This document shows, piece after piece, positions 1-45,273 of a stretch of 45,273 nucleotides of DNA (positions within the stretch are counted from its first letter, which is position 1; each line of letters begins with the position of its first letter). The stretch spans positions 1 to 45,273 of the forward strand of contig MOEB01000033.1 in the NCBI GenBank assembly GCA_001939945.1. The letters run 5' to 3'. The stretch is from Aerophototrophica crusticola. Lineage in GTDB: Bacteria; Pseudomonadota; Alphaproteobacteria; Azospirillales; Azospirillaceae. The notes under the pieces are model-generated. The model was not told the origin of the DNA and ran no database searches. It saw nothing but the letters and a program-made list of their open reading frames with translations. The position numbers and the translations under genes are program-made.

Positions 1-1
1 C

Positions 2-898
<897 letters not shown>

Positions 899-929
899 AC
901 CCGTCCCGGACAGCACCAGTCCTGCCAAG

Positions 930-967
930 CGCCCCGCCCGGGAAACCGGGCGGGGCGTTCGCTTTTC
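930..967 (+). terminator. Rho-independent terminator of the E2 gene
   Basis: A perfect 12-bp GC-rich stem (930-941 with 946-957) closed by a GAAA tetraloop is followed by TTCGCTTTT. It lies 31 bases after the E2 stop codon and separates the TCA gene from the light-sensing cluster. Confidence 0.9.
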
Positions 968-983
968 CGGACAGGGCGGGCCG

Positions 984-1055
984 ATTACCACGGGAATGTC
1001 TAGAAAGTGGTAATTGTTTAGAACCGATTGAAAGCAATCTACCCCGATCTATTTC
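984..1055 (+). promoter_or_regulatory. Regulatory region and probable promoter of the PYP gene
   Basis: This stretch is clearly richer in A+T than its surroundings. It holds a perfect 8-bp inverted repeat ATTACCAC/GTGGTAAT (984-991 and 1007-1014), a direct repeat TGTYTAGAA (997-1005 and 1015-1023) and a small palindrome GATTG-AAAG-CAATC (1026-1039). A sigma-70-like pair TTGAAA (1028-1033) and TATTTC (1050-1055) with 16 bp between overlaps the palindrome. The protein that binds is unknown; the motifs are seen, the promoter reading is inference. Confidence 0.5.
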
Positions 1056-1130
1056 GCCCCTCGTGACCGGTACGGCCGGAGGCCCGTGGTGGGTTGGGGC
1101 CGTTCATGCCAACAGGATGGGGGCTTTTTC

Positions 1131-1517
1131 ATGCTAGGCTTGGAAATGGTGGAGTTCGGCAAGGCCGACATCGAGAACGTGATGGCCGGCATGTCCAAGG
1201 CCGAGATCGACGGTTTGGCCTTCGGCGCCATCCAGTTGGACGCCAAGGGCACCATCCTCCAGTACAACATGGCCGAGGGCCAGATCACCGGCCGCGACCC
1301 CAAGGCTGTAGTGGGCAAGAACTTCTTCACCGACGTGGCGCCCTGCACCAACACCCCGGCCTTCAAGGGCGCCTTCGACGCCGGCGTCAAGGCGGGCACC
1401 CTGAACACCATGATCGAATACACCTTCGATTATGAGATGAAGCCGACCAAGGTGAAGGTGCACATGAAGAAGGCCCTGGTGGGCGACAGCTACTGGGTCT
1501 TTGTGAAGCGGCTCTGA
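1131..1517 (+). CDS. pyp: Photoactive yellow protein (PYP), blue-light sensor
   Basis: A 128-residue PAS-fold photoreceptor that binds p-coumarate through a cysteine thioester in the cytoplasm and photocycles in blue light. It closely resembles the Halorhodospira halophila protein as I remember it, with an offset of +3. All chromophore-pocket residues are present: Tyr45 and Glu49 (Y42/E46), Thr53, Arg55 and the attachment Cys72 (C69, in VAPCTN); the Met of LNTM (M100) is also kept. The stretch [11 protein letters not shown] and the C-terminal SYWVFVKR are diagnostic. The start at 1131 follows a weak purine-rich stretch (AGGATGGGGG); ATG 1146 is an alternative that would shorten the N-terminal cap. 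The ligase gene begins 14 bases after the stop. I see nothing broken, so a functional photoreceptor is expected. Confidence 0.96.
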
Positions 1518-1531
1518 CCGGGGACAAGGCC

Positions 1532-2737
1532 ATGGCCTGGTGGCGGGAGGACGGGGCCGTCCGGCGGCTGGTCGCCGACCTGTTGGCGGGGGAACTGGCG
1601 CGGCTGCGGCCGGGCCAACCCTTGCCGCCCGCCACCACCTGGGAAGACGGGCTGGAGATTGGCCCCGGCGGCCTGGGCGCCGACAGCCTTGAACTGGTCA
1701 CCCTCGCCACCACCCTGGTGGAACTGCTGCAACTCCAGAACGCCGGGCTGGAGGATTACCTGCTTGCCCGGCGCACCCTGGGCGGCTGGGTGGGGGTCGC
1801 CGCCGCCTCCCTGGCCCGCTGTGACGGGGAACTGGTGTTCCGCACCTCCGGCTCCACCGGCACGCCCAAGCCCTGCCGCCACGCCCTGGCCGGCCTGGAG
1901 GGGGAGGCGGCCGTCCTGGCCGACCTCCTGTCCGCGCCGGAACCGCCACGCCGGCTGCTGGCCGCCGTTCCCTGCCACCATATCTACGGCTTCATCCACA
2001 CCCTCCTGCTGCCGAAGCATCTGGGCATCCCCGTGCTGGACGTGCGCGGCAAGCTGCCCGGCAGCGTCGCTGCCCTGCTGCGGCCCGGCGACCTGGTCAT
2101 CGGCTTCCCCGAGTTCTGGGCCACCCTGTTGCGCCTCGCCCCGGCCTTGCCGCCCGGCGTCACCGGCGTGACCAGCACGGCCCCCTGCCCGGACGCCGTG
2201 GCCGACGGGCTGCGGGCAAGGGGGCTGGCCCGGCTGGTGCAGGTCTATGGCTCCAGCGAGACCGCCGGCATCGGCTGGCGTGACGACCCGGCCATGCCCT
2301 ACCGGCTGTTCCCCCGCTGGTCCGCCACCCCGGACGGCACGGCCCTGCGCCGCCAGGGCGGCGACCCGCTGCCCCTGCCGGACCAGGTGGACTGGGAAGG
2401 CCTCGACCTGTTCCGCGTGGGCGCGCGGCGGGACGGGGCGGTCCAAGTGGGCGGTACCAACGTCTTCCCCGACCGGGTGGCCGCGATCCTGCGCGAACAT
2501 CCCGGCGTGGCCGATGCCGCCGTGCGCCCCTTCCCGGCGGGGGAGGGGCTGCGCCTGAAGGCGGCCGTGGTGCCCGCCGCCGGGCAGGACCCGGATGCCC
2601 TGCGGGCCGACCTGGACCGCTGGGCCGCTACCCGCCTCACCCCGGCGGAACGGCCCCGCAGCCTGGTGCTGCTGGACGCCTTGCCGCGCACCACCCTCGG
2701 CAAGCCTGCCGACTGGCCCCTGCCCGACCCCGGCTGA
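1532..2737 (+). CDS. pcl: 4-coumarate ligase of the PYP-activation family, with carrier-protein-like N-terminus
   Basis: A 401-residue adenylate-forming enzyme that activates p-coumarate for attachment to PYP (family TIGR02372, PYP-associated 4-coumarate-CoA ligase). Seen: the phosphate loop TSGSTGTPK (residues 105-113), the adenine motif YGSSETAGIG (about 239-248), a hinge-like LFRVGARRDG, and the C-terminal lysine motif LGKPAD with Lys391. It is much shorter than plant 4CL (about 540 residues). Residues 1-92 look like an acyl carrier protein: a first helix, then GADSLEL with Ser52 in the position used for phosphopantetheine, then a closing helix ARRTLGGWV. It follows pyp by 14 bases, presumably in one transcript. 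No tyrosine ammonia-lyase gene is in the window. CoA as acceptor is family knowledge; the carrier domain is my reading. Confidence 0.9.
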   Translation: MAWWREDGAVRRLVADLLAGELARLRPGQPLPPATTWEDGLEIGPGGLGADSLELVTLATTLVELLQLQNAGLEDYLLARRTLGGWVGVAAASLARCDGELVFRTSGSTGTPKPCRHALAGLEGEAAVLADLLSAPEPPRRLLAAVPCHHIYGFIHTLLLPKHLGIPVLDVRGKLPGSVAALLRPGDLVIGFPEFWATLLRLAPALPPGVTGVTSTAPCPDAVADGLRARGLARLVQVYGSSETAGIGWRDDPAMPYRLFPRWSATPDGTALRRQGGDPLPLPDQVDWEGLDLFRVGARRDGAVQVGGTNVFPDRVAAILREHPGVADAAVRPFPAGEGLRLKAAVVPAAGQDPDALRADLDRWAATRLTPAERPRSLVLLDALPRTTLGKPADWPLPDPG

Positions 2738-2913
2738 AACCGGCCGAGCCCTGGTCGTCTGGAAACCGGCACCACCGTGGTTCCCGCCGGCAGGCACCCC
2801 ATGCCTGGTTGCATCGGAAAACGGGTCTAGGTGGAATGCCACTTTCGGAAGATATGCCGAGCCGAAAGTTCTGCGGCCTGTCGCTTCCGTCCCGCGCGAA
2901 ACTGACGCACCAT

Positions 2914-2952
2914 CCGATATATCGGGTTGCCCCTGCTCGCAGGGCAGGGGCA
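2914..2952. repeat. Palindrome and stem-loop between pcl and the chemoreceptor gene
   Basis: CCGATATATCGG (2914-2925) is a perfect 12-bp palindrome, followed at once by a stem TGCCCCTGC/GCAGGGGCA (2928-2936 and 2944-2952). There is no T-tract, so this is not an obvious terminator. It could be an operator for the chemoreceptor gene or a small palindromic repeat; the 6426-6450 hairpin uses similar CCCCTGC/GCAGGGG sequence. Confidence 0.45.
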
Positions 2953-3006
2953 CCACCGGCACGGTGACCGGGCAACAAAAAGCCCGGCACAGACCTGGGA
3001 GGTTCC

Positions 3007-4812
3007 ATGCGGTCGCTCACCATCCGTGCCCTGTCCCTCTCCATCGCGGCCGCGCTTGGCCTCAGCGCCGCGCTGATGGTGGCGGGCTATGTGCTGATGA
3101 ACCGGGCGCAGGGGGAAGTCGGCGCCGCCTACAAGTCCCGCTACGACAGCTACCTGCTGGCGGATGAGCTGCGGCAGAGCAGCGATGACCTCACGCGCCT
3201 CGCCCGGGTCTATGTGCTGACCCAGGACCCCGCCTATGAGCAGCAGTACCTGGACATCGTCGCCATCCGCAACGGCCAGAAGCCCCGGCCCCAGGAATAC
3301 AACCGCATCTATTGGGACTTCGTCGCCGCCGACGGCAAGAAGCCGCGGCCCGACGGGGAAACCGTGGCCCTGCTGGACCTGATGAAGCGCGCCGGCTTCA
3401 CGGAGGAGGAGTTCGGCCGCCTGCGCCAGGCCGCGGCCAACGCCGACGGGCTGACCAAACTGGAAACCCAGGCCATGAACGCCGTGAAGGGCCAGTTCGA
3501 CGACGGCCAGGGTGGCTTCACCGCCAAGGGCGACCCGGACCCGGTGCTCGGCCGCCGGCTCCTGCACTCCGCCGACTACCACCGGTTCAAGGCCGAGATC
3601 ATGCGGCCCATCGACGAGTTCTTCGTGCTGCTGGACAAGCGCACGGGTGACGCGATCCGCACGGCAGAGGCGCGGGTGAAGGTCTGGGCCAGCATCCTGG
3701 CGGTGGCGTCCCTGATGCTGGCCGTGTCCGTCGCCGCCACCGTCTGGGTGCTGCGCCGCCGGGTGGTGGGGCCCATCGGGCGCATCACCGCCACCCTGAC
3801 CCGCCTCGCCGCCAACGACCGCGCCGTGGCCGTCACCGACACCGACCGGGCGGACGAGCTGGGCGACATGGCAAGGGCCGCGGAGGTGTTCAAGCGCAAC
3901 CTGGAAGAGACGGAGACCCTCCGCCGGGAACAGGCCGCCGCCGACCAGCGGGCGCGTGAGGAGCGCAAGGCCACCCGCGCCCGCTTCGCCGAGGAGTTCG
4001 AGCAGATGGTGGCGGAGAAGATCAGCCACCTGGCCCGCGCCGTGGGCACCCTGCGTGAGGGGGCGCAGCACATGCTGGGCACCGCCGACGACACGTCCCA
4101 CCGCTCCGGCGTCGTGGCCTCGGCGGCGCAGCAGGCCACCGGCAACGTCCAGACCGTGGCCGCGGCGGCAGAGGAACTGTCCGCCAGCGTGTCAGAGATC
4201 GCCCGCCAGGTGGTCGGCGCCTCCCGCGTGGCGGAACAGGCGGTGGCAGAGGCCACGGCCACCCGCGGCAGCGTGCGCGAACTGGCCGACGCCGCCCAGC
4301 GCATCGGCGCCGTGGTCCAGCTCATCCAGGACATCGCCAGCCAGACCAACCTGCTGGCCCTGAACGCGACGATCGAGGCGGCGCGGGCGGGCGACGCCGG
4401 CAAAGGCTTCGCCGTCGTGGCGGGGGAGGTGAAGAACCTGGCCACCCAGACCGCCAAGGCCACGGAGGACATCCAGGCCCAGATCCAGTCCATCCAGGCG
4501 GAGACGACCCGTGCCGTCACCGCCATCGAGGGCATCAGCCGCACCATCGGGGAGATCAGCGGCATGACCGGCGCCGTGGCTGCCGCGGTGGAACAGCAGG
4601 GCGCCTCCACCCATGAGATCACCCGCAACGTCCAGCAGGCCGCCGGCGGCACGCAAGAGGTCAGCCGCACCATCGCCGGCGTCAGCACCGCCGCCGCCGA
4701 CACCCGCCAATCCGCCGGCACCCTGCTGCGCTCCGCCGAGGAACTGGGCGAACTGGCCCAGGCCCTGCGTGGCGACGTGGACGGCTTCCTGAAGCGCATA
4801 CAGGTGGGGTAG
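3007..4812 (+). CDS. Methyl-accepting chemotaxis protein
   Basis: A 601-residue transmembrane chemoreceptor. Membrane segment 1 spans about residues 6-29; a mainly helical periplasmic region follows with the pattern [18 protein letters not shown] and [12 protein letters not shown], also met in other sensor proteins with no known ligand; membrane segment 2 is about 224-247, then HAMP (about 250-300) and the signalling domain. The highly conserved hairpin tip is present ([20 protein letters not shown], about 446-465). GGGAGG at 2997-3002 supports this start. It lies 270 bases after pcl on the same strand, so it may read out PYP or p-coumarate-related signals, but that link is inference from position only. 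It has no tethering pentapeptide that I can recognise. Confidence 0.93.
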
Positions 4813-4821
4813 GCAGCGTTA

Positions 4822-5153
4822 CTGCAAGGCCCTGGAGGTCACCCCGGGCTTGACCCGGGGCCCTTGGGAAAGCGGACGTGCAGATGGCGCGGCAGCGGGC
4901 CTGAAGAATTTCACCAAGAAGACAAGAAGGACACGACGTAACAATCATCAGGCCGCTGACGGGTCGCGCAGCCGCCTCCGAAATCCCTGCGGGGCAGACA
5001 GAGACTTATCAGGAAGTTTCTTCGTTTACTCCCTTGGTGTTCTTCGTGTCCTTCGTGTTTCAAGCTCTTTCCGCCCCCGCTGCCGCGCCATCTGCATTGA
5101 GGCTTTCCCAAGGGCCCCGGCTCAAGGCCGGGGTGACCTCAGGTTCCTTGCAG
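4822..5153. repeat. Composite inverted-repeat element, MITE-like
   Basis: This fills the gene-free gap 4813-5161. The left arm (about 4822-4900) and the right arm (about 5070-5153) are imperfect inverted copies, both containing GGCCCTTGGGAAAGC (right arm reversed), GCAGATGGCGCGGCAGCGGG and a short palindrome of the CCCCGGGCTTGACCCGGGG type. Inside them lies a second, looser inverted pair built on AAGGACACGA (about 4908-4938 and 5036-5062). About 95 bases remain in the middle. No transposase frame is present, so it is either a non-autonomous element or two facing copies of a dispersed palindromic repeat. Confidence 0.75.
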
Positions 5154-5161
5154 GAAGGGGC

Positions 5162-5641
<480 letters not shown>

Positions 5642-5753
5642 GCTATCCACGGGAAGGGTTCCACTGGGAAGGGTAAAGCGTCTCACGCCCGGTTAGCCCA
5701 TCCGGGCCGCTTCGTCAAACTCCCCAAGCCGGGGAGGCGAGGGGACGGGCCCC

Positions 5754-6338
5754 TCAGATCTCCAGCGCCAGCTCCACGCCCGGCCGCTGGCTGTGGTCAT
5801 GCCAATGGGCGTTGCAGCGGGGCTCGTACAGGTCGGCCTGGCCCAGCTCCACCCGCCGGTCGTTGCGCTGCTTCTTGAAGGTCTTGGTGGCGTCCACGCC
5901 GCAGACGGCGCAGCGGGACCGCAGCTTGAACACCTTGTCGGCCATGGCCAGCAAGGCGGCGGTCACGGGGAAGGGGCGGCCCTGCCAATCCATGTCCAGC
6001 CCGGCCACCGCCACCTGGACGCCTCGGGCCAGCAGGCCGCGCACGTCCTCCACCAGGTCGCCCTCGTAATGGGGGGCGCAGCAGAACTGCACCTCGTCGA
6101 TGAAGACGGCGGTCACGTCCGCCGGGACCTCCGGCATGCGGGTGACCGGGATGGCGTCGAAGCCGATGCCGTCATGGTTCACCACCTTCGTCTCGGAATA
6201 GCGCACGTCGAAGGCCGGCTTCAGCAGCATGATGCGTGAGCCGGTGCCATGGATGTGCCAGACGGCGTGCTTCAACATCTCCGTCGACTTGCCCGAGAAC
6301 ATCGGGCCACACACCACCTCAAGCTTCCCGTACGCCAA
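5754..6338 (-). CDS. tdk: Thymidine kinase (type II)
   Basis: A 194-residue cytosolic kinase of the salvage pathway that phosphorylates thymidine with ATP. Seen: P-loop GPMFSGKST at residues 11-19, Walker B VFIDEVQF about 92-99 with the catalytic Glu, and the zinc lasso CAVCG with the later CNAH, the fourth ligand being His. Length is normal for the family. The start is TTG (codon 6338-6336) giving AYGKLEVVCG, with a GGGGGGAG stretch about 9 bases upstream; no ATG exists before the P-loop in this frame. Rare start codon use suggests low expression. It is transcribed toward ychJ and may share its transcript. Confidence 0.95.
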   Translation of the reverse strand: MAYGKLEVVCGPMFSGKSTEMLKHAVWHIHGTGSRIMLLKPAFDVRYSETKVVNHDGIGFDAIPVTRMPEVPADVTAVFIDEVQFCCAPHYEGDLVEDVRGLLARGVQVAVAGLDMDWQGRPFPVTAALLAMADKVFKLRSRCAVCGVDATKTFKKQRNDRRVELGQADLYEPRCNAHWHDHSQRPGVELALEI

Positions 6339-6425
6339 GACCCGCTCCCCCCAATCGGTCGAACGGGAGTCCTAGCGCAGGACGGGGCTTGGTGGAATGG
6401 CTTCGCACCGGTTTGCAGTTTTCCT

Positions 6426-6451
6426 GCTTCCCCTGCTTTCGCAGGGGAAGC
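6426..6451. repeat. Palindromic hairpin between the MCP-PilZ and tdk genes
   Basis: The stem GCTTCCCCTGC / GCAGGGGAAGC is closed by TTTC (6437-6440) and extends outward with one mismatch. On the minus strand it lies after the chemoreceptor stop, but no T-tract follows, so a REP-like repeat or a processing hairpin is more likely than an intrinsic terminator. Confidence 0.55.
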
Positions 6452-6517
6452 GGGAGGGCCGGTTGAGAGCGGGTTGCTGCCATACCCGTGACTGAGCGCT
6501 TCTGCGGGGCACCCCCC

Positions 6518-8773
6518 TCACGCCGCTTCCGGCACCAGCTTGTGCATCAGCCGGTCGGCGGTGGCCCGGGTGGCGTCGTCCAGGCGGAACTGGACCCGCA
6601 GCAGGTGCTTGTCGCGGTTGATCACCCGGCCATCGACGCGCAGGCCGTTGGTCTCCAGCGTCACCTCGGCCCCGTCCGGGGCGTCGGCCGGACCTTCCAG
6701 GGCGCAGCCACCCATGCCCAGATCGACCAGGGTCATGGGGAAGTCCGTGGCGGCGCCGCGGCGGCCGCGGACGGTCAGGGTCGCCGCGGCCCGCACGGGA
6801 TGGCGTTCGAACTGGCGGCGGTCGCCGGCCCTGGCCATGGCGGTCAGGAACTCCTCCACCTCCGCCCGCAGCCGCTCCGACTGCTGTGACAGCTCACCCG
6901 CGGCCGACAGGAGCTGGGTAGAGGCCACCTTGGTGAACTCCGCGCTTTCCTGCACCTGGTCCAGGGTGCTGGTGACCACCTCCGTCCGGCTGGCGGCCTC
7001 GCCCACGTTGCGGCTGATCTCTCCCGTGGCGGCGCCCTGTTCCGTGACGGCAGAGGCGATGGCGCCGGAGTTGCCGTCCACCTCGGCGATGGTGCGGGCG
7101 ATCAGGCCGATGATGTCGATGGCATGGCCGGCCGCCGACCGCACGGCATTGACCTTGGACTGGATGTCGTCGGTGGCCTTGGCGGTCTGCATGGCCAGGC
7201 TCTTCACCTCGCCCGCCACCACGGCAAAGCCTTTTCCGGCGTCGCCGGCCCGGGCCGCCTCGATGGTGGCGTTCAGGGCCAGCAGGTTGGTCTGGGCCGC
7301 GATCTCATGGATGAACTCCACCACCTGGCTCACCCCGGCCACCACGCCGGCCAGCTCGTCCACCACGGTCTTGGCCCGGTCCGCCTCCGCCACGGCCTGG
7401 CGGGTGGTGCCGGCGGTCCTCTCCACCTGTGCGCCGATCTCCGCGCTGGCAGAGGTCAGCTCCTCCGCCGCGGTGGCCACGGTTTGGGCGTTCTGGGTGG
7501 CAAGGCGGGCCGTCTCGATGGCCTCCATGGTGCGCTCGGTGGTCTGGTCGGCCTGTTGCGACAGGCCGGCGGCGGTGGCCTCCAGCTCCGTCGCCGCGGC
7601 GGCCACGCTGCGCAACTGGCCGCTCACCGCCAGTTGGAAGTCGCGGGCCAGGGCCTCCAAAGCCTCCTGCCGGCGAGCGCGGGCGGCGTTCTCCCGCTGT
7701 TGCAGGGCCTCCAGCTCCCGGTTGCGCAGGGCGTTCGCCCGGAACACGCCCATGGCCCGGGCCATGGCGCCCACCTCGTCGGCCCGGCCCTCATGCTCCA
7801 CCTGCACCGACAGGTCGCCCTCCGCCAGCCGGCCCATGGAGCGGGTCAGGCCGCCCAGGGGCGCCAGCACGCCGCGGATGACGAAGGCCAGCACCAGGCC
7901 GGCCGCCAGGGCGAACAGCACCAGGGTTACCAGCAGGGTCTGGAGCTGGTCCGCCCTGAACCCGGCGATGCGCTTGTCCAGCAGGCGGGTCAGCTCGGCG
8001 CTCGCCACGGCATAGAAGGCCTCCGTGTCCTTCAGCACGCCCAGCGCGTCCGCCTCCGCCAGGGCGGCCTTCTCCGCCTTGGCGGTAAAGGCCACGGCGG
8101 TGGCCTCGGCGCGCCTGTAGGCCGCGTCCAGGTTCTGCTTCAGGCTGCCGTCGGCATTGCCGCTGTAGCCCGACGCGACGGAGGCGGCGATGCCGTCCGT
8201 CACCGTCTTCAGCCCGCCCAGGTTGACATACAGCCCGACCTTCTCCTCCGCGTCGACGGCGCCGTCGGCGAAGATGGCTTTGGACAGGGCCTGCATGGCC
8301 GTGACCCGGTCCACCAGGTCCGGCAGCTTAAGCAGGACCAGGTCCATCACGTAATAGCTGTCCAGGTCCGGGTCGAGGATCAGGTTCGACTTGTCGCCCA
8401 CCCTGGACACCAGCGCCCGCAGCGCCTCCCGCGCCGTGGCGTCATCCTTGCCGCCGGCCTTCTTCAGGGTGTCCAGCAGCGTCGCCACATGGGCGGCGCT
8501 TTCCATCCCCTCGCCATGGGCCGTTTCCAGCTTCTGAACCGCGCCCGCCAGCTTGGCCGTGTCCAGGGCGGCCCCGGCCACGCCGGCCCGCGCCATCTCG
8601 AACTGCACGGCGGTCAGACCTTTCAGGTAGGCGGCGCCATCCTCCTCCTTGCGGGCGAAATCGATGGCGACGTTCTGGGAGTTGACCAGGGCCACCAGCA
8701 GGAAGCCGACGGGAAACAGGAACAGCAGGGAGGCGAGCCCCAGCTTGTGCGCGATACCCAACGACCGAAGCAT
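6518..8773 (-). CDS. Methyl-accepting chemotaxis protein with C-terminal PilZ domain
   Basis: A 751-residue chemoreceptor. The N-terminus is [11 protein letters not shown] followed by membrane segment 1; a long helical sensor region follows; segment 2 ([18 protein letters not shown]) precedes HAMP and the signalling domain with the conserved tip [20 protein letters not shown]. After it comes a PilZ domain (about residues 648-745): [10 protein letters not shown] supplies the arginines for c-di-GMP and DLGMGG is the second motif, with Gly where the consensus has Ser (DxSxxG). PilZ-tailed receptors are known from Azospirillum brasilense Tlp1, where c-di-GMP tunes chemotaxis. The start at 8773 was chosen because an AGGGGG lies about ten bases upstream and segment 1 follows directly; longer frames add non-membrane sequence without support. 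Whether the Gly variant still binds c-di-GMP is open. Confidence 0.93.
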
Positions 8774-8951
8774 GGTGGAAGCCCCCTGACGGATGGTTAC
8801 CCCTTTGTTACGCAAAAGGATTACCGATCCGTCAAGGACGACGCAATCTTTGCTGTTTGCCTCATTGGGATAGGTAGACCACCCGGTAGCCTGCCCTAGT
8901 TTTCGGCAGCCGGTGCCAAGGACTGCTACAAGATACCTGTCCCGCGACCAT

Positions 8952-9773
8952 TCACAACTCAATGCCCAGCAAGTCGGCGGCGGCCCGCTGCACTTCCGGG
9001 TTCACGGGCGGCGGGCTGATGTCGACGCCCTCGCCCAGCACCTTCACCACGGACCGCAGCACCGCCACCCGCGCGTACCACTTGGCGTCGGCCGGGATGG
9101 CCATCCAGGGGGCGTAGGTGGTGGAGGTCTTGGCGAACATGTCGTCGATGGCGTCCTCATAATCCGGGCGGCGGTCCCGGTTGCGCAGATCCTCGACCGT
9201 CAACTTCCAGCGCTTGTAGGGGTTGTTCATCCGCTCCTTGAAGCGGTTCAACTGCTCCTCCGGCGTGAGGTGCAGGAACAGCTTGACGATGCGGGCCCCG
9301 TCGTCGGTCAGCAGCCGCTCGAACTCATTGATCTCATCATAGGCGCGGCGCCATTCCGGCTTGGTGGCAAAGCCCTCCACCCGCTCCACCAGCACCCGCC
9401 CGTACCAGGACCTGTCGAAGATGGAGAAGGTGCCGGGCTCCGGCAGCCGCTCCCAGAAGCGCCAGAGGTAATGCCGCCCCTGCTCGGACTTGGTGGGGGC
9501 GGCGATGGGCCAGACATGGGCGCCGCGGGGGTCCAGCTTCTCCGTCAGGCGGCGGATGGCGCCGCCCTTGCCGGCGGCGTCCCAGCCCTCGAACACGATC
9601 ACCGCCCGCCGGCCCGTGTGCCAATAGGCCTGCTGCACGTGCAGGACCGTCTCCTGCAGCTTGCCCAGTTCCGACTCATAGGCCGCGCGGTCCACCATGC
9701 GGTGGGCCTTGGTGTTGATGGTTTTCAGCTTGGGCGGCTTGTCCACCAGGGTGATGGGCGTACGATGGGCCAT
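8952..9773 (-). CDS. ppk2: Polyphosphate kinase 2 family protein
   Basis: A 273-residue single-domain PPK2 enzyme, which moves phosphate between polyphosphate and nucleotides in the cytosol. Seen: Walker [13 protein letters not shown], lid-region arginines, and Walker B DRSWYGR with the following VERVEGF. Length fits the one-domain class. The start at 9773 is preceded by GGAAGGGAG at good spacing. It is 179 bases upstream of the MCP-PilZ start on the same strand, possibly co-transcribed. Nucleotide preference (mono- or diphosphates, adenine or guanine) cannot be read from sequence by eye. Confidence 0.92.
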
Positions 9774-9916
9774 GGCTCCCTTCCGTCTTGGTTTGTCCCC
9801 AGCATAGCCGGCCGGGGCACCCGGGGAATGAGCCACGTCAACACAGGTTCCCATCGCCGCGGCACGCCCGCCGCCCGCCGCTGTTGCCAGGGGAAGCCCC
9901 TTGCAGGAGAAGCCCC

Positions 9917-10150
9917 ATGGCCAGCGACACCGCCGACGACCGCCAGCCCGCCATCCCCGAGACGCCCGCCACCCCGGCCGCAGGTGGCGCGGACCAGCCC
10001 GCGCCCCCCAGCCGCGTGCTGAACAACTCCCAACAACCCGGCTCCGTCGGCCGGGCGGACATGGACCAGATGGACCTGGACAGCCTGCGCCGCCAACGGG
10101 ATGAGGACATCAACCCCAGCCGGGCGCGGGAGGAGGGGGTGGGGGAATAG
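9917..10150 (+). CDS. Small, probably disordered hypothetical protein
   Basis: A 77-residue frame that I do not recognise. AGGAGA (9905-9910) lies six bases before the ATG, which is the main reason for calling it. The N-terminal half is rich in Pro, Ala and Asp with no hydrophobic core; the C-terminal half is charged (MDLDSLRRQRDEDINPSRAR). No signal peptide or membrane segment. It overlaps the 3' end of the convergent acetyltransferase gene by 41 bases. Similar short acidic proteins are common in Azospirillum-like genomes, but I cannot assign a function. Confidence 0.6.
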   Translation: MASDTADDRQPAIPETPATPAAGGADQPAPPSRVLNNSQQPGSVGRADMDQMDLDSLRRQRDEDINPSRAREEGVGE

Positions 10151-10646
10151 CCTCCCCCCGTCGTAGCACGAACCGGCACCAGGGCTGGCCCTCCCGCTCC
10201 ATCATCCCGGCCTCCCGGAAGCCCAGCTTTCGCAGCACGACGAGGGAGGCCGCGTTCCCCGGCCGCGCCCGGGCCACCACCTCCGCGAGGCCGAACCGGC
10301 CAAAGGCCAGGTCCAGGCAGGCGCGCGCCGCCTCCGTGGCGTAACCCTGCCCCCAGGCGGCGCGGAACAGGCGGAAGCCCAGGTCCACCTCGCCGGTGGC
10401 GTCGTCCCGGCTCAGCCCGCACCAGCCGATAAAGTTCCCCTCCGCCCTCCGATACAAGGACCAGCGGCCGAAGCCGTGCCGCCGGTACCGGTCATATCCG
10501 CGGATCAGCGCCGCCGCCTCCGCCACATCGGCAAAGGGCGCGTCGCCGGTATGGCGCAGCACCTCCGGGTCGGCGTTCAGCGCCAGGAACAGGGGCGCCT
10601 CCGCAAGGCTGAACTCCCGCAGGTCCAGCCTCGCGGTCCGGGCCAT
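10110..10646 (-). CDS. GNAT-family N-acetyltransferase (RimJ/RimL type)
   Basis: A 178-residue acetyltransferase. It begins ARTARLDLREFSLAEAP, the usual first strand of RimJ/RimL-like proteins, has DLGFRLFRAAWGQGYATEA, in which GQGYATEA is the acetyl-CoA pyrophosphate-binding motif, and ends with the NAASLVVLRKLGF helix. Substrate is unknown: family members acetylate N-terminal amino groups of ribosomal proteins or small molecules. The start at 10646 follows GGGGATGG; ATG 10652 two codons upstream is also possible. The C-terminal tail after the fold is a short Pro run, which lies in the overlap with the opposite gene. Confidence 0.87.
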   Translation of the reverse strand: MARTARLDLREFSLAEAPLFLALNADPEVLRHTGDAPFADVAEAAALIRGYDRYRRHGFGRWSLYRRAEGNFIGWCGLSRDDATGEVDLGFRLFRAAWGQGYATEAARACLDLAFGRFGLAEVVARARPGNAASLVVLRKLGFREAGMMEREGQPWCRFVLRRGEAIPPPPPPAPGWG

Positions 10647-10663
10647 CACCATCCCCAAGGGCG

Positions 10664-10694
10664 AAGGGCCGGCGGGGTGTCCCGCCGGCCCTTT
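10664..10694. terminator. Hairpin terminator between the efflux operon and the acetyltransferase gene
   Basis: A perfect 13-bp stem (10664-10676 with 10681-10693) closed by GTGT lies 17 bases after the RND gene stop. Thymines follow it on the plus strand (TTTCTTGT), while on the minus strand the flank is less T-rich. It most likely ends the efflux operon transcript and shields the acetyltransferase gene. Confidence 0.65.
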
Positions 10695-10710
10695 CTTGTC
10701 TGGCCCCGCC

Positions 10711-13700
10711 TCAGTCATCCCCGCCCACGGGCCGCAGGTGCGGCGTTTCCGGGCCGGGGTGCATGTCGTCATGGTGGGTCAGCATCCGGCCCAGCTTCGG
10801 GCCCAGCCACTTCTGGAAATCGTCCATGAAGGTGAAGGCCACCGGCACGAACACCAGGGACAACAAGGTGGAGGTGACCAGCCCGCCGATCACGGCCACG
10901 GCCATGGGCTGGCGGAACTCCACGTCCGCCCCCCAGCCCACGGCGATGGGCACCATGCCGGCGATCATGGCGATGGTAGTCATGATGATGGGCCGGGCGC
11001 GCTTGGCGCCCGCGTCCAGCAGGGCGGCGTGCCGGTCCAGCCCCTCGTCGCGGATGGAGACGATGGCGTACTCCACCAACAGGATGGAGTTCTTGGTCAC
11101 GATGCCCATCAGCATCAGGATGCCGATCATGGACGGCAGGCTGATGCTCATCCCGCACAGCATCAACCCGCCCAGCGCCCCGCCCACCGACAGGGGCAGG
11201 GCCATCAGGATGGTGGGCGGCTGGAAGAAGTTGCGGAACAGCAGGATCAGCACGGCCACGATCAGCAACAGCGCCGTACCCAGGGCAATGGCGAAGCCCT
11301 TGAACAGGATCGCCATCTGCTCCGCGTTGCCCACGGCGGGCTTGGACACGCCCAGCGGCAGGTTCTTCACCGCGGGAAGCTGGTTGATCTGCTTCATCGC
11401 GTCGCCGAACTCCATGCCCTTCAGGTCGGCCTGGACGGAGACGCGGCGCGCCCGGTCGAAGCGGCTGATCTGCACCGGGCCGCTGCCCAGCTCGATGTCC
11501 GCCACCGACTTCAGCGGCACGGTGGCGCCGGCGTTGGTGCGAACCCGCAGGTTGGCGATCAGGTCCAGGTTGCCGCGGTAGCCGGGGTCCAGCTGCACCC
11601 GGATAGGCACCTGCCGGTCACCCATGTTGAACTTGGCGGTATTGCTGTCGATGTCGCCCAGGGTGGCGATGCGCGCCACCTGGCCGATGGCCTGGACGGA
11701 CACGCCCTGCTCCGCCGCCCGGTCCAGGCGCGGCTTGATCAGGATCTCCGGCCGCTGCAACGCCGCCGTGGTGGTGACGTTGGCGACGAAGGGCAGGCTG
11801 CGCAGCTCCGTCGCCACCTGCTCGGCATGCTTGTCCAGCAGGGCGCCGTCATTGCTGGTGAGCGCGATGGAGATGTCGCGCCCGCCGCCGCCGGGGCCGG
11901 TGGCCTGGAAGAACAAGCGCGCCCCGGGCACCTGCCGCAGCAGGGGCTGCACGTCCGTCTCGAACTCCTTCTGGTGCAGGGCCCGCTCCTTGCGGTCCTT
12001 CAGCATGACGATGATCTGGCCGGACCGCACCTGCCCGCCGCGGCCGGCGCTGGTCCACACCGCCTTCACCTCCGGCCGGGTGGCCAGCAGGCCGGCGGCC
12101 CGCTGCGCCGCCGCGTCCGTGTCCGCCAGGGTGGCGCCCGGCGGCAGCTCGATGGTCAGGACGGAGAAGCCCTGGTCCTGGGCCGGCACGAAGGTGGTCG
12201 GGATGAACAGCACCGGCGCCACGGAGGCGATGAAGATGCCCAGCGCCATCAGCGCCGACTTCCACCGGTTCCGCAGGCACCAGTCCAGCACCCGCATGTA
12301 GCGGTCGGTCCAGGGCCCGCCATCCTTGTGGTGCGGCTGGGCCGGCGTCAGCAGGTAGGCGGCCATCAGCGGCGTGATCAGGCGGGCCACCGCCAGGCTG
12401 AACAGCACCGCCACGGCCACGGTGATGCCGAAGCTCTTGAAGAACTGGCCGGGGATGCCGGGCATGAAGGACACGGGCACGAACACCACGACGATGGTCA
12501 TGGTGGTGGCCACCACGGCCAGCCCGATCTCGTCCGCCGCCTCCAGCGCCGCGGGGAAGGGTCTCTTGCCCATGCGGATGTGGCGGACGATGTTCTCGAT
12601 CTCCACGATCGCGTCGTCCACCAGGATGCCCACCACCAGGGCCAGGGCCAGCAGGGTGATGCCGTTGATGGTGAAGCCCAGCCACTCCATCACCAGGAAG
12701 GTGGGGATGATGGACAGGGGCATGGCTACCGCGGCGATCAGGGTGGCGCGCCAGTCCCGCAGGAACAGCCAGACCACCAGCACGGCCAGCAGCGCCCCCT
12801 CGATCAGGGCGGAGACGGAGGCGTCATAGCTGTTCTTGGTGAATTTGGTGACGTCGATGGTCAGCTCGAACCGGACGTCCGGATAGTCCTTGCGCAGCTT
12901 CTCCACCACCTTGGCCACGCCCTGGGCCACGGTCAGCTCGGACGAGCCCGGCGACCGCTTGATGGCGAAGGTCACCGCCGGCTCCCCGTCCAGGCGGGCG
13001 ACGGACCGCATCTCGCTGGTGCCGTCGGTCACCTCGCCCAGCTCCCGCAGCCGAACCTTGCGCCCGCCGGAGATGGCGATCTCCGTGTTGGCCAGGTCCT
13101 CCACGGTGCGGGCCGCACCCAGGGTGCGGATGGACTGCTCGGTGGAGCCGATGGTGCCGCGGCCGCCCGGCAGGTCCACGTTCAGCACGCGCAGCTGGGT
13201 GTTCACCTCGTCCGCGGTGACGCCGAAGGCCATCAGCCGGTTCGGGTCCAGGTTGACGCGGATCTCGCGGGACAACCCACCCCGCCGCTCGATCTCACCC
13301 ACCCCCGGCACGCGCTGGATGGCGCGGGTGATCTCGTTGTCCACCAGCCAGGACAGCTGCTCCACCGTCCGCGTCTCCGACGCGACGGAATAGTACAGGA
13401 TGGCGTCGCCGGTCACGTCCAGGCGCCGCACCTGCGGCTCATAGATGTCCTGCGGCAGGTCGGACCGGATGCGGCTGACCGCGTCGCGCACGTCGTTCAC
13501 GGCGCGGTCGGTGTCATAGCCGATCTTGAACTCCACCGTCGTCGTCGTGCTGCCGTCGCTGACGCTGGAAGAGATCTTGTCGATGCCGGTGACGTTGGCG
13601 ACCGCGTCCTCGATCTTCTTGGTGACCTGGGTCTCCAGCTCCGACGGGGCCGCCCCTGGGCGCGACACCGATACGTTGACCACGGGGAAGTCGATGTCCG

Positions 13701-13821
13701 GGTTGGCCGTCACGTCCAGCGACAGGAAGGACACGATCCCGGCGAAGGTCAGGATGATGAACAGGACGATGGGCGGGACCGGGTGGCGGATGGCGACCGC
13801 CGAGATGTTGCCGCGGCTCAT
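10711..13821 (-). CDS. RND-family multidrug efflux inner-membrane transporter
   Basis: A 1036-residue proton-driven pump of the AcrB/MexB/MdtB superfamily, normal full length. The N-terminus (SRGNISAVAIRHPVPPIVLF) enters membrane helix 1; a large periplasmic loop follows; helix 4 has LALALVVGILVDDAIVEIEN with the paired Asp residues of the proton relay; a second repeat with the same topology ends in a short cytosolic tail. The family exports drugs, detergents or metabolites from periplasm or inner leaflet through an adaptor and an outer-membrane channel. The adaptor gene lies 36 bases upstream on the same strand. No TolC-like gene is nearby, so a channel from elsewhere is implied. The substrate cannot be told from this sequence. 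Confidence 0.95.
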   Translation of the reverse strand: MSRGNISAVAIRHPVPPIVLFIILTFAGIVSFLSLDVTANPDIDFPVVNVSVSRPGAAPSELETQVTKKIEDAVANVTGIDKISSSVSDGSTTTTVEFKIGYDTDRAVNDVRDAVSRIRSDLPQDIYEPQVRRLDVTGDAILYYSVASETRTVEQLSWLVDNEITRAIQRVPGVGEIERRGGLSREIRVNLDPNRLMAFGVTADEVNTQLRVLNVDLPGGRGTIGSTEQSIRTLGAARTVEDLANTEIAISGGRKVRLRELGEVTDGTSEMRSVARLDGEPAVTFAIKRSPGSSELTVAQGVAKVVEKLRKDYPDVRFELTIDVTKFTKNSYDASVSALIEGALLAVLVVWLFLRDWRATLIAAVAMPLSIIPTFLVMEWLGFTINGITLLALALVVGILVDDAIVEIENIVRHIRMGKRPFPAALEAADEIGLAVVATTMTIVVVFVPVSFMPGIPGQFFKSFGITVAVAVLFSLAVARLITPLMAAYLLTPAQPHHKDGGPWTDRYMRVLDWCLRNRWKSALMALGIFIASVAPVLFIPTTFVPAQDQGFSVLTIELPPGATLADTDAAAQRAAGLLATRPEVKAVWTSAGRGGQVRSGQIIVMLKDRKERALHQKEFETDVQPLLRQVPGARLFFQATGPGGGGRDISIALTSNDGALLDKHAEQVATELRSLPFVANVTTTAALQRPEILIKPRLDRAAEQGVSVQAIGQVARIATLGDIDSNTAKFNMGDRQVPIRVQLDPGYRGNLDLIANLRVRTNAGATVPLKSVADIELGSGPVQISRFDRARRVSVQADLKGMEFGDAMKQINQLPAVKNLPLGVSKPAVGNAEQMAILFKGFAIALGTALLLIVAVLILLFRNFFQPPTILMALPLSVGGALGGLMLCGMSISLPSMIGILMLMGIVTKNSILLVEYAIVSIRDEGLDRHAALLDAGAKRARPIIMTTIAMIAGMVPIAVGWGADVEFRQPMAVAVIGGLVTSTLLSLVFVPVAFTFMDDFQKWLGPKLGRMLTHHDDMHPGPETPHLRPVGGDD

Positions 13822-13857
13822 GGGATGTGCCTCAGGATCGCTGGGATGGGGTACCGG

Positions 13858-15093
13858 TCACTTCTGCACGGGCAGCGGCTTCACCGGCACGTCCGGCATC
13901 TTGTCCGCCACGGTCACCGCGTCCCCGTCCTTCAGGTAGCCGGCCCCGGCCACCACCACGCTCTCCCCGGCGGCCACGCCGCGGGTGATGGCGATGAGCT
14001 GCCCGTCGCGGCCGCCCGTCTCCACATTGCGCATCTGCACCGTGTCGCCCTCGCCCCGGACGAACACCAGCGGCTTGGCGTCCTTGTAGACCACGGCCGC
14101 GTCAGGCACGACCAGGGCCTTGGTGCGGCCCACCTCCACCCGACCGGTCACGAACATGCCGGGCTTCAGGGCGCCGCTCTTCTCCAGATCCACCTTGATG
14201 ATGCCCATGCGGGTCTTCGGGTCCACGGTGGGGGCGATCAGGCGAACGGTGCCCACCACAGCCTGTCCCTCAGCCCCGTCCACGCCCAGGGTCACCTTCT
14301 GGCCCACCGCCAGACCGAACAGGTCCAGCTCCGGCACCTCCGCCACCAGCTCCACCCGATCCTCCCGGATCATGCGGAACAGCTCCGTCCCGCCGGCGGC
14401 CATGACGGCGCCCAGCCGGGCGTTGCGCCTGGTGACGGTGCCGTCGGTGGGGGCCCGCACCTCCGTCTGGCGCAGGCGGGCCACGGCCTGGTCGCGGTTG
14501 GCCTGGGCCACGCCCACCCGGGCCTGGGCCGTGGCCGCGGTGGCCCGGCGGGCGTCCAGTTCCCGCGCGCTCACCGCCCCGGTGCGCGACAGCTCCTCCG
14601 CCCGGCGGACATTGGCCGCGGCCTCCCCGGCCACCGCCTCCGCCTCCCGCAGGCTGGCCTCCTTCTGGGCCAGGTCGGCCTTCAGCACGCTGTCGTCGAA
14701 GCGGGCCAGCAACTGGCCGGCCTTGACCGCGTCACCCTCATCCGCCAGCACCTCGACGATGGCCAGGCCGCTGACCTGGCTCCCGATGGGCAGCTCGTCC
14801 CAGGCGGCCAGCGACCCGGTGACCAGCAGGGTGCGCTGGATTTCCCGTTCCTGCACGGGGGCCACGGTGACGGTCAGGCCCGCCTGCGCCACCGCGGGTG
14901 CTGCGGCCTGCGGCGCCGGCGTGCCGGACGGCTTCAGCAGCAGGACGCCGGCACCCGCCAGGGCCACCAGCGCCACGCCGCCCACGACCCACTTGGCACT
15001 CCCGCCCCGCCGGGGTGGCGCCTGGACACTGCCCGGGAAGGGGGCGGTCTTCGGCTGCACCCGCTGCAGCGGCTCGACGGGCTGGATGCTCAT
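13858..15093 (-). CDS. RND efflux periplasmic adaptor (membrane fusion protein)
   Basis: A 411-residue HlyD/AcrA-type adaptor that bridges the inner-membrane pump and an outer-membrane channel. A cytosolic N-terminus of about 33 residues is followed by one membrane anchor (WVVGGVALVALAGAGVLLL, about 35-53), so it is anchored by a helix and not by a lipid: there is no lipobox. Next come the barrel-sandwich half (VSGLAIVEVLADEGDAVKAG), an Ala/Arg/Glu-rich coiled hairpin, the second half (VRAPTDGTVTRRNARLGAVM) and beta-barrel and membrane-proximal domains. It heads a two-gene operon with the RND pump. No adjacent TetR-type repressor is present, so control is not evident. Confidence 0.94.
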   Translation of the reverse strand: MSIQPVEPLQRVQPKTAPFPGSVQAPPRRGGSAKWVVGGVALVALAGAGVLLLKPSGTPAPQAAAPAVAQAGLTVTVAPVQEREIQRTLLVTGSLAAWDELPIGSQVSGLAIVEVLADEGDAVKAGQLLARFDDSVLKADLAQKEASLREAEAVAGEAAANVRRAEELSRTGAVSARELDARRATAATAQARVGVAQANRDQAVARLRQTEVRAPTDGTVTRRNARLGAVMAAGGTELFRMIREDRVELVAEVPELDLFGLAVGQKVTLGVDGAEGQAVVGTVRLIAPTVDPKTRMGIIKVDLEKSGALKPGMFVTGRVEVGRTKALVVPDAAVVYKDAKPLVFVRGEGDTVQMRNVETGGRDGQLIAITRGVAAGESVVVAGAGYLKDGDAVTVADKMPDVPVKPLPVQK

Positions 15094-15270
15094 GCAAGAT
15101 CACCTTGGATAGGGTCCCGCCTAAAGGCGGGTGCCAATTGGGGTGGGGCGCCAAGGCCCGCGACAAGGCGCCATAATACACCTGGCCTATTCCACATGAA
15201 AGCCATGGGGTGTTTCGATTTGTAACGCGCCCTTGTCCTTGCACGGCCGGGCCGTGCATCCCGGTCGCGC

Positions 15271-15999
15271 TCACCCCCGTTTGGCCCGGCCCATGTCCCA
15301 CCGGTCCAGGGAAGGGGGCTCCGCCGCCAGCCGGGTGGCGGGCAGGCAGTGCAGCTTCTCCTGCCCCAGCATCCAGACCTGGAAGCCCGGCTGGAACAGG
15401 CCGCGGATGGCCGGGTCCAGCACGTTCAGCCCGCCGGTGAAGCTGCCGAAGGCCGGCAGCGCCAGCCGCCGCCCGTCGCTGACGAAGCAGCGGGCGGTGA
15501 CGCGGCGCCCGCGCGTGCTGACCGATGCCTTGGGATGGTAATGGCCGGACACCTCGCCGGGCCGGTCCAGGGGCACCACCGCCTCATGCCGGAACAGCAG
15601 CCCGCCCTCGTCCATCTGCGGTAGAACGGTGCCGCCCCAGCCCTCTGGCGGGGCGGGGTCGTGGTTGCCGGCGATCCAGACCCAGTCATGGGCCGCGGCC
15701 AGGGCGGCGATGCGCCGGCCCTCCGCCTCGCCCACCCGCTCCGCCGCCGTGCGGTCGTGGAAGCTGTCGCCCAGGCAGATGACCCGCGCCGGCCCCAGCC
15801 GGGCACAGGCGGCCTCAAGCCGCTCCAGCGTCATCGCCGTGTCATAGGGCGGCAGGAACTGGCCCTTGCGGGCGAAGGCCGACCCTTTCTCCAGGTGCAG
15901 GTCCGCCACCACCAGCCACCGCCGCGCCGGCCACCACAGCACCCCGGACAGGTCGGCCACCAAGCTCACGCCGTTCAACAGGATCTCGGACTGGGGCAT
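15271..15999 (-). CDS. pdeM: Ligase-associated DNA damage response endonuclease PdeM
   Basis: A 242-residue calcineurin-like metallophosphoesterase. Metal-binding motifs run in order: ADLHLEKG, GDSFHD, GNHDP and SGHYHP. PRDEFSEILLNG-like N-termini are typical; here it reads PQSEILLNGVSLVADLSGVL. The family is found with a DEXH helicase, a DNA ligase and an exonuclease and is thought to act in DNA repair; none of those partners is in this window. A LexA-type operator lies 42-56 bases upstream, which fits an SOS gene. Start 15999 was chosen because it is downstream of that operator, although no clear ribosome binding site precedes it; an upstream in-frame start at 16065 would place the operator inside the gene. 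Confidence 0.9.
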   Translation of the reverse strand: MPQSEILLNGVSLVADLSGVLWWPARRWLVVADLHLEKGSAFARKGQFLPPYDTAMTLERLEAACARLGPARVICLGDSFHDRTAAERVGEAEGRRIAALAAAHDWVWIAGNHDPAPPEGWGGTVLPQMDEGGLLFRHEAVVPLDRPGEVSGHYHPKASVSTRGRRVTARCFVSDGRRLALPAFGSFTGGLNVLDPAIRGLFQPGFQVWMLGQEKLHCLPATRLAAEPPSLDRWDMGRAKRG

Positions 16000-16040
16000 C
16001 AGGACAAGGTTCTTATCAGCGGGGCGGGGCGGCCCGATAA

Positions 16041-16055
16041 GAACATAGAAGGAAC
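16041..16055 (-). promoter_or_regulatory. LexA (SOS) operator upstream of pdeM
   Basis: On the minus strand the sequence reads GTTC-CTTCTAT-GTTC, an exact match to the alphaproteobacterial LexA consensus GTTC-N7-GTTC. It is placed 42-56 bases before the pdeM ATG, where a repressor would block transcription. The function of the gene gives independent support. Confidence 0.8.
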
Positions 16056-16071
16056 ATACCTTCAAGCACCC

Positions 16072-16449
16072 GTTCCCTCTCCCTGGGGAGAGGGTGGCCC
16101 GGCCGACAGGCCGGGACGGGTGAGGGAGGTGGGCGTAGAGAGAGTCGATATGGTTTCGCGGACGGCCGGCGGAAGGACTTGGACACGGATGAACGGGATG
16201 ATTACCGGATCGTCTCGGATGAAGTGGGCCTGAGGTCTCTCCCTACGCCCACCTCCCTCACCCGGCGCTACCGCGCCACCCTCTCCCCAGAGAGAGGGAA
16301 CAGGGACCGCCCCTGGAAAAAAATCCTATCCCATGCCACCTTTCCACCCGCGCCCACCCCGGCGCCGGCTCTTGGAACCATGCATCCCTCAACACATCCG
16401 GGACAATCCGGCATCCATCCCGTTCATCCGTGTCCCAATCCTTCCGCCA
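16072..16449. repeat. Two interleaved inverted-repeat pairs in the pdeM-dps gap
   Basis: The gene-free stretch 16000-16678 is mostly repeat. Pair one: about 16072-16144 and 16235-16302, inverted copies with TTCCCTCTC...GAGAGGGTGGC and GGGTGAGGGAGGTGGGCGTAG. Pair two: about 16168-16221 and 16393-16449, inverted copies with TTGG(A/G)ACACGGATGAACGGGATG and GGCGGAAGGA. The copies alternate (left one, left two, right one, right two). No protein frame of any quality is present. These look like dispersed palindromic repeats, not a mobile element with its own transposase. Confidence 0.75.
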
Positions 16450-16490
16450 AGCCTGTCAACAGGTCAGCACCCCTGACGCAACCACCCCTT

Positions 16491-16631
16491 AAGTTGACAC
16501 AAACCTCAACCCGGTAAAGTTAGTCACCTTAAGCCACAAATCTGAATGATTTCAGTCACATATAACTTAACCATGGTAAAGTTAAGCGTCACCTTTAGGT
16601 AACGTTAGTCAAGTTAAGGTCAACTTTGTCA
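16491..16631. other. AT-rich island with short direct repeats
   Basis: In this otherwise GC-rich window about 140 bases are strikingly rich in A+T. GGTAAAGTTA occurs at 16513-16522 and 16575-16584, each followed by GTCACCTT (directly, or after AGC), and GTTAGTCA occurs at 16519-16526 and 16604-16611; AAGTTAAGG and its complement CCTTAACTT also appear. TTGACA at 16494-16499 resembles a -35 box. No gene starts here: dps ends at its right and pdeM lies 490 bases left. It could be a protein-binding array or the remains of a mobile segment. Confidence 0.5.
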
Positions 16632-16643
16632 AACGGCCAAGGC

Positions 16644-16670
16644 GGCCCCCGGCGCAAGGCACCGGGGGCC
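16644..16670 (-). terminator. Hairpin after dps
   Basis: The stem GGCCCCCGG / CCGGGGGCC (16644-16652 and 16662-16670) begins nine bases after the dps stop codon. The following minus-strand sequence CGCCTTGGCCGTTTG is only moderately T-rich, so it is a weak intrinsic terminator or a 3'-end protecting hairpin. Confidence 0.55.
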
Positions 16671-16678
16671 AAGGCCGG

Positions 16679-17212
16679 TCACTGGGCGATGCTGGCGCGC
16701 AGCATCCAGGCCGCCTTCTCATGGTAGCCCATGCGCTTGTTCATCAGGTCCTCGGTGACCGTGTCGTTGGCATCGCCGGTGATCTCCACCACCCGCTTGC
16801 AGGACCGGTTCACCACCTCGTTGTCGCGCACCAGCTGGGCCAGCATCTCTTGCTCGTCCGGCACCCCGTGCTCGTCCTCAATCTCGGTCAGCTTCAGGAA
16901 CTGGGACAGGCTGCCGGGGGCGAAATGGCCCAGGGCGCGGATGCGCTCCGCCAGCTCGTCCACCGCCTCGGTCAGGTCCTCGTACTGGTCCTGGAACATC
17001 TCATGCAGGCTGTGGAAGCGGGCACCGGTGACGTTCCAATGGAAGCCGTGGGTCTTGCCCAGCAGCGTGTAGGTGTTGGCCAGCACCACCGCCAGCCCCT
17101 CGGCCAGCTTCTGGCGGTGCTCGTCGGCGATGCCGGTCCGCACCGGCAGCGCCTCGTGCGACGCCGGGGTCCGCTCGGTGTCCGTGGTCGGGTTGGGCAT
17201 GCGCGTGTCCAT
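16679..17212 (-). CDS. dps: Dps-family ferritin-like DNA-protection protein
   Basis: A 177-residue dodecameric mini-ferritin that oxidises and stores iron and can coat DNA under stress. The ferroxidase signature is intact: HGFHWNVTG, then FHSLHEMFQDQYEDL with the paired His, Asp and Glu ligands shared between subunits. The C-terminal YHEKAAWMLRASIAQ completes the four-helix fold. About 30 N-terminal residues before the first helix are hydrophilic and could contact DNA. The start is not well marked: 17212 and an ATG four codons later (17200) are both possible. It lies after the EF-G-like gene on the same strand but behind a hairpin, so it is probably transcribed on its own. No OxyR or EcfG site is evident. 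Confidence 0.95.
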   Translation of the reverse strand: MDTRMPNPTTDTERTPASHEALPVRTGIADEHRQKLAEGLAVVLANTYTLLGKTHGFHWNVTGARFHSLHEMFQDQYEDLTEAVDELAERIRALGHFAPGSLSQFLKLTEIEDEHGVPDEQEMLAQLVRDNEVVNRSCKRVVEITGDANDTVTEDLMNKRMGYHEKAAWMLRASIAQ

Positions 17213-17245
17213 GGGCAGGGTCCCGTCTTGGCAATGGAAAGGGGT

Positions 17246-17274
17246 GGGGCGCCCGCTTCTCCTGCGGGCGCCCC
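17246..17274 (-). terminator. Terminator hairpin of the EF-G-like gene
   Basis: A perfect 11-bp stem GGGGCGCCCGC / GCGGGCGCCCC with a 7-base loop is followed on the minus strand by ACCCCTTTCC. It sits between the stop at 17315 and the dps start at 17212. Confidence 0.65.
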
Positions 17275-17314
17275 TGTCCTGGAACAGTCTCGACGGGCTT
17301 TTGTGCCCTCGGGC

Positions 17315-19375
17315 CTACTGCGCCGCCACAAGCGCGGCGCGCCCCTCCACCACCCGCTCGGCCTGCTTGCCCACCAGCTCGGACAGGTGGTCGAAGCTGG
17401 CGGTGAAGCTGCCCAGCCCCAGGGTCAGGGACCGCAGCTCCACGATCAGGTCGGCCATGTCGGACTGCGGGATATAGGCCTTGACCTCGTCCCACCCGGC
17501 CCAGCCGGGGCGGCCGTCATAGCCCAGGATCTGCCCGCGCCGGCCGCTGACCAGCCGCTGGACCCGGCTGGTATAGTCGGACGGGGCCACCAGGCTGACC
17601 AGCAGGATGGGCTCCAGCAGCACAGGCTCGCAGCGGGGCAGGGCCTCCGCCATGGCCATGCGGCCCGCGGTGCGGAAGGCCTGCTCGCTGCTGTCCACGG
17701 CATGGTACTGGCCGTTGGTCAGGGCCATGGCCACGTCCACCACGGGGAAGCCCAGCGGCCCGTGGGCCAGGGCCTCCTTGGCGCCTGCCTCCACCGCGGG
17801 GATGTAGGTCTTGGGCACCACGCCGCCGACGATCCGGTCCTCGAAGCGGAAGCCCTCGCCCCGGGGCAGGGGCCGGACCTCCACATGCACGTCGGCGAAC
17901 TGGCCATGGCCGCCGGTCTGGCGCTTGAAGCGGGCATGCTGGGCGGTGCCCTTGCGGATGGTCTCCCGGTATGGCACCCGCGGCGCCCGCGACCGGATGG
18001 CCACGCCGAAGCGGTGCTTCAGCCGGTCCAGCGCCAAGGCCAAGTGCACCGGCCCCTGGCCGCACAGCACCATCTCGCCCGCGTCGGCCCAAGGCTCGAT
18101 CCCCTGGCCGAAGGACAGGCTGGGGTCCTCGTCCACCAGCTTGGACAGGACGGCGGTCAGCTTCACCTCGTCGGTCTTCTGCTCCGCCTCCACCACCAGG
18201 GCATGGACGGGGGCCGGCGGGGCGGGCCAGGCGGGGGCGGTGCCCAGCGCCTGGGCGGGGCCCAGCAGTTCCCCGGCCCGGGGCTTCTCCAGCCGCCCCA
18301 GGGCGACGATGTCCCCGGCCTCCGCGGCGCCGCGCTTCACGGGCGTGCTGCCCACGAACTCGTACAGGCCGCCCACCCGCTCCCCGGCGATGGTCATGCC
18401 GTCGGACACGCCGCCCCGCCAGACGCGACACAGGGACAGCTTGCCGGTGTGGGCGGCGTGGACGGTCTTGAACACCTGGACCAGCGGCCCGCCCACCGCC
18501 TCCGGGATCTCCAGCCGGGCGGCGGCGTGGGTCACTTCCGGCGTCTCATGCCGCAGGGCCTTCAGCAGCCGGCGGACGCCATGGTCCCGGTCGGCGCAGC
18601 CCATGAAGACGGGCACGATCAGGTCGCCGGCCAGGTCGCGGCTCAACTGGCGGTACACTTCCTCCCGCCCCGGCGCCACGTCCTCCAGCAACTGCTCCAG
18701 CAGCGTGTCGTCGAAGTCGGCCAGGGCCTCCAGCATCTGCTGCCGGGCGTCCTGCTCCCGCTCCCGCACGGTGTCCGGCAGGGCCACCAGGTCGGACGCC
18801 TTGCCCGGCCGCCAGCGATAGGCCCGCTCGCTCACCAGGTCCACATAGCCCGTGACCGCCTGCCCCTCGCGGATTGGCACCTGGCGCAGCACCAGGGGGC
18901 GCTGGGACGCGGCCTGCAGGGCCTGCATCACGTCCCGCACCCGCAGCTCGGTGCCGGTCAGCTGGTCCATCTTGTTGATGAAGACCATGTGGGGGATGGA
19001 CAGCTCGTCCAGGAAGCGGAACAGCGGCGCCAGCATGGCGGCCTTGTCGGGCGCCGGCTCGCACACCACCACCGCCACGTCGGCCACGGACAGGGCGCGT
19101 TGCGCCTCCGCCTGCAACTCCACCGAGCCGGGGCAGTCGATGAAGGTCCAGCGCTCGCCCAGATATTCGGCGGCGGCGAAGTTGGGCTCCGTGCTCATGT
19201 GGCGGGCGCGGGCCTCGGGGCTGGCGTCGCCGGCGCAGGAGCCGTCATCCACGCTGCCCTTGCGGTGCAGGGTGCCGCAGGCCAGCAGCAGGCTTTCCAG
19301 CAGCGTGGTCTTGCCGCTGAGATAGGGTCCGACAAGGGCCGCTACGCGCGGCCCCGACCTCGTGCCGTTCATCAT
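17315..19375 (-). CDS. Elongation factor G-like GTPase (EF-G paralog)
   Basis: A 686-residue translational GTPase with the EF-G domain order. G-domain motifs: P-loop GPYLSGKTT near residue 16, DCPGS in place of DTPGH, and NKMD. The catalytic His after DxPG is thus replaced by Ser, and the switch-I RGITI motif reads RHMSTE. Domain II, III, IV (RQTGGHGQFADVHVEV) and V (YIPQSDMADLIVELRSLTLG) are all present. This matches the separate alphaproteobacterial EF-G-like family (PRK12740 type), which is not the housekeeping FusA and has no settled role. The start at 19375 has GGAGG six bases upstream. Monocistronic by position. A function in ribosome rescue or recycling is possible, but nothing here shows it. 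Confidence 0.9.
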   Translation of the reverse strand: MMNGTRSGPRVAALVGPYLSGKTTLLESLLLACGTLHRKGSVDDGSCAGDASPEARARHMSTEPNFAAAEYLGERWTFIDCPGSVELQAEAQRALSVADVAVVVCEPAPDKAAMLAPLFRFLDELSIPHMVFINKMDQLTGTELRVRDVMQALQAASQRPLVLRQVPIREGQAVTGYVDLVSERAYRWRPGKASDLVALPDTVREREQDARQQMLEALADFDDTLLEQLLEDVAPGREEVYRQLSRDLAGDLIVPVFMGCADRDHGVRRLLKALRHETPEVTHAAARLEIPEAVGGPLVQVFKTVHAAHTGKLSLCRVWRGGVSDGMTIAGERVGGLYEFVGSTPVKRGAAEAGDIVALGRLEKPRAGELLGPAQALGTAPAWPAPPAPVHALVVEAEQKTDEVKLTAVLSKLVDEDPSLSFGQGIEPWADAGEMVLCGQGPVHLALALDRLKHRFGVAIRSRAPRVPYRETIRKGTAQHARFKRQTGGHGQFADVHVEVRPLPRGEGFRFEDRIVGGVVPKTYIPAVEAGAKEALAHGPLGFPVVDVAMALTNGQYHAVDSSEQAFRTAGRMAMAEALPRCEPVLLEPILLVSLVAPSDYTSRVQRLVSGRRGQILGYDGRPGWAGWDEVKAYIPQSDMADLIVELRSLTLGLGSFTASFDHLSELVGKQAERVVEGRAALVAAQ

Positions 19376-19642
19376 TCTGCGCCTCCGGGTTCCTTGGTTC
19401 TCAGGCTCCCCGGGGCAGCGCCCATGCGGACGACCGGCCCAACGACTCTGGCCAAAGGGACCTTGGCCGAAAGGTCGGAAGCCCGCCGGGTGTGTCCCGA
19501 CCCGGGGGGCCAATTCCTCCTGCCCCTATCGAACACCCCGCCCGCCGGGCCTGTCGAGCGGAAATCGCCCCCTGCGTCCTGTTACCGCCCTGAAACAAAG
19601 GGGTGGGTGCAAATCCCCACCGCCAGCGCTACATTCCCTGGC

Positions 19643-19972
19643 ATGGAGACCACCGCCCCCGCCACACCCCCCCTGACCCGCGCCGCCCGGCGTGCCGCGG
19701 GGTTGCTGGGTTTGCCGGCCCTGCTGGCGGGCGTGCTCCACCTGGCCTTGTCCGCCCCGGCGGACCTGCAAGGGTCGGCCGGCGACTCGGCGATGTCAGC
19801 CCAGAGGATCAGCGCCGCGGACCCGCTCGCACCCTTCCCGGCGGTCGCCGACGGCGGCGCGGCGCGCGCGACTCCGGTCCCCGCCCGGCTGGAGTGCCAC
19901 GTCACCAGCGTTGCCGGCACCGGCGGCCAGGGCCTCTGCATCCTCCGCGTCACCCCGCGGCAGGACATCTGA
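19643..19972 (+). CDS. Hypothetical small protein with one hydrophobic segment
   Basis: A 109-residue frame that I do not recognise. METTAPATPPLTRAARRAAG is followed by a membrane-like or signal-anchor stretch (LLGLPALLAGVLHLALS, about residues 21-37), then a soluble part with two cysteines (LECHVTSVAGTGGQGLCILRV). This layout fits a small periplasmic or anchored protein. No good ribosome binding site precedes the ATG. It is divergent from the EF-G-like gene and 200 bases upstream of an unrecognised gene pair on the same strand. It may be a chance frame in GC-rich DNA. Confidence 0.45.
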   Translation: METTAPATPPLTRAARRAAGLLGLPALLAGVLHLALSAPADLQGSAGDSAMSAQRISAADPLAPFPAVADGGAARATPVPARLECHVTSVAGTGGQGLCILRVTPRQDI

Positions 19973-20173
19973 CCCGGCCACATCCGGGCATCGGCCACTA
20001 CCCGTATGGGCGATCCAGGCCCCGCGGACCCCAGGCCTTGATCTTTCCCTAGTCTTCCCGCCCAGTCCTCAATGGCTTGATTGCCTTGCCTACCCGGCAA
20101 GACTTTCCTCTTTTTTGCCTTGCCGGACTTCTTTACAGTATTCGAAGCGAGTTCTGCCCTCACGGGGGGTGCC

Positions 20174-20803
20174 GTGGGTAACGGGGTCCTGTCGATCCTG
20201 CAATTTGGCCTGTTCACCTTCCTGGCCGCGATGGGGACCAACATCCTGATCGCCGTGGCGTCGCACCTCCATGCCGCCATGATCCGCCACAACGCCCGGG
20301 AGGAGCAGATAAAGGACCGGATCGTCCGCTATTCCCGCATCGCCAACGGCCTGCAGACCCGGGTGGAGGCCCGCAAGAACGCCGCCACGGGCGCGGCCAG
20401 CCTGCTGTTCGGCTCCCAGCGGCAGGAAAAGACGCTGCGCGCCCGCTTGCGGGAGCTGGAGGGCGCCCCCCACCGCTTCGTCCGCATGGTGGGGGCGGAG
20501 GTGCAGCCCAACCGCCCTTATGAGTTCCTGGTGCTGAACAGCTCCGTCGCGCACCAGGTAAAGCGTGGTGAACGCCATCCCTTCTACGACTCGAGCTGGG
20601 CCCGGCCCTGCCCGGTGCATGTCTGGGCCAAGGGCCCGGAGGAGGCGAAGGCGGAGTTCGAGCGGGTCTTCCCCAAGGCGGCCGGCTTCAAGATCGTCTT
20701 CGCCCAGGCCCTGACGGCCGACGGCAAGCCCGGCAACCCGTTGGTCCTGGAAGGCGATACGGTGAAGGTGCCCGTGCGCGCGGCGATGGAGGGCGCGGGG
20801 TGA
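20174..20803 (+). CDS. Unrecognised membrane-anchored coiled-coil protein, first of an overlapping pair
   Basis: I do not recognise this protein. From the GTG at 20174 it has 209 residues: a membrane segment about residues 5-29 (LSILQFGLFTFLAAMGTNIL and beyond), a basic coiled-coil region (REEQIKDRIVRYSRIANGLQ, about 41-60) and a C-terminal domain with PYEFLVLNSSVAHQVKRGER and HPFYDSSWARPCPVHVW. GGGGGG sits about four bases before the GTG. A longer start, TTG at 20081, would add 31 residues. The end overlaps the next gene by four bases (GTGA), so the two are translated together. Both have the same layout, suggesting they work as partners. Confidence 0.72.
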   Translation: MGNGVLSILQFGLFTFLAAMGTNILIAVASHLHAAMIRHNAREEQIKDRIVRYSRIANGLQTRVEARKNAATGAASLLFGSQRQEKTLRARLRELEGAPHRFVRMVGAEVQPNRPYEFLVLNSSVAHQVKRGERHPFYDSSWARPCPVHVWAKGPEEAKAEFERVFPKAAGFKIVFAQALTADGKPGNPLVLEGDTVKVPVRAAMEGAG

Positions 20804-21366
20804 GCAACATGGCCTTCCTGATCGGGGCGGTGGTGGTGGCGCTCTCAGCCAAGCCCTCCTACCTCAAGGCCCAGCGGACTATCCGCGAGGCCCGCCAAGC
20901 CATCCTGGAGCTGAAGCGGCGCAAGCACGCCCTCAGCCAGAAGGTACGCATGCTGGCCAAGGAAAGCCTGGACCAGCGCCTGACCGCCGGCCAGGACCAG
21001 ATGGAATCCGACGACCTGACCGGCCGCATCGCGGGCCTGCAACACCGGGTGCAGGAGCTGGAAGCCATCGACCGCCGCGTGCTGGTGCTGGACGAACGCC
21101 GCGGCCTGTCGGAGTCCGGCTGGATCATCCGCCTGCGCCGCCCGCCCGACCAGGCGCCGGCCCTGGAACCATCAGCCGTGACCCGGCTGTGGGAGGAGGG
21201 GCGCTACGTCTTCTTCTTCGCGTCCGACGTGGCCCGCGCCCGCCGCAAATCCCTGGTCCGCTTCCCCGAGGAACAGGGCTTCGAGATCCTGGAGGTCATC
21301 CCCCACGCGGACGATTTGTCCACCGTGTCAGTGCTCGGCCAGGTGGCACAAAAGGAAAGCGCCTAA
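20800..21366 (+). CDS. Unrecognised coiled-coil protein with N-terminal hydrophobic anchor, second of the pair
   Basis: A 188-residue protein without a family I can name. The N-terminus is a short hydrophobic segment (MAFLIGAVVVALS, about residues 4-16); a long coiled coil follows (about 23-105, KAQRTIREARQAILELKRRK and then HRVQELEAIDRRVLVLDERR); a C-terminal domain has RLWEEGRYVFFFASDVARAR and FPEEQGFEILEVIP. Start is GTG at 20800, overlapping the stop of the upstream gene; ATG at 20809 is an alternative. The upstream gene ends similarly with FPKAAGFKIVFAQ, so the C-terminal parts of the two may be homologous (FPxxxGFxI). Inner-membrane location is likely. Confidence 0.75.
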   Translation: MSNMAFLIGAVVVALSAKPSYLKAQRTIREARQAILELKRRKHALSQKVRMLAKESLDQRLTAGQDQMESDDLTGRIAGLQHRVQELEAIDRRVLVLDERRGLSESGWIIRLRRPPDQAPALEPSAVTRLWEEGRYVFFFASDVARARRKSLVRFPEEQGFEILEVIPHADDLSTVSVLGQVAQKESA

Positions 21367-21377
21367 GCGTCCGTGTC

Positions 21378-21510
21378 CCTCAGGCGCCCCCGGATCGCGG
21401 TCCGGGGCAGGCTCCGCCGAATCCGCGGCTTGGCTCGCGCACGCACGCCTGTGCGCAGCGGCAGTTGCCGCTGAAGCGTGCTTACGCTGGTCGCAAACAC
21501 GCTTCAGCAA
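21378..21510 (+). repeat. Dispersed palindromic repeat, copy 1
   Basis: It has CTCAGGCGCC, AATCCGCGGCTTGGCTCGCGC, GGCAGTTGCCG and a terminal pair AAGCGTGCTTACGCT...AACACGCTTCAG. The same order of blocks occurs at 35558-35664 and, reversed, at 28165-28263 and 37272-37354. This copy lies at the 3' end of the coiled-coil gene pair. Confidence 0.75.
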
Positions 21511-21545
21511 AAAAGAACGCCGCCGAGCCCAAGGGGCCGGCGGCG
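21508..21545 (-). terminator. Strong rho-independent terminator (minus strand)
   Basis: The stem CGCCGCCG/CGGCGGCG (21518-21525 with 21538-21545) is extended by GCCC/GGGC with one bulged base, and the minus strand then reads TTCTTTTTTG. It closes the candidate small RNA and any readthrough from the LysR gene. Confidence 0.85.
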
Positions 21546-21665
21546 AGTTGAACAGGGAGGCTTCACGTCTGGGAGACGTGGGTCCGGAGACCCAACCCCG
21601 GGCGGGTATCCCGGGGCGAAACGCCGGATGCTGCGTCGCAGCAGCCGACGGCCTAAGAATTAAGC
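21508..21665 (-). ncRNA. Candidate CUCC-rich small RNA downstream of the LysR gene (AbcR/alpha-r15-like?)
   Basis: On the minus strand about 155 bases fold into a row of short hairpins with hardly any spacing: GCTGC/GCAGC (21630-21642), CCCCGGG/CCCGGGG (21596-21616), GGGTC/GACCC (21580-21593), CACGTCT/AGACGTG (21564-21580), then the single-stranded AAGCCTCCCTGTTCAACT and a terminator hairpin with T-run (21508-21545). CTCC occurs three times, in two loops and in the linker, as expected for a small RNA that pairs with Shine-Dalgarno sequences. In Rhizobiales the AbcR (alpha-r15) RNAs are encoded beside, and activated by, the LsrB/VtlR LysR regulator; here a regulator of that type lies immediately upstream. 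The 5' end and promoter are not determined. It could also be a processed 3' UTR. Confidence 0.6.
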
Positions 21666-21704
21666 AGCCTCGACCAAGACACCAGGGCCGATCCCCGACG
21701 CGAG

Positions 21705-22616
21705 CTATGCGCCGGTCGCATGGCTTGCGGGGAACGTCTCGGCCACCTTCTTCACCAGGAAGTCGCGGAACACGGAGATGCGCTTGGAATGGCGCAGCTC
21801 CTCCGCATAGACGAAGTAGGCGTCGATGCGCGGGCCGCTGACGTCCGGCAGCACGCGGACCATGTCCGGCTGGCCATCCACCACATAGTCGGGCAGGGAG
21901 GCGATGCCGAGGCCGCTCTGCACCGCCCGGAACATGGCGTACAGGCTGTTCACGCGCAGGGCGGTGCGCCGCTCCCCGCCGGGCGGGTCGCCCACATGCA
22001 GGGCCCAGTTGATGTTGGCCACGGGGGCCCGCGCCTCATTCGGGTAGGCGATCAGGTCGTGCTGGTCCAGCTCGGCGATGCTGTTGGGCACGCCGCGCTT
22101 TTCCACATAGGATTTGTGGGCGTACAGGTGCACCCGCACGGTCATCAGGTGGCGCTGGATCAGGTCCGGCTGCCGCGGGGCCGACATGCGGATGGCGATG
22201 TCCGCCTCCCGCATGGAGAGGTCCAGCTCATTGTCGTCCAGCAGCAGGGTCAGCTGCACGTCCGGGAACAAGCCCAGGAACTCCTTCACCCGCGGCGTCA
22301 GCCAAGTGCTGCCGAAGGCGATCGTCGTGGTGACCTTCAACGGGCCCTTGGGATGCTCCTTCGATTCGGACAGCATCGCCTCGGTCATGGACAGCTTGGC
22401 GAACACCTCCCGCGCGGTGCGGTACAGCAGCTCGCCCTGCTCCGTCAGGATCAGCCCGCGCGCGTGGCGGTGGAACAGCGGCACGTGGAGGCTTTCCTCC
22501 AGCGCGCTGATCTGCCGGCTCACCGCCGATTGGCTGAGGTTCAGTGTCTCACCCGCATGCGTGAAGCTGCCAGCCTCCGCCACGGCGTGGAAGACGCGAA
22601 GCTTGTCCCAGTCCAT
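21705..22616 (-). CDS. LysR-type regulator of the LsrB/VtlR kind
   Basis: A 303-residue transcription factor. The N-terminal helix-turn-helix (residues 1-60, MDWDKLRVFHAVAEAGSFTH, then LSQSAVSRQISALE and HRHARGLILTEQGE) is close to that of Sinorhizobium LsrB and Brucella VtlR as I remember them. The C-terminal periplasmic-binding-type sensor domain is complete (TTIAFGSTWLTPRVKEFL, GLGIASLPDYVV). In those organisms the gene lies by trxB and controls AbcR small RNAs and redox or transport genes; the same trxB neighbour is present here, 202 bases upstream. AGGGACGGG before the ATG supports the start. No cysteine is seen, so the cysteine-based redox sensing proposed for LsrB is not expected in this protein. 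The orthology is inference. Confidence 0.88.
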   Translation of the reverse strand: MDWDKLRVFHAVAEAGSFTHAGETLNLSQSAVSRQISALEESLHVPLFHRHARGLILTEQGELLYRTAREVFAKLSMTEAMLSESKEHPKGPLKVTTTIAFGSTWLTPRVKEFLGLFPDVQLTLLLDDNELDLSMREADIAIRMSAPRQPDLIQRHLMTVRVHLYAHKSYVEKRGVPNSIAELDQHDLIAYPNEARAPVANINWALHVGDPPGGERRTALRVNSLYAMFRAVQSGLGIASLPDYVVDGQPDMVRVLPDVSGPRIDAYFVYAEELRHSKRISVFRDFLVKKVAETFPASHATGA

Positions 22617-22699
22617 GACCCGTCCCTACGAAACGCGGCCGGGAGGGATACCCCGGCCGCCCTGTCTTGGCCGGCCACGGATGCGTCCGGCGCATGGAT

Positions 22700-22705
22700 G
22701 ATATA
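22700..22705 (-). promoter_or_regulatory. Possible -10 element of the LysR gene
   Basis: TATATC on the minus strand lies 84 bases before the LysR ATG in a short AT-rich patch of the trxB-LysR gap. No convincing -35 box stands 16-18 bases upstream, so an activator-dependent promoter is possible. Confidence 0.3.
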
Positions 22706-22818
22706 CCCTTGCGCGCTGCGATGCTAGGGCTTGTCAGTCCCTTTCGTTGCCATCGCTACCTGTCGTGAGGGTGGGGAAGGAAGCTTGCCACCATGGCGCA
22801 ATTTCCTTCCCGCCCGGC

Positions 22819-23835
22819 TCAATCCCACGCCTGGATCATGTCCGGGCGCAAGGCCTCCTGCACCGCCTCCGTCAGGGGGGCCTGGTGCATGGCCAGCCAC
22901 TTCTCCGCCTCCAGGGCCGCCATGCAGCCCATGCCGGCGGCGGTGACCGCCTGGCGGAAGATCTTGTCCTTCACGTCGCCGGCGGCGAACACGCCGGGGA
23001 TGTTGGTCCTGGTGCTGTCGGGGGCGGTGACGATGTAGCCCTCGTCGTCCATTTCCACCTTGCCCTTGAAGACCTTGGTGGCCGGGTCGTGGCCGATGGC
23101 GACGAAGACGCCTTCCAGCGGGATGTCCGTCGTGGCCTCGGTCTTCACGTTGCGCACGCGCACGCCGGTGACGCGCTTGGGGTCGGTGAAGCTGCTGCCG
23201 CCCTCGCCCAGGATCTCCTCCACCACGCTGTCCCAGACCACCTCGATCTTCTCGTTGGCGGCCACGCGCTCTTGCAGGATCTTCTCCCCGCGGAAACTGT
23301 CGCGGCGGTGGATGACGGTCACCTTGCTGGCATGGTGGGTCAGGTACAGCGCCTCCTCCAGCGCCGTGTTGCCGCCGCCGACCACGGCCACCGGCTTGCC
23401 ACGGAAAAAGAAGCCGTCACAGGTGGCGCAGGCGCTGACACCGGCGCCCTGGTAATGCTGCTCCCCCTCGATGCCCAGCCAGCGGGCCTGGGCGCCGGTG
23501 GCGATGATCACGGCGTCGGCCACATACTCGTCCCCGCTGTCGGCCTTGCAGACGAAGGGGCGCTGGGTGAAGTCCACGTCGGTGATGACGTCGAACTCCA
23601 TCTTCGTGCCGTAGCGCTCCGCCTGCTGGCGCATCTGCTCCATCAGGTGCGGCCCCTCGATGGGGTCGGCGAAACCCGGGTAGTTCTCCACGTCCTTGGT
23701 GATGGTGAGCTGCCCGCCCGGCTGCAGGCCCTGGACCAGCGTCGGCGCCAAATTGGCGCGGGCGGCATAGATGGCCGCCGTGTAGCCGGCCGGGCCGGCG
23801 CCGATGATCAGGACCTTGGAACGGTGGGTGGCCAT
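22819..23835 (-). CDS. trxB: Thioredoxin reductase
   Basis: A 338-residue FAD/NADPH flavoenzyme that reduces thioredoxin in the cytosol. FAD-binding GAGPAG (residues 12-17), redox centre CATC (Cys136 and Cys139 in SACATCDG), NADPH-binding GGGNTALEEA with HRRDSFR, and the closing FAD motif FAAGDVKD are all present. AAGGAC precedes the start at 23835. Length is slightly above the usual 315-325, from a longer C-terminal helix. It is divergent from the DsbD-family gene (314 bases between starts) and is followed by the LysR gene, making a thiol-redox neighbourhood. Confidence 0.97.
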   Translation of the reverse strand: MATHRSKVLIIGAGPAGYTAAIYAARANLAPTLVQGLQPGGQLTITKDVENYPGFADPIEGPHLMEQMRQQAERYGTKMEFDVITDVDFTQRPFVCKADSGDEYVADAVIIATGAQARWLGIEGEQHYQGAGVSACATCDGFFFRGKPVAVVGGGNTALEEALYLTHHASKVTVIHRRDSFRGEKILQERVAANEKIEVVWDSVVEEILGEGGSSFTDPKRVTGVRVRNVKTEATTDIPLEGVFVAIGHDPATKVFKGKVEMDDEGYIVTAPDSTRTNIPGVFAAGDVKDKIFRQAVTAAGMGCMAALEAEKWLAMHQAPLTEAVQEALRPDMIQAWD

Positions 23836-24149
23836 TGGAACTGTCCTTGTTGCACCGGGCGTGGCCCGGGGGAGGGGGCTACAGCTTGGGGGCGTCGGCC
23901 CCGTTTGAAACGATATCGGGTCTTGAGCCAGGGTTTGCGACCGTAGCCGCCCGCGGGCCTGGCATCAACTGCGGGCATGCGGGGACATGCCCAGCGGCTT
24001 GGGGTTCTACCCCAGGTCGCTGGAGGCCGGCGCCTGGGGGCGCACGCAATCACGTGCGTAAACAAGCGAAGGGCAGGGTGGTGCGCGGGGCCAAAGGCGC
24101 CTACATCTTGCAAGGAATCGTCCTGTCGGTCGCCAAACCGGGTCGCCCC
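23836..24149. other. Divergent trxB-dsbD intergenic region
   Basis: This gap must hold both promoters. I see small stems GGGCATG/CATGCCC (23973-23992) and TGGGG-TTCTA-CCCCA nearby, and TACATCTTGCAAGG shortly before the dsbD start, but no promoter that I would place with confidence. Open frames through it have no family support. Confidence 0.4.
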
Positions 24150-26315
24150 ATGCTGAAACAGGCCATCGCCGCCCTCGCCCTGTCGCTGTTCGCCGCGCTG
24201 CCGGCCGCCGCCAACCCGGTGAGGACGGAGAATGTGGAGGCCCAGCTCTCGGCCGAGCTGCCCGCCGCCGTGCCGGGGCAGACCCTGTGGATGGCGGTGA
24301 CCCAGCGCATCCGCCCGGGCTGGCACACCTATTGGAAGAACCCCGGCGACAGCGGCATCCCGACAGAAATCAAGTGGACCCTGCCCCAGGGCTGGAGCGC
24401 CGGTGCCATCGTCTGGCCGGCGCCGGAACGCTTCCCCATCGGGCCTTTGGTGAACTTCGGCTACAAGGACGAGGTGCACCTGCTGGTGCCGCTGACGGTC
24501 CCCGCCGACGCCAAACCCGGCGACTCGGTGACCCTGAAGGCCGACGTGGACTGGCTGGTGTGCGAGGACATCTGCATCCCCGAATCCGCCAGCCTGACCC
24601 TGCCGCTGGCCGTGGCGGCTGAGGCTTCCCCGCCGACCGACGCCGCCAAAGTCATGTTCGGCGCGGCCCGGGCCAGCCTGCCCGTGCCCAGTCCGGTCCC
24701 CGCCACCTTCCTGGCCGGCAAGGACCGGCATGAGCTGGCCATCGCGCTGCCGCAGGCCGACGATGGCCGCCTGACCAAGGCTTTCTTCTTCCCGGAGGCC
24801 TGGACCGTCACCCCCGCCAACGCGGAACAGGCATTGAAAGTGGGCGCCGACGGCCTGCGCCTGTCCTTCCCGCCCGGGGGAGACCTCCCGGCCGGGCCGG
24901 TGAAGGGCGTGCTGGTGGTGGAGGAGAATTTGGGCGGTGGCACCCCCAGCCGGCAGGCGCTGGAGATCGCCGCCGAGCTGACGGGCAGTGCCCCTGCCGC
25001 CGCGGCCGGCACCACGGGCGGCACCGCCGCGACCCTGGGCGGGCAGACCGCGGCGGCGGCCGAGACGGCGGGCCTGGGCTTCGGCCTCGCCCTGCTGTTC
25101 GCGTTGCTGGGCGGCGTGATCTTGAACCTGATGCCCTGCGTCTTCCCGGTCCTGTCCATGAAGGCCCTGGCCCTGGTGCGGCACGGGCCGGAGCATGCCA
25201 AGGCCCACGGGTTCGTCTACACGGCCGGCGTGCTGGCCAGCTTCGCCGCCGTCGCCGGGGCCCTGCTGGCGCTGAAGGCGGGCGGGGCGCAGATCGGCTG
25301 GGGCTTCCAGCTCCAGGACCCGCTGGTGGTGGGCATCCTGGCCTATGTCATGTTCCTGCTGGGCCTGTCCCTGTCCGGCGTCTTCACCCTGGGCGGCAGC
25401 GTCATGGGCGTGGGGCAGGGGCTGGCGGGGCGCGAGGGCTATGCGGGCAGCTTCTTCACCGGCGTGCTGGCCACCGTGGTGGCCACGCCCTGCACGGCGC
25501 CCTTCATGGGCGCGGCCATCGGCTATGCCCTGCTGCAGCCCTGGTACCAGGCCCTGGCCGTGTTCCTGGCGCTGGGCCTCGGCATGGCGCTGCCCTTCCT
25601 GCTGCTGACCCTCAGCCCGGCCCTGCTGCGGCGCCTGCCGCGGCCGGGACTGTGGATGGAGCGGGTGAAGCAGGCCCTTGCCTTCCCGCTCTACGCCTCC
25701 GCCGCCTGGTTGGTCTGGGTGCTGTCCATCCAGGCTGGGCCCACCGCCGTGGCCGGGGTGCTGGCCGGCATGGTGCTGGTGGCCTTCGGCGCCTGGCTCT
25801 ATGGCGTCACCCGCCACTCCCCCGGCGGTTGGCGGGTGGGCGGCGGGGCCGTGGCCCTGGCGACCCTGGTAGCCGCCATCGCCCTGGTGCGCCTGCCCGG
25901 CGGCCCGGCCCCGGCCCAGGCGGCCCTGCCTTCCACCGGCGCGCCCGTTGCCGCCGGCGAGGGATTCGAGGCGTTCAGCGAAGCGCGGCTGGCGGAGCTG
26001 ACCGGCCAGGGCAAGCCGGTCTTCGTCAACTTCACCGCGGCCTGGTGCATCACCTGCCTGGTGAACGAGCGCACCTCCCTGTCCGGTGCCGCGGTCAAGC
26101 AGGCCATGGCAGAGAAGGGGGTCACCTACCTGAAGGGCGACTGGACCAACCGCGACGCCACCATCGCCAAGGTTCTGGAGCGCTTCGGCCGCAGCGGCGT
26201 GCCGCTGTATCTCGTCTATGTGCCGGGGGAGAAGGAGCCGCGGGTGCTGCCCCAGGTCCTGACCGAGGGCATCGTGCTGGACGCGCTGAAGGCTATCCCC
26301 GGCGGCAACGCCTGA
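24150..26315 (+). CDS. dsbD: DsbD/ScsB-family thiol:disulfide interchange protein
   Basis: A 721-residue inner-membrane protein that carries electrons from cytosolic thioredoxin to periplasmic thiol proteins. In order: signal peptide (residues 1-24, LKQAIAALALSLFAALPAAA); a periplasmic N-terminal domain with VCEDIC (about 138-143); an eight-helix core with the paired cysteines in MPCVFPVL (about 328) and TPCTAPFMG (about 447); and a C-terminal thioredoxin domain with WCITC (about 632-636). Each redox pair is intact. The N-terminal domain is large, as in ScsB-type members. The start at 24150 is chosen for the signal peptide. The gene is divergent from trxB, which would supply its electrons through thioredoxin. 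Confidence 0.93.
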   Translation: MLKQAIAALALSLFAALPAAANPVRTENVEAQLSAELPAAVPGQTLWMAVTQRIRPGWHTYWKNPGDSGIPTEIKWTLPQGWSAGAIVWPAPERFPIGPLVNFGYKDEVHLLVPLTVPADAKPGDSVTLKADVDWLVCEDICIPESASLTLPLAVAAEASPPTDAAKVMFGAARASLPVPSPVPATFLAGKDRHELAIALPQADDGRLTKAFFFPEAWTVTPANAEQALKVGADGLRLSFPPGGDLPAGPVKGVLVVEENLGGGTPSRQALEIAAELTGSAPAAAAGTTGGTAATLGGQTAAAAETAGLGFGLALLFALLGGVILNLMPCVFPVLSMKALALVRHGPEHAKAHGFVYTAGVLASFAAVAGALLALKAGGAQIGWGFQLQDPLVVGILAYVMFLLGLSLSGVFTLGGSVMGVGQGLAGREGYAGSFFTGVLATVVATPCTAPFMGAAIGYALLQPWYQALAVFLALGLGMALPFLLLTLSPALLRRLPRPGLWMERVKQALAFPLYASAAWLVWVLSIQAGPTAVAGVLAGMVLVAFGAWLYGVTRHSPGGWRVGGGAVALATLVAAIALVRLPGGPAPAQAALPSTGAPVAAGEGFEAFSEARLAELTGQGKPVFVNFTAAWCITCLVNERTSLSGAAVKQAMAEKGVTYLKGDWTNRDATIAKVLERFGRSGVPLYLVYVPGEKEPRVLPQVLTEGIVLDALKAIPGGNA

Positions 26316-26406
26316 GGGCGCTAAAAGAATCCCTTATGACGGAAACGTGACTCGCGCCGACAGGCCCTGTTGTCCCCCCACGGTTCAACCATGGGAGAGA
26401 GACGAC

Positions 26407-26826
26407 ATGGCCTTCAGCAGCCTGGACGTCGACCAGGTCCGGCGCATCGCCGAACTGGCCCGGACCGCCGCCGAGGCCCACCGCAAGGTGATCGGCGGCC
26501 TGAACGACATCGACTTGGGCGAGCAGACGCTGGAGCGGGGCAGCCGCAACCCCACCGACCTGGACACCCTGTCCATCCTGGACCAGGTGGGTCGGCCGGA
26601 GATCGGGGCCCTGCGCGACGCCATCGGCGGGCTGTCAGAGGAGCAGCGGCAGGAGTTGAAGGCCGCCATGCTGGTGGGCCGCGGCGACTTCGCGGCCGGG
26701 GAATGGGACCAGGCCATGGACCAGGCCGCCCAGGTGCCCGCCAGCAGCGACGTGGACTACCTGACTGAGAAGGTCAGCCTGAACGACTATCTGAACAAGG
26801 GCCTGTACGCCCTGAAATGCGTCTGA
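26407..26826 (+). CDS. DUF3775-like small cytosolic protein
   Basis: A 139-residue soluble, acidic, mostly helical protein. The second half (LSEEQRQELKAAMLVGRGDF, then DVDYLTEKVSLNDYLNKGLYAL) resembles DUF3775 (PF12616) as I recall it, a family without known function that is common in alphaproteobacteria. GGGAGAGA just before the ATG supports the start. It stands alone between dsbD and rpoH, 91 bases after dsbD on the same strand. No signal peptide or membrane segment. The family call needs a profile search; the gene itself is well supported. Confidence 0.8.
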   Translation: MAFSSLDVDQVRRIAELARTAAEAHRKVIGGLNDIDLGEQTLERGSRNPTDLDTLSILDQVGRPEIGALRDAIGGLSEEQRQELKAAMLVGRGDFAAGEWDQAMDQAAQVPASSDVDYLTEKVSLNDYLNKGLYALKCV

Positions 26827-27159
26827 CAACCGCTATCGCCCCGGGCCCAGCGTGCCCGGGGCAGGGGGGCGGCCCCTTCGTCGGGGTCGCGTCCCGCCGG
26901 AAAAGGTGCCGCGGCAAACCTTTCCTGCGACAAACCGTCCCGTTCCGCCCTGAACGCCATGAGATGGGGAGCCTCCCTGGGTGTTGGAACGGGGCATGGC
27001 AAAAAATTAATGTCCCACTGCGGCGCTGGGTCTTGCGCCGGGGCATGCGCGACCTTATCTTAGAACCGTTCCAAGAAAGAGCGGCAATCCCTTGATGCGC
27101 CCGGCGCCGATGCGCGGGCCGGGCCTTCGCGTCGCGCCGCGTCTCAAGGAGACATCAGC
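26827..27159 (+). promoter_or_regulatory. rpoH upstream region with sigma-70-like promoter
   Basis: A stem GCCCCGGGC/GCCCGGGGC (26838-26846 and 26854-26862), without T-tract, lies after the DUF3775-like gene. Further on, TTGCGC (27033-27038) and TATCTT (27056-27061) are spaced by exactly 17 bases and would start transcription near 27068, giving a leader of about 90 bases for rpoH. The remainder shows nothing recognisable. Confidence 0.6.
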
Positions 27160-28074
27160 ATGACGGCGTATTCCGACAGTATCGATATCCTGCGGACCTT
27201 CACTGCCCAGGCGAACCACTTCCCCATGCTGCGGCCCGAGGAGGAGCAGCAGTTGGCGGAGGCGTGGCTGGAGCGTCAGGACCGGCGTGCCTTCGACATG
27301 CTGGTCAAGAGCCACATGCGCCTGGCCGTGAAGATCGCAAGCAAGTATGCCCGTTCGGGCCTGCCCGTCGCCGACCTGATCAGCGAGGCCAACATCGGTC
27401 TGGTCAAGGCGGTGCAGCGGTTCGACCCGACCCGCGGTTTCCGGCTGGCCACCTATGCCCTGTGGTGGATCCGGGCGGAGGTGCAGTCCTACGTGCTGCA
27501 CAACTGGTCCATGATCAAGGGCGGCAACACCGCCGCGCTGAAGCGGCTGTTCTTCAACCTGCGCCAGACCCAGCGGCGCCTGGGCATCCAGGACCGCATG
27601 ATGACGGACGAGGAGGCCCGCACCGTGGCCACCACGCTGAACGCCAGCGTGGAGGAGGTGCGGGAGATGGAGCACCGCTTCGCCACGCCGGTCAGCTCGC
27701 TCAACACGCCCATGGGCGAGGAGGGCGACAGCGAGGCCATGGACCTGCTGGCCGACGACAGCGAGAGCGTGGAGTACCGGTTGGCCGAGCGGTCGGAGCT
27801 GGACGCCCGCAAGGCCCTGATGGTGGATGCCCTCAAGGTCCTGGGCGACCGTGAGCGCCACATCTTCGTGTCCCGCAACCTGACCGACCAGCCGGTCACC
27901 CTGGAGACCCTGGCCCAGCAGTACGGGGTCAGCAAGGAGCGCATCCGCCAGATCGAGAGCGGGGCCTACAAGAAGGTCGCCCGCCGGGTGCGCGGCACGG
28001 CCGAGGCATCGGCCAACCCCATCCTGCCCATGGCGTCCAAGCGCGCCAAGGGCGAGGTGCGGCTCGCCAACTGA
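27160..28074 (+). CDS. rpoH: RNA polymerase heat-shock sigma factor (sigma-32)
   Basis: A 304-residue sigma-70-family factor that directs RNA polymerase to chaperone and protease promoters. Seen: region 1.2/2 with SHMRLAVKIASKYARSGLPV and DLISEANIGLVKAVQRFDP, the RpoH box region (LKRLFFNLRQTQRRLG, about residues 128-143) that is specific to sigma-32, and the 4.2 helix-turn-helix LAQQYGVSKERIRQIESGAY. A perfect AAGGAG precedes the ATG. Length is slightly above E. coli RpoH because of a basic C-terminal tail (ASKRAKGEVRLAN). Alphaproteobacteria often have two rpoH genes; which this is cannot be said. A strong terminator follows at 28111. Confidence 0.97.
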   Translation: MTAYSDSIDILRTFTAQANHFPMLRPEEEQQLAEAWLERQDRRAFDMLVKSHMRLAVKIASKYARSGLPVADLISEANIGLVKAVQRFDPTRGFRLATYALWWIRAEVQSYVLHNWSMIKGGNTAALKRLFFNLRQTQRRLGIQDRMMTDEEARTVATTLNASVEEVREMEHRFATPVSSLNTPMGEEGDSEAMDLLADDSESVEYRLAERSELDARKALMVDALKVLGDRERHIFVSRNLTDQPVTLETLAQQYGVSKERIRQIESGAYKKVARRVRGTAEASANPILPMASKRAKGEVRLAN

Positions 28075-28110
28075 AGGTCCCCAGGTACATCGGAACTCGC
28101 CGTCTGACGG

Positions 28111-28145
28111 AGGCCGCCGCGGAACGCCCGCGGCGGCCTTTTTGT
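28111..28145 (+). terminator. Rho-independent terminator of rpoH
   Basis: A perfect 12-bp stem (28111-28122 with 28128-28139) is followed by TTTTTGTTGGT. It lies 37 bases after the rpoH stop. Confidence 0.92.
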
Positions 28146-28164
28146 TGGTCTGGTCCTGGCGCCA

Positions 28165-28263
28165 TGGCCGGCGGCACCCGCCGTCGGCAAGGCCGGCGAC
28201 CGCCGGCCCGCGGGCCCGTGCCCGCGCAAGCCAAGGGCGCGGATGCGCCCGCCCGGCGCCTGA
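28165..28263 (-). repeat. Dispersed palindromic repeat, copy 2 (reversed)
   Basis: Read on the minus strand it gives CCTCAGGCGCCGGGCGGGCG, CATCCGCGCCCTTGGCTTGCG, GGGCCCGCGGGCC and CCGGCGGTCGCCGG, the same block order as copies 1, 4 and 5. It starts just after the rpoH terminator. Confidence 0.75.
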
Positions 28264-28281
28264 GGGAACAAGGAGGGTCTC

Positions 28282-28464
28282 ATGACCAAGGGCACTAAGG
28301 ACACGCAGCAGGACAAGCATGACTCCGGCGGACCCGGCAAGGCGGCCCGGTCCGGCCACCTGGAGGACGGCAAGCTGGGCAACGCCCTGAACCAGAACCA
28401 GTCGCCCGCCGACAAGGAACGCCGCCCCCGGCCCGGCGACGACGACACCGTGGCGGATGCTTGA
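28282..28464 (+). CDS. Very small hydrophilic protein downstream of rpoH
   Basis: A 60-residue protein with no family that I recognise. AAGGAGG stands eight bases before the ATG, which is as good a ribosome binding site as any in the window and is the main reason for the call. The sequence is almost all Lys, Asp, Gly, Gln, Pro and Asn with no aromatic residue or cysteine, so it should be disordered (GTKDTQQDKHDSGGPGKAAR). Such proteins in alphaproteobacteria are often stress-induced; no promoter is obvious because a dispersed repeat lies immediately upstream. Confidence 0.65.
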   Translation: MTKGTKDTQQDKHDSGGPGKAARSGHLEDGKLGNALNQNQSPADKERRPRPGDDDTVADA

Positions 28465-28469
28465 GACAT

Positions 28470-28562
28470 TCTCCTCAATCGCCGGCGCCGCCTCCGGCGC
28501 CCATGGGGGCGCGCGGCGGCGGTCGCCGTCGGGGCGTGTTCCAGGTCGCCGGAAACACGCCC
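28470..28562 (+). repeat. Dispersed palindromic repeat, copy 3 (variant)
   Basis: TTCTCCTCAATCGCCGGCGC, CATGGGGGCG, GGCGGCGGTCGCC and a closing CGTGTTCCAG...GAAACACGCC make this a variant of the same family as copies 1, 2, 4 and 5. The start of the block (TTTCTCCTCGGTCGCCGGAG) recurs at 43671-43712. Confidence 0.6.
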
Positions 28563-28610
28563 TGACCGTCACCGCAAAGGCACATGTGGCCTGCCGAACA
28601 CCAAACGACC

Positions 28611-28635
28611 GGAACGCCGGTGGGGATGGGCGGTT
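28611..28635 (+). promoter_or_regulatory. Possible EcfG (general stress sigma) promoter
   Basis: GGAAC (28611-28615), 16 bases, GGTT (28632-28635) resembles the alphaproteobacterial EcfG consensus GGAAC-N16/17-CGTT with one mismatch. It would start transcription about 30 bases before the DUF4383 gene. A match of this length can arise by chance. Confidence 0.4.
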
Positions 28636-28674
28636 GGGTAGGACAGTGAACTCGTAACTGCGGAGTACCTTCCC

Positions 28675-29118
28675 ATGCGGACCTATGCCCTGATCATGGG
28701 TATCGTCTTCACCCTTGTCGGCATCCTGGGCTTCGTCCCCAGCTTCCTGGAAGCGCCGGCCGGTGACCCGCCGCTGGCCATCAGCGCCGGCCACGGCCAT
28801 TTGCTGGGCCTGTTCCCGGTGAACATCCTGCACAACGTGGTGCACCTGCTGTTCGGCCTGTGGGGCTTGGCCGCCAGCCGCGGCTGGGGTTCCTCCCGCG
28901 CCTATTCCCGCAGCGTGGCGGTGATCTATGCCGTGCTGGCGGTCATGGGCCTGATCCCGGCCCTGAACACCACCTTCGGCCTGGTTCCCATCTATGGCAA
29001 CGACGTCTGGCTGCATGGGCTGATCGCCCTGTCCGCCGCCTATTTCGGCTTCGTCGCCAAGATCCCGGCCGACACCGCGGTGAACACCAGCACCACCACG
29101 GGCGTGCGGACGTATTGA
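28675..29118 (+). CDS. DUF4383 four-helix membrane protein
   Basis: A 147-residue integral membrane protein of the DUF4383 type, function unknown. Four membrane segments are visible: residues 4-25 (YALIMGIVFTLVGILGFVP), 49-68 with the family pattern LHNVVHLLFGLWGLA, 81-100 (SVAVIYAVLAVMGLIPAL) and 113-128. The signature GLVPIYGNDVWLHGLIALSA is present. Start 28675 has a GGAG about eleven bases upstream, somewhat far. It probably has its own stress promoter (see the site at 28611). The gene is followed by a long inverted repeat. Confidence 0.88.
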   Translation: MRTYALIMGIVFTLVGILGFVPSFLEAPAGDPPLAISAGHGHLLGLFPVNILHNVVHLLFGLWGLAASRGWGSSRAYSRSVAVIYAVLAVMGLIPALNTTFGLVPIYGNDVWLHGLIALSAAYFGFVAKIPADTAVNTSTTTGVRTY

Positions 29119-29128
29119 GTTGGCTTTC

Positions 29129-29226
29129 GTAGGTCGGATTAGCCGCGCCCGCGGCGTAATCCGACGGCCCCATATGCCGTGAGCCGTCGGATTACGGGGC
29201 TTTGCAGCCCCTAATCCGACCTACGG
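29129..29226. repeat. GTAGGTCGGATTAG-type inverted repeat between convergent genes
   Basis: CGTAGGTCGGATTAG at the left end and CTAATCCGACCTACG at the right end are perfect inverted copies; between them CGTAATCCGACGGC and GCCGTCGGATTACG form a second inner pair. This type of palindromic repeat is met in many proteobacteria. Here it fills the gap between convergent genes and could fold as a bidirectional terminator. Confidence 0.8.
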
Positions 29227-29228
29227 GC

Positions 29229-29882
29229 CTATCGCCAAGCGTAGTTGAAGCTGATCGACACCCGTTCCTCCTCCGCCTGGTTCAGCGGCACCTCATGCCG
29301 CAGCCAGCTTTCCCACAGCAACAGGGTGCCGGGGCTGGGCGCGGCGGACAGGTGGGACTGGAAATCCCGCGGGGCCTTGGGCTTGCGGGGCGGGGTGGCC
29401 ATCATCAGGGGCAGGCGCGGGTCCTCGAACCGGATGGCGCCGGCCCCCTTCGGCACGGAGACGTAATATGTGCCGGACAGCACGCTGTTGGGGTGGATGT
29501 GGCCGCTGTGGAAGCCGCCCGGCTCCAGCACGTTGATCCACAGCGCGTTGATCTCCAGCTTGCCGCCGCCAAGGTCCCAGTGCAGGGCCTTGGCGAAGGC
29601 CGCGGCATGTTTGTCCAGCAGCTTCTTCAGCTGCTTCACCGCCGGGTACCGCCAGGGCAGGTCGTCCAGCGAGGCGTAGGACGTATAGCCGGGGTAGCCG
29701 TGCTTCGCCGACCAGCGCTGCCCCGCCACATCGTCCGCCGCCGCCGACAGGCAGCAGGCCAGCAGCTCCTCGTTCAACCCATCCCCGCCGCCCAAATCCG
29801 CCCGGTACAGGCGGGTGGGGAACAGGGCCTCGATCACGGCGGCGCCGGGCGTGCCGGCGGGGGAGGGGGCTTCGTCGCTCAT
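29229..29882 (-). CDS. TIGR02466-family protein, putative 2-oxoglutarate/Fe(II) oxygenase
   Basis: A 217-residue protein. It opens with IEALFPTRLYRADL, as in the TIGR02466 family, which is placed in the 2OG-Fe(II) oxygenase superfamily (cupin fold). The likely iron ligands are in HSGHIHPNSVLSGTYYV and RHEVPLN; the second ends the motif with an Arg shortly after. WINVLEPGGFHSGHIHPN is close to the family pattern. Start 29882 is preceded by a G-run. It is divergent from panB, with 132 bases between. Substrate and role of the family are unknown to me; hydroxylation is an inference from fold. Confidence 0.82.
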   Translation of the reverse strand: MSDEAPSPAGTPGAAVIEALFPTRLYRADLGGGDGLNEELLACCLSAAADDVAGQRWSAKHGYPGYTSYASLDDLPWRYPAVKQLKKLLDKHAAAFAKALHWDLGGGKLEINALWINVLEPGGFHSGHIHPNSVLSGTYYVSVPKGAGAIRFEDPRLPLMMATPPRKPKAPRDFQSHLSAAPSPGTLLLWESWLRHEVPLNQAEEERVSISFNYAWR

Positions 29883-30014
29883 GCCCCCGGCACTAGCCTG
29901 GATGGGGCCGCCGGTCAACCTCGACCCAGGCCACACATTGTCGCGACCCACGCTTTGGTGTAGGCAAGCCGTAACGAGCGGTGCCGCACCGCAGCAAGGC
30001 CAGGGGATGGGACC

Positions 30015-30842
30015 ATGAGCGCCACGGGTCAGGTGAAGCGCGTCAGCGTGCCGGAGATCGCCGCCCGCAAGGGCAAGGAGCCGGTCTCCATGCTCACGGC
30101 CTATACCGTGTCGGTGGCCCGCCTGCTGGACCCGCATGTGGACTGCCTGCTGGTGGGCGACAGCCTGGGCATGGTGCTGTACGGCATGGACAGCACCCTG
30201 CCGGTGACCGTGGACATGATGATCGCCCATGGCGCCGCGGTGGTGCGCGGCTCCTCCCACGCCTGCGTCGTGGTGGACATGCCCTGGGCCAGCTACCAGG
30301 AAAGCCCGCAGCAGGCCTTCCGCAACGCCGCCCGCATCCTGGCAGAGACGGGCTGCCAAGCCGTGAAGCTGGAAGGCGGGGAAGAGATGGCGGACACGGT
30401 GGACTTCCTGGTCCGCCGCGGCATCCCCGTGGTCGGCCATGTGGGGCTGACGCCGCAGGCCGTGAACGCGCTGGGCGGCTACAAGGCCCGCGGCCGGTCG
30501 GAGGCGGAGCAGCAGAAGATCCTGGGCGACGCCCGGGCGATATCGGAAGCCGGCGCCTTCGCCATCGTGGTGGAGGGGGTGGTGGAGCCCCTGGGCCGGC
30601 TGGTGACGGAGCAGGTGGGGGCCGTGACCATCGGCATCGGCGCGTCCGCCGCCTGCGACGGGCAGGTGCTGGTCAGCGACGACATGCTGGGCCTGTTCGG
30701 CGGCTTCACGCCCAAGTTCGTCAAGCGCTACGCCGACATCGGCCCCTTGGTCGCGGAGGCCGCCAAGGCCTACACCGACGACGTCCGCGCCCGCCGCTTC
30801 CCCGGGCCGGAGCATGTATTCGGGGTGAAGAAGCCCACCTGA
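30015..30842 (+). CDS. panB: 3-methyl-2-oxobutanoate hydroxymethyltransferase (ketopantoate synthesis)
   Basis: A 275-residue cytosolic enzyme that transfers a hydroxymethyl group from methylene-tetrahydrofolate to 2-oxoisovalerate, the first step of pantothenate synthesis. Motifs: [27 protein letters not shown] with the magnesium-binding Asp, [26 protein letters not shown] and the catalytic-region Glu in [15 protein letters not shown] precedes the ATG. panC is usually a neighbour in other bacteria but is not seen here; downstream is the convergent min operon. The gene looks complete and intact. Confidence 0.96.
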
Positions 30843-31025
30843 CCGGGATCGGTCGCCCGGGACACCACCTGATGCCTGCGGGTACTTGCAGGGGGTGGGG
30901 AAGGACCCCGGGCCGGACCGGGATCATCGCGGCAATTTGCGCCCTCGGGCGTGGGGCGCGGGCGCAGGAAGGCGTCAGCCCGTCATGGGCTGTCGGCCTG
31001 GCTGTCAGGATCGGGTGAAGCGGGG

Positions 31026-31316
31026 TCAGCTCGCCGCGGCCACCGGCTTGCTCGCCCCTTTGGCGGGGGTGGGCAGCTCCACGTTGACCTCCAGCATGGA
31101 GCAGCCGCTTTCCCGCTCCAGCTTGACCAGCACTTTCTCATCATCGATGGGCACGTACTTCTTGATCACGGCCAGCAGTTCCTTCTGCAGGGCCGGCAGG
31201 AAGTCCGGGCTGTTGCGGTCGCTCCGCTCGTGCGCCAGCACGATCTGCAGGCGCTCCTTGGCCTGTGAGGCGACGGTCGGCTCCTTGGATCGCCGGAAGA
31301 AATCCAACAGGTTCAT
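31026..31316 (-). CDS. minE: Cell division topological specificity factor MinE
   Basis: A 96-residue protein that activates the MinD ATPase and drives Min oscillation. The N-terminal NLLDFFRRSKEPTVASQAKE gives the membrane-targeting and MinD-contact region, RLQIVLAHERSDR the anti-MinCD helix/strand, and the rest the dimer domain with FLPALQKELLAVIKKYVPID. The C-terminal tail after EVNVELP is a short Ala/Lys-rich extension. Its ATG overlaps the minD stop by four bases (ATGA), so translation is coupled. The frame is shared with longer spurious frames upstream; start 31316 is fixed by homology. Confidence 0.95.
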   Translation of the reverse strand: MNLLDFFRRSKEPTVASQAKERLQIVLAHERSDRNSPDFLPALQKELLAVIKKYVPIDDEKVLVKLERESGCSMLEVNVELPTPAKGASKPVAAAS

Positions 31317-32128
31317 GCGGTCCTCCGCAGCAGCCGGTCGAAGAAACCCTTCTTCTCGGGCTTCAGGAAGCGGTGCTCCACCTTCTCGCCCAGGAAGCGG
31401 GCAACCGCGTCGGAATAGGCCATGCCCGCGGTGGACTTGTCGTCCAGCACCACCGGCATGCCCACGTTGCTGGCCTTCAGCACGGCCGGGCTCTCCGGGA
31501 TGATGCCCAGCAGCGGGATGGCCAGGATCTCCAACACGTCGTCCACCTTCAGCATCTCGCCCTTCTCGACCCGGTCCAGGTCGTAGCGGGTCAACAGCAG
31601 ATGCTCCTGCACCGGTTCCAACCCCAGTTCGGCCCGGCGCGACTTGGCCTGGATCACGCCCAGGATGCGGTCGCTGTCGCGGACGGAGGAGACCTCCGGG
31701 TTGGTCACGATGATCGCGTGGTCGGCGAAGTACAGCGCCATCAGGGCGCCCTTCTCGATCCCCGCCGGGCTGTCGCAGAGGATGTAGTCGAATTCCTTCT
31801 TCAACTCGTCCAGGACCTTCTCCACGCCCTCCTTGGTCAGGGCGTCCTTGTCCCGGGTCTGCGAGGTGGGGAGGATGAACAGGTTCTCGACGCGCTTGTC
31901 CTTGATCAGGGCCTGGTTCAGCCGGGCCTCGCCGTTCACCACGTTGATGAAGTCGAACACGACGCGCCGCTCGCACCCCATGATCAGGTCGAGGTTCCGC
32001 AGGCCCACGTCGAAGTCGATGATGCAGGTCTTGAACCCGCGCATGGCAAGGCCGGTGCCAAAGGCGGCGCTGGAGGTCGTCTTGCCAACGCCGCCCTTGC
32101 CGGAGGTCATCGTGATGATCTTGGCCAA
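31313..32128 (-). CDS. minD: Septum site-determining ATPase MinD
   Basis: A 271-residue ParA/MinD-type ATPase that binds the membrane in its ATP form, recruits MinC and is released by MinE. Deviant Walker A TSGKGGVGKTTSS at residues 7-19, DFDVGLRNLDLIMG with the switch-I Asp, and DSPAGIEKGA are present. The C-terminal amphipathic membrane helix is clear (KKGFFDRLLRRTA). It sits in the middle of a minC-minD-minE operon on the minus strand, 71 bases after minC. Confidence 0.97.
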   Translation of the reverse strand: MAKIITMTSGKGGVGKTTSSAAFGTGLAMRGFKTCIIDFDVGLRNLDLIMGCERRVVFDFINVVNGEARLNQALIKDKRVENLFILPTSQTRDKDALTKEGVEKVLDELKKEFDYILCDSPAGIEKGALMALYFADHAIIVTNPEVSSVRDSDRILGVIQAKSRRAELGLEPVQEHLLLTRYDLDRVEKGEMLKVDDVLEILAIPLLGIIPESPAVLKASNVGMPVVLDDKSTAGMAYSDAVARFLGEKVEHRFLKPEKKGFFDRLLRRTA

Positions 32129-32199
32129 GTGGCGTCTCCTGAGTCTTGCGTCCGATGTCGGAAGTCGGTGGACAGTTTACAAGGTTTGGTTGGGCGCGG

Positions 32200-33003
32200 T
32201 CACACGGTGACCGGGTCGATGTGGAGGTACCCGTTGTCGAGATAGATCTGGACCTGGCGGCGCCGGATGTCCTTGTCCATGTCGTCGCTCACCCGGTACA
32301 GGCCGGCGATGGACACCAGCTCCGCCTCCAGGCTCTGGCAGAAGATGCGGGCCGTCTGGTCACCGCTGACGCCCGCCAGGGCACGGCCGCGCAGGGCGCC
32401 ATAGACGTGGATGCTGCCGTCGGCCACCAGCTCCGCGCCCGGGGACACCGGGCCCACCACCACCAGGTCGCCGCCGGCCGCATAGAGCTGCCGGCCGGAA
32501 CGAACCGGCTCCGTCACGATCATGGTGGTGCGCTGGACGATCACCTCCGGCTGTGGGGCCGGGGCGGGGGTTGCCGGTACTGGGGCGGGAGGCTCCGGCT
32601 GTGCCTGGATGTTGTGCACGCCCTGGGCGGGGCTGCGGCCCGTGCCGGCCAGGGGGTCGAACGTCTCCGCCTTGCCCTTGGCCTGGGGCAGCACGGCCAA
32701 GCCGGCCTTCAGCGCGGCCTGCTGCTGCTCCGGCGTGCCGCCCTGCAGGCCGATGGCGATCATGCCCAGGTTCCGCAGCAGGCCGGTGAAGTTATCGAAA
32801 TCGAAAGGCACGCCCGCCGGCAGGTCGTCCAGGTCCAGGACGACGGGGGCGTTGCGGAAGAAGTTGGGCGCCTGCGCGATCTTGCCGGACAGGACGGGGA
32901 AGAAGTTCGGGTTGCGCGGGTCGCTGACGCGCAACACCATCATGGTGAAGTTCGCACCACGCAGTTGGAACGGCGCGTCCCGATAGGCCACCTGGGTGCT
33001 CAT
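32200..33003 (-). CDS. minC: Septum site-determining protein MinC
   Basis: A 267-residue FtsZ-assembly inhibitor. The N-terminal domain (residues 1-110, APFQLRGANFTMMVLRV and ApplvLDLDDLP-like APVVLDLDDLP) acts on FtsZ; a long Pro/Ala-rich linker (about 125-153) joins it to the C-terminal beta-helix (GGDLVVVGPVSPGAELVADG, then RALAGVSGD), which binds MinD. It heads the min operon. The upstream region (33004-33248) is less GC-rich near 33150-33210 and has TTGACG on the minus strand, but I do not place a promoter firmly. Length is slightly above E. coli MinC (231) owing to the linker. Confidence 0.95.
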   Translation of the reverse strand: MSTQVAYRDAPFQLRGANFTMMVLRVSDPRNPNFFPVLSGKIAQAPNFFRNAPVVLDLDDLPAGVPFDFDNFTGLLRNLGMIAIGLQGGTPEQQQAALKAGLAVLPQAKGKAETFDPLAGTGRSPAQGVHNIQAQPEPPAPVPATPAPAPQPEVIVQRTTMIVTEPVRSGRQLYAAGGDLVVVGPVSPGAELVADGSIHVYGALRGRALAGVSGDQTARIFCQSLEAELVSIAGLYRVSDDMDKDIRRRQVQIYLDNGYLHIDPVTV

Positions 33004-33248
33004 CGTCCTGACAATCCTGCCCCTGATCCCGCGCCTTGTCGCGCCCGTCGTCCCGGTCCTGGTTCCTGGTCCCGGCCGGTCCGGCGCGACGGCTCATCCA
33101 AGCCCGCCGTTCAAGCCCAGAACTTACCCTGCGTCAAGCCTTTCGTCGCCACATTTTGCGACAGATTTGGGCCTTCGCACAATATCTATTGGGGCATCCT
33201 TTGCCTTGTCCATGCCGCGGCAAGGCGTCCGCAAGCAAAGGACAGGAC

Positions 33249-33458
33249 CTAACCCTGTTTCCCTTCCAGGGCCGCCCGCCGCGCCTCATACTCGGCCTTC
33301 GGCAACAGCCCGCGCTCGAACATGACCTTCAGGGCATAGAGCGACTTCCGCTTCTCCTCCGACAGTTCCGGGTTCTCGGTCCCGGACTCGGCGTCGGTGC
33401 CGGCCGCGGCGGCGCCGGGACGGCCAAAGGGCTGGGATCTGGGGTCGGATGGGGGCAT
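33249..33458 (-). CDS. Small SHOCT-like domain protein
   Basis: A 69-residue protein. The N-terminal 30 residues are low in complexity (Pro, Gly, Ala, Thr); the C-terminal 38 form the short helical pair KSLYALKVMFERGLLPKAEY followed by EARRAALEG, which is the SHOCT pattern of a domain of about 30 residues often found at protein ends, thought to mediate oligomerisation. No membrane segment accompanies it here. There is no clear ribosome binding site at 33458, so the start is uncertain. It is upstream of the min operon on the same strand, 245 bases away. Confidence 0.6.
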   Translation of the reverse strand: MPPSDPRSQPFGRPGAAAAGTDAESGTENPELSEEKRKSLYALKVMFERGLLPKAEYEARRAALEGKQG

Positions 33459-33610
33459 GGCGGGCCGGTGGGTTGGGGGGCCGGGGCTTCCTGCGGCCCC
33501 AGCATAGTCGAGCGGTCTGCCGGCTGCCAGTCCTGCCGTGTCGGGCCTCTGCCCGTCAGATTACATACGCAAGATATAGCGTGAATCTTTCGTTGCAGAC
33601 GCAACAGAAG

Positions 33611-33639
33611 CTGACGGGGGCTGTTTTCTCAGGTATTGT
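33611..33639 (+). promoter_or_regulatory. Sigma-70-like promoter of a candidate RNA
   Basis: CTGACG (33611-33616) and TATTGT (33634-33639) are separated by exactly 17 bases, each matching four of six consensus positions. Transcription would begin about 33646. No protein frame with a ribosome binding site begins downstream before the terminator at 33785. Confidence 0.5.
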
Positions 33640-33645
33640 GCAATG

Positions 33646-33816
33646 CAGTGGTTCCAGACAGGACGGACACGGGTTTGACAACACCCCTGACCCCCGACCG
33701 CGCAGCAACCCCCGCCCTCGGCGGCCGGTCGCTTCGACCCTGCGAGCCACCCGGCAGCACCCCGGACATGCCAGACGCCCCGCACCGCACGCCTCGATCG
33801 AGGGTGCGGTTTTTTG
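33646..33816 (+). ncRNA. Candidate small RNA or leader upstream of phoH
   Basis: About 170 bases lie between a plausible promoter (33611-33639) and a strong terminator (33785-33816), with no protein frame I would accept inside. A stem CGACCG/CGGTCG (about 33697-33702 and 33725-33730) is visible in the middle. It occupies most of the gene-free stretch 33459-33900; the rest of that gap shows no clear feature. Either an independent small RNA or an attenuator-type leader of phoH is possible. I do not recognise it as 6S, tmRNA or SRP RNA. Confidence 0.5.
33785..33816 (+). terminator. Strong rho-independent terminator upstream of phoH
   Basis: CCGCAC pairs with GTGCGG (33785-33790 and 33804-33809), CCTC with GAGG inside, one bulged G, a GATC loop, and then six thymines (33810-33815). 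No annotated gene ends just before it on this strand, so it implies an upstream transcript. Confidence 0.88.
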
Positions 33817-33900
33817 TTGCCCGCGGGGCACCCTGGGCTGCCGGACCCCCTACCGGACAAACGATCCCCTCCATCCCGACCAGACCGTGAGGAGACGCCC

Positions 33901-34644
33901 ATGGCCAAGCGCCAGACGAAAGCCGCCCCCGCTTCCGACCCCAAGGTCCACCCGCTGTTCCCCCGCCGCGCATCCGGCTGGGACCCGTTGGGCCATGAGG
34001 GGGAGGAGCGTCGGGACCAGAGCTACGTGCGCACGGTCAAGCCCCTCTCCACCGGCCAGGCGGCCCTGATGCAGGCCATCATCTCCCACAACCTGACCCT
34101 TGCCCTGGGGCCGGCCGGCACCGGCAAGACCTACCTCGCCATCTCCGCCGCCGTGGAGGCTTTGGAAAAGGGCAGCGTGGACCGCATCGTCCTGTCCCGT
34201 CCCGCCATCGAGGCGGGGGAGAGCATCGGCTACCTGCCCGGCGACATGAACGAGAAGATGGCCCCGTTCCTGCGCCCACTCTATGACGCGCTGGGGGACC
34301 GGCTGGGGGCCAAGCGCCTGCGTACCCTGATGGCCGAGGGCACGATCGAGATCGCGCCGGTGGGCTTCATGCGCGGGCGCACCCTGAACAACGCCTTCGT
34401 GGTGATCGACGAGGCGCAGAACTGCACCTATGCCCAGATCAAGATGCTGCTGACCCGCCTGGGCTGGCACTCCACCATGGTCCTGACCGGCGACCCCGAC
34501 CAGTCGGACCTGCTGGAAGGCCTGTCGGGCCTGGCCGACATCGCCCGCCGGCTGGAGGTGGTGGAGGGCATCTCCGTCGTCCGGCTGGCGGAGACGGACA
34601 TCGTCCGCCACCCGTTGGTGGCCAGCATGCTGACGGTGCTCTGA
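33901..34644 (+). CDS. phoH: PhoH-family ATPase
   Basis: A 247-residue P-loop protein of the PhoH family, related to superfamily-1 helicases. Walker A GPAGTGKTYLA (about residues 69-79), RPAIEAGESIGYLPGD, Walker B VVIDEAQN and TGDPDQSDL are all in the standard order. Family members bind ATP and are linked to RNA metabolism or phosphate stress, but the molecular task is not settled. It has a basic N-terminus (AKRQTKAA) and lacks the KH or PIN domain found in some relatives. GAGGAG before the ATG supports the start. No pho box is seen. It is monocistronic, ended by a hairpin at 34659. Confidence 0.94.
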   Translation: MAKRQTKAAPASDPKVHPLFPRRASGWDPLGHEGEERRDQSYVRTVKPLSTGQAALMQAIISHNLTLALGPAGTGKTYLAISAAVEALEKGSVDRIVLSRPAIEAGESIGYLPGDMNEKMAPFLRPLYDALGDRLGAKRLRTLMAEGTIEIAPVGFMRGRTLNNAFVVIDEAQNCTYAQIKMLLTRLGWHSTMVLTGDPDQSDLLEGLSGLADIARRLEVVEGISVVRLAETDIVRHPLVASMLTVL

Positions 34645-34658
34645 CCGGCGGAGCCCCA

Positions 34659-34684
34659 CCCGGCCCGGGACCGCCCGGGCCGGG
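34659..34684 (+). terminator. GC-rich hairpin after phoH
   Basis: A perfect 11-bp stem CCCGGCCCGGG / CCCGGGCCGGG with loop ACCG starts 15 bases after the phoH stop. No T-tract follows, so termination is likely only with help of other factors. Confidence 0.5.
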
Positions 34685-34839
34685 CGCCTGCCCCATGGGT
34701 TGGGGCGGTGACGAAACGTGACTTTCGAATTCGCAAGTTCCGGGAGGGGCACCGGGGCCCCATGCCGCATGGGCGCGCGCAACCCCGATGCCCCGGCGGC
34801 TGTTCCGGCAGGGAGCCCACCCCAGCCGGAGCCAACCCC

Positions 34840-35529
34840 ATGTCCGACCTGCCGCCGCGGGACCCCATGCCCCATCCCCCCGCGGCCGCCGTCACCGTGG
34901 AACCGTCGGCCACGCCCGGCTTCGGCACCTCGAACGGGCGGATCATGTCCCTGGCCCGGAACTGGTGGGCCTTCCTGCTGCGGGGGCTGATGGCCCTGCT
35001 GTTCGGGGTCATCGCCCTGCTGCTGCCCGGGCCGACCCTGGTCAGCCTCGCCCTGCTGCTGGCGGCCTACCTGCTGGTGGACGGCACCTTCGCCCTGATC
35101 GCCGGGGTGCGGGCCATCGCCAAGCACCAACGCTGGGGGCACTTCATCCTGGAAGGGGTGGCGGGGCTGGTGGCGGGCGTCCTGGCCATCATGATGCCCG
35201 GGGCGACCATCCTGGCCCTGATCCTGATCATGGCCTTCTGGGCCATCCTCACCGGGGTGTTGGAGCTGATGGCCGCCCGCCGGGTGGGGCCGGGCGGCGG
35301 GCGGGCCTGGCTGCTGGTGGGCGGGGTGCTGTCCATCATCCTGGGCGTGCTGATGGTGGTCGTGCCGCCGGCCGGGGGCTATGCCATCGTCTTCCTGGTG
35401 GGGACCTACGCCTTCGCCTGGGGCATCCTGCTGGTGGCCTGGGGCTTCCAGCTCCGCCACCTGCACATCCGCCTGGAGCGCAGCAGCGAGGTGGGCGCCC
35501 TGGGCAGCACCAGGCCCGCTTCCAGTTGA
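34840..35529 (+). CDS. HdeD-family (DUF308) membrane protein
   Basis: A 229-residue inner-membrane protein. After a hydrophilic Pro-rich N-terminus of about 40 residues come six membrane segments arranged as three hairpin-like pairs, typical of HdeD/DUF308: WWAFLLRGLMALLFGVIALL, TLVSLALLLAAYLLVDGTFA, GVAGLVAGVLAIMMPGATIL, LALILIMAFWAILTGVLELM, WLLVGGVLSIILGVLMVVV and AIVFLVGTYAFAWGILLVAW. In E. coli HdeD is linked to acid resistance at high density; the role elsewhere is unknown. The start 34840 is preceded by CGGAG. The stop codon lies in the loop of a hairpin (35510-35545). Confidence 0.9.
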   Translation: MSDLPPRDPMPHPPAAAVTVEPSATPGFGTSNGRIMSLARNWWAFLLRGLMALLFGVIALLLPGPTLVSLALLLAAYLLVDGTFALIAGVRAIAKHQRWGHFILEGVAGLVAGVLAIMMPGATILALILIMAFWAILTGVLELMAARRVGPGGGRAWLLVGGVLSIILGVLMVVVPPAGGYAIVFLVGTYAFAWGILLVAWGFQLRHLHIRLERSSEVGALGSTRPASS

Positions 35530-35545
35530 CTGGAAGCGGGCCTGG
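35510..35545 (+). terminator. Hairpin that contains the HdeD stop codon in its loop
   Basis: A perfect 16-bp stem (35510-35525 with 35530-35545) has the four-base loop TTGA, so the TGA stop (35527-35529) is in the loop and the last five codons form the stem. It is followed by CTTGTCGTGTTCC, a poor T-tract. Confidence 0.7.
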
Positions 35546-35557
35546 CTTGTCGTGTTC

Positions 35558-35664
35558 CTCAGGCCCCGGCGCCGCATCCGCGGCTTGGCTCACGCCCGCA
35601 TGGGCGGGCGCGGCGGCAGTCGCCGCCGGGGCGTGCTCACGCTCCGCGCAAGCACGCCCTGATC
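35558..35664 (+). repeat. Dispersed palindromic repeat, copy 4
   Basis: CCTCAGGCCCCGG, GCATCCGCGGCTTGGCTCACG, CCCGCATGGGCGGG, GGCGGCAGTCGCCGCC and the closing GGGCGTGCTCACGCTCCGCG...AAGCACGCCC follow the block order of copy 1. Confidence 0.78.
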
Positions 35665-35678
35665 CCCCGGTTCAGGGG

Positions 35679-36662
35679 TCACTGGGCGCGTGGCGCCACC
35701 CCGTCCAGGAAGGTGTCGATGTCGGCCCAGACCCGGTCGCGGATGCTATCCGCCTCCATCAGCAGCTCGTGCCGCCCCTCCGGGTAGGTCTTCAGCACGC
35801 CCTGGGGCAGCCGGGCCGCGGCCTGCTTCTGGCGGTCCACACGGACGATCCGGTCCTTGCCGGCGGACAGGACCAGCACGGGGATGCCCACCCGCTCCAG
35901 CACCCCCGGCCGCAGCAGCGCGTCCATGGAGCGGTAGGCCGCGTCCAGCCAGCCCCAGGTGACCCCGCCCATGGCAAGCGACGGGTCGGCATGGAACACG
36001 GCCTGGAACTTGTTGAACCGGTCCATGTCGCTGGTCAGCAGCGGCGCCTTGAAGGGTGGGGCGTCGGGCCGCCAGTCCGCCTGGCCGAAGGCGTAATCCT
36101 CCCCATGGCCGCGGCGCACCGCCTCCGCCGCCACATGCTTGGCCAGGATCTCCGGCGTCGGCCCGGCATTGATGCCCAGCATGGGGGCGCAGGCCACCAG
36201 CGCGGCGAAGGGGTGCCGACGCTCCGCCACATGGCGCAGCAGGATGTGGGCCCCCATGCTGTGGGCCAGCCCGATCACCGGGCCCGGCGCGCCGTCCAGC
36301 AGGCCGGGCAGGGCGGCGTCAAGGTCGTCCAGGAACGGGTCGAAGCTGGCCATGTGGCCCTTCTGCGGGTTGGGCAGGGGCCGCCAGCTGCCGCCCTGAC
36401 CGCGCCAGTCCAGCGCCACCACGCGGAAGCCGCGGCCCGTCAGGTCCGCCGCCACCTCCGCGTACTTCTCCAGGCACTCCGCCCGGCCGGTCACGACCAG
36501 CACCGTGCCGCGGGCGTTCCCGTCCGATGGGGGCCAGTGGCCCAGGCGCAGGTGGGACCCGTCCGCCAGGTCCAGCCGGCGGAACGCCCAGCCGCCCGAT
36601 CTTTCTTCGCCGTCCCGCAAGGCCGCCTCTCCCGTTATCCCGTGCAAGCGTACCAGCCCCAT
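35679..36662 (-). CDS. Alpha/beta hydrolase, lysophospholipase-like
   Basis: A 327-residue serine hydrolase resembling PldB/monoacylglycerol-lipase proteins. The nucleophile elbow is GLAHSMGAH (Ser in the middle), the acid residue is in SAGKDRIV, and the catalytic His in EGRHELLMEAD, the last being typical of lysophospholipases. VVTGRAECLEKYAEVAADL and ALDWRGQGGS supply the oxyanion-hole region. No signal peptide, so a cytosolic enzyme acting on lysophospholipids or other esters is likely. Start is uncertain: ATG 36662 is used, while a TTG four codons upstream (36674) is possible; neither has a clean ribosome binding site. It is divergent from the MaoC gene. Confidence 0.87.
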   Translation of the reverse strand: MGLVRLHGITGEAALRDGEERSGGWAFRRLDLADGSHLRLGHWPPSDGNARGTVLVVTGRAECLEKYAEVAADLTGRGFRVVALDWRGQGGSWRPLPNPQKGHMASFDPFLDDLDAALPGLLDGAPGPVIGLAHSMGAHILLRHVAERRHPFAALVACAPMLGINAGPTPEILAKHVAAEAVRRGHGEDYAFGQADWRPDAPPFKAPLLTSDMDRFNKFQAVFHADPSLAMGGVTWGWLDAAYRSMDALLRPGVLERVGIPVLVLSAGKDRIVRVDRQKQAAARLPQGVLKTYPEGRHELLMEADSIRDRVWADIDTFLDGVAPRAQ

Positions 36663-36698
36663 CCCCTGCGGCAAAGCGGCGGCGGGGCAGGGGCGGCC

Positions 36699-36728
36699 TT
36701 GCCGCGTCTCGGGCTGCCCCGGTACACT
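36699..36728 (+). promoter_or_regulatory. Sigma-70-like promoter of the MaoC-family gene
   Basis: TTGCCG (36699-36704) and TACACT (36723-36728) with 18 bases between. Transcription would begin near 36735, giving a leader of about 28 bases. Confidence 0.5.
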
Positions 36729-36762
36729 GTGCAGCGCAGCATAGCCTTAGGATGTTACGGAT

Positions 36763-37251
36763 ATGGACGTGATCGCCCGCCGCACCGGCCTCGACCCCGC
36801 CGACCTGACCGGCTTCTACCTGGAAGACCTGTATGTCGGCATGAAGGGCGTCTATGCCCGCACGATCACGGAGACGGACATCGTCATGTTCGCCGGCATC
36901 TCCGGTGACACCAACCCGATGCACCTGAACGAGGAATACGCCAAGGCGACGCCCTTCAAGGGCCGCATCGCCCACGGCATGCTGTCCGCCTGCTTCATCA
37001 CCACGGTGCTGGGTACGCGCCTGCCGGGGCCGGGCACCATCTACCTGTCCCAGAACCTGCGCTTCCGCTCCCCCGTCCGGATCGGGGAGACGGTGACCAC
37101 CACCGTGACGGTGAAGGAGCTGGTGGCGGAAAAGCGCCGCGCCATCCTGACCACCACCTGCACCGTGGCCGGAAACGTGGTGATCGAGGGCGAGGCCGTG
37201 GTCATGGTCCCCAGCCGCGCCGCCCTGGAGCGCAGCGCCGCCGCGGACTAA
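36763..37251 (+). CDS. MaoC-family (R)-specific enoyl-CoA hydratase
   Basis: A 162-residue hot-dog-fold hydratase. The catalytic Asp-His pair is in GDTNPMHLNEEYA, with GRIAHGMLSACFIT continuing the hydratase motif, as in PhaJ. Members hydrate trans-2-enoyl-CoA to (R)-3-hydroxyacyl-CoA, feeding polyhydroxyalkanoate or other lipid paths in the cytosol; no pha gene is in the window, so the pathway is not shown here. The first 17 residues before the fold are extra. A possible promoter lies 35-64 bases upstream of the ATG. Confidence 0.9.
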   Translation: MDVIARRTGLDPADLTGFYLEDLYVGMKGVYARTITETDIVMFAGISGDTNPMHLNEEYAKATPFKGRIAHGMLSACFITTVLGTRLPGPGTIYLSQNLRFRSPVRIGETVTTTVTVKELVAEKRRAILTTTCTVAGNVVIEGEAVVMVPSRAALERSAAAD

Positions 37252-37271
37252 GCCGCCCCTATCTGGCGGAC

Positions 37272-37354
37272 AAGCACCCAAGGCCGGCGACCGCCGGCCC
37301 GCGGGCCCATGCCCGCGCAAGCCAAGCCCGCGGAGCGGGCGCCCGGCGTTTGAG
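37272..37354 (-). repeat. Dispersed palindromic repeat, copy 5 (reversed)
   Basis: Read on the minus strand: CCCCTCAAACGCCGGGCGCC, GCTCCGCGGGCTTGGCTTGCG, GGGCATGGGCCCGCGGGCC and CCGGCGGTCGCCGGCCTTGG. It is nearly identical to copy 2 over the last 45 bases and lies between the MaoC gene and ribF. Confidence 0.78.
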
Positions 37355-37445
37355 GGGACAACAGCGTGTGGTGCTGGACCGATGGGCCATCGCATGCCTA
37401 TATCCCTGGCCCAGACCCCGAAGCTTGCGAGTGGCCGCCCGGCCG

Positions 37446-38408
37446 ATGAAGCTGTTCCGCCATACCACCGACCTGCCCCCGGACGCGCGCGGCGTCGCCG
37501 TGGCACTGGGCAACTTCGACGGGGTGCACCGCGGCCACCGGGCCGTGATCGGCGCCGCGCAGGAAGCGGCCGCCAAGTTGGGCGTGCCGTCCGCCGTGCT
37601 GACCTTCGAGCCGCACCCGCGGGCCCTGTTCAAGCCGGACCAGCCGCCCTTCCGGCTGACGCCCTTCCGCATCAAGGCGCGGCTGGTGGAGGCGCTGGGG
37701 GTGGACGCGCTGTTCAGCGTGCATTTCGACCGCGCCTTCTCCCAGCAATCCGCCGAGGCCTTCGTGGAGTCGGTGCTGGTCCAGGGGCTGGGCGCCCGGC
37801 ATGTGGTGGCGGGCTATGACTTCGTCTTCGGCCACAACCGGGGTGGCGACATGGCCTTCCTCCGCGCGGCGGGGGAGCGGTTCGGCTTCGGCGTGACGGA
37901 GGTCCGCCCCGTGGCCGACCCGTCGGGCATCATCTTTTCCTCCACCAAGGTGCGGGAGCTGCTCCAGGCCGGGGAGGCGGAGGCTGCCGCAGCCATCCTG
38001 GGCCATCCCTTCGAGGTCGAGGGCCGGGTGGAGCATGGCGACAAGCGGGGCCGCACCATCGGCTTCCCCACCGCGAACGTAGAACTGGGGGAGTATGTCC
38101 GCCCGCGCTTCGGCGTCTATGCCGTGCGGGCCGGGGTGGATCTGGGCGGGCAGACCGTCTGGCATGACGGCGTCGCCAACCTCGGCCGCCGCCCCACGGT
38201 GGGCGGCGCGGTGGAGCGGCTGGAGGTCCACCTGTTCGACTTCGACGGTGACCTCTATGGCCGGCACCTCAGGGTGCGGCTGCTGCATTTCCTGCGGCCG
38301 GAGATGAAGTTCGACGGCCTTGACCATCTAAAAGCCCAAATCGCAAGGGATGCAGGGGCGGCGCGGGCCTGGCTGGCCGCCGACCCGGGCGCAGAGGGAG
38401 TGACGTGA
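37446..38408 (+). CDS. ribF: Bifunctional riboflavin kinase / FMN adenylyltransferase
   Basis: A 320-residue cytosolic enzyme that turns riboflavin into FMN and then FAD. The N-terminal adenylyltransferase domain has LGNFDGVHRGH (about residues 18-28) and ISSTK-like FSSTKVRELL; the C-terminal kinase domain has GRTIGFPTANVEL and WHDGVANLGRRPTVGG. Start 37446 was chosen because it begins KLFRHTTDLPPDARGVAVAL at the usual distance from the first motif; upstream sequence is a repeat. Its stop overlaps the lspA start (GTGA). In many proteobacteria ileS lies between ribF and lspA; here it does not. Confidence 0.95.
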   Translation: MKLFRHTTDLPPDARGVAVALGNFDGVHRGHRAVIGAAQEAAAKLGVPSAVLTFEPHPRALFKPDQPPFRLTPFRIKARLVEALGVDALFSVHFDRAFSQQSAEAFVESVLVQGLGARHVVAGYDFVFGHNRGGDMAFLRAAGERFGFGVTEVRPVADPSGIIFSSTKVRELLQAGEAEAAAAILGHPFEVEGRVEHGDKRGRTIGFPTANVELGEYVRPRFGVYAVRAGVDLGGQTVWHDGVANLGRRPTVGGAVERLEVHLFDFDGDLYGRHLRVRLLHFLRPEMKFDGLDHLKAQIARDAGAARAWLAADPGAEGVT

Positions 38409-38956
38409 CCATGGTGGGGGAGGCGTTGGCCCCGGCGGGCGTGCGGCGTCGCATGCTGGGCCTGGGCTTCGGGGTGGCCGCGGTGGCCTTCGTGCTGGAC
38501 CAGCTCAGCAAATGGTGGGTCCTGGCCGTAGCGCTGCCCTGCCTGTCGGGCCCCTCCGGCCCCTGGTGCGCGGTGGAGACGCCGCCCATCACCGTCACCG
38601 GCTTCTTCAACCTGGTCATGGCCTGGAACCGGGGCGTCAGCTTCGGCATGTTCGCCCACGAGGCGGACTTCATGCCCTATGTCCTGATCGCCGTGGCCTT
38701 GGGCATCAGCGTCTTCCTGGTGTCCTGGCTGCGCCGCACGGACAGCACGTTCCAGGCCGTGTGCATCGGCCTGGTGATCGGCGGGGCCGTCGGCAACGTG
38801 GTGGACCGGTTCCGCTTCGGGGCCGTCGCCGATTTCCTTGACTTCCACGTGGCGGGGTGGCACTGGCCCGCTTTCAACATCGCCGACAGCTGCATCGTCG
38901 TCGGCGTGCTGCTGCTGCTCGCGGAAGGGCTGTTCGCCGGGTCGCGGCGGCGCTAG
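38405..38956 (+). CDS. lspA: Lipoprotein signal peptidase (signal peptidase II)
   Basis: A 183-residue integral membrane aspartic peptidase that removes the signal peptide of prolipoproteins. Four membrane helices are seen; the catalytic Asp pair is in GGAVGNVVDRF and FNIADSCIVVG. NLVMAWNRGVSFGMF is the expected middle motif. The start is GTG at 38405, overlapping the ribF stop, with GAGGGAG four bases upstream; ATG 38411 is an alternative. A probable substrate gene, the DUF3035 lipoprotein, begins 44 bases downstream. Confidence 0.95.
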   Translation: MTMVGEALAPAGVRRRMLGLGFGVAAVAFVLDQLSKWWVLAVALPCLSGPSGPWCAVETPPITVTGFFNLVMAWNRGVSFGMFAHEADFMPYVLIAVALGISVFLVSWLRRTDSTFQAVCIGLVIGGAVGNVVDRFRFGAVADFLDFHVAGWHWPAFNIADSCIVVGVLLLLAEGLFAGSRRR

Positions 38957-39000
38957 TCTGCGGCCGTCAATTCTTTCGGGTTATCCTGCGGAAGGGTCTC

Positions 39001-39570
39001 ATGGGTAAGGGCAAGGTTTCGCGCAACGCTCTGCCGGTCCTGGCGCTGCTGGCCTCGGCCGCGGCGCTGTCGGCGTGCAGCATCTTCGACCGGTCCTCGC
39101 CGGACGAGTTCCAGGTGGTGGCCCGCGCCCCGCTGGAGGTCCCGCCGGACTACAACCTCCGCCCGCCGGCCCCCGGCACCCCCCGCCCGCAGGAGCTGGA
39201 CCGCGACACCCGCGCCAACGCCAGCGTGTTCGGCGCCGCCGGCAGCACCGGCGGCCTGATCGACCCGCGCACCAGCCGGCAGCAGAGCAACGGCGAGGCG
39301 GCCCTGCTGTCCCAGGCCGGCGCCGACCAGGCCAACCCCGACATCCGCACCATCGTGGACCGGGAAAACCCCGGCGTGGTGGTGGGGGAGCGGTCCTTCC
39401 TCGACCGCCTACTGTTCTGGAAGGACGGGGAACAGCCGCAGCAGACGGTGCACCAGGGCGCCCCGCCCACCATCGCCCGCACCGGCAGCACCCAGGCCAA
39501 CGCCCCGGCCCCCGCGGCGGACACGCCGCCGGCCGGCATCCCGGTCACCATCCCCGGCACCGGCCGCTGA
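39001..39570 (+). CDS. DUF3035 lipoprotein
   Basis: A 189-residue lipoprotein. The signal peptide has a basic N-region, a hydrophobic core (ALPVLALLASAAAL) and the lipobox LSAC with Cys at about residue 26. The DUF3035 signature PDEFQVVARAPLEVPPDYNL then RPPAPGTPRPQE follows. The rest is low in complexity with one conserved-looking FLDRLLFWKDGEQ. Function unknown; it sits at the standard place in alphaproteobacteria, after lspA and before M16 peptidases. GGAAGGG precedes the ATG. A strong terminator follows at 39599, separating it from the toxin-antitoxin pair. Confidence 0.92.
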   Translation: MGKGKVSRNALPVLALLASAAALSACSIFDRSSPDEFQVVARAPLEVPPDYNLRPPAPGTPRPQELDRDTRANASVFGAAGSTGGLIDPRTSRQQSNGEAALLSQAGADQANPDIRTIVDRENPGVVVGERSFLDRLLFWKDGEQPQQTVHQGAPPTIARTGSTQANAPAPAADTPPAGIPVTIPGTGR

Positions 39571-39598
39571 CCCAGGCGGTTCCCGGCAGGACAGTCCC

Positions 39599-39630
39599 AA
39601 GGGCGCCCCGCGAGGGGCGCCCTTTGTTGT
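39599..39630 (+). terminator. Rho-independent terminator of the ribF-lspA-DUF3035 operon
   Basis: AAGGGCGCCCC / GGGGCGCCCTT (39599-39609 and 39614-39624), loop GCGA, then TTGTTGTTG. It faces the end of the convergent toxin gene. Confidence 0.85.
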
Positions 39631-39642
39631 TGCGCGGCAGGG

Positions 39643-40275
39643 TCAGGCCGGGACCGGGGACGCCAACGGTTGGTAAAGCAGGACGTGCGCATCGGGCCAG
39701 AACCGAAGCAGCCGGTCCAGGTCGGTCCGGTTGGCGCTGACCAGGCACGCCCCCTGCTCGGCGGCGGACAGGAACAGCAGCGCGTCGTTCAACAGCTTCC
39801 GCCGCAGGCCCTTCTGGCAGCAGTCCTGCTCCGGCGTCAGGCCCTTGCGCGGGCGGTTCAGTTGCTGGGTGCGGGCCAGGATGCCGGCGACCAAGCCTGC
39901 CTCGATGTGGGCCGCGGGGCTGGGGGAGACGGCTTTGCCCAAGGGAATGCCGCCGAGGATGTCGTGGATCGTCCCGACCGTGCCAGGAGTGCGGGGATCC
40001 GTGGGGTCTAGCAGGCCGATGGAGATCGCCAATTCCCCCAAGGCGACGGCGCTGTGGATCACGCGCCGGACGGCGACCAGCCTGTCGATAGACAGGGGAA
40101 GTCGACGCGCCGCCTTGTCGATATAGGCCGTGGTATCCAGCATCAGCGGCACCCCCTCGGGGATGCTGGCCGGATCGTAGGGCAATTCTGCCGTCGGCCG
40201 CTCCGGGATGGAGCGCAGGTAGCAGGCCGGATCGTGGCGGTCCAGGGCTTCCCGGACGAACCCCTCAGAGGGCAC
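39643..40275 (-). CDS. PIN-domain toxin (VapC-like) of a type II toxin-antitoxin pair
   Basis: A 210-residue protein with a PIN ribonuclease domain: LMLDTTAYIDKA carries the first acidic residue, VALGELAIS the second, LLNDALLFLSAAEQGACLVS and ANRTDLDRLLRF the remaining ones. Such toxins cleave RNA, often tRNA or rRNA. The GTG start at 40275 overlaps the antitoxin end by 11 bases and has GAGGA eight bases upstream. The domain begins only at residue 46; the 44 N-terminal residues (REALDRHDPACYLRSIPERP) are extra compared with usual VapC (about 130-140), and an internal ATG at 40143 would give a 166-residue form. The pair interrupts the run from DUF3035 to the M16 genes. Confidence 0.85.
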   Translation of the reverse strand: MPSEGFVREALDRHDPACYLRSIPERPTAELPYDPASIPEGVPLMLDTTAYIDKAARRLPLSIDRLVAVRRVIHSAVALGELAISIGLLDPTDPRTPGTVGTIHDILGGIPLGKAVSPSPAAHIEAGLVAGILARTQQLNRPRKGLTPEQDCCQKGLRRKLLNDALLFLSAAEQGACLVSANRTDLDRLLRFWPDAHVLLYQPLASPVPA

Positions 40276-40603
40276 GCTCGAAATCCTCGGGCAGGGGGGC
40301 GCCGGGGTTCAGCCACCAATCCTTGAACGGGTCCGGTTCCGCCGCAAGCAGGATGGCGGCATTCACCACGTCGGACGGGTTGTCCAGCCCCAGCCGTTCC
40401 GCCGCGGCCTCAAGGGCGCCCGGGTCCACCCGCACGCTGAGCTTCCGCGACCGCACCCCGCTCAGCCGCCCATCGGCTTCCAATGCCGCCGCCGCCCGCA
40501 ACAGGTCGCGCGCGATCCGCGCCGGCTTGCCGGACTTGGCGAAACCGAGGGAACCTAGGGTCCGGCCCTGCGCCGGGGTTGCGGTTTTGGCAAGCGCCGT
40601 CAT
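40265..40603 (-). CDS. Antitoxin with ribbon-helix-helix-like domain, partner of the PIN toxin
   Basis: A 112-residue protein just upstream of, and overlapping, the toxin gene. The middle reads RKLSVRVDPGALEAAAERLG then LDNPSDVVNAAILLA, a strand and two helices as in ribbon-helix-helix DNA-binding antitoxins; the tail DWWLNPGAPLPEDFERAL would bind and block the toxin. The start at 40603 has GGAGG six bases upstream; an ATG at 40615 is in frame but has none. A perfect operator palindrome lies at 40618-40648, so autoregulation is likely. Confidence 0.8.
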   Translation of the reverse strand: MTALAKTATPAQGRTLGSLGFAKSGKPARIARDLLRAAAALEADGRLSGVRSRKLSVRVDPGALEAAAERLGLDNPSDVVNAAILLAAEPDPFKDWWLNPGAPLPEDFERAL

Positions 40604-40617
40604 GGCATCCTCCATGC

Positions 40618-40648
40618 TGTGGGACAAAGATAGCCGATCTGTCCCACA
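40618..40648 (-). promoter_or_regulatory. Operator palindrome of the toxin-antitoxin operon
   Basis: TGTGGGACA (40618-40626) and TGTCCCACA (40640-40648) are perfect 9-bp inverted copies with 13 bases between, 15 bases before the antitoxin start. The spacing between centres is 22 bases, about two helical turns, as expected for a pair of ribbon-helix-helix dimers. Confidence 0.75.
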
Positions 40649-40795
40649 GGGTCCAGGGACGGCCCCGGACACTTCCGAATGGAATGGTCGGAACATGACA
40701 ATGGTTTCAGTTGGCACTGGCGGCCCCAGCCGCCACATTGCTGTCCCGGGTGCCCGCGCGGCACCCCAACGATCCTGGCAGCGGAGGTTGGCCCC

Positions 40796-42253
40796 GTGCG
40801 CGTGAGGCTTCCCGTTCTCCCGTCCCCCCGCCGGTTCAGGCGCGGCGCCCTGGCGCTGGCCGCGGGCGTGGCATTCACGGCGCTGGTGGCGCTGGCCCCG
40901 CCGGTTTCGGCCCGCGTCTTCGACCCGGAGACCTTCACCCTGTCCAACGGCATGCAGGTGGTGGTGGTGACCAACCGCCGGGCCCCGGTGGTCAGCCACA
41001 TGGTCTGGTACAAGGTGGGCTCGGCGGATGAGCCGCGGGGCAAGTCCGGCATCGCCCACTACCTGGAACATTTGATGTTCAAGGGCACGGACGAGCTGAA
41101 GCCGGGGGAGTTCTCCCGCACCGTGGCCCGCAACGGCGGCCGGGACAACGCCTTCACCAGCTACGACTACACCGCCTATTTCGAGAACATCGCCCGCGAC
41201 CGGCTGGAGCTGGTCATGAAGATGGAGGCGGACCGCATGGCCGACCTCCGCCTGACGGAGGAGGTGGCCCTGCCCGAGCGGGCCGTGGTGATGGAGGAGC
41301 GGCGCCAACGCACCGGCAACAACCCCGGCGCCCGCCTGTGGGAGATGATGAACAGCGCCCTGTTCATCCACCACCCCTATGGCACGCCCATCATCGGCTG
41401 GATGAACGAGATCGAGCAGCTGACCTACAAGGACGCGCTCGACTTCTACAAGACCTGGTACGCCCCCAACAACGCCATGCTGGTGGTGGCCGGCGACATC
41501 ACGGCCGCCGAGCTGAAGCCCTTGGCGGAGAAGACCTTCGGCAAGATCCCCGCCCGCAAGGTGCCGGAACGGGTGCGGGTGGATGAGCCGCCGACGGAGG
41601 GTGCCCGCCGGGTCAGCCTGACCGACCCGCAGGTGCGCCAGCCGAGCTGGCAGCGGCTGTGGAAGGCCCCTTCCTATGCCGAGGCGGGGGAGAAGCCGGA
41701 CGCCTACGCCCTGCAGGTGCTGCAGACCATCATGGGCGGCGGGGCCACCAGCCGCCTGTACCGCACCCTGGTGGTGGAGCAGAAGGTCGCCGCCAGCGCG
41801 TCCATGTGGTACTCGCCCACCGCGCTGGACCTGGGCACGCTGGGCCTCGGCGCCTCCCCCATGCCGGGGGTGGAGCTGGCCAAGGTGGAGTCCGCCATGG
41901 AGGCGGAGGTGGCCCGCCTGCTGAAGGACGGGGTGACGGCGGAGGAGGTGGAGACGGCGAAGACCCGCCTGCGCCGGGAGGCCGTCTTCGCCCGTGACAG
42001 CCTGCAAGGCCCGGCGGAAGCCTTCGGCTATGCCCTTGCCACCGGCCAGACGGTGGAGGACGTGGAGGCCTGGCCCGACCGTATCGGCAAGGTGACGGTG
42101 GAACAGGTGAACGCCGCCGCCAAGGCCGTGCTGTCCCAGCAGGACCATGTCACCGGCGTGCTGCTGCCCGACCCCAACGCCCCGGCCACGGGCCCCGTCG
42201 CGGCGGCCCCCGTCGGCCCGCCCCCGACCAGCGCCGGAGACCACAGGCGATGA
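40796..42253 (+). CDS. M16-family zinc peptidase (catalytic subunit type)
   Basis: A 485-residue peptidase with a signal peptide (about residues 1-35, ALALAAGVAFTALVALAP then VSA), so it works in the periplasm. The inverted zinc motif HYLEH is at residues 88-92 (HxxEH), with the third ligand Glu further on in PERAVVMEE. The M16 fold repeats twice. The start is GTG at 40796, eight bases after GGAGG; longer frames begin inside the antitoxin promoter region. It overlaps the next M16 gene by four bases (ATGA). The two probably form an active/inactive heterodimer, as in the mitochondrial-type processing peptidases of the family. Confidence 0.93.
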   Translation: MRVRLPVLPSPRRFRRGALALAAGVAFTALVALAPPVSARVFDPETFTLSNGMQVVVVTNRRAPVVSHMVWYKVGSADEPRGKSGIAHYLEHLMFKGTDELKPGEFSRTVARNGGRDNAFTSYDYTAYFENIARDRLELVMKMEADRMADLRLTEEVALPERAVVMEERRQRTGNNPGARLWEMMNSALFIHHPYGTPIIGWMNEIEQLTYKDALDFYKTWYAPNNAMLVVAGDITAAELKPLAEKTFGKIPARKVPERVRVDEPPTEGARRVSLTDPQVRQPSWQRLWKAPSYAEAGEKPDAYALQVLQTIMGGGATSRLYRTLVVEQKVAASASMWYSPTALDLGTLGLGASPMPGVELAKVESAMEAEVARLLKDGVTAEEVETAKTRLRREAVFARDSLQGPAEAFGYALATGQTVEDVEAWPDRIGKVTVEQVNAAAKAVLSQQDHVTGVLLPDPNAPATGPVAAAPVGPPPTSAGDHRR

Positions 42254-43665
42254 GAGGCTTGCCCATGACCCCCCGTCGCCGCGCCAGGGCGCTCGCCCTC
42301 GCCCGCCCCGCAACGAACCCGGCCGCCGGCCTGCTGGCCTTCCTGCTGCTGCTGGCCGCCTTCGTCCTATCCGCCGCGCCCGCCCGCGCCATCGACATCG
42401 AGCGGGTGGTCAGCCCCGGCGGGATCGAGGCCTGGCTGGTGCGGGACGACAAGAACCCCATCATCTCCATCCAGTTCGCCTTCGATGGCGGGTCCGAACT
42501 GGACCCGGCCGCCAAGCTGGGCCTGGCCAGCATGACCATGTCCCTGCTGGACGAAGGGGCGGGGGACCTGGACAGCCAGGCCTTCCAGAAGAAGCTGGAG
42601 GACAATTCCATCGGCCTGGGCTTCAGCGCCGGCCGGGACGGCATCTTCGGCAGCGTCACCACGCTGAAGGAGACGAAGGACCTGGCCTTCGACCTGGCGC
42701 GCATGGCCCTGACCCAGCCCCGCTTCGACACGGAGGCGGTGGAGCGCATCCGCAACCAGATCATGGCCGGGCTGAAGCGTTCCCAGGCCGACCCCAACTA
42801 CTGGGCCCAGCTCGCCTTCTCCCAGGCGGTGTTCCCCGACCACCCCTATGGCAAGCAGTCCCGCGGGACGCTGGAAACCATCCCCGCCATCACCCGCGAC
42901 GACCTGGCGGCCTTCCCCAAGGCGCGGTTCGGCCGGGACAAGCTGACCGTGGCCGCCGCCGGCGACATCACGGCGGCGGAGCTGGCGGCCGCCCTGGACA
43001 AGATCTTCGGTACCCTGCCCGCCAAGGCGGAGCCCTTCACCGTGGCGGATGTGGCGCCCAAAGGGGCCGGTTCCGTCATCGCCGTGCCGCGGCCCATCCC
43101 GCAGACCATAATGGTCATGGGCACGCAGGGGCTGAAGCGCGACGACCCGGACTGGTTCGCCGGGGTGATCCTGAACTATGTGCTGGGCGGCGGCAGCTTC
43201 TCCTCCCGCCTGATGGAGGAGGTGCGGGAGAAGCGGGGCCTGACCTATGGCGTCAGCTCCAGCCTGCAACCCTTCGAGCATGCGGCCCTGCTGGTGGTGG
43301 GCGGCTCCACCGCCAACGAGAAGGCGGGCGACGCCGTCAAGGTCATCCGTGAGGTCTGGGCCGACGTGGGCCAGAAGGGCATCACGGCAGAGGAGCTGAA
43401 GAACGCCCAGACCTACCTGACCGGCTCCTTCCCCCTGACCCTGACCAACACCGGGTCCATCGCCGGTATCCTGCTGCAGGTGCAGCGGGATAATCTGGGC
43501 ATCGACTACCTGAACCGGCGCAACGACCTGATCAACAAGGTCACCCTGGACGACGTGAACCGGGTGGCGAGGAAGCTGCTGGACCCGGCCAACCTGGCCA
43601 CCGTGGTGGTCGGGCAGCCGGCCGGCGTCACGCCCACGGCGACCGCCTTCGGGGAGAAGGGCTGA
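42250..43665 (+). CDS. M16-family peptidase-like protein (non-catalytic partner)
   Basis: A 471-residue M16-fold protein. An N-terminal basic region and hydrophobic stretch (LLAFLLLLAAFVLSAAPARA, ending about residue 47) form a signal peptide. Where the zinc motif should be, the sequence reads KLGLASMTMSLLDEGAG, so HxxEH is absent. The substrate-holding Arg/Tyr region is kept (SSRLMEEVREKRGLTYGVSS). This pattern is typical of the partner that complements the active subunit encoded just upstream, with which it overlaps. An ATG at 42265 is an alternative start. A fragment of the dispersed repeat follows the stop. Confidence 0.93.
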   Translation: MRGLPMTPRRRARALALARPATNPAAGLLAFLLLLAAFVLSAAPARAIDIERVVSPGGIEAWLVRDDKNPIISIQFAFDGGSELDPAAKLGLASMTMSLLDEGAGDLDSQAFQKKLEDNSIGLGFSAGRDGIFGSVTTLKETKDLAFDLARMALTQPRFDTEAVERIRNQIMAGLKRSQADPNYWAQLAFSQAVFPDHPYGKQSRGTLETIPAITRDDLAAFPKARFGRDKLTVAAAGDITAAELAAALDKIFGTLPAKAEPFTVADVAPKGAGSVIAVPRPIPQTIMVMGTQGLKRDDPDWFAGVILNYVLGGGSFSSRLMEEVREKRGLTYGVSSSLQPFEHAALLVVGGSTANEKAGDAVKVIREVWADVGQKGITAEELKNAQTYLTGSFPLTLTNTGSIAGILLQVQRDNLGIDYLNRRNDLINKVTLDDVNRVARKLLDPANLATVVVGQPAGVTPTATAFGEKG

Positions 43666-43670
43666 GTTTC

Positions 43671-43712
43671 TCCTCGGTCGCCGGAGCTTGTCTCCGGTGG
43701 CCGCGAACACGT
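43671..43712 (+). repeat. Partial dispersed repeat
   Basis: TTTCTCCTCGGTCGCCGGAG followed by CTTGTCTCCGG and CCGCGAACACG matches the beginning and the end of copy 3 (28470-28562) with the middle missing. Confidence 0.5.
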
Positions 43713-43721
43713 CTTACCCCT

Positions 43722-43738
43722 TTGGCATAGGGCTTGCT
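43722..43738 (+). promoter_or_regulatory. Sigma-54-like promoter upstream of the small-protein gene
   Basis: TTGGCATAGGGCTTGCT matches the consensus YTGGCACG-N4-TTGCW with the obligatory GG (43724-43725) and GC (43736-43737) exactly ten bases apart. Transcription would begin about 43749, twelve bases before the AAGGAGG of the next gene. Confidence 0.6.
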
Positions 43739-43774
43739 TCCTTCTTTTGTCACAGCTCAGAAGGAGGCAAGCCC

Positions 43775-44149
43775 ATGCAGCAGAACCGGTTGCACCGTCC
43801 CGTCGCATCCCTCCGGCCCTCCCGGGCCAGCGCCGACAGCGACGCCGTGCCCCTGCCCAGCGGTCTCCGCCTGTTCGACACGGGGACCGGCGGCGTGGAC
43901 CTGTCCGAGATCCTGGCCGCCATCTCCGCCGCTTCGCCCCAGGAACAGCCCTCCCGCCGGCGCTTGCTGGAGGACGAGATCCGCAAGCAATGGGCCGTGC
44001 TGCGCAATCTGGTGCGGGAGCATGCCGCCCTGGTCCATGCGGAAAGCGCCGCGGCTGCCGCCGACCCGGTGCCCGCGGCCTCGGTCGCGGCCCTGCCGCC
44101 CCGTGCGAAGAGCTTCATCCCGCCCCGCCGCCTCGCCGCGGCGGAGTGA
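43775..44149 (+). CDS. Hypothetical protein behind a sigma-54-like promoter
   Basis: A 124-residue protein that I do not recognise. A perfect AAGGAGG (43761-43767) lies seven bases before the ATG. The N-terminus is basic and probably disordered (QQNRLHRPVASLRPSRASAD); then GLRLFDTGTGGVDLSEILAA and a helical segment (RRLLEDEIRKQWAVLRNLVR, EHAALVHAE); the C-terminus is Ala/Pro-rich. No membrane segment. A sigma-54-like promoter is just upstream, so expression may depend on nitrogen status, motility or another RpoN-linked cue. Confidence 0.75.
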   Translation: MQQNRLHRPVASLRPSRASADSDAVPLPSGLRLFDTGTGGVDLSEILAAISAASPQEQPSRRRLLEDEIRKQWAVLRNLVREHAALVHAESAAAAADPVPAASVAALPPRAKSFIPPRRLAAAE

Positions 44150-44208
44150 CCGGCGGAATCCCGGCGTTTGCCTTGGGTCTGGCCCGCGCCCGGGCCGACC
44201 GCGGCGGC

Positions 44209-44237
44209 TTGCCCCGGCCCGGCATGGCGCGTACAGT
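44209..44237 (+). promoter_or_regulatory. Sigma-70-like promoter of the pseudouridine synthase gene
   Basis: TTGCCC (44209-44214) and TACAGT (44232-44237) with exactly 17 bases between. The expected start of transcription (about 44244) is only one or two bases before the ATG. Confidence 0.5.
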
Positions 44238-44245
44238 CCCGCGCC

Positions 44246-45273
44246 ATGCCGACAGACGATTCTCCCAAGCCTTTCGACCCGCTCGCCACCCCCGCCGGGG
44301 AAGGTGTCGACGATCCCAATGCGGAACGCATTGCAAAACGCCTTGCCCGAAGCGGCGTCTGCTCCCGCCGTGATGCGGAACGCCTGATCGGGGAGGGGCG
44401 CGTCGCCGTCAACGGCAGGCGCTTGGACACGCCCGCCTTCCTGGTACGCCCCGGTGACCGCATCACCGTGGACAACCATGTGGTGCCGGACCCGGAGCCC
44501 AGCCGCGTCTGGCGCTACCACAAGCCCGACGGCTTGGTGACCACCGCCCGGGACGAGCTGGGCCGCCCCACCGTGTTCGAGCGGCTGCCGCCGGAGATGC
44601 CGCGCGTGGTCTCCGTCGGCCGGCTGGACCTGTCGTCGGAAGGGCTGCTGCTGCTGACCAACGATGGCGAGCTGGCCCGCCACCTGGAGCTGCCCGCCAC
44701 CGGCTGGCTGCGGCGCTACCGGGTCCGCGTCTTCGGCACGCCCTCCGCCGACCATCTGAAGCGGCTCGCCGACGGGCTGGTGGTGGACGGCGTGGCCTAT
44801 GGCAGCATCGAGGCCACGGTGGACCGCACCGTCGGCCACAATTCCTGGCTTACCGTCGGCCTGCGCGAGGGCAAGAACCGCGAGGTCCGGACGGTCATGG
44901 AGTATCTGGGCTTCCCCGTCAGCCGGCTGATCCGCACCGCCTACGGCCCGTTCCAGTTGGGCAAGCTGGAACGCGGGGCGGTGGAAGAGGTGCCGCGCCG
45001 CATCCTGCGCGACCAGCTCCCTGCGTTCTTCCCCAAGGAGGACCGCACCCGGGAGGCGGCTATCAGCGGCGCCTCCGCCCCCATCATGCGCTATGACCGG
45101 CTGCCCGCCAGCAAGGCCGCGGGGGCCGCCCCGTCCGCCACCAAGGGCGGCGCCCGTCCCTCCGCCCGCATCGCCCGGGAGTCGGCGGAGCGGTTCCTGC
45201 GCGGCGAACCGCGGCGGGAGGCGGCACCCGACCGCCCCCGTCCCCCCCGGCATGAGGAGCGCGCGGCCCGCCC
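44246..45273 (+). CDS. RsuA/RluB-family pseudouridine synthase, 3' end beyond the window
   Basis: At least 342 residues, still open at the right edge. An N-terminal S4 RNA-binding domain (ERIAKRLARSGVCSRRDAER, about residues 28-47) is followed by the synthase domain with the catalytic Asp in GRLDLSSEGLLLLT, then REGKNREVRTVMEYLGFPVS and RLIRTAYGPF, as in RluB, which modifies 23S rRNA U2605. The remainder is a long Ala/Arg/Pro-rich tail, a feature of alphaproteobacterial members. The ATG has no Shine-Dalgarno sequence; a promoter ending nine bases upstream suggests a leaderless or nearly leaderless transcript. RluB is more likely than RsuA or RluE by context of the extended tail. Confidence 0.92.
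   Translation, partial: MPTDDSPKPFDPLATPAGEGVDDPNAERIAKRLARSGVCSRRDAERLIGEGRVAVNGRRLDTPAFLVRPGDRITVDNHVVPDPEPSRVWRYHKPDGLVTTARDELGRPTVFERLPPEMPRVVSVGRLDLSSEGLLLLTNDGELARHLELPATGWLRRYRVRVFGTPSADHLKRLADGLVVDGVAYGSIEATVDRTVGHNSWLTVGLREGKNREVRTVMEYLGFPVSRLIRTAYGPFQLGKLERGAVEEVPRRILRDQLPAFFPKEDRTREAAISGASAPIMRYDRLPASKAAGAAPSATKGGARPSARIARESAERFLRGEPRREAAPDRPRPPRHEERAAR

Follow-up and report, generated by a model that had tools for sequence, protein, structure and literature searches.

A carrier-like N-terminal domain in the p-coumarate ligase of photoactive yellow protein and its candidate phosphopantetheine site

The p-coumarate ligase (pCL) encoded next to the photoactive yellow protein (PYP) gene begins, almost certainly, with a real carrier-like domain, which is followed by a short adenylating core and a C-terminal domain. 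On balance, we consider it probable that this domain is pantetheinylated at Ser52, loaded with p-coumaroyl in cis and used to pass the acyl group to Cys72 of PYP; that such a route would strictly bypass the free CoA ester is about an even matter.

The ligase gene and its neighbours

In the window (the whole stretch of 45,273 nucleotides that was analysed), the PYP gene is followed after a gap of 14 nt by the pCL gene on the same strand, and is presumed to be its upstream partner in an operon (Table 1). Directly downstream of the ligase gene lies a gene for a methyl-accepting chemotaxis protein (HAMP, MCPsignal; 3007-4812), which is a possible link to phototaxis.

Among the closest known systems is TIGR02372, the 4-coumarate--CoA ligase of PYP activation, whose profile matches pCL along its length (positions 6-384 of 386), including the N-domain, and beside pyp. 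The window ligase differs in scoring 324.7 bits, below the curated cut-off of 334.7 bits, and is a near relative of the family rather than a strict member; 12 of the 17 TIGR02372 matches in the same order also fall below 334.7 bits. The first 102 residues of pCL match TIGR02372 positions 6-91 by themselves (E 1.7e-11), so the N-domain is a feature of the family and not an accident of one gene. The Pfam AMP-binding match (PF00501) begins at profile position 170 of 384, at pCL residue 105, in agreement with the earlier note on this DNA, which had stated that the usual N-terminal part of a 4CL is absent. From there on, pCL has what defines an ANL adenylating enzyme: TSGSTGTPK, which we take to be the P-loop, the PF00501 match, a PF13193 C-terminal domain and Lys391, presumably the catalytic lysine of adenylating enzymes. 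pCL shares the core fold, P-loop and C-terminal domain with the 4-coumarate/benzoate-CoA ligases of the ANL superfamily, but it lacks the first 169 AMP-binding positions and has the carrier-like domain instead.

Table 1. Features of the PYP and ligase genes in the window
Feature	Position	Strand	Basis
Photoactive yellow protein (PYP) gene, 128 aa	1131..1517	+	TIGR02373, 200.7 bits against a cut-off of 143.05; Cys72 codon 1344-1346
p-Coumarate ligase (pCL), 401 aa, ATG start	1532..2737	+	TIGR02372, 6e-97 over residues 8-391; PF00501 and PF13193; full model pLDDT 92.5
pCL N-terminal carrier-like domain, residues 1-97, predicted helices 9-25, 52-66, 75-79, 83-97	1532..1822	+	AlphaFold2, Foldseek, PDB-sequence profile search, hhalign
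Asp51-Ser52-Leu53, candidate phosphopantetheine site; Ser52 codon AGC 1685-1687	1682..1690	+	Conservation and codons in pyp-type homologues
Presumed P-loop TSGSTGTPK, residues 105-113, adenylating core; starts 54 residues past Asp51	1844..1870	+	Alignment and spacing
Lys391, C-terminal domain of pCL	2702..2704	+	Invariant in 41 aligned sequences

Fold of the N-domain

The AlphaFold2 model of residues 1-98, for which 36 aligned N-domains served as input, has a mean pLDDT of 95.0 and a pTM of 0.87. It consists of four helices, with Ser52, which sits within LGADSLE, opening helix II; the predicted model thus has both the four-helix fold and the Ser placement of a carrier. Since helix IV runs from residue 83 to 97, the domain ends near residue 97; the earlier note had recognized the carrier-like domain correctly but had closed it at residue 92. 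In a Foldseek search of the PDB, the top 33 of the 46 matches were carriers, judged by title or, for chains in larger complexes, by inference (prob at most 0.99, TM by target at most 0.80), and the E-values were weak, the best being 0.19. The non-carrier matches were seven unrelated chains (ranks 34, 36, 38, 39, 41, 42 and 46). No adenylating enzyme chain was among the 46 matches, and the reading of the N-domain as a trimmed N-subdomain of an adenylating enzyme was therefore rejected.

Sequence profiles led to the same class of proteins. The N-domain profile gave 55 matches at E <= 10 against all PDB sequences (best E 0.0024), and 53 of them are named carrier proteins or complex I carrier subunits, the other two being PigH and bS6c; in the best alignment, lgaDSLel of the family falls on the DSL of an ACP from Plasmodium (PfACP, 3gzl). 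Comparison of 64 pyp-type N-domains with 39 carriers by hhalign, 35 of the 39 being presumed ACPs that were selected by motif in the loci of the relatives themselves, returned a prob of 72.9, a score of 31.9 and an E-value of 3.1e-5, while 100 column shuffles reached at most a score of 17.6 and an E-value of 0.011, and the reversed alignment an E-value of 0.31. Predicted fold, profiles and hhalign together bear out the earlier proposal of a carrier-like N-terminus with Ser52 at the phosphopantetheine position, and the comparison with ACP and PCP folds that had been suggested as a check returned a carrier bundle.

In residues 1-102 of pCL, Pfam had no family at E <= 10, PF00550 (PP-binding) included, and a PF00550 search of the window's own genome gave five matches, the pCL N-domain not being one of them. 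The N-domain behaves like a carrier in these comparisons, yet by score it is not a PF00550 member, and the missing Pfam match may explain why the domain went unnoticed. A chance resemblance, in which an unrelated helical domain happens to hold a GADSL-like motif, would be in keeping with such weak single-sequence scores (no Pfam match, the Foldseek E-value), but it is very improbable because the fold, profile and profile-profile tests all indicate carriers and the motif lies at the start of helix II.

In the full-length model, the linker from helix IV to the first core strand comprises about 3 residues, and in 32 of 42 rows the P-loop starts 54 residues beyond Asp51; the carrier therefore seems to be rigidly held, unlike NRPS carriers, which swing. 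On this model, the arm would have to reach the active site from a fixed position, unless the role of the domain is mainly structural. Among the best 50 of 1561 matches, the full model lies 5.8 Å from the 4-chlorobenzoyl-CoA ligase structure titled as thioester-forming (3cw9), as against 12.8-12.9 Å for 3cw8, 1t5d and other entries of that ligase, and 5.9 Å from the MenE structures 5x8f and 5x8g, which we take to be in the thioester-forming state, as against 11.9-12.4 Å for the MenE entries 5bus, 5bur, 5buq and 5gtd.

The absence of a PP-binding match, the weak Foldseek E-values, the hhalign prob of only 72.9 and the short linker speak against a functional carrier working in cis. The main rival is a structural role: a carrier-derived domain would now only replace the missing adenylating N-terminal part, or dock PYP, with Ser52 retained to cap the helix at its N-terminus or to make a contact, and the acceptor would be CoA. 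The tight join and the constant spacing would suit such a role, as would the likeness of the core to benzoate-CoA ligases and MenE and the published account, which has CoA as the acceptor (passages of PMC12826048). We regard the structural role as rather unlikely.

Ser52 among the homologues and their gene contexts

Homologues came from contigs of named genomes (10 loci), from plasmids (11 records, five of them fetched) and from overlapping genome sets, in which they were found in 17 of 82 genomes (order), 2 of 398 (phylum), 7 of 385 (class), 6 of 399 and 24 of 295; the order, phylum and class sets each include the window's own genome. Rows were dropped when the N-domain was missing (L044) or truncated (L073, L077, L079, L087) or when the place was already represented (L162, the same as L015). 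In the first alignment of 41 rows, Asp51 and Ser52 were present in 40; the exception, the Desulfovibrio ligase of L017, was counted within the 41 rows and later reassigned to a Ser-less group once its gene context was seen. With L017 set apart, Ser52 is found in all 64 pyp-type rows, Asp51 in 63 and Leu in 53 (Phe in 8, Met in 3), and Asp51 and Ser52 are the two most conserved columns of the N-domain. The pyp-type rows thus have the conserved Asp-Ser-Leu site of a carrier, and the invariance of Ser52, which the earlier note had proposed to check, holds in 64 of 64.

The codon of Ser52 is TCN in 52 of these rows and AGY in 12, the latter spread over three parts of a tree of 101 family and four outgroup rows. 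At least two changes separate TCN from AGY, so the Ser has been retained through codon changes for which a single step does not suffice. At a helix N-cap, Asp, Thr or Asn should also be tolerated. The retention of Ser in every pyp-type row despite the codon switch, though a homologous domain elsewhere manages without it, argues against a purely structural residue, and so does the conservation of Asp51 beside it, as in real carriers (the ACPs of the window's own genome).

That homologous domain belongs to the group of L017, in another order, where 60 of 247 genomes have such a ligase, at 61 places (E <= 1e-35; L017 and L082 are one place). These Ser-less enzymes have the same core, and hhalign shows their N-domain to be homologous to that of the pyp-type ligases (E 2.6e-8, 94 columns). 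Its match to carriers, however, is poor, with E 0.017 and score 16.1 as against E 0.035 and score 14.1 reached among 100 shuffles of its own. An in-register Asp-Ser-Leu/Met occurs in none of the 57 assessable Ser-less rows in three alignments. Eight rows retain LG(L/F)D but have Ala, Gly, Thr or Arg in place of the Ser, which in the alignment looks like a relic; in L093, a DSL string lies close to the site but is shifted out of register, and a Ser is aligned at position 52 by one of three methods in L059, L083 and L091 and by the other two in L080, in no case before Leu or Met. Since the homologous N-domain persists without the Ser, it can evidently also serve in a way for which phosphopantetheine is not required, and it is this persistence of the fold that makes the structural role the main rival.

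The presence or absence of the Ser maps as one change on the tree of 101 family and four outgroup rows (support 51) and again as one change on a second tree of 112 rows without outgroup (support 89; the 101 rows plus 24 new ones minus 13 long or truncated ones). On the first tree, the long outgroup branches leave the root of the family unsure and gain of the Ser inseparable from its loss. With a single change, any correlation with gene context rests on one independent event.

The gene contexts of the two groups differ. PYP was found at E <= 1e-8 in 34 of 36 genomes of a mainly pyp-type set (26 over the PYP cut-off; the misses are those of L017 and L018) and in 22 of 23 of a second one (20 over the cut-off; the miss is that of L179). 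L018 and L179 are Ser-bearing ligases in genomes without a PYP match, whose assemblies may be incomplete. In the Ser-less group, none of 60 genomes (59 plus that of L017) gave a PYP match; the search of the 59 had no positive among its own controls, while the same family search was positive in the pyp-type sets. Neither the window nor 40 pyp-type loci of ~3-9 kb, a set outside L158-L182, gave a separate ACP in a search with a profile that held one wrong row (L050). A separate ACP gene near pyp that would serve the ligase was therefore rejected, the only ACP-profile matches being the N-domains of the ligases of L037 and L039.

By contrast, of the Ser-less loci examined (41 of the 61 places, mostly 11-17 kb, with L017 at 8.9 kb), 37 gave matches to a separate ACP and to both ketosynthase queries, and 35 to an acyltransferase. 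Operon-like acyltransferase-ACP-KS-KS-ligase clusters, in which the ligase N-domain is carrier-like and Ser-less, are seen at L017 (1-4927) and among L118-L157, and Pfam names the acyltransferase, ACP and ketosynthase parts at L017. No ACP lies nearby in L121, L126, L128 and L136, three of which have ligase frames of ~4 kb. In L060 and L065, a Ser-less ligase shares one long frame with an aromatic amino acid lyase truncated at the end of the locus, and for the roughly 400 residues that separate the two Pfam has no match at E <= 0.001; the lyase in both fusion frames scanned suggests that the Ser-less enzymes, too, activate a hydroxycinnamate. We take these clusters to be of the aryl-polyene type. 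The relatives there lack the Asp-Ser-Leu site of the window ligase, and the separate ACP could supply the arm.

These contexts fit a tendency for the Ser to be retained where a separate ACP is not available and lost where one is mostly present, and the four Ser-less loci without an ACP speak against a simple rule. Given the single change on the tree and the two Ser-bearing genomes without PYP, the contrast is support, not proof. The objection that the Ser-less homologues disprove the carrier idea was set aside in view of the same single change, the PYP not found and the ACP matches in most loci.

Several other arrangements were observed among the ligases. L049 (G930:C1:133875-137373) has four PYP-like matches around one very divergent ligase in which Asp-Ser-Leu is still present. 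Genome G1648 carries two ligase copies, L175 and L182, the second of which resembles L179 (G1515). The plasmid-borne ligases L036, L037, L038 and L039 adjoin GGDEF/EAL genes and small ORFs, the annotations of which read PYP, phosphonate transporter, hypothetical or PAS protein; those annotated as phosphonate transporter, hypothetical or PAS protein may be PYPs as well.

Routes of p-coumarate to PYP

Taking residues 1-97 as a carrier domain fused ahead of a shortened adenylating core, the in-cis route that we favour would proceed as follows. A host phosphopantetheinyl transferase would place phosphopantetheine on Ser52; the window's own genome has two genes of the PF01648 phosphopantetheinyl transferase family. 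The core would convert p-coumarate and ATP to p-coumaroyl-AMP, the C-terminal domain would rotate to the thioester-forming state, and the Ser52 arm would accept p-coumaroyl in cis. The loaded carrier would then dock on apo-PYP, the product of the gene in front, and p-coumaroyl would move to Cys72 through thioester exchange. A co-expression study of 2003 reportedly used E. coli, which has phosphopantetheinyl transferases; its result would then fit either route.

In the published account, pCL, whose activity was demonstrated experimentally, attaches p-coumarate to CoA and the ester then reacts with apo-PYP (passages of PMC12826048); CoA is named as the acceptor also in a passage of PMC6273459, and pCL is described as promoting the thioester bond to Cys69 in one of PMC9664959. 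According to a passage of PMC12393337, apo-PYP was labelled at Cys69 by chemically activated p-coumarate in E. coli cells. Among the literature matches listed (titles, abstract openings and passages), we found no description of a carrier domain in pCL, and the words carrier and phosphopantethein- are absent from the main text of the PYP family papers PMC12826048 and PMC9664959.

A second PYP domain is encoded in the window's own genome, outside the window (G000:C57:57719-58048), in a 930-aa open frame and with 156.6 bits, over the cut-off; p-coumarate thus has at least two possible acceptors there. The carrier may accordingly be functional in trans or on a side route, with the ligase also making p-coumaroyl-CoA and the holo-carrier mainly raising the local concentration or loading the second PYP-domain protein. 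This second acceptor and the published view of CoA-ester formation (passages of PMC12826048) are consistent with such an arrangement, which we hold to be improbable.

The in-cis route has its closest parallels in NRPS adenylation-carrier didomains and FAAL-ACP fusions, where an adenylating core and a carrier share one chain and a tethered thiol captures the acyl-AMP. pCL differs from both in that its carrier stands in front, is joined by ~3 residues and would serve a protein-modification pathway. FAAL-ACP didomains are named in a passage of PMC8460268.

The bacterial blue-light sensor PYP serves as a model photoreceptor, and the attachment of its chromophore has been described as a reaction with p-coumaroyl-CoA (passages of PMC12826048). 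If the in-cis route holds, a built-in carrier would change this step, the chromophore being handed over from a built-in arm and not from free coenzyme A, and a single residue, Ser52, is named for testing. The yield of recombinant holo-PYP would then be expected to depend on a phosphopantetheinyl transferase, and pCL would provide a compact enzyme with which aromatic acids could be attached to a cysteine of a protein.
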